From Lobosporangium transversale (lineage: Eukaryota; Mortierellomycota; Mortierellomycetes; Mortierellales; Mortierellaceae): a DNA stretch of 64,000 nt. Location: the NCBI RefSeq assembly GCF_002105155.1, contig NW_019029003.1, forward strand, positions 434,001-498,000, in the 5' to 3' direction. This document shows, one piece after another, positions 1-64,000 of the stretch (positions within the stretch are counted from its first letter, which is position 1; each line of letters opens with the position of its first letter). The position numbers and the translations under genes were made by a program. The notes below the pieces were generated by a model. That model searched no databases and was not told the DNA's origin. It saw nothing but the letters and a program-made list of their open reading frames with translations.

Positions 1-1
1 T

Positions 2-518
2 ACCACCCCTACTTCTGGATATCAGCCTAATCGTCGTTCAGTCATCATTCGCCCAGAAGAAGTTGCAGCATTGCAGGAGGGTCGCACCTATGTTTCACCT
101 GCCGCAAAGAACTCAGGACGAGGCAGCTATTCTAGCGATGAAGAGGCGGATGCCATTGCAGACACTCTTTCAGCCCTCGAGGGTAAGGCTAGTATGGGAC
201 ATGGTGTGAGTTATTCATCCAAAGCCCCTCACCGCCGGTCTATCTCCAGCGTCGATCCAAACTCTCTTGCTGAGTTTGCCGCTAAGCTTCCCAACCATAT
301 GCAGCCTGGCACCGGCTCTGCGGCCTTCCAGAATTTCGGACAAAGTCTTGTCAATAATGATGACGCTCGTGACCGCAGACGATACTCAACTTCGTTCAAT
401 TCTACGGTTGCGAGTCGATCAGCTATGACTGGACCAATTAGTCGACGTCTCTCAGCTGCGCCGGCTGTCAGGGAAGCTGATCGTAAAGAATGGCGTATAT
501 GTAAGTTCTCCCTCTCTC

Positions 519-549
<31 letters not shown>

Positions 550-3500
550 GTATTGTTCTTAATTTAAACAGAAGAGGTATCAAGAAGAAAAGTGGAAAGG
601 AAGAGCGATTTTATCTAAACGATAGTTTCTCTGCATGACTTCTTGGGCATCATATCATTTAGCTACATCACTGGCCTCTAATACAGGTCTGTCCAATAGG
701 GATAGTGTTAGTCTCAAGGAGAATGCGAATGGTCGTCGCCCGCTCTTCCAAGCTCATTTGACTTATTCAGATTTTCATTCACTTCTGACAAAACAGAAGC
801 ACAAATATGTTCAAGGCGTCCTCAGAATCAACAAACGTAACCGTTCAGATGCTTATGTCACAGTTGATTCTCTGCCAGAAGGCGATGTTTACATTTGTGG
901 AAGTAAGGACAGGAACCGTGCATTGGAAGGAGATGTTGTTGGTATTGAGCTTATCGATTTTGAGGACGTGCCTATCCAAAAACTAGAAGGCGGAAAGGAC
1001 AAAAAGAAGAACAAGCGTGCAGAGGATGTAGAGGAAGCTGGTGAAGCCGACGTTGAAGATATCAAACCCAAATATTGCGGCCGTGTCGTTTCTATTGTTG
1101 AGCGCTCATTAGTCCAAATGTTTTCAGGGACTTTAACTTTACAACGACCAAGTGGATCAGCAAAGAAAAATGAACGTCGCCGTCTAGATGATGATGATTC
1201 GAAGGGCCAACCCCGAATTGTCTGGTTCAAACCTGTATGATTATATCTTTTACGAATAAGATATTTATTATTTATTTTGCTGTTATTTACTCTTTTTTAG
1301 TTTCAGATAATTGATGGATATCTTCTTTCGATTTTCTATATCTGATTTCTCTAGACCGATAAGCGCGTGCCCTTAATTGCTATTCCTATTGATCAAGCCC
1401 CCAGGGATTTTGTAGAGAATCATATGGCATATGCCCATAAGCTCTTTTTAGCTACAATCAAACGTTGGCCTCTTAGCTCACTTCATCCTTTTGGGCATCT
1501 TGAACGTGAGCTTGGCGATATTGGTAATATTGAGATCGAGACAGAAGCTTTGTTAGCGGATAACAACGTCACTACTACTGCATTTGGCGAAAAGGTTGAA
1601 AAATGTCTCCCTGAACTTCCATGGGTTATTCCGGAGAAGGAACTGAGTAACCGCCGTGACCTTCGGAAGAGTTGTACCTTCACAATTGACCCCGCCACCG
1701 CCAAGGATCTGGATGATGCAGTGTCCTGCATTCGCCTCGAGGATGGCACATTTGAAATTGGTGTCCACATTGCTGATGTTTCCCATTTCATCAAAGTTGG
1801 TTCTGCTTTAGACAGAGAAGCTAAAGCAAGAGCTACTACTGTTTACTTGGTTCAAAAGGCGATCCCAATGTTGCCGACCGTACTCTCGGAGGATCTTTGT
1901 AGTCTGACAGTAAATGTCGACAGGCTTACATTTTCAGTGTTCTGGATCATGACTGAGAGCGGTGAGATTCTCAAGACCTCATTTGCAAAGTCTGTCATTC
2001 GGTCTTGCGCACAGTTATCATATGATGATGCTCAGCGTGTGATCACAACCGGTGCTCTCGACTCGAAGGTCGAAGTCTATAACCATCCACGGGAAGTTGT
2101 AGAAGAGAACATCAAAACATTTTTCGTAAGTATTTATTTATATTTTATAGCTTGTAATGGTGCGTGAATATGCTTTACAACACCATCGCCTTTCGCTCAC
2201 AATTTGCCAATATGATATCATATCGCTTTCGATAGAAATTGTCCATGATCTTGCGTCAAAAGAGGTTTGACAATGGCGCACTTTCCATCAATTCCATCAA
2301 GTTGGCATTCGAAACTGATGGACAGGACTCGCCTTTGGACGTGACTGTGCTTGAACTTAAAGAGAGTAATCGACTGATTGAAGAATTTATGCTCCTCGCC
2401 AACATGAGCGTTGCCAAGCAAATTTTTGACTTTTTCCCAGAACAGGCTCTTTTACGTCGCCATGAAGGACCCCTTGAGAGACGTATGGGTGACTTTATTC
2501 AGCACATGAACAAGATTGGACTGGAACTAGACGCATCCAGTGCAGGAGCACTACAGGCGTCCATGGACGCAATTCAAGATCCAGATGTGCGCAAAGTTGT
2601 TCACTTGTTGGCGAACAAGCCAATGCACCGTGGCAAGTACATTTGTAGCGGCATGCTCCCTCCTAGTAAATATCACCACTACGCATTGAATGCACCACTC
2701 TACACGCACTTTACCTCGCCCATCCGACGCTACGCCGATATTATCGTCCACCGGCTACTGGAGGCATCTTTGACTGGAGGTGAGTTGCCAGCTGACGTCA
2801 TGACCAGTCGATTAGGAGACTTGGAGCCATAGAAAGGACGGGTTGCTTGCAAATATCGTGGGGTTAGGGGGGAGAGGCCTTGATCTCACCAAATTTAGGG
2901 GACGAATGGAGGCGAATGGCATGTGCCTATGTGTTTCTTGCTTTCATTGATTTGCTCGTTCTTGAGAGGAAGGGGAGGCAAGGGGAGTAGAACCTGAAAA
3001 GAACATGCTTGATGAATATGAAGACTATGTTCACAAGTGGGTGGTTAGTGGATGTGGAACCGAGTGGTCGGTTCTAAAGAGGGAAAGAGAATGAACCATA
3101 AAGTTTTTCCAAGACGAGACGATGGACGCTAGAAGAGATGAGGACAGTGGCGGCAATTGTTTGCAGCGGGCTGCAGCATTTTGACAAGAGAAAAGAAAAA
3201 AGGATACACCTCTCAACCGCCATTGCTCCTTTTATTTTTTTGCTCCTCGCCTTGCCCTTTTTTTTTTATTTTTATTTTTATTTTTATTATTATTATTTTT
3301 TTTTTTTTGCCTTTCATATACCCCTTTTGTCCAACAGCAAAGTTTTGCAAAAAAGAAAAAAAGTTTTTTGATAAATCTTTCCATCGCTCTGACTCTTCTC
3401 TCCCTCCCTATTCCTTTCTTCTCTCTTTTACTACTATTACTATTATTGTTATTCCCATCTTTGTGTGTATGTGTCTGTGATTGTGTCATTAATTGATGCA

Positions 3501-4226
3501 ACAATATCTATTATAGATTCAAAGGTTTATCTAAACAAGGAAGCTTGCCAGAAGTGCGCCAACCATTGCAACCTGAAAAAAGATGCCGCCAAGCTCGCGG
3601 AGGAGCAGAGTAGCCACCTGTATCTAAGTGTTTTACTCCGAAAGATGACCGAGCAGAAAGGCATGGTGATCCGTGAAGGCATTGTGGTGCAGATTCTCGA
3701 TACGGCTTTTGATGTGATGGTGACAGAGTTTGGACTAGAGAAACGTGTACATCTGGATCAATTACCACTTGAGCGCTATTCTTGGAATGAGTCGACAGAG
3801 ACACTCAAGCTGTATTGGAGCACGCAGCCTTTCAAGACTCATGATGACATTATTGCCAAGGGTGGCGATAGCCAAGTAAACAATAGAAGATTATCTATGA
3901 CTTTTGCGCCATCTGGTTCACTACAAAGTGTTCGTCCTAGCGGCTTTGATGCGATGGGTGGACATCCTGACGATGCAACCAACGCATACGATGATGAGCG
4001 CGGATTGTTTGATGACGATAGCTTTTCAGAGGATGATAATGAGTCGCTGGCAAGGCAGCCTAGACAGATGGATATTGATGATGATGCGAATGATGAGCTA
4101 GCTAATAATCTACAAAAGATCAAGATGTTTGGACGCATTCAAGTTTTGATCACCCCGGATACAAGCGTGTCTCCTCCAGCGATTAAGGTAGTGGCTATAA
4201 ATCCTTTTGCTGCTGGCGCACTGTAA
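2..4226 (+). CDS. SSD1: SSD1/DIS3L2-family RNB-domain RNA-binding protein (5' partial)
   Basis: RNase II/DIS3L2-family protein that binds mRNA in the cytoplasm; fungal Ssd1 controls translation and cell-wall transcripts. The frame is open at base 2, so the 5' end lies outside. A disordered N-terminus (to about 482-500) precedes cold-shock-type motifs at 830-960 (GVLRINKRNRSDAYV, ICGSKDRNRALEGD). The RNB domain follows at 1680-2790 with TIDPATAKDLDDAVSC and HFTSPIRRYADIIVHRLL, and an S1-like C-terminus lies at 3640-3860. Introns that join in frame: 1235-1354, 2126-2235 and 2780-3516 (737 bases, rejoining as EASLTGD-SKVYLNKEACQKC). The join between about 483 and 700 could not be solved. All four catalytic-type Asp of the RNB motif are present; budding-yeast Ssd1 is known to lack nuclease activity, so this protein may be active. 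Family call firm; activity inferred. Confidence 0.88.
2780..3516 (+). other. Long 737-base intron of the SSD1-like gene
   Basis: Donor ggag/gtgagt and acceptor attatag/attc restore the SSD1 reading frame exactly. The upstream frame runs into a stop at 2830-2832, so the intron is needed to reach the conserved C-terminus. It holds T-rich and TTTTTA-repeated sequence at 3230-3310. The short ORFs inside it look like low-complexity noise. Confidence 0.7.
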
Positions 4227-4980
4227 ATAATTGAACATGAGGGACAATGTTGCTCATTTTTATTCACAAAAAGAAAAGACCGGAAAAAACAATAAGTTTA
4301 CGCCTGTAAATAAATAAATTGAAATATAAAACATTTTTAATACACATGTAATAGATCATTACATTCTCGCGTGGCACGGGTAAGCAATTAGGAAAGATGT
4401 ATCCAATCACTGTTTATAAATTGAACCTTATTTATCAGTTTCAGTTGTGCACCTCGATGGTGTACCTGAAATGATATTTTTCTTTCATCATCATTCTTAT
4501 TCTCATTCTCATTCTTCTCAATCTCACTCTCATTCTCCTCATTCTCCTCATTCTCATCCTCATTCTCCTCATTCTCCTCATTCTCATTCCCATTCTCCCC
4601 CTCCTTCTTATCATTCTCTCTTCCCATCATCATCTTTCACTTATCTTTTTTCCCCTTCACAGCTTATTTTTTTTATCTGTGACTGAAGCACTGGTTTTCA
4701 ACATTAATAGCTAACAAAGTCGACATAATATTCTTTCTTTCACACATATTCATCGACCCTTCATCTCGAGGGCATTGAAGGTATCAAGCACCTTTTAATG
4801 TTGCTTGCCAATGAGCCCCTTTTTCGTACATTATTATCCTTTTCATTCTCATCTGTAATACCTTAATTTTTTTAATGTTTCATTAGCCCTTCTGTAACGG
4901 TATCTGGAAAATTACAGTTGAAATATACTCGCCGCCAACGTCCCTTTAATTAAAACACACACAGTAGTTAATACTACAAA
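4227..4980. other. Intergenic region with pyrimidine-rich minisatellite
   Basis: This 754-base gap between the SSD1-like gene and the SR/coiled-coil gene has AATAAA-like sites just after the upstream stop (near 4310-4320). A CATTCT/CATTCTCCT repeat lies at about 4480-4640. No supported gene is seen. Confidence 0.6.
4482..4640. repeat. CATTCT / CTCCTCATT minisatellite
   Basis: Tandem, slightly degenerate hexamer and nonamer units (cattct, ctcctcatt) fill about 160 bases. The ORFs it opens on both strands (His-Ser on plus, Glu-Asn on minus) are low-complexity by-products. Confidence 0.8.
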
Positions 4981-7900
4981 ATGTCATCACGTTACAATGG
5001 CCCAGGAGCGGGCCTCCGTGGACAACCTCGTGCGCCAAGGCAGCGTTCCAGGCCACGCGATCATACGGACAATACCTCAGTAGGTTATTATTATTATTAA
5101 TATCTCTTTGTTGAATAAGAGTGCAATGGATCGATGGCACGAGGAAAAAAAGTGAGATAGATTCTCAAAAGGATGCTGTGTGTTTAATACTCAACTGCTA
5201 TTATCAATTCCATTAGTACTCTAACACCGATAGACAACAAGCATACATAGACAAAGATATTCCTGATGTACCTAGCCCGCGCTCTTACCAGTCGTCCCAC
5301 CAGCGGCAATGGAGTGATGCTTCGTCTCTGCAAGGTGGCACATTGCCACCAACACATTATCAGCAACAACAACCTTACCAAGGTGCGCAAAATTACCCAT
5401 ACAGTAATAACCATCAGTCCCCTTACATGGGTCCATCGTCTGGATCGCCAGCATCTCCACCTCCCTTGTCCTCATCGCCATCCTCATCCTCTTCATATTT
5501 TTATTCCCCAGACCAGCGTTCGCATTCTAATGCATATCCACCATCACAGCGACATCAACAATATCAGCATCAGGGCTCATCTCAAAGTAAATCAGCTTCA
5601 CGCGCTGGTGGTCATGCTTACAGTCCAGGAGGTCGTCACGACCAAAGTCCTATGATGTCGCCCACTACCCCTGACAGCTGGAGATCTCCACCTGGACCAC
5701 GTGGATATGGATCTCAGGCTCCACAATACTCCTCCATAAATCAGCATCGCCAACATCCGCATCAAAAGCCTTATCCAACTGCATCTTCCGTCTCGAATGA
5801 TGATCATCTTGGTTTTCAGCATCGACCAAGCAACCGTGGTCATGAATATGATTCAGACGATTATTACAATCGATCTGGTGGCCGCAATGGAGCCCCTAGC
5901 TATGGCTCCAGTCAGGATCAGGGACAGAACTGGTATAATGATGATCGAGACCGAGGAAGGAGTGAGAGAAATGAACGAAAGGAACCAACTCTACGGCCCA
6001 AGCCCCATACTTCAGATGAGTGGTCCAGATCACCTACGGGAACAGAGAATGAGACCGAGATTCTTCCCTGGAGCGATGATGAAGCTATTGTAACGAAAGC
6101 GATTCGATCTCCGCCTACAGAATACTTGAACGAAAAGACGTTACCTCCGATCCCTAGTAAAGGAGCAGTGACAAATGTTGATGCCAGAGTTAATGTTAAT
6201 TATAACGCTAGTGGAAGGAGCATGGATTCTGATATGATCAAGGTCGAAGTCGGAGAAACAACCACGGTCATCCCAACAACAAGTGAAAGCTTCGGCGTCA
6301 ACTTTGTTAAGAACATACCCAGTTCACCCTCTATGGCTTTGCGATACAATAATAGCAACATCAACAACGTTAATACCTCATATCACCAGGCACCTACTGG
6401 CGCGATCCAAAGTATGGCAGGAGCGGCCTCCGCCTTGAGAGCAGCAGCTGCGTTAGGCAATCAAAAAACTCTTCAAGATGAAGCACCAGTTCGGCTCCCT
6501 CGCTCCACAGAAAAACCAATGTCGTCAGAATGGGATGGCCAACGGATTAGTCTTGACGACATGCTCTCAAGCCCCCCAACAGTCATCCAAGACAGTCGTC
6601 AACAAGCCATTAACAGTTGGCGCACCTATCCTCCCCTCCATCCTCGCGAAGATAATAGTGAGAAATCCTTTGTGGATTTGAAGGGCAAGCGACGAAGTAG
6701 TTTACCAGACAAGTTTGTACCCAATTGGAATGAGCACACAGAGAATTGGAGGAATAGCATCGGTCAAAGGCGGCCCTCCTGGATGGCAGACAGCAAAGGT
6801 GGCTTCTATGAAGCTGCAGATAACGCCATTAACACTGAGATTGATCCCTTGGCGCGAAAACCATCATGGGCCAAGGATAGACAGGTGCCTGAACAAACGT
6901 CTGTCTCTACCAATGCGATGAAAGATCACCAAGACAACTATAGAGACACAGAGACTGGCAAATTCAAGCGTTTATCAGATCAAGGTACAGATCGCCTTCA
7001 TCGTCGATCGCGTTCTTGGTCTCCACCTCCTGGCCTGATCCGTAATGACGCCGTTAAGGAATCAGGCCATTTGCAAAGTGATCAGGCTGAATATGAGACG
7101 AGCACCGTTCCTTCAAATGTTTGGCGACACGATTCATATGCGTCGACCATCTCTCAATCTCGTTCCCGATCGCGATCTGCTTCTTCCCAAAGGCGGTCAC
7201 GCGATTTGAAATCCCGAGGCTCGTATTCTAGGTCAAGATCTCCATCGTTGAATTCACGAGACAGTTCAAGCTCACGCTCGCGGTACAGATCCCGATCCTG
7301 TTCGCGATCAAGATCTCTCTCTCGTTCCCGTTCCCGTTGCCGTTCCCGTTCTCCGCGGCCCCATAGCCGTGGCTCTGACGAATTCGACGGTATCGAGGGC
7401 TCAGTAGATACAGGGCTACGAAAACACGGCTCTACTCGTTTCTCTTGGCGTTCTATAGACGATGCATCTCCAAACCCTAGACGTTCTTGGGAAACAACGG
7501 CATCCTTAGCTATTAATACAGATGTCAAAGGTTATGGATTTGAAACCCACAACATGTCAAATTCAACTTTAGAGGGTAGAGAACCGGTGTCGCGGTCAAG
7601 CAAGGGTACACTGATCAGCTCAGATTCGGACAGTCAAGATTCACCTCCACTTAAAGTGCAATACGGACGCAGAGCCCTTCAAGATGATGATGACGATGAT
7701 AACCAGACTGTTTCATCCAAATATCCGGTATCAATTATCTCTACACTTAATCTACCCCCTGCTACTTCGCCCACGTCACCTCCGATACCGCCTATACCAA
7801 GCACCTATCCATCAACTGCGGCCTCTAGCCCGTATTCAAGCTTTGCACCACCACCGATACCGGACTCTCCGGCGCTTACCGGGACCCAGAGCCAATCTTT

Positions 7901-10900
7901 GATGACATCGGTGACAAATGTATCAATCGAGGCTACCATTGCCACGATTCAAAGCTCCAGGGTTTCTGTAGAAAGTTTCAGGACCGTTCCTGGCCAAGAT
8001 CAGGATGTAGAATTGGATTTTGAAGCAGATACGATATATGATCGTGGTTTGCCTCCTATCTCATCGTCTTTTGTTTCCATGACGACAGTTCGGGGCGATG
8101 ACGACAGTAGCAGTAGTAGCAACAGAAGTAGCACTACTAGTAGCACTGTTCAGGCGTCCACTGCTCCTACATCTGCACCTCGCTCCAATCCTCTTAGTGT
8201 TACTACCAAGGAATTGAGAAGGAACGGATCGTCCACAAATTCTGCAAGCCCTCTCTCTGCTCGCTCTGCTCGCTCCTTTATGTCACCATTATCTGCACAT
8301 TCAGTCACGTCAATATTGTCTGCATCGCCGCCCCCTCAGAGAGCCCCACCTCCCATTCCAGTCATAGACTCGAACTTTGACTCGGCCTCGCCCACTGTTG
8401 GTTCTGGGCTCTTTAATAATACAACTAAGCGCTCGGGCAGTGGTGGAGGCGCGCGTGGGATGCGTTCTGGCTTGAGCAAGCAAGTTCTGCCTGCGAATAT
8501 CCCGCCACCGTCTGATACTCCAGTTGGTGGCGCTCAAAAACCATCTTATGGAATCATTCCTCCACCAATTCCATCTTCCTTCAACAACCCCTCTATGAAT
8601 GGTGACTCGGCTGGTCCGTTATTCGCAAGGATGGGAGCTGTCGTAACTCCAGCTGTAGCAGCAACAACATCTGCAGTTCAGATTCAAATGTTAGCGGACG
8701 AAGATCAGAGTAAATCTCAGATAGGCGCTATTACAATTGAGGGTGATGAGCGCCTGTTGACACGTCTCAATAACCGGATTGCTCAACTGGAGAAGGAGCT
8801 CGAATTTGCTCAACAAGATCTGGAAGCTAGCCAAGATGATGCACAGGAGCTACAGAGCAAGGTGAATGAGCTAGAAAACGAGATTCAAGAACTGAAAATG
8901 CAGAATCCGCTTTCCAGAGTTAAATTAACTGATGACCACCAGAAGGCCCTTGCCCTGGAAAAGGGAGAAGAATCAAAATCTGCACGCGAGACTTGGGAAC
9001 AAGAGCGTGCTCAGCTTCTCAAAGATATGAACCGCCTTCGCGAGGAGCACAAGGAAGAACTAGAAGAGAGCGCACAGCAAGCGAGATCCAAACATGAACA
9101 AGAATTGGAGCGTCTGACATTAGATCATGCAGCTGCCTTGAAAGATCAACTGATCAGAGTTACAGAAGAGCATTCCAAAGCCTTGGAGATGCAAAGAGAA
9201 TATTTGCAAGCAGATCACCAACAGGCTATCGATAACCTAACGAATGAGTTGAACTTGCTCGGAATAAAGCATACTCAGGACTTGGAGACTCTACGATCTG
9301 AACATGAGACTTCCCTTACATTAGTTCAAACCGAGATTAATGAGCTTGGAATTCGATTTGAAGTAGCAGAGAAATCACTGTCGACTGTGACTTTAGAACG
9401 TGATCAGGCTGTTAAGGACCTTCAGCATCATAAAAAGGAGACCGAGTTGGCCTTAGATCGCCTCGAAATTGTCCTTGCGGAAGATAAGCGGGCTCATGCG
9501 CAGCTCGTCCAGGGCCTTGAGGGGAAATCCAAGCGACTTCAGATTCGAGTCACGGAGCGAGAGTCACAGCTGCGAGAATTAATGCAAGACAATGTTCAAA
9601 TTGTGGAGGAGATGCAGAGACGTGAAGAATCGTGGGAGCAGGAGCGGATACTACTTCGATCATCTGCAAATGAAGATGAAAGTGCTCGTGAGACGAGATT
9701 ACAGGAGATGCATGAACAGCTCGTGACCATGACTGAATCCAAACGACAAGCCGACATGCAGTTCCAAGGCATTGTCAAGGGCTTACTTAGGGAAGCATCT
9801 GTCCATAAGAAAGAGCTCGCAGAACGCCAGATGTTGCTGGATCAAGAGCGAGAGAGCCATGAACAACTTCAACAGCAGTTGGGAACCATTCAACAGGAGG
9901 TAGAGACACTTAAGAAGGCAAAGCTGACGCTTGAACAAGAGGCATTGGCCTCTCAAAACAAAACAGAAGCTCTTTTGCACGATAAAGAAGCACTTGAAAG
10001 AGAGAAACAAGCTCTAGAGCAAGAGAAGAAAGCACTTTTGCAAGAGAGGGATTCTACAAAGGAGCAATGGGCTGCGCTAGAAAATAACCAGAAAGCTATA
10101 GAATCTCAGCTGGAAGCTCAGAAGCGAAGTGATAGCGAGGCAATGCAGAATATTCATGATGAACTCTCAGAGCGTTTGCATCATCAGGAGAAGCTGCTGG
10201 AGGCTGAGCGTGCAAAGATTCAAGAGCTCGAGCGTGCTCTAGAAGAGAAATCCGCGACAGCTAAAAACGATCTACAGCAAGACGAGTTTATGTGGAAGAA
10301 CCGTTTGGATCAAGTCGAGGCAGCTTTGAAGACTAAAGAGGCCCAAGTGCGCAAGCTGGAACAGGAAGCGGACGCGACAATGAAGATTCAGACAGATTTG
10401 ATTCAGAGCATGGAGCGTGATGCTGCTAATACGCAAAAGAAACTGGAGGCAAGTCTGGCTGCCAAGATGCACGAGATGGAACAGGCGTTTGAGGAGGAGA
10501 AGAGGCGTATAAAGCAGCAGACGCATGATGAGCTGACACACCAGTACGAACAAGACTCTGTACAGAAAGAACAGCAGCTCGAGTCCATCCATCAGCAGGA
10601 ATTGGAGACAGTGAAGCAAGAGTTAACAATCATCTTTGAGCAGCAGCTCCAAGAATTCAGAGATCAACATGACTCTGCTCTCGAAGAATCTAACATGTTG
10701 ATGAAACAACAACAAAGATTGATCCAGGAACAACTTGAGAGGCTGCAGCAACAACTCGAGAAAGAAAGATCGGAGAAGGAAGCTGCAATTAACCAATCGA
10801 GAACCAAGTTTGGACAAGATCTGCAAGAAGTTGAGCGGTCAAAGATGAGCCTCGAACGTAAATTAAACATGACAAGGGAAGATCTAGAGGAGCTGAATAA

Positions 10901-11126
10901 GATCAGAGACGAGCTTGAGGACGATCGTGAAAAGTTGCGTATGGAGGTGGAACGATTGAAGAACGTGGCCAGCCGCTCGAGTAGAGGGGGTCAATCACCG
11001 TCTGGAGGAGGAGCATGGGAGACAGAGCGCCGGAGTTTGCAAGAGCGGATACACAAGTTGGAGGGTGAGATGCAGATCATACTTGAGAAGAATATGCATT
11101 TGACCATCGAGCTCAGTATGCGTTGA
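4981..11126 (+). CDS. Large SR-rich, Pro-rich, coiled-coil protein
   Basis: Not recognised as a named family. A 33-codon first exon (4981-5079, MSSRYNGPGAGLRG) joins through a 137-base intron (5080-5216) to one long exon, giving about 2,002 residues. The first ~1,200 residues look disordered: Gln/Ser/Pro-rich at the start, an Arg-Ser dipeptide segment at about 678-755, then Pro-rich SH3-ligand-like runs (PPIPPIPS, PPPIP) to about 1,160. From about residue 1,210 to the end is a near-continuous coiled coil (RLNNRIAQLEKELEFAQQDL and onward). That layout resembles cytoskeletal or polarity scaffolds; the SR segment would instead fit a nuclear speckle or SR-kinase target. The start ATG is chosen because the splice restores frame and no longer upstream frame exists. 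Coding is certain; function is unknown. Confidence 0.85.
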
Positions 11127-11585
11127 GAGTCATAATGAAGACTCTATTCTTCCTCTTTCTGTTCCCGCATGTGTAGCATGGAGTAAAAAAAAAAAAAAAA
11201 AAAAAAAACACACACAGACACACCAACTAAATAAGATGTATTTGATGTATTTGTGAATGTTGAAAATGTCCAAACAAACAGGTGTTTGTATGTAAAAATG
11301 TCCTTGTTTAGTATATTTATATAATATACCTTTGACAGAGTACCTGATTCACATCTTCTCCACGTGAAGATGGATGGACAGGGATCCATGTGAGTAATAC
11401 ATTACAGCAGTGAGACAGGATCTTGAATATGTCCTTTTCTCCACATTCGATATTTGCTCTTCTTTCTCTTTTTCTTTTCTATCTGCTTGTTTGCTTGCAG
11501 CTGAATCAACTTCTTATTGTTCATCGTTCATTACTCATTCTCATCTTCCATTCCTTCACATTCTCACTTTACTTTACTTTCTCAT

Positions 11586-11616
<31 letters not shown>

Positions 11617-11667
11617 CTCTCTTATCCCTTGAATTCAGTTGAATTTGCAGATCATATTACATTTCTC
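11127..11667. other. Intergenic region with poly(A) and poly(T) runs
   Basis: Contains an A-run followed by ACAC (about 11185-11215) and a T-run (about 11588-11616). The sequence is otherwise AT-rich with pyrimidine tracts before the hydrolase start. I see no gene. Confidence 0.5.
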
Positions 11668-14025
11668 ATGTTGGGACATATTGCTGGTAGACCCTCGCCC
11701 TCGTGGGACAAGATCCAAGCGGTCGTCGTGCTCTTCATGAGGTTAGTACCCTTTTAGTGTCATATCTGTCAATCCTCATTTGTATGGCGAACGTTTTTGT
11801 CTGATCTAATTACTATTCTTTCTCTCTCGACATTATACTCTTTATCGCACGTACCTATTCCTAATGCAATAGCTACATCGCTTTAAGGAAATGCCCTCCA
11901 AATGGCCCACGCCTATTCCAACGGTTGCACCATCTACTTAAAAGGTTCACGCCCTGGCAGATCCTCATTGGGGCCCTGACCACTGTCTATGCCACTCATC
12001 ACGCAGATATTCTTCTCGGGTTGACACCTGCAGAGCCCGAAAAAAAGATGGTACACAAACACTCTAGCTGTATTACAAATATTCCTAAAAAAAAAGTAAG
12101 ACCGAAAGGGAATTTTATTTACAGGAACGAATTTCGATCTGTGCCCTCTTTTTTTTATTATTATTATTCTGAATAATATAGTTCTCGCGTCGATACACTC
12201 GTGGATACACACGTGGGTTATGGATCTTTTCAGCTCTTGATGCCGGGTTTTTCATGGCACAGAACATCCGTCCTAAAATCCTTCGGGATACTATGTCGGC
12301 TATCTTTTCTGTTTATTACCTGTTCTTCCCCAAGCGTGCACTTGAAAAGAATAATTTAATGATCAGAACCATCACGGCCAAACATATGCGTCTCTCTTGG
12401 GAAAAAATGCTACATCCTCTTATTCGTCTCATGACATGGGTGAATGCACCTCGATTGGGTATTAGCAAAACCATCACAGTCAAGCTCTCGAAGGATGCAG
12501 GATACCATCAGGATGCACTCGTTACATTGACCTTGTTCTTCAGAGGCACTGAAGAAGAGCTCAAGACCCAGGAAGCCTTTATTTATAACATCCCAGGTGG
12601 AGGGTATGTTATTTCAAAAAAATTCATTTATCTAGTTTATTAATCTTGAAATGGAGAGGAGACCTTGATTTTTTTTTTTTTTTTTTTTTTTTACTTGCTA
12701 TGAATGCACTCTAATAGCTATGTAGCCATGAACCCTCGTTGTCATGCCGATTACCTCATGGCTTGGGCAGGACAAACCGGAATACCAATTATCAGTATTG
12801 AATATAAGAAAGCCCCTGAATATCCCTTCCCTCAAGGCGTTTACGAATGCTTTGACGTATATAAATTGCTTACTGCCACCAACGGCACTTGTATTGGCCT
12901 TAATGGATCTGGTATCCCACGTATCGTCCTATCAGGAGACTCTGCGTAAGTAATATATGTCTGCCGGTCGGTTTCACCTCTTTAAGTTGATAAAGTCCTT
13001 CATTCAACACACATTCAATCACATCCTAATAGAAAAATATATTTTTCGTCCTCTAGAGGTGGAACATTTGTCGCATCGGTGATGAATATGATTATTGAGC
13101 ACACTCCAGCGTTGCCTCGACCTGTTGGTTTGCTGATGATATATCCATGCATGCTGGTTGGGTTAGATTTTTGGATTAGCAATAATGATTTGGCTGTCGT
13201 GGAAGAGGAGATTGCACGTGGACCTATTCCTTCTGACCATTTGACGTCCAGACCAGGCCGTGGCGATGGCATGACTTTGAACAGCAAGGCAGCATTCATG
13301 GATGATCAGATCCTTGGCTCTACATTCGTAAGTTTGGCTGGGTTATTGAGCCATTAGGTTAAAATGATGTTGTCACTTTGGTATTCGTTATACAGGCTGT
13401 CTCGATAGTTCTTCTGATTTTTTTTCTTTCTTTCTTTCAGCTTCGAGCGCTAATGGTCATGTATATTGGAGGAGATCCTACACTTGACCATAAATCAAAC
13501 TACTTTCTTTCGCCTATTCATACACCTGACCATATCTTGGCGCAGTATCCACGAACATATATTCTTTGTGGCGAGAAAGACCCATTGGTAGACGACTCCA
13601 TCATTTTCATGGCAAAACTGCGTCGTGCTAAGCGTGGTGCCGCAGTTGATCTACAGAGTGATACCTTGCGTATTGTCAGCGGCATCTCGCATGCATTTTT
13701 GCAGATGACCGGCATTGTTCCAGAGATGAGAGATTTAGTCAGAGTACTTGGAGAAGAGTTATTAGATATGGTCAAGACCCCAGTGGTTCCTCAAAAACAA
13801 GCGTGGGGAGAGGCTAGTATAGCATCTTTGTCAGAGGAAGAAAGTATAGGAAGCTCAGGCTTGGTGCAAGTCAAGACCCCTCCAAAACCCATTCCAAATC
13901 CAAGAAATATCAATCCTTTTGTTGCCGAGTGGGAGCAAAGGAATACTAGGGATGCTGTAACTATTTTTGAACATCGCCGTGTGGCCTACTTGGATCAGCT
14001 AGGCATCGACACACACGAGGATTAG
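11668..14025 (+). CDS. HSL-type alpha/beta hydrolase (steryl acetyl hydrolase / esterase-like)
   Basis: Serine hydrolase of the hormone-sensitive-lipase group; likely substrates are acetylated sterols or other lipid esters (inferred). Six exons join in frame: 11668-11741, 11873-12050, 12182-12603, 12718-12945, 13057-13327 and 13441-14025. A hydrophobic stretch near the N-terminus (PWQILIGALTTVYATHHA) could anchor it in the ER or lipid-droplet membrane. The oxyanion region reads IPGGGYV, with Pro where the classical motif has His. The nucleophile elbow GDSAGG is split by an intron; the acid is in GEKDPLVDD and the base in SGISHAF, so the Ser-Asp-His triad looks complete. About 75 polar residues follow the domain. 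Start uncertain: 11668 is the first Met joining in frame; upstream is pyrimidine-rich. Confidence 0.85.
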
Positions 14026-14113
14026 TTTTTTTTTTTTTTTTTTTGCTTTCTTTAGATCTACATACAATGGCTAATAATATGCTATGATACATCGACGACG
14101 CGCAATATCCCAT

Positions 14114-17100
14114 CTATTTCTTTTTGGACATAAAGTCGTAGAATGCTTCCTGACTGACTTCAACACCCCCAATGGCTTTCATGCGTTTCTTGCCCTCTTT
14201 CTATAATGATAGAATATATAGCAATATAAATACAGTCAGATTTCTCTCTCTCTTTTTTTTTTTTTTTTTTTTTTTTAAGCGATGTAGTAAAGTACCTGTT
14301 TGTTCAAGAGCTTCATCTTGCGAGAGACGTCCCCTCCATAACATTTGGCGGTAACGTTCTTGCGTAGTGCACTTAGGCCCTCTCGAGCAATGATCTTATT
14401 TCCAACGGAGGCTTGGATAACAATCTCAAAAAGCTGCCGTGACAATAACCCTTTCAGTCGTTTGACCCAATCGCGTCCAACGACTTCCGCTTGCGAGCGG
14501 TGAAGTATGATCGACAACGCATCAACAGGTTTGGAGTTGAGCACAATGTTCATCTTTTTTTTTTTTTTTTTTTTTTTTTTTGAAAGGTAATGTCAATATA
14601 CTTCAAGAAATATAATGCAGGAGCCATTTCCACGAACACACAAACTTATATATCTTTACCTTGACAAGGTCGGCGTCATCGTATCCATCTTCTTCATAGT
14701 CGAATGATGCGAAGCCACTAGATCGGCCCTTGAGCTCGTCGTGAAAATCTGTAACAACTTCAGCTAATGGTAACCTGTACTTTAAAAGAACTCTACTTTC
14801 ATCCAAATAAGTGTGTTCCAATTGGACTCCTCTTCTGGACTAGGGTAGTAGGAGAAGAGGAGAAGAAAGTACAAAGGTCAGCCGGAGTATCGAGTAAATG
14901 AAAGATAAAGACACTCAGAAGACCTTACTAGTAAATTAAAATAGAAAAAGAAGAAAGGTTTACCCCACATAGGACCATGATGTCTCCTAGATACTCTTGT
15001 GGGAAAATAATAGTGGACCTAACCATAGGTTCTTGCACAGTCTTCACTCTGGCGTTGATTTCATCCATATCGGGAAACTCTGTCGGATTACGAATGAGCT
15101 TGCTTGTGCCATCTCGATACTCAATCTTGTATGGTACTGTGGGAGCAGTGATGATGATGTTGGCATCATACTCCTAAAAAAGGAGAGGGAGCATAGAACC
15201 CATTCTTCCGTTAGAAACCGTCTGATAGAATACAGACAAAGAGGAAAGGAGCGTGATAGCTTTCCAATGTTAATATACCTGTTCTAAGCGCTGTCGAAAC
15301 ACATCCATGTGGAGGGTTCCAAGGAATCCTAGTCTCCAACCTTGGCCCAGAGCTGTACTTGTTTCTTTTTGGACCGCGACAGACGAGTCATTGAGCGTCA
15401 GTTTAGCAATGCTATGATCAAGTTTCTCAAAATCAGCCGTATCTATTGGAAAAATGCCTGCCCAAACCATTGGCTTGGCTGGGATAAAGCCAGGCATTGG
15501 TAAGCCAATGTGCTTATGATCAAAGAACGTGTCCCCTACATGAGATTCGCTCAATGTCTTCATGTTTAGCACAAAGTAGCCAACCTGGCCAGCTTGTCTA
15601 TAATAAACAAGAATGGTAATGGTAATAATAGTTTACTTTAGCAACATTTACGAGCTTGAAAATTAAAAAAAAGACCAGTAACCTTTGGTATGTTTGCATT
15701 ACACGACAGAAGAATGAAATGAAATTTACAGAGAGCTTGTTGGTGTCTGTTCTGGGTACATGATACCGGTTTCTGAGACTTCGTATCGTCTCTCCGAATG
15801 TGCCGACACTATCTTATCGCCTATCGACAGCCGAGCAAGAAATGCATTAATAGCCAGTATATAAATACGAACTATTCATTTTTAGCAGACATACGAAAAT
15901 AACACCAGGGCTTTTTTTTTTTTTTTTTTTTTCCTCACCCTTTTTAACAGTTCCATCAATTACTGCCATCAAACAGATGACACCGACGTATGTATCGTGC
16001 CAAGAGTCGAAAAGAAGCGCTTTGAAAGGCTTGTTGATATCTCCTGATGGTCTTGAAAGCAAAATAAAAATAAAATAAAATGAAAAAACAAACAAAAAGA
16101 GAAATGAGTACATCATCCATCCAATGTCATATTTGACATCCAAAAAAACATATGAAAATGGAAAATGACATACGGTGGAACGTTTTCAATAATCGTAGGC
16201 AAAATTTGATCTACATTCATATTCGACTTTGCAGATATTTGAAGGCAATCGCTGGCAGGCATTTCGAAAGCCACTTCAATCTGTGCGGCCACACGATCCG
16301 GCTCTGCTGCTGGAAGATCAATCTTGAATATCAATTAACAGTAGAGATAGTAGAAGTTAAGAGTTAGGAGCGTTTTTTTTTTTTTTTCTTGATTGGACAA
16401 AAAACAGCATTGCAATAGAATGTTAATAAATACAATATGACTGAGATCTTTGACATACTTTGTTGATTACAGGGATAATCGTGATGTCTTGACCATATGC
16501 GAGGTAAAAATTGGCCACAGTTTGGGCTTGAATACCTTGCGCCGCATCCACGAGAAGGAGTGTGCCTTGACATGCAGCAAGGGAGCGTGACACCTCAAAG
16601 TTGAAGTCCATATGACCCTGATAGTGTATTGTAATATTAAGAGGGTTATTAGCCGACTCAATGGTATTAAAAAAAATGCTTTGCTTGATCCTCTTTTCCA
16701 GGATGTACGTACGGGTGTATCAATAAGATTCAAGAGATACTTCTTGCCTTTGTATTCGTAAAACATTGAGGCGCTCTATCCAAAGGTTGTAAAAAGAGAA
16801 CAGATGAATGTCAATAATTAGGGCACCGTATTGTCGAGCCATTTCCTCTAATTTCCTTTTGGAATATAAAGCCTCCTTTAGGATGTAGGATGAAGTCAAT
16901 ACCTGTGCCTTGACAGTGATACCTCGTTCACGTTCAACCTTCAGCTTATCAAGCACCTGCTTATTATCTTTTCTTTTATTGATAGTGTGAGCCAGCTCTA
17001 ATAGCCTATCGTGTTAGAGCAGGGATGTCAGAGCCTAAAGACGATACGATAGTGTTCCGACACAATGCTATAGTTCAACCTGATTAACTATACCTGTCAG

Positions 17101-17659
17101 CTAATGTGCTCTTGCCATGATCTATGCCATGAGATATGAGATACTATAAGTATCTGGAATGACAAATGCCTCACACCTTCTCTTTTTCATATTGCTATTA
17201 TTGATTTGAAGTCTTTTCGGGGGGCATTTTCATATATAGTTGTGTTGCAGCATACCAACGTGGGCAATGATACTAAAGTTCCTAATCTGATCGACACTAA
17301 AGGACTCCAGCTCCACGGCTCCCGACGACGAGGGCTTCATCTAAATAATTATCAAAGATATCGCTTGTCAAGCTTCAGCCAAGAGATTGTATGCACGCAA
17401 TTGGTTCAAATAAAGTACAAAGTAGGATCCCTACTCTATATCCCACTCCAGGTTCCAGTTTTTGTGAGCCTGCGACACTATCTGTTGATGACGAGAAAGT
17501 TTGTCTATGCCAAATACTTTTAGCCCCTTGAGTCCACCTGTGTAAGTTCCTCGATCCTGAAATAAATCCCGAACTGACATTCCGACAGACATGCTGTCTC
17601 CAAATGGTCAACATGCTGAGTGATCTCTTTCCGATCGCAACAATATACATGGCAAACAA
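14114..17659 (-). CDS. GUF1: Mitochondrial elongation factor 4 (GUF1/LepA GTPase)
   Basis: Translational GTPase of the LepA/EF4 family that acts on mitochondrial ribosomes. In order on the minus strand: a basic, Ser-rich N-terminus that could be a targeting peptide (17659-17440); [19 protein letters not shown] (P-loop, split by an intron whose join supplies the Val-Asp); [13 protein letters not shown] (switch I); LNLIDTP and [13 protein letters not shown] (G3); PVINK (G4). Then come EF-G-like domains with [11 protein letters not shown], and the LepA-specific C-terminus with [22 protein letters not shown] and [19 protein letters not shown]. The stop lies at 14114-14116. At least ten small exons are separated by A/T-homopolymer-rich introns. 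The start may be 17659 or the Met at 17614. Identity certain; N-terminal exon join less so. Confidence 0.92.
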
Positions 17660-18035
17660 GGGCTCTATTTTACTATTTAGCCGTTGGAGTCACGTGCTCA
17701 AGCCTTCATTCAGCCATCTTACAAAGAAATGTCATATCTTTATACATATCAAGTATTGAACACTGTTGACTCCTCTAAATGAAAATAATACTAATCAATC
17801 GAAAGTGTTTGAAAATGAAAATGAGACGACATGAAGAGCGGCGCAATTCTATATAGCTGTAAAAACACATTAAAAGTCTCCTATCTCCCGTACTTCAACC
17901 TTTCAGAGCGATTTAATGAAAGTATAAAATAATGATAGTCGATGTTCACGGACAAATGTTCCAAGAAAAAGGAAAAACAAATTAAAAGCGAGCTCATAAA
18001 TGCTTTATGCATTGTCTAGAGAAAAATCCACCAAT
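17660..18035. other. Intergenic region, no gene seen
   Basis: The 376 bases between the GUF1 start and the stop of the DUF3605 gene hold AT-rich sequence. I see no conserved ORF, RNA gene or repeat. Confidence 0.5.
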
Positions 18036-18816
18036 TTAGATGTCGATATCGCGCACGAAAACATGAAGATGATGTACAGTTGCTACGCTTCGCAACTCTA
18101 TAGGGTTGACAAACCACATCCACTGCTTCCGTTTGCCAGGAGCAGGGGGCAATAGCTCTGGCGCGAGGCCACGTCTTGGTTCTTTTGGCTCCGTTTCTGT
18201 GGATGTAGATGGGTCATGGTACCAGCTATCTAATTGCTCCTCTAGAAACTTGTCCAAACGCTGTCTCTCTGACGGCAAGCTCATATCTCGGGTAGCCCAC
18301 AGGACAAAGTATTGGATTGACTCTTGAACTGGGAAAGGGTAATGATTAATACGAAGAGTCAGTCGCGGTTCAATTGCTTTATACCTATCTTCTATAGTCC
18401 AATGATCTTCTACGTTGGGTACGTTCAATGCTTCAGCTGGGTCTTGCAGATCGGGCCATTTGAGGATGGTGAAGGCGATGTATTCGCCTACATTCTTATA
18501 TTTCGTGCGATCAATCAGTCCCTGCCACTGCTCATACTCGTACTGTCCTTTGTCTGTCCTTCTGAGATCGCTTAATGAATTGGTATCTGTTACAAGAAAA
18601 TCACATGTTAAATACATAAGGAAGATCAGTATCAAGGGAAGTAGTTGATTTACTCATTAAAGTATCTAAGAAATAGCAGAACACTTTTCAGCTTTTCTTA
18701 CCCATGGCACGCTTGATTTGCTCCCAGCTGTATCCTCCCTCTGGGGGCGGGGGTCTATTTGTAAAGTCAACTGAATGAGGGTAATGTTCCTCATCGGCGT
18801 TTGACTCTCGCGTCAT
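18036..18816 (-). CDS. DUF3605-family protein
   Basis: Two exons, 18816-18702 and 18586-18036, join in frame (RAM-DTNSLSDL) to give 221 residues. The pattern (WEQIKRAM, then YEYEQWQGLIDRTKYKNVGE, ILKWP, ESIQYFVLWATRDM, WFVNPIELRSVATVHHLHVF) fits the fungal DUF3605 family, whose function is not known to me. The closing WFxNPxxLRSVxxVxHxHVF block is the strongest signature. No signal peptide or membrane segment is visible, so a cytosolic protein is likely. The start at 18816 (MTRESNADEEHY) is preferred; an in-frame Met at 18900 would add a Cys-rich 28-residue extension. Confidence 0.75.
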
Positions 18817-19437
18817 GATTTTTTCTTTTATTGATGGACAGCAACAACCCAGGGCAAACAATCTCATAAAATTATTTAGAGGACAGTCACTTAATGACAT
18901 TTAAGGAAACTTTTATTTCTCTTTTCTTTTTCCATCATTCTCCTTTCCCTGATCTCGTTTGTACGCGAGAAATGAAGAACTTTAGCCAAAGATGATCCGC
19001 CTTTGATGGATTTGATATTAGTTTGACATGAATTGGAGATGCTAGCGAGTAAAAAAATCGGGTTATGATGACCTTCACCTGTGGTATAATGCACAATATC
19101 CGTTTTGTTGCCTCTTTCCTCTAGGACTGCCCTAACTTAACCCTGTTCAGCAAGGCCAATGGGATGTATAGATCATGTCCATAATACAGAAAAAGAGAAT
19201 GTTCAGCATACGTGATTACACCATTATCCATGGGTATTCTTAACAGGTGCCTAGGTTTAGGACGATTTCATCCATGTCTCTAACCACATCTGTTAAAGAA
19301 TCCTGAACCCAACATTATTTTTCCTTTCTTCAAACTTCATATTCAATTACAAAGACACGAACACAGTATTAATGTAGGATACAATCTGTATTTAGACGAG
19401 AAAGAAGGGGGGGAGGGGGGAATGCATAATAGTCACT
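18817..19437. other. Intergenic region, no gene seen
   Basis: About 620 bases lie between the DUF3605 start and the transporter stop. Apart from the possible 18900 start, only small unconvincing ORFs and a G-rich tract (about 19408-19420) are present. Confidence 0.5.
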
Positions 19438-21045
19438 CTAATCAGCAATCTTGCCATCAGGATTGCTTTTATAGAGAGGAAGGCCTGCTGGCTTAATTGA
19501 AATGGCTGCAGGCGCCTTAAGCTCTGCTACTTCGACTATCCCTCCAGATATTGTTGTTGTTGCTGCATTTGAGATCATGTCAGATTTAGTCGAGAGTGAG
19601 GAATTATTTGCTAATGCGAAGTTCTGCTGGGCCTGTTTCGTTTTGCTATAACTGTACAAAAGTCCTGCAATAAAACCGAAGAAGATGCCAAAGACGTTTC
19701 CAGATGTAGCTGGATCGCCTAAGAATAGGATCCCACTGGCTGCGACAGGCAGCTTATTAAGTGCGCCCACCATAGAATATGTGGTGGAGGATGTGCATCG
19801 GACACACCACGCACTACCATATGAAATGAGGAAAGATGAAAGACCTGAAAGTAAAATAGCGGACATGAGGGCTGATCGCACTTCTGGATTGCTATTCATT
19901 CAAGAAAAATGAGAAAAAAAGAATCGTTTTTAGAATCCCAACCATCATTTTTTTATATATATATGAAAAGCTCTGCACTTACAATGTTCTCTCGAATTCG
20001 CCTGATGTCCAGCCTTCGAGACAAAAACTGAGAAGCAGCATTATTGGCATGCTTAATAAATTGTTATAATACACCGTGTCAAAGTCTTTAAAATCAAAGT
20101 ACTTAATTCTTTTGCGCATATAGAGCACATAGCCAGCAGACGAGAAACAGTTCAGTGCCATCCATGCATATCCCGCGTTTAACTCCATGAGATCTGAAGG
20201 ATTCTGAGGCACAAACGAGCTTATGTCAGACCAGCCTGCAATGACTGAGGAAAGGACCTTTTTATATGAGGCACACCAAAATAGAAAATGAGAGACATTA
20301 ATGAATGTTACACATATTTGTGATGTCTCCACAATTATTTGACATGACCTGCCAACTTACTATAAATACAAAACTCAACAGCATCAACGGAGTAACTTTG
20401 CTCCCGAACCAAAGAACCTCACCGTAGGCAATGAGGATAATTGTCAGGTTCTTGAACAAGGTATAAACTGTGATTCGGAGGTACTGGAGACTATTATCGA
20501 CAAAATTATCGAATTATCGTCAAGACATGTCAGTGTGACAAAAATTCAAATCGAACCGATGCTTGACCATCTTAATCATCGTGATTTTATGTGATGAGCG
20601 TCCCGAGCGCGATAAGCAAAGTAATTAGCCTAATTACCTCTTACTACCTGTATAGATCATACACACAAGCCCAAAAGAGATAGGAAACCACTTTTTGGCC
20701 TCATTAGTATCAAACTTTCGATAGGTAATCAGGTCCAATCTCTTGAAGATCAAGAGCATAACCACAGCAGAAAACGCCTATCGATAATCAAAAACAGGTG
20801 ATAGTTGCATATTCAGGTACAGATGTCAGGACATATCATCTTGCATAGCTACACGTATTTCAGAATCTCAAATATTAGGATTGTTGCCTTGCCTGAATTG
20901 CAAGCAGGAAAAAATTCATATTGAAGTTGAATTGAGAAAGGACAGTCTTGTTGGTAACTGTCATGATGATGCTGGACGAGCAATATGCTAAGATACTCAG
21001 CGTTGCCGAGTTGGCAATTATACTTTGGGGAGGTGTTCCTGTCAT
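19438..21045 (-). CDS. VRG4: GDP-mannose transporter (VRG4/Vig4 type)
   Basis: Golgi nucleotide-sugar transporter that moves GDP-mannose into the lumen for mannosylation. The hallmark GALNK motif is present ([18 protein letters not shown]). Other family blocks are [27 protein letters not shown] near the N-terminus, [41 protein letters not shown] and [16 protein letters not shown]. Several hydrophobic helices match the usual ten-helix DMT fold. It is encoded by multiple exons. The start at 21045 ([21 protein letters not shown]) is chosen because an in-frame TAG lies 6 bases upstream; an extra 5' exon cannot be excluded. The C-terminal tail is polar with no dilysine signal. A 293-base gap separates it from the preceding minus-strand gene. 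Confidence 0.88.
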
Positions 21046-21180
21046 GGATGTCTATTTTTTTTTGGCCAAGCTGTAAATGTCTTTATTACAATCTTCACCA
21101 CCGCAATTATATTGAGGGACAGCTATTGCAGAATATTAGGCGAGGATGCAACCAGCAATGAAAGATAGCGAGGGAGTATG

Positions 21181-21200
21181 TGTGTGTGTGTGTGTGTGTG
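21181..21200. repeat. (GT)n microsatellite
   Basis: A pure GT dinucleotide run of about 10 units lies between the RFTS-protein stop and the transporter start. Confidence 0.85.
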
Positions 21201-21337
21201 AATGAGAATGCCGATGTACGAATGATGTGCTTCAAAGACTAGATTGCATAAGAATAATTGCTTTAATAGTGTTTGAGGACGACAATGGCGAGATGGATGA
21301 GAAAAGATGCAGGAAGGGATCAATAAAAAAGCCTTGC

Positions 21338-24300
21338 TTAATACGGTCGCCAATGATCATGTCCATTATTGCCGCCACTACGACGCTTTGTCTCTTTTAC
21401 TCTCTGCTCTTCCCAACGAGCTATGAGATATTTCAAACAAGCATTTTGGTTGGCCCAGATTAGAATCAAGTATTCCCTCATCAGACAACACTTCAAGAAT
21501 AATAAGAATAGCAAAATAGTAGGAATCCCTCACCTAATTGGCGCCGTCTGGATGCAGATCGTGCTTGATTTCTTAAGAGTTCCTCATCACTTTCACTCAA
21601 GCTATCACTGTCCGTACTGCTCTCAGTTTCACTTCCTGAGCTACCCTCGCTGCTATCACTAGTATTGTCACTCCTGCTGCCACTAACACTAGTTTCGGTA
21701 CCTTCGTCATCTCCTCTCTCACTACTGCTGCTTTCTGTACGGCTGTCTTCGTCAGAGTTACTCCCACTACTGTCGTAGCCGCTAGTGCTACTGTAGTCGT
21801 TATATTCATTGTGATACATGTGCTTATCAGTTGGTGAACCCCTGTTTCTATATCGCATTCGCTTTCTAGGATGGCGTCTATTCAAGCCAGCCTTTTGCAA
21901 TCGCGTCTTGCCATTACTCCTTGAATCCCTAACTGGACGATCATCTCGGCGCTTCCTAATCCCGATCGAGCACTCACTGTCCGATGATATGACAAACGAC
22001 ATCCGCGTCAACGAATTCCTTCGACGATTTCGGTGAAGAGCAATGATTTCGTCATTCTCAACGTCACTGATATGGTTATCTCGCATTATTGAACCTTGCC
22101 TTGGTCCTGCACTCACCGTCTCCATCTGTGAAGGAATAGTACGAATTCCATGATCTAGCAAGGTTACTTCAATGTCCAAGTCGCTTTCAAACATCGCCTC
22201 GGTACTTTTTTTCTCTTCGCCTTTGCCTTCTCCCTTTGGGTGATCAACCTCAGTGCTAGCTTTGAGATCTTCGGAAATAGGGCTGGTAACGGATGTAGGG
22301 CCGGCAACGGATGTAAGGTTGGTAACAAGTGTAGAATTGGTAATGGATGTAGAGCTGGTAATGGATGTAGAGCTGGTAATGGATGTAGGGTTGGCAATGG
22401 GTGTAAGATTGGTAACGGATGTAAGATTGGTAACGGGTATAGGGCTGGCAATGGGTGTAGGGCTGACAACAGGTGTAGGACTAGTAAGGGACCTAGGGGT
22501 TTGCATGAGCTGATCAGGCATAGCTGTTGTTTGCGGTAGAATTGCATTTCTAACATCGGATGAACTGGATAAACCTTCAAGATTTCAAAGTTAGTAACTT
22601 GACGCTCTCTGATGTAAGAGACAATGCTTTTCAAACATCTGTCATAGTGTTTAAGCATACTTGCTTGTGCAACATTTCTTGTCGACTTTCGTTTATTTGA
22701 TGTCTTATTGACAACACTAGGCCTGAACATTCTAGACCTTGTATTGATCGTAGATCCCAAGATTGACGTGTCCTGTAATTGAAATGCTCCTGACTTCAGA
22801 CTCCAATAAAGTTGCACATTAAGCGTTCGTCCCAAGTCTAAATTGATTCAAGAGGTTATTATAAGATATTCGAAGCACGATGAATGGCAATAAAGACGAA
22901 ATCTTTAGTAATAACATAGCTATAAAGTACCAGAGGTTTTCTTCTTTCTTGATGGCCTTTGCACTAGATATTCTCTCAGACGGTTCTATAGAGGAAGTTG
23001 AGACAAAGCACGGTTAATAAAACAGCATTATGTAATCAATTCGTTAGGTCGGTTGAAGAGCATCACATTGATTTATTACTCCAGAGAATCACCTGCCTCA
23101 TTGTCGTTCACTGACAGATCGTGCTTACTCAAATGCTGTATAATTTCGCCTACAAATTCATCAGAAGAGGCACACAAAGAATTGCATATAACTGCCAGGC
23201 ACAGTGGGATTGGACATTGAAATTGATTTGGTTCTGACCAAGCAGAATGTCCAGTAGAAAACTTTCATATACACAAAAGAGAAGATGGATGTTAGTAAGT
23301 ACATTACTGTAGTAAAAGATCAGATCTAGGTAGTTCCATACTTTTGATATAATAAGCCTCTCAAGCTCGCGTTTGAGACCATCGCTTGTTGGTAAAGAGT
23401 TAGAAAAGTGAAGTGGGCAGAAATCAGCTGTACAGGGAGCAGGCAAACGATCGTACACCTCTTGAGTGTGTTCCTAATCGTTATATCATAAATTATGAAC
23501 AGTGAGGTTGGCTATTAGCACATAATTCCTCGTATTTGGGGGGACAAATAGACACGAAGTCTAGACATACGCATGAAGTGTCTGTATCTTCATATTCGTA
23601 GCCTTCTGGAATTTGAGCGATATTTGGTTGGAGTTGGACTGGTATGTTGGTCGAGACATGAGTAGGTTGTGTGCGGAAAAGCGCGAGTTGAGTCTTATAG
23701 GCTGGCTGAAGAAAACGAGCAGCATTTTGTTCCCGAGGCCCATTCCATGACTTGATGACTTCTTGCCATGTAGTTGGTTGAGATTTAGCCTTTTGTTCAG
23801 CCCACTGCCGGTAGAAACCAGTCTTTTTCAGCGTAGGGTCTGCAGAACATAAATCGATCAAACGCTCTCTGTATAAAGTTAGCATCTGACTGACAATTGA
23901 TTGTGGTTGAGATAGAATGAGTGAGATCTACACAGAGGATATAGGGTTAATAACAGGTCAAGCCGAAATATTTTCCGTTACCAAATGCCTAAATCAATTA
24001 CCTCAGGAAGTAAAGTAGATAAGTCGTCGGCAACACGCCTTTCAAAGACCGCATGGATGATCGCGTCTAATGGTTGCCATTAGGATTCATTAATGACATG
24101 GCATAGCTTTTAAAAAAATATTCGTTTTTAGAAGCTTCAATCATATTATTTGTCTTACCTAGATAAGCACATACATTTACTAGTGGTAAAAAATATGGTT
24201 TATATGTTTCATGGATACTCTTCAAGCGAACATTTATTTTAGTTTTTGGTTCATGAAATGTTGTTGCTAGAGATGTAACAAAACAGTAGCGAAAATTTTA

Positions 24301-25142
24301 CCTGGATCTGATACCAACAGACATTTTGAGAAAGAACCCAAAAGACTGGCTTCATAACGTCCATTGGATTATACTCATGTGTCCACTCCACAATATTTTC
24401 AGCTTTGACATAGACTAACTCTGACTTCGAGGGTTCCAGGACTTCCTGACTGCTAATTCCTAACATCCACGTCCCAAGTATCCAGTTTCAATTGTAGATT
24501 TGTCCAAAGCAAATTATAGCACATGGGGTTAGATAATGTGTTGGTCCATAATAACATCGTATAGGCCAGTATTTCAAGTGAGTGTGCATTGCAAATTACC
24601 CTGGGATAGGATTGTCTCTTCAATAGGAACCCAACCTCTCACTTGGAAAGGCCCATTTGTTTTGAGCTTGTCAAGCTCTTGGGGAATTGTGCCGGTTGCA
24701 TGGTCTAAAATCTGGACATTGTATAGCCTGCGATGTGGTAAATCATCCGAATTACTGATTCGTTTCTTGATAGGTTTGTAGACTATTGTATCTTTGACGG
24801 GTGTATCTTTGTCATCCTTGACAGGGTCACTAATGTTCAATCCTATTGATTCCCATTGCTCTGTTGAATCCATGTGCATGACCAGGTCTTGATGAAAGTT
24901 CGCCGCCAATCCAGTCTCTACCTTCCTGACCTGGCTGCTACTCATTAGTGCTCCCTGTTTGTACCAGGCTTCCCTGAAAGGAATATAAATAAAAAATAAT
25001 ATTTGGCCTGGGCCGCAAAAAGGATGTACACCATTGTATAGCCCGTTCCATTTGGTCGCGATCCCTTATATTTTTTGAATACTTTTAAATGTATTGGCAG
25101 CCAATTGACTCGCTTGTTATTGCAAGTGGTGTGACTGGTCAT
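21338..25142 (-). CDS. RFTS-domain protein (DNMT1-RFD-like, Raf2-like candidate)
   Basis: Multi-exon gene starting MTSHTTCNNKRVNWLP. The segment HRRLYNVQILDHATGTIPQE ... GPFQVRGWVPIEE, followed in later exons by IVEWTHEYNP ... PVFWVLSQNVCWYQIQ, matches the replication-foci targeting (RFTS) pattern: R-L-x-x-F/V-x-I-x-D, a G-W/V-x-P strand, then W-S-E-Y and an aromatic WY-x-L block. RFTS domains occur in DNMT1 and in S. pombe Raf2 of the CLRC heterochromatin complex, so a chromatin role is inferred. After a helical middle (MLTLYRERLIDLCS) the C-terminal half is disordered: an 18-base minisatellite coding for Thr/Ser repeats, then basic and acidic-Ser stretches. The intron 22524-22660 places the repeat in frame (VAQA-TMPDQL). 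The last exon gives ARWEEQRVKETKRRSGGNNG and stops at 21338. No methyltransferase domain is present. Confidence 0.6.
22278..22492. repeat. 18-base minisatellite inside coding sequence
   Basis: About twelve imperfect 18-base units (consensus near ggtaacggatgtagggct on plus) code on the minus strand for hexapeptides of the form T-S/P-I/V-T/A-x-x within the RFTS protein. The unit length is a multiple of three, so copy-number change keeps the frame. Confidence 0.8.
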
Positions 25143-25564
25143 TAAAATTAATTTCAGTTTATTTTGTAGTCATAGGCGGGTCCGCCTCACCTAGAAACTA
25201 CCGAGTATAAAAGCCAAAGAAACTTCCTTCTTAATAAAGTCTTCAGTTTTCCCCATATGTCTTATTCTTCACCTGCAGTTCATCTTGCCATTTATCTTTT
25301 TCCCCTTTTCACAACAAGCATTTGTCTTCCGGTAACTCAGTTTGTGAGCTCACCTATAAAGCTCCCATCTTTTGACATTCTATGGTGCTGTTTGTAGTCA
25401 AGGTTATTTGACTCTATTTTCTCTTGTTAATCTTGTTGACACCCTTTGTCCTGCCTTTTCCTGATTGTGTCTATCTTTCTGTCCCTTAAGCAAAGATATT
25501 TTTTACAACAATGCCACCAAACCAATTTATTATGATTAAGATATGTGGGGTCTATATGTTGTCT
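25143..25564. other. Spacer between RFTS gene and the Fanzor relic's 3' blocks
   Basis: About 420 bases without a supported gene. A plus-strand TATAAAAG lies near 25204, but no gene follows it. The short ORF antisense at 25427-25627 overlaps the decayed block B and is not credible. Confidence 0.45.
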
Positions 25565-25703
25565 AAATAGTCCTCCCCATAAAAAAACACCATCTAGACC
25601 AAGCATAGAAATAAAGAGATTAGTCAAGAAAGCACTGTCAAGCTAATACTTGCAACTTTTTCAAGACGAAGGCCTTTCCCGACCTAGTCATGTTTGTAGT
25701 AGC
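25565..25703 (-). other. 3' conserved blocks A and B of the decayed Fanzor copy
   Basis: On the minus strand, block A (25703-25637) reads from ctactacaaac through aaaggccttcgtctt to aagtattagcttga. It matches the block after the intact gene (31217-31281) at about 58 of 65 positions by eye. An intron-like spacer then runs from gcaagt to ctag. Block B follows (25593-25565, atggtgttttttta...gaggactat), resembling 31357-31391. Block A matches far better than the protein-coding part of the relic. Confidence 0.7.
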
Positions 25704-25925
25704 TCATGAAAAATTTTAGACAGACAAATAGTAACAAGGGAGCAGAAGTGAGAATAGGATGTGGGTTCACACATCACATCCATGGGGCATTTATCCAAAT
25801 TTGTATCAAAATAAAACTGCAAGTTTGTCTCGGGCACCACACCATGGGCCATAGAGCTGTTAGTATGTCTGTATTATAAATTTTCATGTAGCACGTGTAC
25901 TGTGAAATATGCAACTGATCATATC

Positions 25926-26690
25926 CTATTGTTGTTGCCGGCTTGGTGTCTTTCCTCCCAACCTATCAGTGAGCATTGGTGCAACGCATATAAGGCACAC
26001 AGGCTGTTGACGAGCCTACTTCTCACCTTCACCGTTTGACGCAGGTCAGGGTTGTGACGGTCTAGCGAAGAAAACGTAAGGGCATTAACAATACCAGGAT
26101 CGCATTAGACGGTAGTTGTGGTATTTGCAAATGAGCATCGCCCTGGCTCATGGAATATGAGTCCAACGTTTTCAAGAAGTTTGGGGCCCCTCTTCCAGCT
26201 TATGTTTGCGTAGTCTTCATCTATCAGGCCTTCACCGGCTGCCTTTAAAACACGCCGTGTTAAGGAATCCTTGAGAAAGTTTCAATTCCTGGCTGAGATC
26301 TTCTTCATCTACGTCAGACTGCTGCTGTCTCTTCGTCTGGACTGTGTCATAGGCAAGTGGATTCAGAACAAGGCCATTGGCAATATCGTTCCTTTGAGTT
26401 TGAACCGAGTTATACCTTTGTCTTGTGCCTGTAGGGGTACCTTGTCTTGATAGCCATGAAACATGCGATCTCCTTCAATGTCACAAAGAGAGCCTGTATC
26501 TAGACCTCTTTTGTTCCCTGTACACATTCAAACACTGCAGCCTTGGAAGGATTGTCGAGAGGATGTCAGTTAGGACGTGTTCAGACAGATACACATACCG
26601 AGGGGGGACGTAAGGAAGTCTGTTTTTTTTTATTTCTTGTTGATTATCATGGCGAAGGCTTGATTTGGTAAATGTTGATGATTGGAGAAG
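25926..26690 (-). pseudogene. Decayed Fanzor-type nuclease copy, lacking FEN1 part and RuvC-II/III
   Basis: Reading the minus strand across at least three frame breaks gives, in order: SSLRHDNQQEIKKNRLP...VYLSEHVLTDIL (26680-26557), GYQDKVPLQAQDKG, NGLVLNPLAYDTVQTKRQ (26382-26320), ISWKRGPKLLENV (26215-26160), CDPGIVNALTFSSLD (26103-26055) and a terminal SRQQQ-stop (stop at 25926-25928). The same order occurs in the intact gene: AKK...CLTEACLLDIL, GYKDVGLQSDDG, NGLTLTLLAYDTSKQKRG, INWKQRSRLLENV, GIDPGERYSMTIAKLD, SRQQQ-stop. The glutamate/zinc-finger/RuvC-III segment is missing and no FEN1 part is seen. Stops and shifts make it non-functional. It faces the intact gene head to head. Confidence 0.8.
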
Positions 26691-27028
26691 AGCTGTAAAC
26701 AATACTCGAAATCCAAAAAGTTAAAACTTGTCGCTGAGAAACTTATTGTTTCGAGTTGTTCCAAATTCATCAGCCTTTTGTTTCGTTCTCTTTCATACAC
26801 CTATAAATACGTCCTGCCTCCTTCTCTTTTTCCCTCTCTCTCTCTCTCTCATTTTACAACGACATTGCTTTCGCGCTCTCACCCGTACTCTTACACCCTC
26901 ATCCCCTCACAGATCATAACTTTTTGCTTTCTTAAAGGTAAACTATCTCTACTCTAACAACTTCAGCTTCAATCTTTAGCCGCTTAAACCAACATTGCTT
27001 GCACTGTTTTACACTATACTTTCTCTAG
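26691..27028 (+). promoter_or_regulatory. Promoter/5' leader of the FEN1-Fanzor gene
   Basis: A TATA-like ctataaatac lies at 26801-26810, about 220 bases before the ATG, followed by a C/T-rich initiator-like tract with (TC)n (about 26820-26850). The region begins where homology of the antisense relic stops. Confidence 0.5.
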
Positions 27029-30000
27029 ATGGGTATTAAAGGACTCTATTCATACCTTTCAAGGAGAGACCTGCCACCAAAGGAGATTGATGTACATGAG
27101 CTTGCTGCTGAACCCCATTCATCTTTTGAGCTGGATCTGCTTGGCACTTTCCACAGCGATATACATAATATCATCCTAAGGAGATTCAGCTGGCAGAGTT
27201 CTTTCACTGCCTGCGGCCATGCTATGGCTAGTATCATTCGAAAGATCTTTGGTCCTCTTGCCACAGTGACGATACACATTGATGGGCCTCGCTGCGAAGA
27301 AAAAACGCGTGCCTATAGGGACCGAGATGCTAAGCGTACAGCAGCGGATGCAAAACTCGATACGCTCATAGCCAACATGGAAACCAAGTCCAATGAAGGC
27401 AAATGGGAATCTCGAAGCCATATGATTGCCATTAAAAAGAATCTTCGACAGCTCTTCACATTCAGTCATAACGAGAAGAGGGAGCTCGCGGCGCCATTCG
27501 GTCGATACAATAACTTTGTGATTTGCCATTGTAGAAATGAGGCTGATGTGTGTATTGCCGCCAAATGTACACCAACCAGTATCGCTGTGTCTGGGGACTC
27601 TGACCTTCTCATCTATCCTTCTATAAAAAGAGTTCTTCGTCCAATCCCTCGTCGCCATCACATGTTTGCACTCTATGAGAAACAAGAGGTCCTGCAAGCC
27701 CTTGGGTTTTCAAGGAACAGTCAACTCCTGGTCTATGGCATTATATCCGATAACGATTACACCCCAAATATCCCAACCTTTGGTCTTGCTACAAATGCTG
27801 AGATTATCTCCGCGCTCACTGACACTGATGCCGAAAAGTTGACGGTATCATATGTTCGTGAGGTCCATGCCCGTAGCCGTCGAACTCCTGCAGAAGGCCA
27901 GTTTGACCATTCAATTAATGTTTTCTTTGGTAGAATCCAAACCCAGGCTTCACAGCAACCAACCGCTGAAAGATTCCTTCATTACCATGATAGAATGAGG
28001 ACTGCGATATCTGCTAGGTACCAGAATAAAAATAATCAACCTCAACCCAGGTAAGCTCCTTCAAATGAACATTTTCCAAAGCATATACAAAAAAAAAAAA
28101 AAAAAAAAAAAAAAAGTCATCTAACCCTTGACATTGTTGTTCCTAATTAGATTCTATATCCCTAAACGCGCAAAGCCGGATGCTATCGGCCTGTTTTCCC
28201 TACCCAGAAAAAGGAACTTTCCCATAAGAAATATGACCTGACCAACTGCAAACAACACGACCGTCCCGTCAGCTCCAGCCATCAAAGAAAGTCCCCCAAA
28301 AAAAAGGAAAAGGGAAAAAAAGAGGATGAGAAAGAAGAGGAGGTTAAGGAGGAAAAGAAGAAAAAAAAGAATAACAAAGGGAAGGCCAAGTATATCAGAA
28401 AGACTGATAAGACCAGGAAAGTGAAGGAGGCTACTGCCGAGGACCGACGGTTGAAGAGGGCCCACCCCACTGTTGCATTAACTCTGGGCACGTTAAAGAC
28501 ATGTGTAGTTGCCAAGCTGGACTCTACTTCCGATCCCAATCTCAATCCCGAGCAACTTGCTGCAACAATTCAAGGGCTCATTCAATCATTTATTAAAATG
28601 TTGAATGAGGCACGGATTCGAGCTTTCTGGGCCTGCGCCTTGTGGATCGATAACCTGCTTACCACTGGGCCATCCAATCCAGCTGATCTCCCACAACTCC
28701 TAGATGAAGTTCTTGATAGCAGGGACTTTATTTACGGCCTTGCTGCGTTGTTGTATCACGGAGTGATGAGTCCATTATCTAGGTATAGCAGGGAAGTGAA
28801 GAAAAAAGGCGAAGGGAACGTAGCCAAGCCGTCCCAGCTCAAAGCATACGAAAACTTCTATGCAAAGACAGGGCTTGGTCCTTTAAACCAGATCTATCCC
28901 GATTTGGTGATCAGCAGGTCGTCTCGGATGGTCATGGTCCCTGTTCAAGCAGCGCTAAGGTCTCACTATCGGAATGCGCAGGTAAATATAATATTATAAT
29001 ATTTTGAGGTTATCTTATAATATGTTTATAGAAATGTTCCTAATCATTTCTTCAATATAATGTCTAGTTTGACATAGATATTCCAGACGATGGAAGAAGT
29101 TCCATCCAATTCTTTTTTGAGCAAAATGCAACTGCCAAAAAATATCTGGATTTCCCTACGTCTGCTTTCTCGCCTCGGTCTCTTTGCCTAACGGAAGCCT
29201 GTCTCCTGGATATATTATGGTCTAACCCAACAGTTCGAGAGGAAATAGCCCAATTGTTGGAACTAAACATGAGTACCAAGGGGGCTGCAGAGGACAAGAT
29301 CCTTAACCACAAGGGGATATTGTTGCAGGAGCTGTTTTCCTTGAAAGGATACAAGGACGTTGGACTGCAATCTGATGATGGCCCTAGAAGGAAACTACGG
29401 ACATCGTTCTTTACAAACGGCCTTACCCTAACACTTCTTGCCTATGACACATCGAAGCAAAAAAGAGGTAGAGGTTCGCAAGCTGCCCAACCTTCGGATA
29501 CTCAAAGATCTCAAGCAGTCCAGGCTTCTTCAAGTGCTCAGCAGGGATCCTCGTCTTCAGGCCATGGTGCAGGTGATGGTGGTGATGATGGAGACGACGA
29601 CGGAAATGAAGATGACGATATCTTGCTGGGCATCAGCGATATTGACTTGCTGGAAGTTGATGAACCATTCTTAGATGGCGAAGAGGAAGAAGAAGCAGCT
29701 GAAGAAGGTACATCGAGCACAAATCAGCTGTTCCCGGTGAGTCCCAGTCCCCGGCGTGAGATCAACTGGAAGCAGAGATCCCGTCTCCTCGAGAATGTAG
29801 AAGTTAAATATGACACCCAGGCAGCATGCCCTCCCCCCGAAAGTACCATTATCATCGGGATCGATCCAGGCGAGAGGTACTCGATGACAATTGCAAAGTT
29901 GGATCCAAGGAAACCTAACGAACGTGAGATCCTCCGGATTTCTAGAGCGTACCTTTACAAACCATCCAAGAAGTTTCAGGGCGAGCTAGAGAGGCGAAAG

Positions 30001-31208
30001 CTTAGAAGAGGAATTACAGAGATTGAAAGCAATATTCCGTCATTCTCAAGGCCTACTTTAACACAGTATTTCGCTTATATGAGCTTGCCGCTAAATCAAG
30101 CTCAATCAAGTACTGGAGGTAGTTTCTCTGGTAGTGGGGTTGGGGCCAGTAGTAGCAGTGGATCTGGGACCAGTGACGACAATAGGGAGACTATATATAG
30201 GGCGCTTGTCGATTTCTATAATGACGGGTGGTTTGTTCGGAATAGCTGGGATATTAGAAAAGCACAGAACGGATGCGTTGATTATGTGATCAAGGCAATT
30301 CTGAAGCTTGCGGGCGGAAGCAATGGAAGAAGAAGAGATGCCAATACGAATGCGGTGATCTGTATTGGACTAGGATCATTCAAGACAAACCGAGGACAAG
30401 TATCGAAGCATGGGATATTGATGAAGAAGCTTGTTGAAAAGGTAAAAAAAAAAAAAAAAAAAAAAATTCCCTTGATCAATGACATTTAATTTTTGAGTCT
30501 TTTTTTAACGAGTATTAAATCTGGCTCGAACAGGCAAAATCTCTAGACTACCCCATTGTAGGTTGTCATGAATACTACACATCTGCCAAGTGTCCACGGC
30601 CTCACTGTGACAGTATATTGGAGAATGTTCCTTTTCGATCCAAGTACTGTCGAAATTGTAAAGCATACATTGATCGAGATGCTGTTGGTGCTGAGAACAT
30701 CGCAAGGGTCTGTGAGTCGCAGATAAGAGAGCAAAAACGACCTGCAAAATATATGCCGCCGGACGGAGGAACTCAAGGCCAAGCTTCTAGCGGTAGTGGC
30801 GGCGGTGGAGGTAGTGGTGGCAGTGGTGGTGGTAGTAGCAGATCCACAAAAAGGAAATTTTCAGATGAAGGAGGAGGAGGAGTAGAGGGATCAAGACCAC
30901 CGAAAGGGCTTTTGTTGAGTCCAGGGGTAGGAGGTAGTGGTAGTGGTAGTGGTAGTGGCAGAACCACAAAAAGAAAATTCTCGGATGATGGAGGAGGGGA
31001 AGTTGAGGGTTCGAGACCATCGAAGGAACCTTTGTTAAGCCCGGGGGAAGGAGGAGGAGGAGAAGGAGGTAGTGGTGGAAGTGGCAGTGGAGGAATCAGA
31101 AAAAGGAAATTTTCAGATGAAGGAGGAGGAGTAGAGGGATCAAGACCACCGAAAGGATCTTTGCTGGGTCCAGGAGGAGGGGGAGAGACAAGCCGGCAAC
31201 AACAGTAG
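27029..31208 (+). CDS. FEN1/XPG-like nuclease fused to Fanzor (TnpB-like) RuvC nuclease
   Basis: Four exons (27029-28050, 28273-28981, 29068-30441, 30534-31208) join in frame to about 1,259 residues. Residues 1-340 are a whole FEN1/XPG-type core: MGIKGL start, D36, HIDG (D85), NEADVC (E171/D173), SGDSDLL (D190/D192) and SDNDY with a helix-turn-helix-like follow-on (D243). A Lys-rich linker and a helical region (about 395-577) come next. Then the Fanzor part: NWKQRSRLLENV, RuvC-I GIDPGERYS (D843), HEYYTSAKC with the relocated Fanzor Glu (E1048), zinc finger CPRPHC/CRNC, and RuvC-III DRDAVGAENIA (D1084). The tail has three Gly/Ser-rich repeats with KRKFSD. Fanzors are RNA-guided DNA endonucleases of eukaryotic mobile elements. 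Joining of the halves depends on the intron 28051-28272; two separate genes is the alternative. Confidence 0.75.
30837..31175 (+). repeat. Triplicated Gly/Ser-KRKFSD repeat in the Fanzor C-terminus
   Basis: Three coding repeats begin at about 30843, 30963 and 31092. Each has a GGSGSG-type linker, then K-R-K-F-S-D, a Gly run, EGSRPxK and LLSPG-like ends. They differ by in-frame changes. The antisense Pro-rich ORF here is a shadow. Confidence 0.8.
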
Positions 31209-31216
31209 GACACAAT

Positions 31217-31400
31217 CTACTACAAACATGACTAGGTCCAGAAAGGCCTTCGTCTTAAAAAAATTGTAAGTATTGGCTCGATATACTTTTTTTTCTTGGT
31301 TAATTTATTTATTTATTTATTTCTGTGTTCTAATACATTTCTTCTTTTTACAATAGATGGAATGTCTCGTTTTTTAATGGGACGGACTATATGCAAAGCT
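31217..31400 (+). other. Conserved 3' block A, intron-like spacer and block B of the Fanzor locus
   Basis: Block A (31217-31281) starts 9 bases after the Fanzor stop and is shared with the antisense relic (about 58/65 by eye). At 31266 it contains a gtaagt donor. A T-rich, TTTA-repeated spacer ends in ttacaatag at 31356, followed by block B (31357-31391). Spliced at these sites, a short frame MTRSRKAFVLKKL-WNVSFFNGTDYMQ opens and runs to about 31490. Its place next to the nuclease stop is where TnpB/Fanzor guide-RNA scaffolds lie. Whether it is RNA, a peptide or a spliced 3' UTR is undecided. Confidence 0.6.
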
Positions 31401-33290
31401 ATCCTCTGATAACAGTATCTTCTGAAAATAACTGGACAACCACAGCCAGTTCATTTGTTATTCAGATGTATCTAAGCTATACTATTTAATCGGGGGCGAC
31501 TTTGGATTTCGTCTCCATAAAAGAATTATGAAAGTCACCCCACCCACCAGGCTGTAGATCGCATTCGAGATGATCAAATTCATTGTGTGGAGACTACTGT
31601 TTTTTTAGTGTATCAATCCAAGCAGGCGGCAGCTACACAAGATTTCCATCGGAAGCTTGGTACTCTCTCCATCAACCTTCGATGTGTCTCTTTTTGATGC
31701 TAGAAAATAGTGAGGGTCTAAATATGATCACCATACACATTTACAGTTGGTTAGTACCATAACGTATAGTCAAACACCCAGCCAATCTATTTACACAGCA
31801 GAAAACAGGATATTACCCCATTCATTCTTCTCTTGAGATTTTCGTCTGATGACTCTAGAAAAATGAAAGAGCGTGTTAATGGCAAGGATATTCACATTGT
31901 GCTCAAATCAAGGAATATATTGGTGTAAGAAGATGTAAACGCCAGTCAGTGGAGAGCTAGAGCATGTATGCGAAATAGGCTCAAGCAGAAAAAATAACAA
32001 ATTCATCAATGTAAACAAGTCAAATAAAAAATAAAAAATAAAAAATAAAAAATAAAAAATGTATCTTTAAGCAAAAAGGCTCGCGAGAGGACAAAAAAGC
32101 AACAGTGAAAGTCGGGGCATGGGCATAGACCATGGGTCCCTATACCATCCTAGGGCCAGATCCCAAAGGGTTTTAAAAGATTTAGCAAACTTAAGAAATT
32201 CAACCAACGTTCTGAATTCTCGCCACGGGCCAAATGCTTGAGCTTTGGAACGAGATGAAAGAGGAACAATCTTTCGAATACAGACGGATCCAATGGGTGT
32301 CGGTAAGAGCTTCTCTCCTATTTTTTGACAGCAAGAGCATATGCTAAAGATGGCATACCCTCTATATCGCAGATGCAGGAGAGTTGGTTCGGTCTGATGA
32401 AGATACTGAGTTTAAGTTGATTCAACGTTTCCTGGTGCTCGATGGCGAAATTTTGATTTCCGACGATTAGAAAAGGCGTGCTAATGCCCATCTTAGGTCC
32501 CGGGGCTCAGCCGCTAAAGCAATGTTTGAGAAAATCCTCATGCAGAGGTCACAAGGGCGTAGGGGCCTTACGGTTGTCGATGGACATGGCAGGCTTTTCC
32601 AACCCGCTCCCCCAATGCCAAAGAAATATACATATCTAAGCTATCCCTGGGAGGACTTGCCATTTGCTCTGATGACAAATCTGGATCTTGTTTGATCCTC
32701 ACGGCAAACCCGATGTATTTTTTATGCTCTTTCGATTTTACTGCGACATAGAAAAACAGAGAAAAATAAAGTTATTGTACAAATTTGTACAATAAACGGT
32801 TGGATAGTATATTTGTCGTCATCCTTGCATGGTCCGTGCGTGACATAGTCTGTGCAAGAGGTTCTTTAAAAAAAACTCATAAAATGAGCTAATTCCATGG
32901 TTTATTGATGATTCTTTTTTGACTAATGAATGTTTGGCAGATTAATATCGACTCAGTGGAGTTCTTTCACGCAGGCTGGCTCGTTGTAGGGCGGAGTAAA
33001 CTTCACTGCTCTGAAATCAAGAATGTGGAAAATATTCAATGGACTTAAGACTTTGTATTATCCCAGTTATTATCTCTGTTTTCTTTTTCTTAGTGGTGCT
33101 TCTTGGCGCTATGGGTTATCCTGACCCTACCGAAATGTTAAGGAAGGCATCTTAATACTGTATATGTTGTTGAAGGGCACCTCAATCTCTGAGATGAATG
33201 TATTTTGCCCAAGAGGTCATTTCATGACGTTATTACAGACTTTTTTGACAGGGAAACGCTTATTTTAGATTAAAAATTAACCTCATGTGT
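31401..33290. other. Gene-poor island sequence with unidentified spliced-looking fragment
   Basis: No confident gene. An (ATAAAAA)n run lies at about 32022-32060. A possible old coding fragment sits at 32240-32690: MLELWNEMKEEQSFEYRR, an intron-like gtaaga...cgcag, then EFKLIQRFLVLDGEILISDD and, after breaks, GRLFQPAPPMPKKYTYLSYP. It matches no family I know. A perfect palindrome lies at 32772-32795. Confidence 0.4.
32772..32795. repeat. Perfect 24-base palindrome
   Basis: ttattgtacaaa is followed at once by its exact reverse complement tttgtacaataa. It has no loop and lies outside any gene. Confidence 0.9.
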
Positions 33291-33389
33291 TAGCAACATG
33301 TTCTCAAGTATAACCTTTCGTCTGCTAATGTCGCGGTCCATTAATCCAGAGGAGTTTAAGTGTAATACACTTCACATAACCATGATAGC

Positions 33390-33935
33390 CGAGTGGCATA
33401 CCTTATTGCGGACGAAGCTATTATGTACTCATACAAACTCAAAAAGTCTGGGCTCCGCATTCAGGTGTGCTGTGGCATAAATAGTATGATATTGTTTATA
33501 TCTCAACCCGCGAATGCCACGATTTCAATGACGAAGTCATGCTCTTCAAGATGGCTATTGAGAAGAATATCCGTAACCTTGATTGCATTACTCTGGATGG
33601 AGGCTATGCACAATTTCTTCACGGCATCGTTGAAAAGAGCGGCTAATTAAATTGTCGAATTTCTGTTGTGCAATCTGGAAGCTGAGAGGAATAGTATTGA
33701 CAGACCAGAAAAAAAGCTCAACGAAATGATCGGAGGCTTTCATTCCGAGATAGAAAGTTGCTTTGGAGAGATGCGGAGTGCCTTCACAAAGTTTAGTCAT
33801 ACTGTGGTAAAGAGGATATCTGATATAAGCGCTTTCTTACTGCAATTCAAGCTATGCTGTTTACTCCTTAATATCAAACGCATGGTCGCCTTGTGGAATG
33901 TAACAGCAGAGCCGCATCAAAGCTTCTGGATGTAA
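33390..33935 (+). pseudogene. Decayed PIF/Harbinger (DDE_Tnp_4-like) transposase relic
   Basis: Broken across frames: SGLRIQVCCGINSMILFISQP (33445-33510), then in another frame CHDFNDEVMLFKMAIEKN and ITLDGGYAQF (second catalytic-type Asp, about 33591-33612). After a stop and shift comes KLNEMIGGFHSEIESCFGEM (33717-33774, the Glu region), followed by FLLQFKLCCLLLNIKRM. The D..DGGY...N...R/H..IE..FG...F...LhNi order is typical of Harbinger/IS5-like DDE enzymes. The first Asp is not clear, and stops show it is dead. No terminal inverted repeats were found by eye. Confidence 0.55.
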
Positions 33936-36900
33936 GAGAGCTTCGACTATCCAGACGGCACTGATGCAAACGCTACTCAAAAACCTTTTTCTCCAAGTAA
34001 CTCTATCAAAATCAAAGACACTCATAGTATTCATAGCCCTCAGGATTATTCCTAGATCTCACTATCGCTACCACCACTACTATTGCTACTGTCCAAAGTG
34101 TCGGCAACGACCATGAGTTGAGCGATGATAGCACTGACGACATTTTCGAAATTAAAAAGATATTAGAATATTAGACCACCGAGGGAAAGGGGATGAAATA
34201 AAATATCATGCTCATTGGGAGAGATACAATAAACGTGAAGCTACAAGGGTACCGCTCAGAGACTTTAAACAAACTCGCACTATTAATGATTACTGGAACT
34301 CTAGGTGCACATTTTAACTAAAATATATATAATTTTAAATGTTTATACTTCTCTAGGTAGACTTCCGAAGTTGGAATTGATCCAGTCGCCCTGATAAATC
34401 CCCTTGGGACTTTACAACACTTTTAGAAAAGAAATGGTCAAACCGAAAAATGTGTAATATCAGCCTGGCATGGACTAAACCCTATGTTTTAATGGGGCTA
34501 TAGCATTTGTGCCCAATGCATGGCGTCCCGACCTAAAGGCAGGTCTGGTGCCTGTTGGCCTACGTCATGAGTTGACCAACAATGCCTATCACAGGTGAAG
34601 TTTAGCTCTCCATTTGAATATGCAGCATTTCCGCGGATTAAAATGCAAGCGGCTCAACATGTCACCTCGCACCCTCAGCAGACCACTTCCACCGTTGCTG
34701 GAAAGTCTCGAGTCCTGCTTGATTAATCAGACACTGCTGAATTTATTGGATTTTGGATTGTTGCTTGTACTTGGAAGCCCACCTTTTGCAATGTCATCCT
34801 TGGCCACCTGAAGAAGCAGCAATGGCCACTCTATCTTCAGCCTTTGGGCGCGAAGGGACGGCCCCCCTGGATGCAGCAAAGATCGCTACCAACAGACATA
34901 GACACAAATACAGGCATAGCACAGCGCCGGCTCGTGGCCAGCGGCTCAAAGTGTGGAAAGGATATTGATACTTAGCGTTTGCGTGGCCGCAAGCACGCTA
35001 ACTATAGTCTAGAAGCAGTGCGGTTCCTTTCCGATTACTTCCTCAGCGGTGTATTTCAGGCGTTTTTTGTACTGTTCTCGCGCAGCCCGCAGTATGCATT
35101 GATGAAGCATTCCTTACAGTTCATATGGAGTTGTTCCTTGGCTTCTCTTCTTCTCTTCTATGTGCTTCTCGGCTCTTTTAGTAGATCCTCAACGAGTTTC
35201 AACATACAAACCCTCTATTTTCTGCCCGTTGTAGGCTGTGTTCTTTTCAATAACTTCATTGCTGCCCATGAATAAAAATGTGTTTGATTTCAAAGCCTAA
35301 TTTAGTTGCTTCTCCTACAATGTGGACGAAGACTGGCGTACACTCCCTGGGCGGCTGTAAAGAAGCAAGCCTGAATGTCTACGCGTACAAGGCGAAGCTA
35401 GAAGGCTATAAGCTTTCTTTCAAAGATGAGTCCAAAGATTGTGTTTTGCGAACGAAAGTGTTTAATGTTTTGACTGTTGAATAGCTGTACAGCAAACAGG
35501 AAGGATGCCATCCAGCCTTTTACGTGGTTCAATTTCAATTTTTTTTTTTTTTTTTTTTTTTTAGTCTGCTGCTATCGCTAGGCCTTGCTTCGGTAGCCAT
35601 GTTGTATGTGCAAGGCAGGCCTTGATGCCTTGAAACGGTTGGTAGGATGTCCCGATGGTCCATATCATGCTCTGCCGGGCATTTTTGTTTTTGAACTGGC
35701 GCTGCCAAGAAAATTCAGTTAGTCTATTTGTCTATAAGCATATTCGCGACCTATTTTGGGTTTTACTTGCTGCAAACCTCTCGTGAATCTACTTATATGC
35801 CGCATCCTCGGTCATACAATGGTTTTGTTTTCAAAAAGAATAATACAGAATATATGCCTATTTAACAAGCTTTTTTAATGAAATCTCAAGGTTTACACCT
35901 TCCATTAGATAACCCACAGTACATATTAGTATGAGTTTTCTACTTAATTTAAAATGACTCACAAACGGCTATTGTTGAAAGAAAATAAAAGAAAGAGGTA
36001 TTTTTCAAATAGTTGAAATGCATATGGCTCGACATAAACCGATCCAAACCGCCGAGTTAGCGCTTCATGTGTTGTAAAATAGAACACTCTAACTCTTTAC
36101 GTTCCAGGAAACAAGAGCCATTATAGATAGAACGAACTTTCGCCTCGTTTCATTTATGATGCCTTACCAAATACCTTATACTTCAGTTTGTCAACGATAC
36201 CATGGATTCCTTTAAAAAGTATTTCAATGAAGGGTGGTCGCCAATGTCTTTTGAATATTGTTGCTAACTATTATTACACTGGCTAAGGCATCCAAAGGTT
36301 ATCAATCTCTCTTCGCTCCATTTCATCGGGTCCATGGGCTTGACAACATGCTCACTGATGAAGCCCTCCAGATCACGCTTGATTAATGTTTTTTGTAGAG
36401 CTATGGCTGCTTCCATTCTTAGACCAAAAAAAAAAAAAAAAAAAAATAGACAGAAGCTGCCAAGAATAAAATACTCTCTTCGCTGACATTTGTTGCTGGA
36501 AACGCTGAAAAAGATTATAGCCTGGGACTAGTTATCGTTCGTGCCTCTTACAGAATTTGAAGCACAAAATGCATGAAGCTTTGACATGGATTATTGGCTA
36601 TGAATAAGTAATATCCTCCTACCTATCTTTGATCTAATAGAACTCTGTATGATCTTAATGAGTTTATTAAATGTATCTTGGTATTCATCATGCATCATGG
36701 CTTTAAAGGATTTCCATCCCTACCTTTCTGAGGCCAGAATTATCATCGTTACAGACAGTTTTATCGCGACGACTCAAGCTTAGAGTGAAGAATAACTTGT
36801 CAGGGATATGGTAAATTGGGGTCCACGTGATTTTTAGTCTTTTCTTCCTGTGAATAAAATTGCATTTTGCCCTTTTGTCTGAGTTGACACAAATTTTTCC

Positions 36901-37136
36901 ATTCGACCCTCATTCAGTTTTTCCATTCGACCCTCATTCAGCCTTTCACTTTCTCTTTGTATTATCTTTTTTCTTCCTGCTCTTTCTCCTCCTTTCATTT
37001 CTCTTCTTTCCCATCCTTCTCTGGCTTTGAAACCGTTTTTCAAACTTTTTTTATTATTTTTTATTTTTTCGGTTCTACTTCGACCTTTTTGTATCCTCAT
37101 TCCTGCCAGCACACTGATCCTCCAACAGATCGAGGC
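33936..37136. other. Gene-poor region, probable degraded sequence
   Basis: Only short broken ORFs are seen: 34614-34811, 34979-35275 and 35278-35484, the last starting MCLISKPNLVASPTMWTKTG. T- and A-runs lie near 35540 and 36426. None resembles a family I know. The last 200 bases are a C/T-rich leader of the next gene, with a duplicated 23-base segment (tttttccattcgaccctcattca) near 36894-36941. Confidence 0.4.
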
Positions 37137-40100
37137 ATGGAGCCTCAGGATCAGGCCTTCTCACACCGACCAATGGGGGTGCATTTGGACCAAGATCCCA
37201 ACACTGTAAACAATGTTTCAGCATCATTATCCAATCACATTCATGACAGCAACCCATTGGTAACTACTCATTCACGGCACGGGAGCATTGTACGGGACGA
37301 CACTCGCGCTGCAAACGGCAATAGCAATAGTAATAGCAACATTCTTCCTTCTTCACGCACATCCTCATCCACTACGCTTATCAATCCATCATCTTCGTCT
37401 TCCTTATCTGCTCGTTTGCCTAGCGCTCCTCCTGCAAACCCACCGCCTCGTTTTTTTACTCGACCATATCGACGTACACAGGATCATCATCACTCACATC
37501 ATGGATCCATTCATAATCCAAGTGGCGGTCAGAGCAGTTCCAGTATCGGTGTTCGATCGGCTTTTCGAGACTTTGTATTACCCGCACAGATAATTCTCAT
37601 TTGTTCGATTCTCAATGCACTTTGGCCGACGATATCCAGGACCGTAACAACAGCACTGGAGTTCCTAGTTTTGGTTCTATCTTCCTATAGTGCCTGTGCA
37701 CGTCGCAGCGATGATTGCTACTTTTTGGAGCCGTTGATCCATGATGGGCAGGAGGCTGTCTATGTCGAGGCCATTCAGTGGACACTCCGAAGCGTTTTTT
37801 GCGTCTTACTGGTAGGTGGTACCTACTTTGTAAGCAAAAAAATTCAAAAGGTGTGTGGTAATGCTTTTATTCCAGTGAACCCCCTCAATCCGCCCTGAAT
37901 GTGCAAACAGATTATGTGCGCAAGATTATCCAATGGATTGTCTGTGTTAAGAAAGTAAAAGTGCAGGGGACGTAGTACAACACAAACCTGCAATCTTGAC
38001 ATGTATAATGTACGACGAGAGCTAAAAGCCTGCTGATGATCGTCACGTCATTAAACTAAATGGGAAGACCGACAACCAAGTCGGGCATAGAAGCAAAGTG
38101 GAAGAGTAAATCGGCATATTAATTGCTCATAAATATAAACACAGATCATGCAAGCGGACTTTGCATTATCGTAAAATTGCTGTTGTGTTTTTCATTGTGG
38201 TTGACATAAAACTTGCTTTCCTTTTTTTTATTTTTTTTATTTTTTTTATTTTTTTTTATTTTAGATTTGGATCGTTTTGGTCAGTAATAATTGGACGTGG
38301 CTCATGACATACCAGAAACGACTGTGGGTTTATGTGGTACGGATATTTCCTTGGAAAATCACTCGATCGAATAGCCAATCGACAGGGCAAAGTTTACGAC
38401 ACCAGCGAAAGCCATCATCTGCACCAGCTACAGACCAGTTCAAAGACACAGGAAGCCTTGTAGGATCGCCAACTCCAAGCCGTCATCATCCACGAAGGGC
38501 AGGGACCTCCAGCGCAATAGACACGGATGCTTTTTCAGCAGGTTCTGGATCAGAATCCAAAGCGCGGTTAAAAATAAAGGCTCGAAAAGGTAAAGCTTCT
38601 TCATCGGACAGCATCCATGATGCATCTATATCTTCCAACCGCTCGCCATCCTATAGTCACGCAAATAGCATAGTGGATAATGCAGGGAAAACAACATCTT
38701 TGGCATCTTCGGGAATATCCACGCAATCAAGGCAATTAAAAGCAAAATCAACCAAGACAAGAGTAGCTGATGCGGATACGCGTAATGGGTCTGAAATGGG
38801 GATAGAAACTACCACCGCCATGTATGAGACTGCAGATGATGGATATTTTATTTCAACAGATCGAAGGCGTCGGAGAAAAATGCGAGGGTTAAAGTCCAAT
38901 ACAGCCTCTAATTCTACAGAATCTCTTGTTAAGGTGTGTACAAGGAGCTTTAATCTTTTTTGCTATTTGAACAAGAGATATGTATCTCACCTATGAGATA
39001 TATCTATTCTAACGATTGCTATAGCCCATAGCCCCTTCTTCCCGAGAACAGGAATCTTCCTCCATCAACCCAAATACTACAATCCAGCCAACGTCCAATA
39101 CATTGCCTGAAGCCCAAGTTGCAAAAGCCTCAGACTCAAATCATGCGTCTTTAGTTTGCGAGCGAGAAAAAAAACACACCCATCATGAGCATTTGTCTCG
39201 GGATTCGAACACAACGACAGCACCTTCAAAGCCCAATATCTCAGTATCAAAGGCGGCGGACACATCAGAATCACAAGCCACCGAATTGAAGTTCATACAT
39301 CCATTGCATGCTCTCAACTCGACAAGCCCTATTGTGCGGTCAAAGTCATCGCACAAACGATCACAATCCGCTCATCTTCCCTCCGCTTCACGTTGGAGCA
39401 TTCCGCAAGCTTCAGCGCCAGGTGGTAAAAAGGCGGCTAAATCGTCTTTATGTCAAGTTTCATCTCCTGATACCTCGAGCGAGCCTAATGGATTGATGAA
39501 CCCGGCACAAACTAGCGAGGATAAATCAGAGAATGTGGCATCTAAGGATTATAGTCTTTTCAGTGATTCGTCTATATGGTATTCGCCTTTTCAGTCAGGG
39601 CTGGATATCTCTATTGAGAGCGACCAAGAGCATGGAAAACATAGATCTAGGTCGAACTCAGGGCCCAGGATACAGATTGATTCTTCTAATACCCAGAGCA
39701 ACCCCAATCTTAGTCAGTTGCTACCTCCCTCCTCATTTTTTGAATCATCGCCAAGAACACCAAGAATCATGCCCTTTAATCAGCATCATCAAGAAAACAC
39801 ACTGGACATCGAAAGATGGTCAACACGGAGATCGCCGCCACTATTAGCATCATCTACAGTTTCAATACAGGAGTCGGATTACGTGAACCCAAGGGATTAT
39901 TTTAGAGGTAGCCAGAGCGCCAGCAGTAGTAGGAGAGCATCGATTGAAAATAACTTGACGGAGTCATTGTTGTGCGGGAGATCAAGAATGTTTGCCTCGT
40001 CTCCTCCTAGTTCGTCAATTTCACGTCCATTGCCTCTATCAGAAGAAAATAATGGACTGATCTCAGGGTCGATATTTCTTCCACCTCAGTTTAACTCCTC

Positions 40101-41079
40101 AGCAACCCCTGCTGCTTCCACTGTTTTTGCATCCAATCCAGTTGCGTCGACTCCATCAGTCATAAATCACTCTATACGGACAGAAAACAGGTTCTCTGAT
40201 CCGATCGAGCCCCAATTTCCGGCGTTCATGAACCCTTGGGAAACAAACTACTCATACCAAACGGAACCGACTACATCAGAGGCTTTCCTCGCTTTCGGAT
40301 CCTCATCGACACTGAGTACTGTGGACCATGCTACTGATCGTGACCGGCACTCTAGTCTTCTCAGAGTTATGAATGCGGACAACAGGATTGGTTCAAACGG
40401 GAGTAGTGAGGGGTTACATCATATGCAAGACAAGGAAATCGAGAGAGAGGCTATCCGTCAAGGGTTTTTTTTCCCCAGCCTTGCTCATCATTCAAATGCT
40501 TCATTATCATCCGCCGATACAACAAGCTTTCATCCGTATGCTTCAATTGAAATGTCTTTAGCCGCAGCAGCAAATCAGCCACCGCCTCTCTTTAAGGAGC
40601 TGCAATACAATTTTGTGGAGTTGACAATACAAGATGTTATGAAAAATCAAGTTGCAACAGAGGAAAGCAATCAGATCCAATCATCTCCGATAGAAATCAA
40701 TGAAAAAAAGCCCAAGGACAGACATCGACATGGGAGATCTCGCTCAGGACACCACAAATCAGCCTCTCTAGGCTCATTTTTTTCATCCGGTCCGTCTGCC
40801 ACAGACGTACCAGACAGTGGAACCGTTGATGTTCAATCGAATACTAGAGGAACCTCTTCATCGAATCGTACCATACATAATGGCGGACTGACTATACATT
40901 CCAGGCAAGGGCGTTATCAAGGGCATGGAACTGGAAAGGATTTTGACGGAGCATCGACCATATCTGGGCGTCATCGTACTGTGACTGACCAAGAAACCCG
41001 ACATAAAAACGTTAGTAAACAACAGCACTTTGATTCTAACAGCTTAAAGCGATCATTAAAAAAGGATCATCACTTTTAG
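37137..41079 (+). CDS. Ser-rich membrane-associated protein of unknown function
   Basis: Three exons, 37137-37850, 38265-38933 and 39025-41079, give about 1,145 residues. A disordered N-terminus (Ser/Asn/His-rich) leads to hydrophobic segments: VLPAQIILICSILNALWP, TALEFLVLVLSSYSACA, SVFCVLLVGGTYFVS and IWIVLVSNNWTWL. These suggest two to four membrane spans around the first splice. The remaining ~850 residues are low-complexity, rich in Ser, Thr, Asn and Pro, with basic patches (RRRRRKMRG) and many possible kinase sites. No catalytic motif is recognised. The start is the first Met after the duplicated pyrimidine-rich leader; the frame is open further upstream to 36957, but that part is low-complexity. 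A plasma-membrane or ER scaffold is possible but unproven. Confidence 0.75.
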
Positions 41080-41367
41080 AATAGATATGCTGTTACACTT
41101 TTTCATTCCCCTTTCTAGATTTATTAAAATAAAAGCGATGGCCTTTTTTATTTCTTCTTTTACATGGTACAAAGATATACAAATACAGTAGTATTATGAT
41201 TAATTGGCTTCCACAGATTGACGAAGTGCTCATGAACAAGCTTAGTTATCTGCAAACATATAGAATTCAAATGTGAGGTCAGAGCGTTACTCGTCTCAAA
41301 AGAATTGGCGACCTACAAGCTTCCGAAGGCCCATAAGTCTGTTCTGATCACGATAGACAATTAAATC
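41080..41367. other. Convergent 3' flanks
   Basis: Short gap between two convergent genes. An AATAAA-like sequence (attaaaataaaag) follows the upstream stop. Nothing else is seen. Confidence 0.5.
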
Positions 41368-41919
41368 CTATAACCGCCCTTGCTCCTTCAGTTGTTGTTT
41401 TTCTTCCTCGCTTAATGACCAGAATTCATCTACTTTACGCTTGTAGTATCTACGAATCTAAAGAGTGTTTTAAAATAGTAAAAAAAAGGACAACAAACAA
41501 GTTAATACGATGCAGGCAAGAGCGCATTCATAAACATGTAAAAAAATCACTTTGTTTTAATGAACAAAGCGTCAAATGATTCTCATACCGGTGTAAAGCA
41601 TGTCTCTTTGTCTCCAAAGTCCGCAAAGAGAGCAAAATAGCCACTCATTCCTAACCAAGCAAATGTTGTAAGAAGTAGTCAGATAGAGTCGAAGACTTGT
41701 TTAATAACTATGGGAGAAATAGAAAGACATGGTGCTATCGATTATAAACTTACCAATTGCAAGTGCAATGGTTGCAATGTGCAACTTTCGGAGACCTGGG
41801 CGAATGATGAGAGATTCTGGGGCAAGATTCCTACGTCTGTACTTTTCTTCTAGGAAGCGCCGCTTCTCCTCAGATATAGATGTATATTCATTTCGGGGAC
41901 TTTGATTAGGATTGTCCAT
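41368..41919 (-). CDS. Small single-span membrane protein, possibly mitochondrial
   Basis: Exons 41919-41754, 41650-41589 and 41457-41368 join in frame to 105 residues. A charged N-terminus (EEKRRFLEEKYRRR) precedes a hydrophobic segment spanning the first intron (HIATIALAIG-MSGYFALFADFG). A basic/acidic tail follows (RRYYKRKVDEFWSLSEEEKQQ). Size and layout resemble small inner-membrane proteins such as respiratory-complex assembly factors, but I do not recognise the family. Canonical splice sites and exact frame support a real gene. The 265 bases to the divergent NOC3 start contain a long T-run and probably a shared promoter. Confidence 0.7.
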
Positions 41920-42184
41920 TGTGTGCTAGTACCAGAAACAAATGGCAGAAGTGCTCATGTAAAATTTAAAAAATAAAGAGACTGCTTGGACACCCAAAGA
42001 TAAACAAATAATTTAGTGGCGTTTTTTTTTTTTTTTTTTTTTTTTTATGTTGTCTTTTTTGATAGAACCATGCCAAGGTTGCATCACCTCATCTCATCTT
42101 CTCTCTAGTCTTCTCATTACAACCAACTCATCGATTTAAATCTCAACTATCATCGACATCCTAATATTCAGAGAGCACACTATC

Positions 42185-45100
42185 ATGGTTCAAAAGAAGG
42201 GCAGCAAACCCGCACCCGTAAAAAAGGGGGCGAAATCGACCACACAAAAGAAAAAGGTATCATTGAAATCATAAAAGACAATTTTCTGCAACATTATCTT
42301 AAAAACAGAAATTCATCTAATCTCTCTCTTCTCTCTATCTTTTTCCTCTGAAGCCTGGGAACAGGAAAGATAAAAAAGATAAAACTGAGAAACAAATCAA
42401 AGTCCCTAATGTAGTTGTTCCCAACTTTGAGGTCTCTGACGATATCGAAATTGATGAAGAGGACATCGAGTTCTTTAAAGCGAATAGCCAGCTGTCTGGG
42501 TTTTTAAATAATATGGATGCCGTCAAATTAGCAAAGTATGCTCTCTGTATAGGAATCAGATTTTTGGTTGTTCCGCTTTGGTCATGACAACGGTTGAATA
42601 GCAGTAACAAATTTATTTTATCTGTTTTCTTTGTATCATTAAAAAAAAAAATATAAGAAATGAGATTATCAAGGCAAAGAAGAAAACAACAGTTGGGGCA
42701 TTGAAGAGAGGATCTGTTCAGGAAACAGTAGACGATATAGAATCAGAACCAGAATCAGTAGACTCTGCGGATAGTGACATAGAGGGCATGGACATTGATA
42801 TGGATGATGATAGCGATGGGGCTATGTCAGAGGATGATGAAATAGTAGAAATGGCAGATGGTCACTACGGAAGCTATGATGACGATAGTGAAGAAGGTGA
42901 GGATGAAAAAGAGCCTGGAGATCTGGACTCGGATGAAGAACAGGATTATGAGTTGGCACCTCGTAGGCCCGAAGGGTGGGCTGAAAAGAGCAGTATGCGT
43001 CTGCCTATTAAATTGGCGGATGGCCGCATTAAGGAGGTTAAAGATGATCGCATTCGACCAAGTGAAATAAAGACTAAGGAAAAGGAGGAGGCCGATGACA
43101 CAGAAGACGAAGAGGTAGAAATTGAAAGTAGTGACATTGCTGAAGATCAAATAGAGAAAGCGCAAGTAGATGAAGCCACGCCAGAGAAGAAGCTTCCCAA
43201 GAAGTTGATCTTGGCCCAAAAGAAGGAGGAAATGGCATCTATTGCTCAAACTATTATTGCTGATCCGGAATCAAATGTAGGTCGTTAAGCTGGGCTTCCT
43301 CCCGGAAATCACTACTTATTTTTTAGGTCTTATTTGAAAAACATCCGCTTATTTTGTTAATATTGATTTCGTTCATCACGTTCTTTTATGCACTTTATTA
43401 TTCACTCCGATAGCTTGGTGCACTCAAGAGGCTTAGAGCTTTGGCACAAGACCCCAGTGATGTGATAAAGAAGTTAGCCATGTTAACACAATTAGCCGTA
43501 TATAAAGATATTTTACCAGGATACAGGATTCGTCCACTGACAGAGAAAGAGCAGGGCGTCACCGTCTCCAAGGAAGTAGCCAAGCTACGAGACTACGAAC
43601 AATCACTTCTTCAGAATTATCAACATTATCTTCAAAGCCTTGAAAAAATTTTGTCGCAGGACAAGTCAGGGAAAGAAGACGAGGATGAACAGGAAACGAA
43701 CCATACAACAGCATCATTGACTGCCCCTGCTCCTACTGCCAGCTCGCTTACTAAGGATGAGTCTGCTAAAGAGGCAAAAGCTGATTTAGCTACGGTCGCG
43801 CTCCACTGCATGTGCAACTTACTGACAAGCTTGACACATTTCAATTTCCGTCTGAATTTGATGACTGCTCTGATCGTCAGGATGAGCCGGCGGCACTGGA
43901 GCGAACTTTCAGAGACTTGTAGCAAAGCGCTAAAAGATGTTTTTACAGAAGATGAATCTGGAGAGGCATCCTTGGATGCTGTCAAACTTATTACAAAAAT
44001 GATAAAATCCAAGTCGTATTTAATCCACCCCAATGTAATCAACGTCTTTTTATCGCTCCGACTCAAAGAGGAGCTGCCAACACGCCAAGGTGGCGAAGAA
44101 GATACCAATACTAGGAAGAGGAAGAAAAAGGAAAAGGTTCACATCAGCAAGAAAAACCGCAAATTGTTGAAGGCTAAGAAGGAAGTTGAGATTGAAATGA
44201 AGGAAGCAGAGGCCGTTGTGGACAAAGAGGAAAAGATGCGGGTGCAAACAGAAACATTGAAGTTGGTTTTCGTGACTTATTTTCGTATACTCAAGCATGC
44301 TCCGGGATCAACGCTCTTACCAGCCGTGCTTGAAGGTCTTGCTAAGTATGAAGTCATCATCATATACGACGCTATTAAGAATGACCTTTACTTTAATTTT
44401 ATTCCTATTCTACAGCTGACACAATTGATGTGGGTTCTCTTTTATTTTCATTTTCATTTGATAGGTTCGCTCATTTGATTAATGTAGAGTTTTTCACAGA
44501 TCTAGTTGAGGTACTCAAGAGAATCATGATCGGTGGTTCCGAAGTACAGCAGTTTGATCCATACAACCCCTCCAACCGCCGGACTCAATTGCTCTGTATT
44601 GTTACGGCTTTCCGATTGCTTCAAGATCAAGGAGAAGCTCTCAATATTGATTTGAAAGCATTTTATAATGAGTTCTATACTACTTTATTGACAGTGACTA
44701 TGAATCCCGATATTGAAGGAAATATCTTCGAGGCAGCAGAGGCATCGGCAAGGGAAAAGGAGAAACAAAAGCAGGCTTCTAAAGCTCAATGGAAAGGCAA
44801 AAATTCCAAGAAGACAGTAGAGGACGAAGTACTAGTGGTGTTTGACACGGACCGTGAGCTTATTTTGAAGGGATTTGAATTGCTATTCTTCTCTACAAAG
44901 GGTAAGATTCCAGTAATTCGATCGGCATCGTTCTTAAAGCGGATTGCGATTGCGTCCTTACAGTTCCCAAACAAATCAATGAAGGATTTTTTGAGCATCA
45001 TGAGGAGACTTATTCAGAAGCAGCCACAATTGGATCAGTTGTTAACGGGCTCGGATGAAGATCGGGCAGGAAACGGAGTGTATCATCCAGCGCTCAATGA

Positions 45101-45375
45101 TCCTGAGTTGTGCAACCCTATGGCTGCCAATCTATGGGAATTTGAGTTGATGAAGGTAAATAAGCAAAAAAAAAAAAAAAAAAAAAAAAGTATAACATAT
45201 TGTTGCAGTTTGAAAAGAAATGATTCTTACAGAACGCTTCATCTCTATTTACTCTCTTTAATACTCTGGACGGGAATAGTCGCATTTCGATCCAAAGGTG
45301 CGACAGATGGCACGCGAACTAGCTGCGTTTACGCCGAGTGCAGGCCAGCGCACGCACGATCGCACCATCAGATAG
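42185..45375 (+). CDS. NOC3: Nucleolar complex protein NOC3 (apparent frame break near 3' end)
   Basis: Ribosome-biogenesis factor; NOC2-NOC3 escorts pre-60S particles, and yeast Noc3 also acts in replication initiation. Exons 42185-42256, 42354-42535, 42658-43276, 43414-44345, 44465-45155 and a last exon join in frame. A basic start (KKGSKPAPVKKGAK) is followed by a long acidic region. NOC3 blocks follow: VIKKLAMLTQLAVYKDILPG, EQGVTVSKEVAKLRDYEQSL, ATVALHCMCNLLTSLTHFNF, FFTDLVEVLKRIM, RRTQLLCIVTAFRLLQDQGE and HPALNDPELCNPMAANLWEF. At the end the conserved C-terminus is split over two frames: NASSLFTLFNTLDGN (from 45233) and HFDPKVRQMARELAAF (from 45284, stop 45373-45375). Either a frameshift, a base error, or the acceptor aatag/tcg at 45280 explains this. 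Confidence 0.9.
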
Positions 45376-45645
45376 AAGCTATCGCATTGGTCCATTGGCA
45401 TTTTCAATCCACTAACCCACTAACCATTTCAATGCAAAATTAAATTCATCGTAACATATTGGCATTTACAAAATTATATTTTTTTAAAACGAAAAATTCA
45501 GGGCAACGGTTAATTTGGTTCATCTGCCTGATTGTCTGTCTGAATGTCTGTTTGAATGTTTGTCTGATTCGATTCTTCCCTTCACATTATTAGTACTGAA
45601 CTACCTGACCACACTACATTTAGTACTACTGCTACTACATAAGAA

Positions 45646-47070
45646 ATGTCTTCACATCATCCTTCCCAACATTCAAAATACAGCTGTACTGGCTCATTAG
45701 ATGAGACATCTGTTTCATGTCAGAGGAAGCGTAGTGTTGAAGACCAGGAGCTAGACCAAGGTCAGAGTCAAAACTATGACCGGGAGCAGGGAGATAACGG
45801 AGCTATTACAACCACACCCGTCGTAAAGAAGGCTGCAACATCCCCTGAACTAAGAAAGGAACAGAACAGAGCTGCACAACGAGCATTTCGAGACAGGAAA
45901 GAAAGACATCTTCAACAGCTCGAAAACATGATCAGAGACCTTAAAGATCAACAAGTACATATGGTTACCCGCTTTCGACGCGAGGTCACAGAGCTCAACT
46001 CACGTCTTGAGACCACTATGCTTGAAAATCAATACTTGCGTGAAGTTGTTTTCGCATTCGAGACGGCACTTTGTAAAGGAGGGCATGTTGCGGTTTTACA
46101 AGATGTCAAACAGGAACTTTATCGCCATCATAATGAAAAGCATGCGCAAACACACCAAGCAAAGTCAGATATGGCTAGAAACATTGGATCAGATGCTACA
46201 GCTCAGCATGACGACTTTTCTGAAAAGTCAACAATACCATCCAAAGAAGCACCTCACCCTTTGACATTGCCTCTCACGGCTGTAGATCCTACGCATGACA
46301 TACTGTCCTATACTGTCAATCGGGAGATCCTTTATAGAGCGCCTCCGCTCTTTGTAACTGTTGCATCTGATGATGGAAAAATCACGACAATCAGATCACC
46401 TACAGAACCATTGTCAGCACCCCGCCCATCTTTTGTTGCACCGGGAACTCATCTACCCAAACATACAGACTACACAAAACATCCAACCGTATTTGATGAG
46501 CTTCAATCCTCATTATTCCCTCCAGGTACACTGGAGTCTCTGGTGCAGAGCGGCATGGCGACCCCACAGGAAGTTGTGAATGATAGTAATACTTTCTTTG
46601 AGCAGATTCCTTCGAATACCGCGGTCATGGGCGATGATCATGGATACTGCTCGGCAACAACTACTACGAACAGTCAACGGGTTCGAGGAGAAGGGGGTAT
46701 CAAAAACTATGCAACCAAAGTGGGACTTGTGAATGGTAACCATCGTCTGCAAAAGGAATTTTACATCATGGCGACATCTCCACCTGCAGTGGACCCGAAT
46801 ATTTCACCTCAGATCTATGAAATACCTCATGATTCAAGGATTGACTTGATTCCATGTCCCAAACTGCGGGCGCAGATGATTTTACACCAAAACAAATACA
46901 ATATCGACGAGTTGTTTCAGCTGCTGTTGGATAAAGCAATCTGCCATGGACCACCCATGGATGTACACAGCTGGGAATTGCCAGACGAGTTCTTTGATCG
47001 ATTTGGGTTCTTGATGGGTTTAGATATGGAGCGAATTCGACGCAAAGTGTGGCCACGGAAGGCGTTGTAA
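45646..47070 (+). CDS. Pap1/Yap-type bZIP transcription factor
   Basis: Single-exon, 474-residue transcription factor. The basic region (residues about 68-90) reads KEQNRAAQRAFRDRKERHLQQLE, shown here in part, with the NxxAAQxxFR signature of the fungal AP-1 (Pap1/Yap) class; a leucine-zipper-like helix follows (ENMIRDLKDQQVHMV ... LENQYLREVV). The C-terminus (KLRAQMILHQNKYNIDELFQ ... DVHSWELPDEFFDRFGFLMG) matches DUF3425, which often accompanies such domains in fungi. The middle is Pro/Thr-rich. No clear pair of Cys-rich domains like those of redox-regulated Pap1 is visible, so oxidant sensing is not supported. Role inferred: stress or metabolic gene control in the nucleus. Confidence 0.88.
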   Translation: MSSHHPSQHSKYSCTGSLDETSVSCQRKRSVEDQELDQGQSQNYDREQGDNGAITTTPVVKKAATSPELRKEQNRAAQRAFRDRKERHLQQLENMIRDLKDQQVHMVTRFRREVTELNSRLETTMLENQYLREVVFAFETALCKGGHVAVLQDVKQELYRHHNEKHAQTHQAKSDMARNIGSDATAQHDDFSEKSTIPSKEAPHPLTLPLTAVDPTHDILSYTVNREILYRAPPLFVTVASDDGKITTIRSPTEPLSAPRPSFVAPGTHLPKHTDYTKHPTVFDELQSSLFPPGTLESLVQSGMATPQEVVNDSNTFFEQIPSNTAVMGDDHGYCSATTTTNSQRVRGEGGIKNYATKVGLVNGNHRLQKEFYIMATSPPAVDPNISPQIYEIPHDSRIDLIPCPKLRAQMILHQNKYNIDELFQLLLDKAICHGPPMDVHSWELPDEFFDRFGFLMGLDMERIRRKVWPRKAL

Positions 47071-47866
47071 AAAGGATGCCAAAGCTAGGCGACACAAATT
47101 AGACTAGCCTAGGTCATACCGATTAAGACTAGACTAGGAACCGTTTCTTAGGGGGTAAAGTGATGTTACTGCAGACTACCATACAGCTGTTAGGTGCAAG
47201 TTTTTAAATCTGTGCTGGATTAATGTTGTCATTTTGCATCAGTCAGGGAATTTTGCCGTTTTTTTTTTTTTAAAATAAAAAAATTGCCGAGTGTACGTGA
47301 CAACAGTCGGAGTCAGAAAATTACTTTCTCACGGGTCTCCTCATTTTTATAAAAGGGACCTGTGTTGTTCGCTCTTTTTGGTTAGACCTTTTCAAATATA
47401 AATGATTTGCTTAACGAAATTCTTGTAATTGACGCACAGATCCTGTTTTTACGTTGACGCATCTAATCACATCATTTCTTTAGAAAGACACATTTTTATT
47501 TAGATAGATGGGGTGATCATAATAAAAGATATATATACCTTGATGAATGGGTTATCGGTATAGAAAGATGGGGTTGTAAACGTGAGGAGATAGGTATCCG
47601 AGACTCTTTGAGAAGAGGGAAAATAGAGAAATAGAGAAAAAGAGTGATAGTAAATTGGGTGGCTATAGTTATTGTCATAGCTTCTCGACAACCTTGATCT
47701 GTTTCTTCTGTTTGCTTGCGCGATATAAAAAAGGTTGGACATCTTCTACATCTTCTACTTTATTCCATCTCATTTTTTCTCTTATCTAATTCCATTCTTC
47801 CTTCTCTCTTGACGCACCCAATCTTTTTTTTTTTGCTTTCCTTCTCTCATCTCTTTCTTTTTACTA
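47071..47866. promoter_or_regulatory. Intergenic region with promoter of the carbonic anhydrase gene
   Basis: Almost 800 bases without a gene. A TATA-like gatataaaaaagg at about 47721-47733 lies 134 bases before the ATG, followed by C/T-rich sequence. A second AT motif (agatatatatacc) is at about 47528-47540. Confidence 0.45.
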
Positions 47867-49373
47867 ATGTTTGCTCTTAGTCGTTCTCCCACAGTGGTAT
47901 CTATCGCCTCTGGTGCTGCTGCCGCTTCTCCCCTAAACCCCAGACTGCTTATCTCTGACGTACCCCATCTTTCCATCCGGTCTCGCTCCTATTTTTCTTT
48001 GCCTACCTCCCTCTATTCTTCTTTTTCTTCTCATTCATCCATCAAATCCTCTCCATTCATCCATCGTAACATTGTCAATCGTCCCGCCCCATCCTTTCTC
48101 TCTTCCTCATCCTCTCCTTCGAATCTCATTACAAAACGTACTAAAATGTCATCCGGTCCCACTAATTCCACCGAGCCGATACAGAAACCTTCTGGAGAAG
48201 CCTCTTCTGCTGCAGAGTCGCCCCGTATCAGCTCGCCAGTTCATCAACATGCGCGGTCGCACCCATTCTTCACCAAGTTTCAGCCGAGCACCGCTGGGTC
48301 CTCGGCTTTCTCCACTAGCAGTGCTGCTGGTTCGAGCAACAAGAGCATTGATGAAGCCATTGCGGCCGTTACATCTCAAAAAGTCGGTAGCAGTAGCCCT
48401 CGAGCCATGGCTGCTAATGCTACAGAAGCCATTATCAACAAACGCCTTAACGATTTTTGCCTCGACAGCGAGATCAAGCTGAGTGCGTCTACAGCTGACA
48501 CCAGCTGTTGCTCAGGTGTTCATGATCATCGCACAATTGACCAATCCGACTTCCCTCCTATCTCAGAGGAAGCACGAAACTTCTCTGAAAGGTTGCTAGG
48601 ACAGAATAAGGCATGGGCCCTTAAGACAGAAGAAGAGCGCCCCGGCTTCTTTGCAAAGCTGGAAAAGCAACAGAAGCCGCAGGTGCTGTGGATTGGTAAG
48701 TTCGAGTTCATGGTATTGTTTTAATATGAGATCAATCTTCTGACGGATCTTCTATCTGCATCAGATATAATACACGATACTGCTATCTTTATAATGAATC
48801 TCGGCCCTCATGCTCGTCTTTCACCATATTTTTGAACATGTAGGCTGTTCTGACTCGCGAGTACCCGCAAACCAGATTGTCAATCTCGACCCCGGAGAGA
48901 TTTTCGTGCATCGCAACATTGCCAATGTCGTGACTCATACAGACATGAACCTACTGTCGGTACTCGAGTATGCCGTCGATGTCCTTAAAGTACGCCACAT
49001 TATCGTCTGTGGACATTATGGCTGCGGTGGTGTTGCAGCTTCATTGACACAAAAGCAAATCGGTATAATCGACAACTGGTTGCGTAACATTAAGGATCTG
49101 TACACGATCCATCGAAAGAAATTTGAGGCCCTCCCAGAGGGCAGTAGAGAACAGCAGGATTTGTTGACTGAGCTTAATGTGATCCAGAGCGCGCTCAACG
49201 TCTGCCATACCTCGATTGTTCAGAAGGCTTGGAGCCGTGGTGCGGAGCTTAGCATCCATGGATGGTGCTACCGCTTGAGCGATGGAGTGATCCGCAATTT
49301 AGGTCTTTGCATTGAGGGGCCTGGCAATGTTGAAGATGTCTATCATCTTACTGAAGATGCTCGCGCTAAATGA
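47867..49373 (+). CDS. Beta-carbonic anhydrase with long N-terminal extension
   Basis: Zinc enzyme that interconverts CO2 and bicarbonate. Two exons, 47867-48695 and 48844-49373, join exactly within the metal site (WI-GCSDSR) to give 452 residues. Zinc ligands of the beta class are visible: Cys in GCSDSRVPAN, with its Asp-Arg pair, then HIIVCGHYGCGG with His and Cys. GEIFVHRNIAN and SIHGWCYRLSDG are further family blocks. The catalytic domain (about residues 245-445) has usual size. The first ~240 residues are Ser/Ala-rich, and the first ~80 are basic and hydroxylated with almost no acid, as in a mitochondrial targeting peptide. An internal Met at 48147 (MSSGPTNSTE) could start a cytosolic form. 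Nothing suggests loss of activity. Confidence 0.93.
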
Positions 49374-50064
49374 AATGGGGAAAATTAAACAAAATAAAAG
49401 ACTTTTAGGACAGTAAACATGCATTGGTCTAATTTTCGGTGCCATTACTCAAAGATAAATGCAGGGTTTATAGACGGTTTTGCTCTCATTCCACATCGGT
49501 GGTTGATGTGAAACCGATACAGTTTAATACTTTTTTTTTTTTTTTCTTCAGATAAACGGAACTTCTGTGCAAACAAATAGGATCCACAGGGCCCTCAATT
49601 GAAGAGGGTATCTTGGCATTGTACCTTGTACAGTATTATAGACTAATAGATATTCTCTACTGCTTGAATCAGCCCTTGAAGTCTTATGCATTTTTTATAG
49701 CAATCAACTCACTAATACGATCTTCAGTAAGTGGAGAGATACGAAAATAAATAAAGAAACATTTTTGCCGAATCATGGTATATCGTTACAATGGTGTGGC
49801 TAATAGAGCTGTGCAGGACCTTTTTTCTAATTTTTTTTAAAGTTTTTCGTACTCATTTTCTTCATTTAGTCCGAGCCATTTTGTTCCTGTCATGGCATTA
49901 GTAGATAAAACATAACCTTCCCCTTTGATCCACTCATTCTCTCTACTTTCATTACTTTTTTTTTTTATTTTTTTTTATTTTTTTTTTTTTATTTTCATCA
50001 GAGCTTAGACCTTGACAGAAAGCATTGGCTGTATAAATTATTATTGTAATAGTGTTGACGGGTC
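49374..50064. other. Intergenic region with T-rich tracts
   Basis: 691 bases. An AATAAA-like acaaaataaaag follows the upstream stop. T-runs occur near 49531 and at 49957-49990. No gene is recognised. Confidence 0.5.
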
Positions 50065-52672
50065 ATGACTGAGTCTTTTTCTGCCAATGTTTGCAATCAG
50101 GATGGTGACAACAACACAAGACTTGGTGGCGAGTCTCAGACTAAAGGCAATGCTGGGGGTATAACAAGATTCGAAGGGTTTGAGGGACTTAAAAATACCC
50201 TACTTCGTGTTGGTGAGCAACGACATGAACGTTTCACTCGTGAGATCGCAAATCTGTTTGACGGTACGGTTAATCGCACATGAATGAATTCTGATGCTTG
50301 TATTAAAAAATAAAAAAGCTCCGACAATTAGTAATAAACACTCTCTTTACATTCACGCAATTACTCAGGATATAAAAAATCAACACGAGAAGATGAGGCG
50401 TTTATTATTACCGAGTTTATCGAGGCTAGAAAGAAGTGCGTTTCAATGGAGCTTGAAATTGAGGATCTGAAAAAAGAGTACGCGCAAATGAAAGCTAGGC
50501 TAGAAGGCGCAAAGACTGAAGCAACATCAAGTAGATCACGAGAAGGCGGTAGTAACGATAATACCAATAGCACTGGCACAGAGGTAACTTCCGAGATGAT
50601 AATTGCAAACTTGGAACGGGAGCTTCAAAGGGCAACCCAAGACCTAGTTACAGCTCTTGAAGAAGCGGAGAAGAACCGAAAGGCCTTAGAGGAGCATCAA
50701 CTACGGCTCAAGAATACGGAAGCCACCATCGCTGGTTTGACAGAAGAGAACACCCGGAGAGGAGTGCTTAACGCGCAGTTACATGAAAATATGAGTGCTA
50801 AGACCCAGGAAATCATGCAACACACGTGGAAAGCTACAAATCTTCAAAATACGCTCCAAGCAAAAACGGTTGAAGCCGCACATTTACAATCGGCACTACA
50901 AGAAAAGACATCCTCAGAGTCAAGGCTCCAATTAAGACTGACTGCTGTAGAGAAAGAATTGAAGAATGCGATGGAAGCTTTACAAGAGTATCATGCAGCG
51001 ATGACAGAAAAAATAGGAACTGGTGCTGGCAATGATACACGTGTTACGCGACTTTTAGCCTCATGGACAAATAGTTCATCCCCGATTACGCCTATGTCCT
51101 CGTTAGGGCCTCAATATCAGCAGCAGCAGCAACAACAACAACACCAGCAGCAACAACAACAACAACAACAACACCAGCAGCAGCAGCAGCATCAGCAACA
51201 ACAACAGTATCAGCATCAACAACAACAACAACAACAACAACACCAACAGCAACAGGAACAACAGCAACACCAGCACAAACACCAGCAGCAGCAACAACAG
51301 CCATGCACCCACTCTCCTACCACTTCCATAGACCTGAGTTCACTGACGCAAGAGCAAAGAATTCAGATGAATGCTTTACTATCAAATCAGGGACAAGGAC
51401 TAGGTTCAACGGTTAGTGATCAGGCAAAGCTGCACCAATTCCTTCTGCATCAGCAACAGGTCACACAGCAGCAATTTCCTCACCCTCCACAGTTGCAGAA
51501 TCGGGCCCTAGGCCCACAGCAGCAACCTCAGCGACCGTCTCAAGTCCAGCCATCAACCCAGCTTACACCGCAAGCGCTCTCTGCCCAGCAGCTGCAACAA
51601 CAAAATCTAGCTCTATTATTTCAACATCAGCAAGCAGCCCAGCAGAATCGAGATACACAGTCGCAACATGTACATCAACCAACACAGCAGCAGCTTCATG
51701 CCTATCAAAACCAACAAAGAGCGCAGTTCTCATCGCAGCAGGCCATGCAAATACATCTTCAGCAGCTGTTAGCTCAGCAGTTACAGCACATGCAACAGAC
51801 AGAACATCGCTCTAGCAATCAACAGCAGACTCGTACACCTACCTCGCAACAAGTTAATAATCCCAATTCACTCAATACTCAACAATATCAAACATCGGTT
51901 CTGCAGCCGCAAGCACCCACTCAACAGCCGGCGCAATCACAATACTCAAATCATCCGCAGCAGAGACTATCGCAACAGGTGCGCCAGCACCAACAACAGC
52001 CACAGCAACAACCACAACCACAACAACAACAGCAACAACCACAACAACAACAGCAACAGCCGCAACAACCACCACAACAACGACCATCACAGCAACAGCA
52101 ACAGCAGCCGCAACAACAGCCGCAACAACAGCCACAACAACAGCCACAACAACAACAGCAACCACAGCAGCAACACCATCAGCAGCATCCACAACAACAA
52201 CAGCAGCAGCCACCACAGCAGCAACCACCACAGCAGCAACGGCAACAGAACGTATCTCAGCAGACTCAACCACAGAGGCAACGTCATCGAAATGAGCAAT
52301 TTACGCTCTATGCACTTCCAACGCAGGAGAATATTTCAAGACAAGCTTATGCAAAGGCGATCGACCTTCGAAACGAATGGAATAACATGCATAAGATCTT
52401 GGTGGGCATTAGCCATAGCATTCGCAACGTTGATATTAGCGGTTTGAGTATGACCCAGCAAATATTAATGAAGCAAGAGCTTCTTCAAAAAAGCCAGCTA
52501 CAGATCGAAAATATGAACAAGATTAGGGACGCGATTATCGAAATAGAGAGCGGAAGCACCACATCACCGATCACTACTCAAGTACCTGTATCAATATCCC
52601 AGGCGGCTATCCCTTCATTTAACGTCGTCAATAAGCATGGCGAAGCTAACACATCGGGGTCAAATGCTCAAA

Positions 52673-52705
<33 letters not shown>

Positions 52706-54410
52706 CGGCCACTACAGCAGACCTAACAGTAGTACATATACCAGACACCCCTCCAAAAACAACAGTTGAAAATTTGCCTCAAACCACTTCCCTTACAAGA
52801 CCTAATCAAGATGTCACACACGGTGTTGATACTTCAGGGAAGAATAGTGATACCTTTAAAGCAAAAATTCCGCTCCAGCGGTCATCTCCGCTATTAATGT
52901 CGGTACAGTCAGTACCGCCTCCTGTCAACATCAGTAGCCCTTCGGAGCCACCCACGCTCACACCCACGTCACCACGCTCTGCCAGCAACTTGCCTGAGAA
53001 ATTCGAGCGCCGTCGGGTCCTATCAGCCAGTACCGATCTTTCCATGACTTCGGATCCTGATTCCAGAAGAATGTCTATGTCGCCAGTAGCAGAAGGATGG
53101 AAAGCGATTAAAATGGAGCCAATTGATGTAGATTCTGTTCCAGCTAAGCCAACTAGTAAGGAAATTAGATCACGAGTCCGGTCAGACGACGTATCCATGA
53201 TGTCTTCTAGTTCATCAGTTGTATCAAATGCGCATTCGGGCAGGCTGGACTTGATAGCTAGATCAGGAGACAAGCAAATTGCCTCTGATAGCTCAACCCA
53301 CCACAAATCTACCATGGATATTGATACAAATCAGGAAAACACTCCAGGTGTGCAAGATCAAAGACCGTTGCAGAGCTCGACTTCACATACAGGTAATCCT
53401 TTTACCAACGGCGTCTCATCTATTTCAAATCTTAGCTTTCCACCTACAAGTATCAAAAAACGGAGATATCCTGAGGATTTAAACAATGAGTGCTCAAATT
53501 CTAACATACCGTCACCGCCGACAAGAATATCAGATTCTAAGCGAGGCCTCTCAACACAGAGCATGGATGTAGAAGACTATGGGCCAAATAACAGGATAAC
53601 CATATCCAGTCGCACAAAGCCCTCGCCATCTGTGGACGACAGCAACACTTCCCCCACGGTAGCAAAAAGGACAGCACTCTCCATCACAAGCACCAAATCG
53701 GCTGAGTCCAGCCCTTCTGTAAAGAGATCGGTCTTGAATACCATGTCAATGCTAAAGCAAAATGAGAACCCAGAACCTGAAAACCCAAAATCTGAAAACC
53801 CAAAATCAGCAGACGAGGCACTTAAAGCATGGAACGCCGCATTGCGTTCTGTTAGACTATCGTACAATTCAGCAAAAGGTTGGTGAATATTTATTATTGC
53901 TTAGATGTATGGAAATAATATTTTGTACATGTAAATATTCACTTCAAATATTCCCATGTTAATGCACTTATAGACCTAAAAAATCCTCAAATTAGCAGTA
54001 ACAATGTAGCTAATCAAAATCTTCCTGCTGCTTCGAGCGTTGGCTCCTTACCTGAGGGTAGAAATAAAGAAACAACAGTAGAGCAAGCTCAGGAAGCGTT
54101 GATATCGAAAGCATCGGCGATGGGCCAAGATCAGCAACCTATATCTGATGTAGAATCTGATTCTTTCACGGCGGATGAAGTTATGGAATCAGGATCTGCA
54201 CCAGTCTCTAGATTACGGACCGAGCCAAATATCAAAGTCGTTGTTCACGGAGAGGAAGTGACGACCGGCGAGCGTATGTCGTCCCCCAGAGCCCACATCC
54301 ACGCAGTGAAGATGCAATCGTCAGATGTTTCCGGTCTAACAGCGTCCTTAAAAGAAAATGTCCGCCGCCATGCGCTACCTGCTAAACCTCAGACAATCGT
54401 ATCGCCCTAA
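50065..54410 (+). CDS. Poly-Gln, coiled-coil protein (putative transcriptional regulator)
   Basis: Exons 50065-50263, 50369-53878 and 53974-54410 join in frame to about 1,381 residues. A short N-terminus leads to a coiled coil at about residues 90-320 (MELEIEDLKKEYAQMKARLE onward). Two long Gln tracts coded by mixed CAA/CAG follow (51114-51300 and 51970-52260). Between and after them are Gln/Pro-rich stretches, and a helical block at about 52320-52550 (RQAYAKAIDLRNEWNNMHKI). The rest is Ser/Pro-rich with basic patches (SIKKRRYPEDLN). The make-up is like fungal nuclear coactivators such as Mediator tail or Snf5-like proteins, but no diagnostic domain was seen, so the role is only a guess. Long antisense ORFs over the repeats are shadows. 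Confidence 0.8.
51114..51300. repeat. CAG/CAA trinucleotide tract 1
   Basis: Codes for about 60 residues, almost all Gln with scattered His and Tyr. Interruption by CAA and CAC is typical of stable Gln tracts. Confidence 0.9.
51970..52262. repeat. CAG/CAA trinucleotide tract 2
   Basis: Codes for a Gln/Pro run of about 95 residues, with Pro codons at near-regular spacing (QQPQQQ units). Confidence 0.9.
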
Positions 54411-55004
54411 GATGCCAATTTGTCTCTGGAGGAAGGACAAGTGCTTCGCAGGTGGAAAATCCAAACTGGTCAAAACCATAGTCCCCCTATATCGAAAGAC
54501 TGAAAGAGAAGTACCAAGAAAAAAACCCCGTCTAAACTATTTTAAATAAATACGGAAGGAGACAATTATTGGAAGGAGGAATGGTTTTTTGTCCAAATGG
54601 CATTAAAGTCTTCACGTTCTAGTCCTTCATACATTAAAGGGGTAAGGATCAAAGACCATGTAGCCTATTCTTATTAGTTGAACTTCAAGTCTATCACCTA
54701 CAAATGGGGGGAAAATGATCAGCATGTTCTAAGAGGGAGATTCCTTCTCAAAATACGTCGTAAGAGATTATGGAATCTCGCCACTGTGCAGATATAGTTC
54801 ACCTAAAGATCCAGAAGATTGGATGAGCCACGTTTTCTTCCTTCAAGTTAGTCATAGTTGTAATACTAAAGAAAGGATTGAATTTATTTTTTACTAATCT
54901 GTTTACCACCACATAGTAATTGGTTTTCACATCTAAGTGTACACTGTCTGAATGTACATTTAATTTAACCCATAGTTTTCGAAAACCAATTCTCAGCAAC
55001 ACCT
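54411..55004. other. Convergent intergenic region
   Basis: 594 bases between the convergent poly-Gln and ECM29 genes. AATAAA-like sites occur at 54545. The plus-strand ORF at 54358-54549 mostly overlaps the end of the upstream gene and is not supported. Confidence 0.5.
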
Positions 55005-58000
55005 TTACTTTTCTAGCTCGCTCCGGATCAACGTCGCTACTTCCGAGATGCTTGGGAGGGGATCATTCTTTACAATGGAGAGTACATCATGAAGCTTGGT
55101 CAAAACAACAGGAGTAAGAGCATGTGTACCTACCAAGGTTGAATAAAGCCATTCATCAGTCAATCACCCATGATAACTTTCAATATAATGAATTGTTATT
55201 AAAATAATAATACGCATTTACCTTTAAGTTTATCAACGAGAGCCTTCAGTAAATCCAGTCCTTGATTCCTTAAAGCAACATATTTGTAGTCTTGCAAACT
55301 ACCCTCCAGTAGTGAATCAAGAAGGGTCAAAAGTGATTCTTCAGATATCACTTTCCTCTCAGGCACATCAAGCCGCAGTCTCTCCAGGAACTTCTCTAAA
55401 CCCACAATCAGAGCACTGCGAACGTTCCAGACATTTCGCACAAGCGCCTTGCAAACACAAGATACAAATTCTTCCGAGTATTGCTCTAGAAATTTTGGTA
55501 TGATGAACAATGTCAATATTTTGGAGCATACATGCCAGGCTCTATTACTTTTAGTATCTCAAGAGCTTCGTATACCTTGTGAGTGAACATCCGTCGTCCA
55601 TGCCATTCCTAAAGTTTTGGCTGCATTGGCCATAATAATTAGTTGCAACGGCTTTCCTTGTTCTTCATCATCGCCATCGCTGTCTCCTTCGTTTTCAACA
55701 ATTGGAATAAGAATGGATTTGACTTCTGAATAAAAATCAAGCTCTGGAAAGTTATCCAACAATGTTCCAAGTGCACTGATAGCATGTCGACGGTACTGCT
55801 TGTTTATCTTCTTGGACTCCCTTAAGAGAACCTAAGCACGAAATATTTAAAGCTTGTTAGCATATATTTTTATCAAAGGTATTCATCCCAATACTAATCT
55901 GCAATGTTGAATACCTTGGCAATGTCTTGTAATTTAGTTGGGTTCATAACAAAAAACTCTTTAGCAGAGATGGCTATTGCAGGCAGTAGCTCTGCAATGT
56001 GCTCCTTGCCTTCCCAAGTCCTTCCAGAGAGCCCATCCAAAACCAAAGGTAAAAGGAGATCCATATTGCCAGTTAAATCTAAGTGGAATGTGAAGAAACA
56101 ATGTTCACCATTAGCCTGATCGCTAGGTTTGAGAAGGTGAATGTGCTCGCGTTGACTTACCAATTATTTCTGACATAGCTTTAAGCGCGGATGCAGATTG
56201 CTTCTTGGCATTCCAGGAACTTGAAGTAAGCTGCTTAGATAACAACTGGATGATTTCGAGCGCATAGAGCTTAACAGCTGAAGAGGAGCCACTGGTATTG
56301 TCTTCCCAAACTTCCTTCCAAATATCACTGATAGTCTTATTCGAGTCAAATGTCCCGTAATAAACAGTAGGAAGGATGGCCGACGCCACGCCTTTGAATT
56401 TGTCAGATGCGTTCTTCGAGATTTCACGCACCGTGATAGCAGAGATGGAGCGTAGTTCCTCCTCTATGTAATGCGAAAAAAGCCTTGTTAGAATAGGACA
56501 GGACACTATTGATCCATAAGATCATTGATAGCAGGTTATTTTTACCTTCTGTGTCGAGGTAGTAGCCAATCAGACGCTCAATAAACCTGACCAACTGGCT
56601 ATCTGTAGTCAATCTTGAGAGGTATCCTACTGCCACTGCATACGATTTCCGAACAGCTGGGGATTTATCCTTAATCGCTGATCCCAAGATTTTCAGGATG
56701 GCATCACTATACGGCGCAACAAGCGAAGGTTTCTTAATACAGATGGACACTAGGAGGTGGGCACACCCCGCCTATGAAGCATACAAGTTTAATGTACGAA
56801 CAAGTAAAACGTTAATCTTTCGATACCATGCTACATGATAGCGAAACTGTATTTGGCCTTATCATGACTTCGATTTACCTTCGTTGGAAGGCCGACCGCC
56901 TTTTTAATCACTACTATAACCTGCTCCGAAAGAGCTGGCATTGTAGACTCATCAACGTTCTCAAGGCAAGCTTCAACGCCCTCCATCTGTCATACATTTT
57001 TAATAAATATTTAGTAGTTGTCTCATCAATTCACGATTTGATTACAGAGAATAGTCGTACCATTGGTGATAGCTTTGCTGCATTTAGTCTTGTGCTCTCT
57101 AACTGTTCTTGAGATACTTGATATTTTTCAGTATGAAAGCTTAGGTAATCTAAAAGAAAAAAAAAAAAAAAAAGTAAATTCTTACTGCACAAATTAGACT
57201 TTACTATCAGATATTTGATTGCCTTCATACTCATCATTTGCGGCTCCATTGACGTCAATCCCTCCAACAGCGCCACAACGATTGATGGTATATGGGTTTG
57301 GAGGAGTGGGCCCGCTTGTTTGCAAATCTTGAGAATAGTGGACAAACTAAACTTGGAAACCTCTTCTGCACTCGACATCAATCCTTTTTGAAGCAAGAAG
57401 GGGACCATTATGTCCAATACTCTTTGACCCTGTGAAGCAGTGACATGCTTCGGGTCACAATATTTCACGGTCATCATTGTTAAAGCCTTGCATGTCTTGA
57501 AAGCTGCAGTGCGGACGCTTTCTTTAATATCATCCAATGTGCGGAAGGACATGGTCCAAATATCCTCAAGATATTTTTCAATTTCCTCGATAGATCGTCC
57601 TTGAAGGAGATCCGCCATGGCCAAACAGCTATATGTCCAGCAAATACATTTGATAAGCATTTTCATTAAGGTTAATGAGTTATCTCGGAGGCGCTACACA
57701 TCTCAAACCGATCTATTAACTATTCACCTTGATTCCCGTGTCCTCCAAGCCCTGGCGCCCATGCCTTCTAGCAGGTCCTTGACGATAACATCAAAATATT
57801 CTTGAACTGCCTTTTTAGGCTCTTTCACCAGCGCTCTCCAAATACTGGTCATTGCATCATGCACCTTTGGGTTAGGGTCATACTGGTAGCGGTAGAGTCG
57901 GGGGATCAATGTTGCTAAATATGGTTTTAATTCCGCTTCTGCCTGAGAAACAATGGTGGAAAATCCGAATGCAGCGCCTTTTCGTGACTGCCACATTGAG

Positions 58001-61000
58001 TTATGGCTAGCCAGATGCATGAACTTGTACACGAGCTCAGGTTGATTCATATCGCTTGCCAAAGAAAGAATAGACTGGTATGTTGAGAGCGACGATCCAT
58101 CTGGCGCTTGACCTAGAGCATTACCTTCAAACAATTCTGTATCTCCTGTGACCTTTGGTGCCGCCTTCCTTCCTTCCCCAAACATTCCCACAAGTGATTC
58201 GACAAGCTGGCTTCGGATCGACTGATCACCGAGCTCATACACCAAACCAATTCCTTTGGACGCTACTTCTTGCGTGAGCTCTAGTTACGAGGAGAAATAA
58301 ATATAGGAGAAGCTATTGTTAGGCAAAATGGTGGCTCGGCAACACATAGTATTAGAATTGTAGGCTGGAACATACCATCACGATCAGATAAAAGGCTGGA
58401 GAAAACAGCGTGGATCTTAGGAAGCTGAGTCTATATGATAGGTAAGGTACGTTTATAGTAAAGAGTAGAAAAATATAGCTCAGCTGAATTCGTCTGGCTT
58501 CGCGACAGGTTATTTAGCCACAAATATTACCTTGATACTTGCATGGCTGGCGCAGAACTTGACTAATGAAAGCAACCAGATACATGCAGCTTTTTTCAAT
58601 GCAGCTTTTGGACTATTGCTCATATCATTGAGAATAGAATTTAGAATGCCATCCATAACCGACGATGGAACTTCATCCGTTGACGGCTCTTTGTCCGCTA
58701 TATCAGCGAAAGTATCCATGAGAGTGCATTGCCAACCAGCTCCGATACAAGCAATAGCCTCACCAATAGTAAAGTTCAGTTCGGCCTGCTTAGTCTGTTT
58801 CGGGCCAAAGTCGTACAAAAATGATAATATGTCATGAGATTGGCTTGGATCGCCTACACTAATGTGGCCAAGTGCCGTGATTGCCTGCTCCTGCGTTTTG
58901 ACATCCGTAGTATTGTTGGCTACGCCAATGATTTTCTGTATAACCTTAGTAGTATCATCTGATGGTAGTATACCATATCTGCCAATCTCTCCTAGTGCGG
59001 CACATGCTCCTGAAACAAACATACTTTGCTTTCCATCGAGTAGCGCCACAATATCATTAACAATACTCTGCATTTCCAGTATAGGTATTATTTCAGAACT
59101 CTGGTTAGAATAGCGGTATTTGAGGCGCCCCAGTAGGAAACCAATAGTCAGAACGCTGCCATGCTGCTGCTCGCTAGATATCTGCGATAATAAAGCGTGA
59201 AAGGAAATTAGGATTGAAGCACACACCCGATCATCTGTATAACCATGTGCTACTCCACTTACCGACTTGGATGTATCTTTGATAGTAGAATGTAGACCAT
59301 GCATGAGCTGTAAAAACACTTCGCGCTGAGCGCTGAGGGCCCCGAGGTTATCTGTTCCTACGATCCCAATGATATGTGCAACAGCGACCCGAGATTCGAG
59401 CTTTGGGGAGCCAATGAAGGACTGAAAAGCCACGTTCATTAGATGACCTTATAAGTCAGAACAGAATGATAATGTAAGAAATGGTATACACGTACCTTAA
59501 ACCAACCCAATCGATGAGCGTATTGCTGGGAAAGACTGCTCGGAGCAAGAGACAAAAGCTCAAGTAGGCATGTCAATGCAGTTGAATGAAGAAATTTTTC
59601 TATATATTTTTATGACCGATTTAGTTAGTGGGGGAATTAAAGAGGAGGCCATTGTAAAAGACGTCATTACCCACCATGAGACCCTTGGTAATTCATAGCA
59701 GCTTCAAGAAAGAAGATATAACGTGACATTGTTTTTTGTTCATTGTCAATTTGGTTATCAAGGTCCCACATTTTCTTAAGAAAATCTTTGATCCGTGTAC
59801 GTGTCGATGGCGTAAATACAAATTGCTGCAGCTCGTATTCATTAGACGATTCCTCAATAATTACTTCTGGATCTGCAGTTGTGATTAAGAGGCGCCTGAA
59901 GAACTGGAGCATATGTGTATATACTTCCAATGAGTACCCCATTAGAGTAGATTTCCCAGAAGCCCATCTTCCCTGCATTCCAGTAGTATGCTCTTTTAGT
60001 GCTACCGACTTAGCTGTTATCAATTCCAATAGTTGGGTAAAATTTGGTAGTAGAGTGGCCTCATCAGAAGAAAGGTTTTGCTCAAGTAGGCGTGCAGTTG
60101 GGAAGGTTAGTCCACGTTTGGCTTCCTCTCGAATTTCAAGTTTTTCATCTGCTACAGTCATCAGACACACATATTTTGAAAAAATATCTGAAAAGGAGAA
60201 AAGGATATTGGCGTATTTAACAGCACAGTATCTTGCTTGATGCTCTTCCTATAAATGAAGAAGTTCCACGGGTCAGTGAATGTTTTAGAATTGGAGTAGA
60301 TTTAACTACGTTTCTAAAGTAAATGTTTACCCTATTCATATTATCTTCAATTAATGATCGAATTCGTGCGACATCAGCATCAGTAGCCCAATCCTTCAAT
60401 GGATGAAAAGCATCCAACATCGTGCAGATACTCTCTTGAATAGACATCTTTACGTTCGAAGATTGAGTGGCTAATTGGTCAAACAGACCGCCCAGAATAG
60501 TCAGATCATTTCTGAAAAGCTCGGGCACTATTATTGAAAAGGAAAATGAGTGAGCTTGATATTATGGGTTGCTGAATTAGCAAGCTCCCACGATGCACGC
60601 AGCTCAGAGATGACTTGCCTCGTTTAGAGATTAATGCCAGAGCCATATAAGCAAAGCCTTTGGATGTTTCGCTTTCTGGTTAAATAAGTAATTAAAGAAT
60701 GGCAATAGGATAATTTATCAATACTTTTTGACTACAACCGCTTCCTGGGGCTCAGGAGTAGGAATATTTGAACAGCAACACTACTGGGCCTACCTAAGCC
60801 ACGTGCATCTTCGCTTTCGCGGATGTACTTGAGCATCCCAGAGAGAAGAACTGGCGCCATCGGTTTCAGGGTTGATAAAGACGCCTTTAAACAAAATAGC
60901 GATGTGCATTAGCGAGACGCTATAGAAGGGCCTTTGCACAGACATCAAGCAAGCAAGAATATCAGAGCATTTATACCATCCTTGCAATCCATTGAACAAA

Positions 61001-62888
61001 AGCCATGCCTGCCATTATTAATTTTGCATTTGTTTTGGTACCTAAGGGTAGAAGCGCGTTACTAAATAATAGTACATCTTTATACTGCCAAGCTAACAAC
61101 TGCTGTTGCTTATAGCGTAAATAGTTGGCTTACCATACAGACAGTCAAATGAAACTTGAAGTGCAGATGGGAAGGAATCCGCTGCTACCTTTGACTTTGA
61201 AAGATAGCCCATGATCCTCAGCTTAATTGGATTCGAGCTTGGCTGACGGATGGTGTCCTCTTGGCCTATAAGACCATACATAAAGTTAGCGTGTTAATGA
61301 ACTTGTACAGTTAGGCTCCGTTCTAGTGTTTTTCTTCTTACCAGCAATGGGCTTTCCTTTATTGGACCCTTGATACATTTCATAAAGTCTATCGATGACC
61401 ATCTTGTTCTCAAAGTCAGGGGCTTTGATACGCTTCAGCCCATCCTCGCCCATGCTTGAAACCTCGTGGTAGGCATCGCCAGAAGCAGCGATTAGCGCTA
61501 TGAACCTTTCAAGGTGTATTTGCGCAGGTAACGAATCCGGGAAATTTACAGTCGAGTTAATAAATCTCAACACTCCAATCTAGCAGATGCAAATAATAAT
61601 ATAATTAGGCACAAGCACAAGTGCACAAAAGATTTAATTTTAAGTGAAATGAACCACTATTAAAGAAGGCTGACCTTAACGTTCTTGAGTTCGCTTGTAG
61701 AGGCCCAAGAAGCTTTTCCACTGTTTGTTACAAGCTGTACAGAATGTGGACTCATTCCTTCAGGAGGAGGATTCATGATAGGAAGTAATCCGGTTGCATT
61801 AGATTGGTTGTCTCCAGAGCTGTTAATAGAGGCGAAAATATTGATGGAGGTTAAAGATTAATAGCATTCGGAATGCTGCTGCAAAAAAAAAAAAAAAAAA
61901 AAAAAAAACGGACCTGGATGTAGCATTGTCTCTTTGCTGTCGCTGAGTATGTGATGATCCAATTAATGGTTGGCGATAGAGGAGGACATCTTGGAATCGT
62001 AAAAGTAAGCACATAGCATCCGATGGGGAGCCTGTAAAACCGTAAGGATCTGTCATAGTGCTATCCTCATTGATTTGTTTTATCGATGAAAGAGCCTGAA
62101 TAAAATCGAGGGTTACTTAGAGCTGGAGAAGCAAACGGATCCGATGCATGCATTCTAATTAAAGTTTTAGCAATCTAATAGCTTACAGCAATCGCCATGT
62201 GGAGCAGAGTGGTTTGCTGTGCTACTGGGCGACGGGAAATGCCTTTAATCAATTGAGGCAAGGCTTCCAACTTGTCCTACGTTCATTTCAGTTTACCAAA
62301 TCCCTTTCTACATTAGTATTGAGTGTTATAGGGAGCCCCTCTTTTTACGTTTGTGGATTGCGACCTCATTCACACAGATAATAAAGTCCTACCTGTAAGG
62401 AAATACGTTCGTACCCTAGTTCAATATATATTAGAGTGAAGTTTTTGACAAGAGGAGAGCTACTGTCTGAGAATTGCTTCAGTAGTGCAGGGACAGGTAG
62501 CTTGATCTCCGGTTTGGGTCTCACCCGTCTGTTGATGTGTGTCAGAATGCTCACCACCTTATAATATATTTAGCATTGATCAATAAGAATACCAAGTACC
62601 ACAAAATCTACAAACGCAATTTGCATTATCAAGGTCGATATCTGTCTTACTTTTGCGCGCACGTTCTCAGCAGGACTTGCAAGCTTCAAGAGCACAGGAC
62701 ATAAGAAAGTATTGAGAGTTTTTTCTAATTGAGCGTCACTCTCTGCTAAAGCAAACCGTAACTCGACATTGTCTAGGAGCTCTAATCAAAGGAAACAACC
62801 CCTCATGCTGCGTTAGTAACATAACATTATTGTTGTAGAAAGTCTTTTGCCATCCAAATTATCCCGAACCTAAGTCTTTTTCGACCAT
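55005..62888 (-). CDS. ECM29: Proteasome adaptor and scaffold ECM29
   Basis: Large HEAT-repeat protein that binds 26S proteasomes and links core to regulatory particle. It starts at 62888 (MVEKDLGS) and has about twenty exons. Many helical repeats culminate in the highly conserved ECM29 block at 58245-57724: VYELGD, TGDTELFEGNALG, LSTYQSILSLASDMNQPELV, YKFMHLASHNSMWQSRKGAA and LIPRLYRYQYDPNPKVHDAM. Later exons carry further HEAT helices (EEELRSISAITVREISKNAS, WNAKKQSASALKAMSEIIG) and an acidic loop (NEGDSDGDDEEQG). The final exon joins as DKLK-GTHALTPVVLTKLHDVL and ends at 55005. Estimated length is near 1,800 residues, as usual for the family. Overall identity is firm; individual exon limits were not all checked. 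Confidence 0.92.
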
Positions 62889-63234
62889 GGTGTTATTGGT
62901 AAGCTGAATAGTTTTGAGTTGAAAGAATTTCAAATGCAGACTGAGTTTGTATAAACGTGAATGTGAATGTGAATGTAGATGAATAGAAGAAATGCAGAAA
63001 AAGATAGGAGTGTATCTCTTCTCCAATTGGATACACGTAACAGCGACGCGCGTCAGTTACAGTCATATAATTTCGCCAACATTGCTGTTCTAGCTAAATC
63101 AATAATACTATTTGGTCAAAATAAGTGTGAAAGACCCTATTTATTTTTAGTTTGTCCACCTGATGTAATGTCGCCTTTCTTGCATTATTACGCACACATT
63201 CATTCGTTTTATTGCTTCCAAACAACCCTCAACA
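62889..63234. promoter_or_regulatory. Divergent promoter region of ECM29 and the F-BAR gene
   Basis: The 346 bases between two divergent starts should hold both promoters. A gtgaatgtgaatgtgaatgta repeat is at about 62955-62977. No clear TATA box was seen. The 149-residue ORF at 62979-63428 crosses the F-BAR start in another frame and is rejected. Confidence 0.5.
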
Positions 63235-64000
63235 ATGAACACAGAACGACTTACATTAGCCAACGACTCTACACCGCCACGCTTCGCTCAGAGCTTTTGG
63301 GTAAGAGGGAATTCCCTTACGTATACTTTCCTGAAGCAATTTATTTAATACTTAACGATTGCATTCATACTCCATCTGGGAACTTTCGTTGTAGCAATAA
63401 TTACAACAGTATTGACCTTGTTACATAAGCGCCTTTCTAGGGAAAGGATGATGCCGGATACTCTGCACTTGCAACACGCATGCGCCACGCCAAACTGACT
63501 TGTCAAGAGGTCTTAGGCATGTTTCAGGCTCGGTGAGTTTAATATCCATCCAATTATTTCTCTGAGGAGTCATCTGAGGATCTACAAAAAGACTGCGACT
63601 ACAGTCTCATAAAGAATTCACCAACCAGCCTTAATTCCTCTATTAACGGCTGTTTGCTTGTCATGGGCTTCTTTATCACTATTATTTTGTGTCTAGCGCT
63701 GCCCTTGAAGAGGAATATGGAAAGAAATTAATCAAATTGTCAAAGTCGCCGCTGGGTAAAGACGAGCTAGGGTATGCAATATTGGTTTTCTGAGAATGAT
63801 GTAATGGCGCTCTGGAGACAACAATAGATACATGATGCATCTAAAATGACCTAGCGCCGACCAATGGTTTGAAAATAACGGACCTTTCTAGATCACTTCG
63901 CGATTCTCTTAATGTCGTCCGATATGAAATTGAAGCCACCGGAAAATCCCATGTTGAGCTGGCAGGCAAAATGCGTGATCAGTTGGAGCTTGCCCTTGCA
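63235..64000 (+). CDS. F-BAR (FCH) domain protein, N-terminal part
   Basis: Membrane-curving F-BAR protein, cut by the window end. Exons 63235-63300, 63441-63532, 63697-63771 and 63892 onward join in frame. The product starts MNTERLTLANDSTPPRFAQS, then FW-GKDDAGYSALATRMRHAK, LTCQEVLGMFQAR-AALEEEY, GKKLIKLSKSPLGKDELG and SLRDSLNVVRYEIEATGKSH. The FW(G)xxD..G...L..R...G/A...C.....F...RA.IEE.Y...L..L pattern is the FCH module of Cdc15/Imp2/Hof1 and related proteins, which act at the cytokinetic ring or endocytic patches. Which subgroup it belongs to (for example with SH3 domains) cannot be told from this fragment. Confidence 0.88.

Follow-up and report, generated by a model that had tools for sequence, protein, structure and literature searches.

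A predicted protein joining a FEN1-type nuclease to a Fanzor, encoded on a putative non-autonomous Sailor-type element of Lobosporangium transversale

What Fanzor proteins do for the mobile elements that encode them is, to our knowledge, still an open question. The Fanzors studied so far cut DNA under the guidance of an RNA from the transposon end; SpuFz1 leaves 5' overhangs, a CA dinucleotide is conserved upstream of its left repeat, and a CATA motif was then measured as its TAM (PMC10432273, partial text). Bao and Jurka (2013) described elements on mariner ends that encode Fanzor1 only, and in the Tc/mariner element PGv-1 a second endonuclease, a separate GIY-YIG protein, is encoded beside the Fanzor (PMC3627910, accessible part). 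For Lobosporangium transversale itself, a Sailor transposon with a 607-aa protein, a length of 6979 bp and 1362-bp repeats has been published; target-site duplications of Sailor elements are mostly TATA, and a D-E spacing of 83 is common among them (PMC8533490, in the portion available).

The element described here lies in a 64,000-nucleotide stretch of the genome of the soil fungus L. transversale (contig NW_019029003.1, positions 434,001 to 498,000; hereafter the window), of which it occupies positions 25041-31387, with TATA repeats on both sides (Table 1). We give an even chance to the complete reading, in which a non-autonomous Sailor-type element of 6.35 kb is present in the window as one copy, and its single cargo gene encodes a two-nuclease protein that would work in the five steps set out further below. 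Like PGv-1 and PUl-4, the element has Fanzor cargo on mariner-type ends, but the second nuclease of PGv-1 is a separate protein, whereas the FEN-type domain is here part of the same protein and the carrier is of the Sailor type. The fusion proteins, with about 1160-1260 aa and an N-terminal FEN-type nuclease, are also larger than the Fanzor1 protein SPu-1-1p (633 aa). As with the ghost copies of Spu-1, we are dealing with a multicopy element with terminal inverted repeats and with gene-less derivatives. The derivative L035 retains the right end.

Table 1. Parts of the element copy in the window (positions count from the first base of the window)
Feature	Position	Strand	Evidence
G left of the left TATA; candidate part of the TAM	25036..25036	+	present in 12/12 aligned left ends
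Left TATA, probable target-site duplication	25037..25040	.	TATA in 10/12 left ends
Left terminal inverted repeat, GCCCGTTCCATT	25041..25052	+	ends shared by copies
Inverted remnant, left arm; its reading resembles the family-B Fanzor	26232..26474	-	ORF compared by eye with the ORFs of L024/L025
Exon 1: FEN1/EXO1/XPG-family 5' nuclease domain	27029..28050	+	
Intron 1, donor GTAAGC, acceptor TTAG	28051..28150	+	kept among copies; position matches family-B copies L024 and L026
Exon 2: junction segment, basic linker, start of the Fanzor half	28151..28981	+	copy comparison
Intron 2	28982..29067	+	copy comparison
Exon 3: middle part of the Fanzor with RuvC-I GIDPG	29068..30441	+	
Intron 3	30442..30533	+	copy comparison
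Exon 4: alternative RuvC Glu, C4 zinc finger (TNB), RuvC-III Asp, low-complexity tail	30534..31208	+	Pfam PF07282
3' non-coding right end, putative place of the omega RNA	31209..31387	+	retained in derivative L035
Right terminal inverted repeat, GTCCGTCCCATT on the minus strand	31376..31387	-	ends shared by copies
Right TATA	31388..31391	.	TATA in 11/13 right ends

By sequence, the N-terminal half is a divergent member of the FEN1/EXO1/XPG superfamily, 11-16% identical to the listed solved members. The seven active-site acidic residues that the earlier note had assigned to a FEN1-type core (D36, D85, E171, D173, D190, D192 and D243) are invariant in alignments of five, three and four sequences; when a 111-aa fragment from L028, a broken third family, is aligned with them in six rows, D36 and D192 alone of the seven stay so. 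Invariant in the five sequences are also K92 and R99, whose spacing from D85 equals that of Lys93 and Arg100 of FEN1 from D86, an equivalence by spacing only (roles of the FEN1 residues from the accessible text of PMC5490271). Profile searches gave a mixed outcome, in that Pfam XPG_I scored 13.9 bits on the window, below its curated cut-off of 24.9, and NCBIfam fen_arch matched the Podila verticillata protein P0003 weakly (E 0.034). The FEN fold was recovered in the structure comparison with Foldseek, where the DNA enzymes EXO1, FEN1, GEN1 and XPG came out nearest. The domain thus has the fold and the active-site set in common with its superfamily and differs from it by its location on a transposon and its fusion to a Fanzor. 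RNA enzymes, too, belong to the 5' nuclease superfamily, and Foldseek listed XRN1 at ranks 44 and 48, which is consistent with a FEN-type domain that acts on the RNA or the guide complex and trims the transcript to the mature guide, leaving the DNA ends to the host. We consider such a role unlikely, given that the nearest folds are those of DNA enzymes and that the full acidic set and the FEN-type Lys/Arg are present; nor is such a domain mentioned in the available portions of the Fanzor literature examined. For the N-terminal half we predict, from its family, a 5' flap or 5' exonuclease function.

In the C-terminal half, the Fanzor features claimed earlier (RuvC-I Asp, relocated Glu, zinc finger and RuvC-III Asp) can all be located. 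A DPG motif at RuvC-I, used as a Fanzor1 criterion in PMC10711439 (partial text), is present in the window and in the proteins P0003 and P0005, and the alternative Glu sits six residues before the zinc finger (EYYTSAKC in the window and P0005, EFWTSAKC in P0003). The Fanzor1 pattern D-X(125,275)-[TS][TS]XX-C4 zinc finger-X(5,50)-RD, taken from the accessible part of PMC3627910, fits when its first knuckle is loosened to CX2-4C and the gap before RD to 3-50. A strict pattern with CxxC twice, a search filter in the available text of PMC10711439 that we do not treat as a definition, does not fit: the window, P0003 and P0005 share the DPG, the alternative Glu, the zinc finger and the RD with SpuFz1 and its Fanzor1 relatives, but differ from them by a first knuckle of the form CX4C. 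Exon 4 passes Pfam PF07282 (29.7 bits vs 26.3), and NCBIfam guided_TnpB matches P0003 and P0005 at about 1e-5, with 25 bits against a family cut-off of 100. The three best PDB matches of the exon 3 structure model are SpuFz structures (E 0.013-0.084, none below 0.001), which suggests a Fanzor (WED/REC/RuvC) fold from what is a poor model (pTM 0.34); as sole support for that fold the model was set aside. Sequence matches to the PDB obtained with P0002 and P0005 were likewise discarded as mostly low-complexity noise, and a single-sequence query with the exon 3 protein found no close relatives among viral contigs. The Fanzor identity of this half rests on these comparisons together, and RNA-guided cleavage is predicted for it.

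To see how the two halves are connected, we compared 15 fetched copies of the family to which the window copy belongs (family A). In these 15 copies, exon 1 ends in CAG|GTAAGC and the first intron in TTAG, and 13 of them cross the junction in frame after this conserved splice, as ...QPQPRFYIPKRAKPNRYRPVFPTQKKELSPKKYDLTNCKQHDRP... with variants in some. One copy (L023) is broken earlier, in exon 1, by an insertion, and the window copy itself carries a one-base deletion near 28181, absent in the 14 others, that puts it out of frame, so that the conserved splice leads to a stop and a predicted product of 370 residues. The tacit view of the window copy as intact has therefore been abandoned, and so has the acceptor at 28272 proposed along with it: with that site, as with two others, the window copy would stay open, but the conserved acceptor lies upstream, at the end of the intron at 28150, and agrees with 13 other copies as well as with two of family B. 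A cryptic-splice product from 28272 in the window copy is possible; the copy itself is probably impaired, while other copies read across the junction.

A second family (family B), about 31% identical to family A in exon 1, has the junction FYIAKGSHRNQFRPIFSDKASILNGRTVDISNCRQHDRP, which aligns with that of family A, and, in L024 and L026, a canonical donor of its own. Family-B copy L027 is out of frame at the conserved acceptor, and L025 has an uninterrupted 512-aa frame across the junction, which it owes to a deletion rather than to splicing. Aligned with each other, the junctions read FYIPKRAKPNRYRPVF in family A (the junction segment of exon 2 in most copies other than that of the window), FYIAKGSHRNQFRPIF in family B, FYVAPGSHKNQYRPIF in Podila and LYVPKRAKPNRYRPVF in Mortierella sp. 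AD011. Two adjacent but separate genes, with the fusion as an artefact of the gene model, would agree with the stop that follows the conserved splice in the window copy. We regard this as highly improbable: the exon 2 frame offers no Met before MLNEARIRAFW, deep in the conserved Fanzor part, the coding segment at the junction is conserved across families and genera, and L025 spans the junction with a single frame.

The one-protein reading draws further on relatives outside Lobosporangium, in which the same two-domain order had been suggested as a check and was found in single predicted proteins. P0003 of Podila verticillata (1260 aa) covers 100% of the query at 29% identity, and P0002 of Benniella sp. 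(1160 aa) covers 94% at 34% identity and ends before the zinc finger. In P0004, also from Benniella, the middle is missing and the RuvC part follows on the FEN part; P0013 of Mortierella sp. AD011 covers the junction together with the end of the FEN part before it and the start of the Fanzor after it. A full-length profile search added no further proteins; a search with the Fanzor part as profile returned ten proteins in all, several of them partial. Within the Lobosporangium genome, seven places match P0003 from residue 346 on, that is, at the junction. Genome-wide there are 69 matches to the TNB family and 104 to the FEN-type query, which detects only FEN domains like that of the window. Forty of the 69 TNB matches have a same-strand FEN-type match 0.76-2.99 kb upstream (8-kb limit); upstream of the other 29 lies an opposite-strand match in one case and none in 28, and a FEN-type match is found within 8 kb downstream of 3 of the 69. 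Some of the 28 unlinked TNB matches, L033 among them, are derivatives of the window family without exon 1. In these relatives the halves are linked, fused in other genera and joined at the matching junction in family B. Because the junction is in frame in 13 of 15 copies, recurs in a family that is about 31% identical, and is found in fused or junction-spanning proteins elsewhere, a FEN-type module and a Fanzor encoded as one protein are supported at the level of sequence. This part of the earlier observation stands, although its splice site and its intact window copy do not.

The individual copies are in a varied state of preservation. Exon 1 has kept its length in 14 of the 15, and nine tested catalytic residues are kept in 13 of these 14, one copy having Gly at position 36. 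The only copy without a stop between exon 1 and the far side of the RuvC-III residue is L012. The first stop of the 14 others falls between residues 36 and 945, and for six of these it lies in the basic linker, at 401-432. Some of the breaks lie in homopolymers, and part of them is possibly sequencing error. In their pN/pS ratios, which are uncalibrated by neutral simulation, exons 1, 2 and 3 are similar (0.50, 0.55 and 0.43), and the dN/dS of exon 1 in six pairs of family-B copies ranges from 0.33 to 0.81; these values suggest that both halves are under constraint. It is also conceivable that only the FEN-type protein is functional and that the Fanzor half is decaying baggage, as the length of exon 1, the closure of 14 of 15 copies before the end of the Fanzor core and the 370-residue product of the window copy would have it. 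This is improbable in our view, since the pN/pS of the Fanzor exons is about as low as that of exon 1, the RuvC motifs persist in some frame (14 copies keep the DPG, and all 15 the Glu and the RD), and the relatives in other genera are fused.

The carrier of the gene was the part missing from the earlier interpretation, and it is a non-autonomous Sailor-type transposon. Its copies share their ends, G-TATA-GCCCGTTCCATT on the left and AATGGGACGGAC-TATA on the right; the exceptions to TATA are L016 (TGTA/TACA) and L020 (TACA/TATC). No transposase was found inside the element among the ORFs of at least 80 aa between 25000 and 33000, and the ORFs of the 9-kb relative L033 include Crinkler and RHSP-like ones. 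Through related ends we found L034, which does encode one (NCBIfam IS630, E 2e-11, 43.9 bits, below the family cut-off of 100; Pfam DDE_3 also under its cut-off). With a 607-aa transposase, 6979 bp between the TATA repeats and 4 mismatches in the first 1362 inverted positions, L034 has the measures of the published Sailor, to which it was matched by these measures and not by sequence; the D-E spacing in its transposase is 83. The left end of the Fanzor element is 91% identical to the L034 ends over 45-46 nt. The element thus resembles the Sailor of L. transversale in its left-end sequence and TATA flanks, but has short repeats and no visible transposase where Sailor has 1362-bp repeats and a transposase. 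Because no DD82E transposase is present among the listed ORFs, we take it to be at most a non-autonomous member of Sailor (IS630-Tc1-mariner, DD82E).

A gene that rides on Sailor-type ends without a transposase of its own could also provide a service to transposition, with the FEN-type domain processing 5' flaps or gaps at Sailor excision or insertion sites and the Fanzor half passive or separate. We think this quite unlikely, as none of the six L034 ORFs of at least 100 aa is FEN-like (judged by eye; only the transposase was scanned), and family B carries the fusion on different ends. A FEN-type domain that works together with the Fanzor half remains our preferred reading, and the left flank of the element provides a candidate for the motif that the latter may recognize. 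Of the 19 left ends in the genome that match the Fanzor type exactly (TATAGCCCGTTCCATT), 17 have a G before TATA; among the 22 exact right ends there are 3 such cases, and among the 77 exact matches to the Sailor-type end (TATAGCCCGTTTCATT) there are 22. These counts are of exact end-sequence sites, a whole element not being required at each, and the Fisher p values for left against right and against Sailor-type ends (1.1e-6 and 1.5e-6) are too small, because the copies share ancestry and are not independent. A conserved base just upstream of the left end is common to SpuFz1 and to our element, and by analogy with the path from the SpuFz1 CA to its CATA motif we propose (A)GTATA as a candidate TAM, although the left G is possibly an extra element base instead of a genomic one. 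A search for empty sites by their flanks returned the flanks themselves, ends of one neighbouring repeat and family-B left ends. For the omega RNA expected at the right end there was no Rfam match, and the right-end RNA folds no better than its shuffles (z -0.43).

Starting from the architecture, its conservation, the carrier, the presence in the same genome of a transposase gene whose ends match, and the G on one side only, all of which are apparent in the DNA itself, we infer the first three of five steps from the families involved. The element would be mobilized in trans by the resident Sailor transposase, with TATA sites as its targets; the Fanzor half would be loaded with a non-coding RNA made from the right end, its guide being supplied by the right flank; and the complex would cut unoccupied guide-matching sites beside (G)TATA, such as the donor site after excision. 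The last two steps are hypothetical: the attached 5' nuclease would resect or trim the 5'-ended strand at the break and expose 3' single strands, and homologous repair from an element-bearing copy would then restore or spread the element. The processing of flaps or R-loop branches after an RNA-guided cut, as suggested in the earlier note, is likewise hypothetical. That the protein is a natural cut-and-resect enzyme, through which a guided cut at an empty site flanked by (A)GTATA is channelled into homologous copying of the element, is a tentative proposal.

Fanzor1, the FEN family and Sailor are each already known; new here is a Fanzor1 with a conserved nuclease partner. The remark in the earlier note that no Fanzor with a FEN1 module had been described agrees with the literature searched, which lay outside subscription journals and most preprints and in which we found neither a fusion of Fanzor with FEN1/XPG nor a fungal TnpB-PIN fusion. 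The searched text of the Fanzor papers, available in part, contains neither XPG nor flap, and among the matches listed from the wider Fanzor/TnpB literature, none has such a fusion in its title or the start of its abstract.

We know of no other OMEGA-type effector with a covalently built-in DNA-end-processing nuclease, and the cut-and-resect enzyme would, if the proposal is true, be the first of this kind. If active, the protein would offer genome editing a natural model for linking a guided cut to the resection of its ends. For the Fanzors and their elements, the fusion to a 5' nuclease points to a repair step after the cut, in a protein whose halves would be separable by mutation.

The left arm of the window copy of Fanzor-A, the terminal inverted repeat element that carries the FEN1-type nuclease and Fanzor gene, contains an inverted piece resembling the Fanzor gene of family B, the second fusion family, together with a 94-nt match to the element's own right end, likewise in inverted orientation. 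This is probably an old nested remnant.

Features of Fanzor-A elements and their relatives
Feature	Position	Description
Inverted pieces in left arm	window 25590-26474	family-B Fanzor gene-like piece and 94-nt right-end match
L035	C67:246480-248690	derivative, 2.07 kb
L033	C33:627700-636900	9-kb element, ends as in Fanzor-A

Copies of Fanzor-A also adjoin other repeats. The right flank of one (L020) directly abuts a family-B copy (L051) at the latter's left end, a case of insertion inside a related element or next to it. Another copy (L019) sits, on its left flank, exactly at the end of a different repeat, which is found at other places (L048, L049) without a Fanzor-A copy. A third (L016) has TGTA as its left flank and TACA as its right one, in place of TATA; these are reverse complements of each other and form no direct repeat.

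The short derivative L035 retains the left arm and, of the right end, the final few hundred bases; it resembles the ghost copies of the published Fanzor1 SpuFz1, as described in PMC10432273. L033 contains an ORF with a Crinkler N-terminal domain (Pfam, E 3.8e-16). It also has an RHSP-like P-loop ORF, which scores below the cut-off, lacks exon 1, the FEN1-type nuclease part, and carries the Fanzor in damaged form. L033 is an apparent case of cargo swapping.
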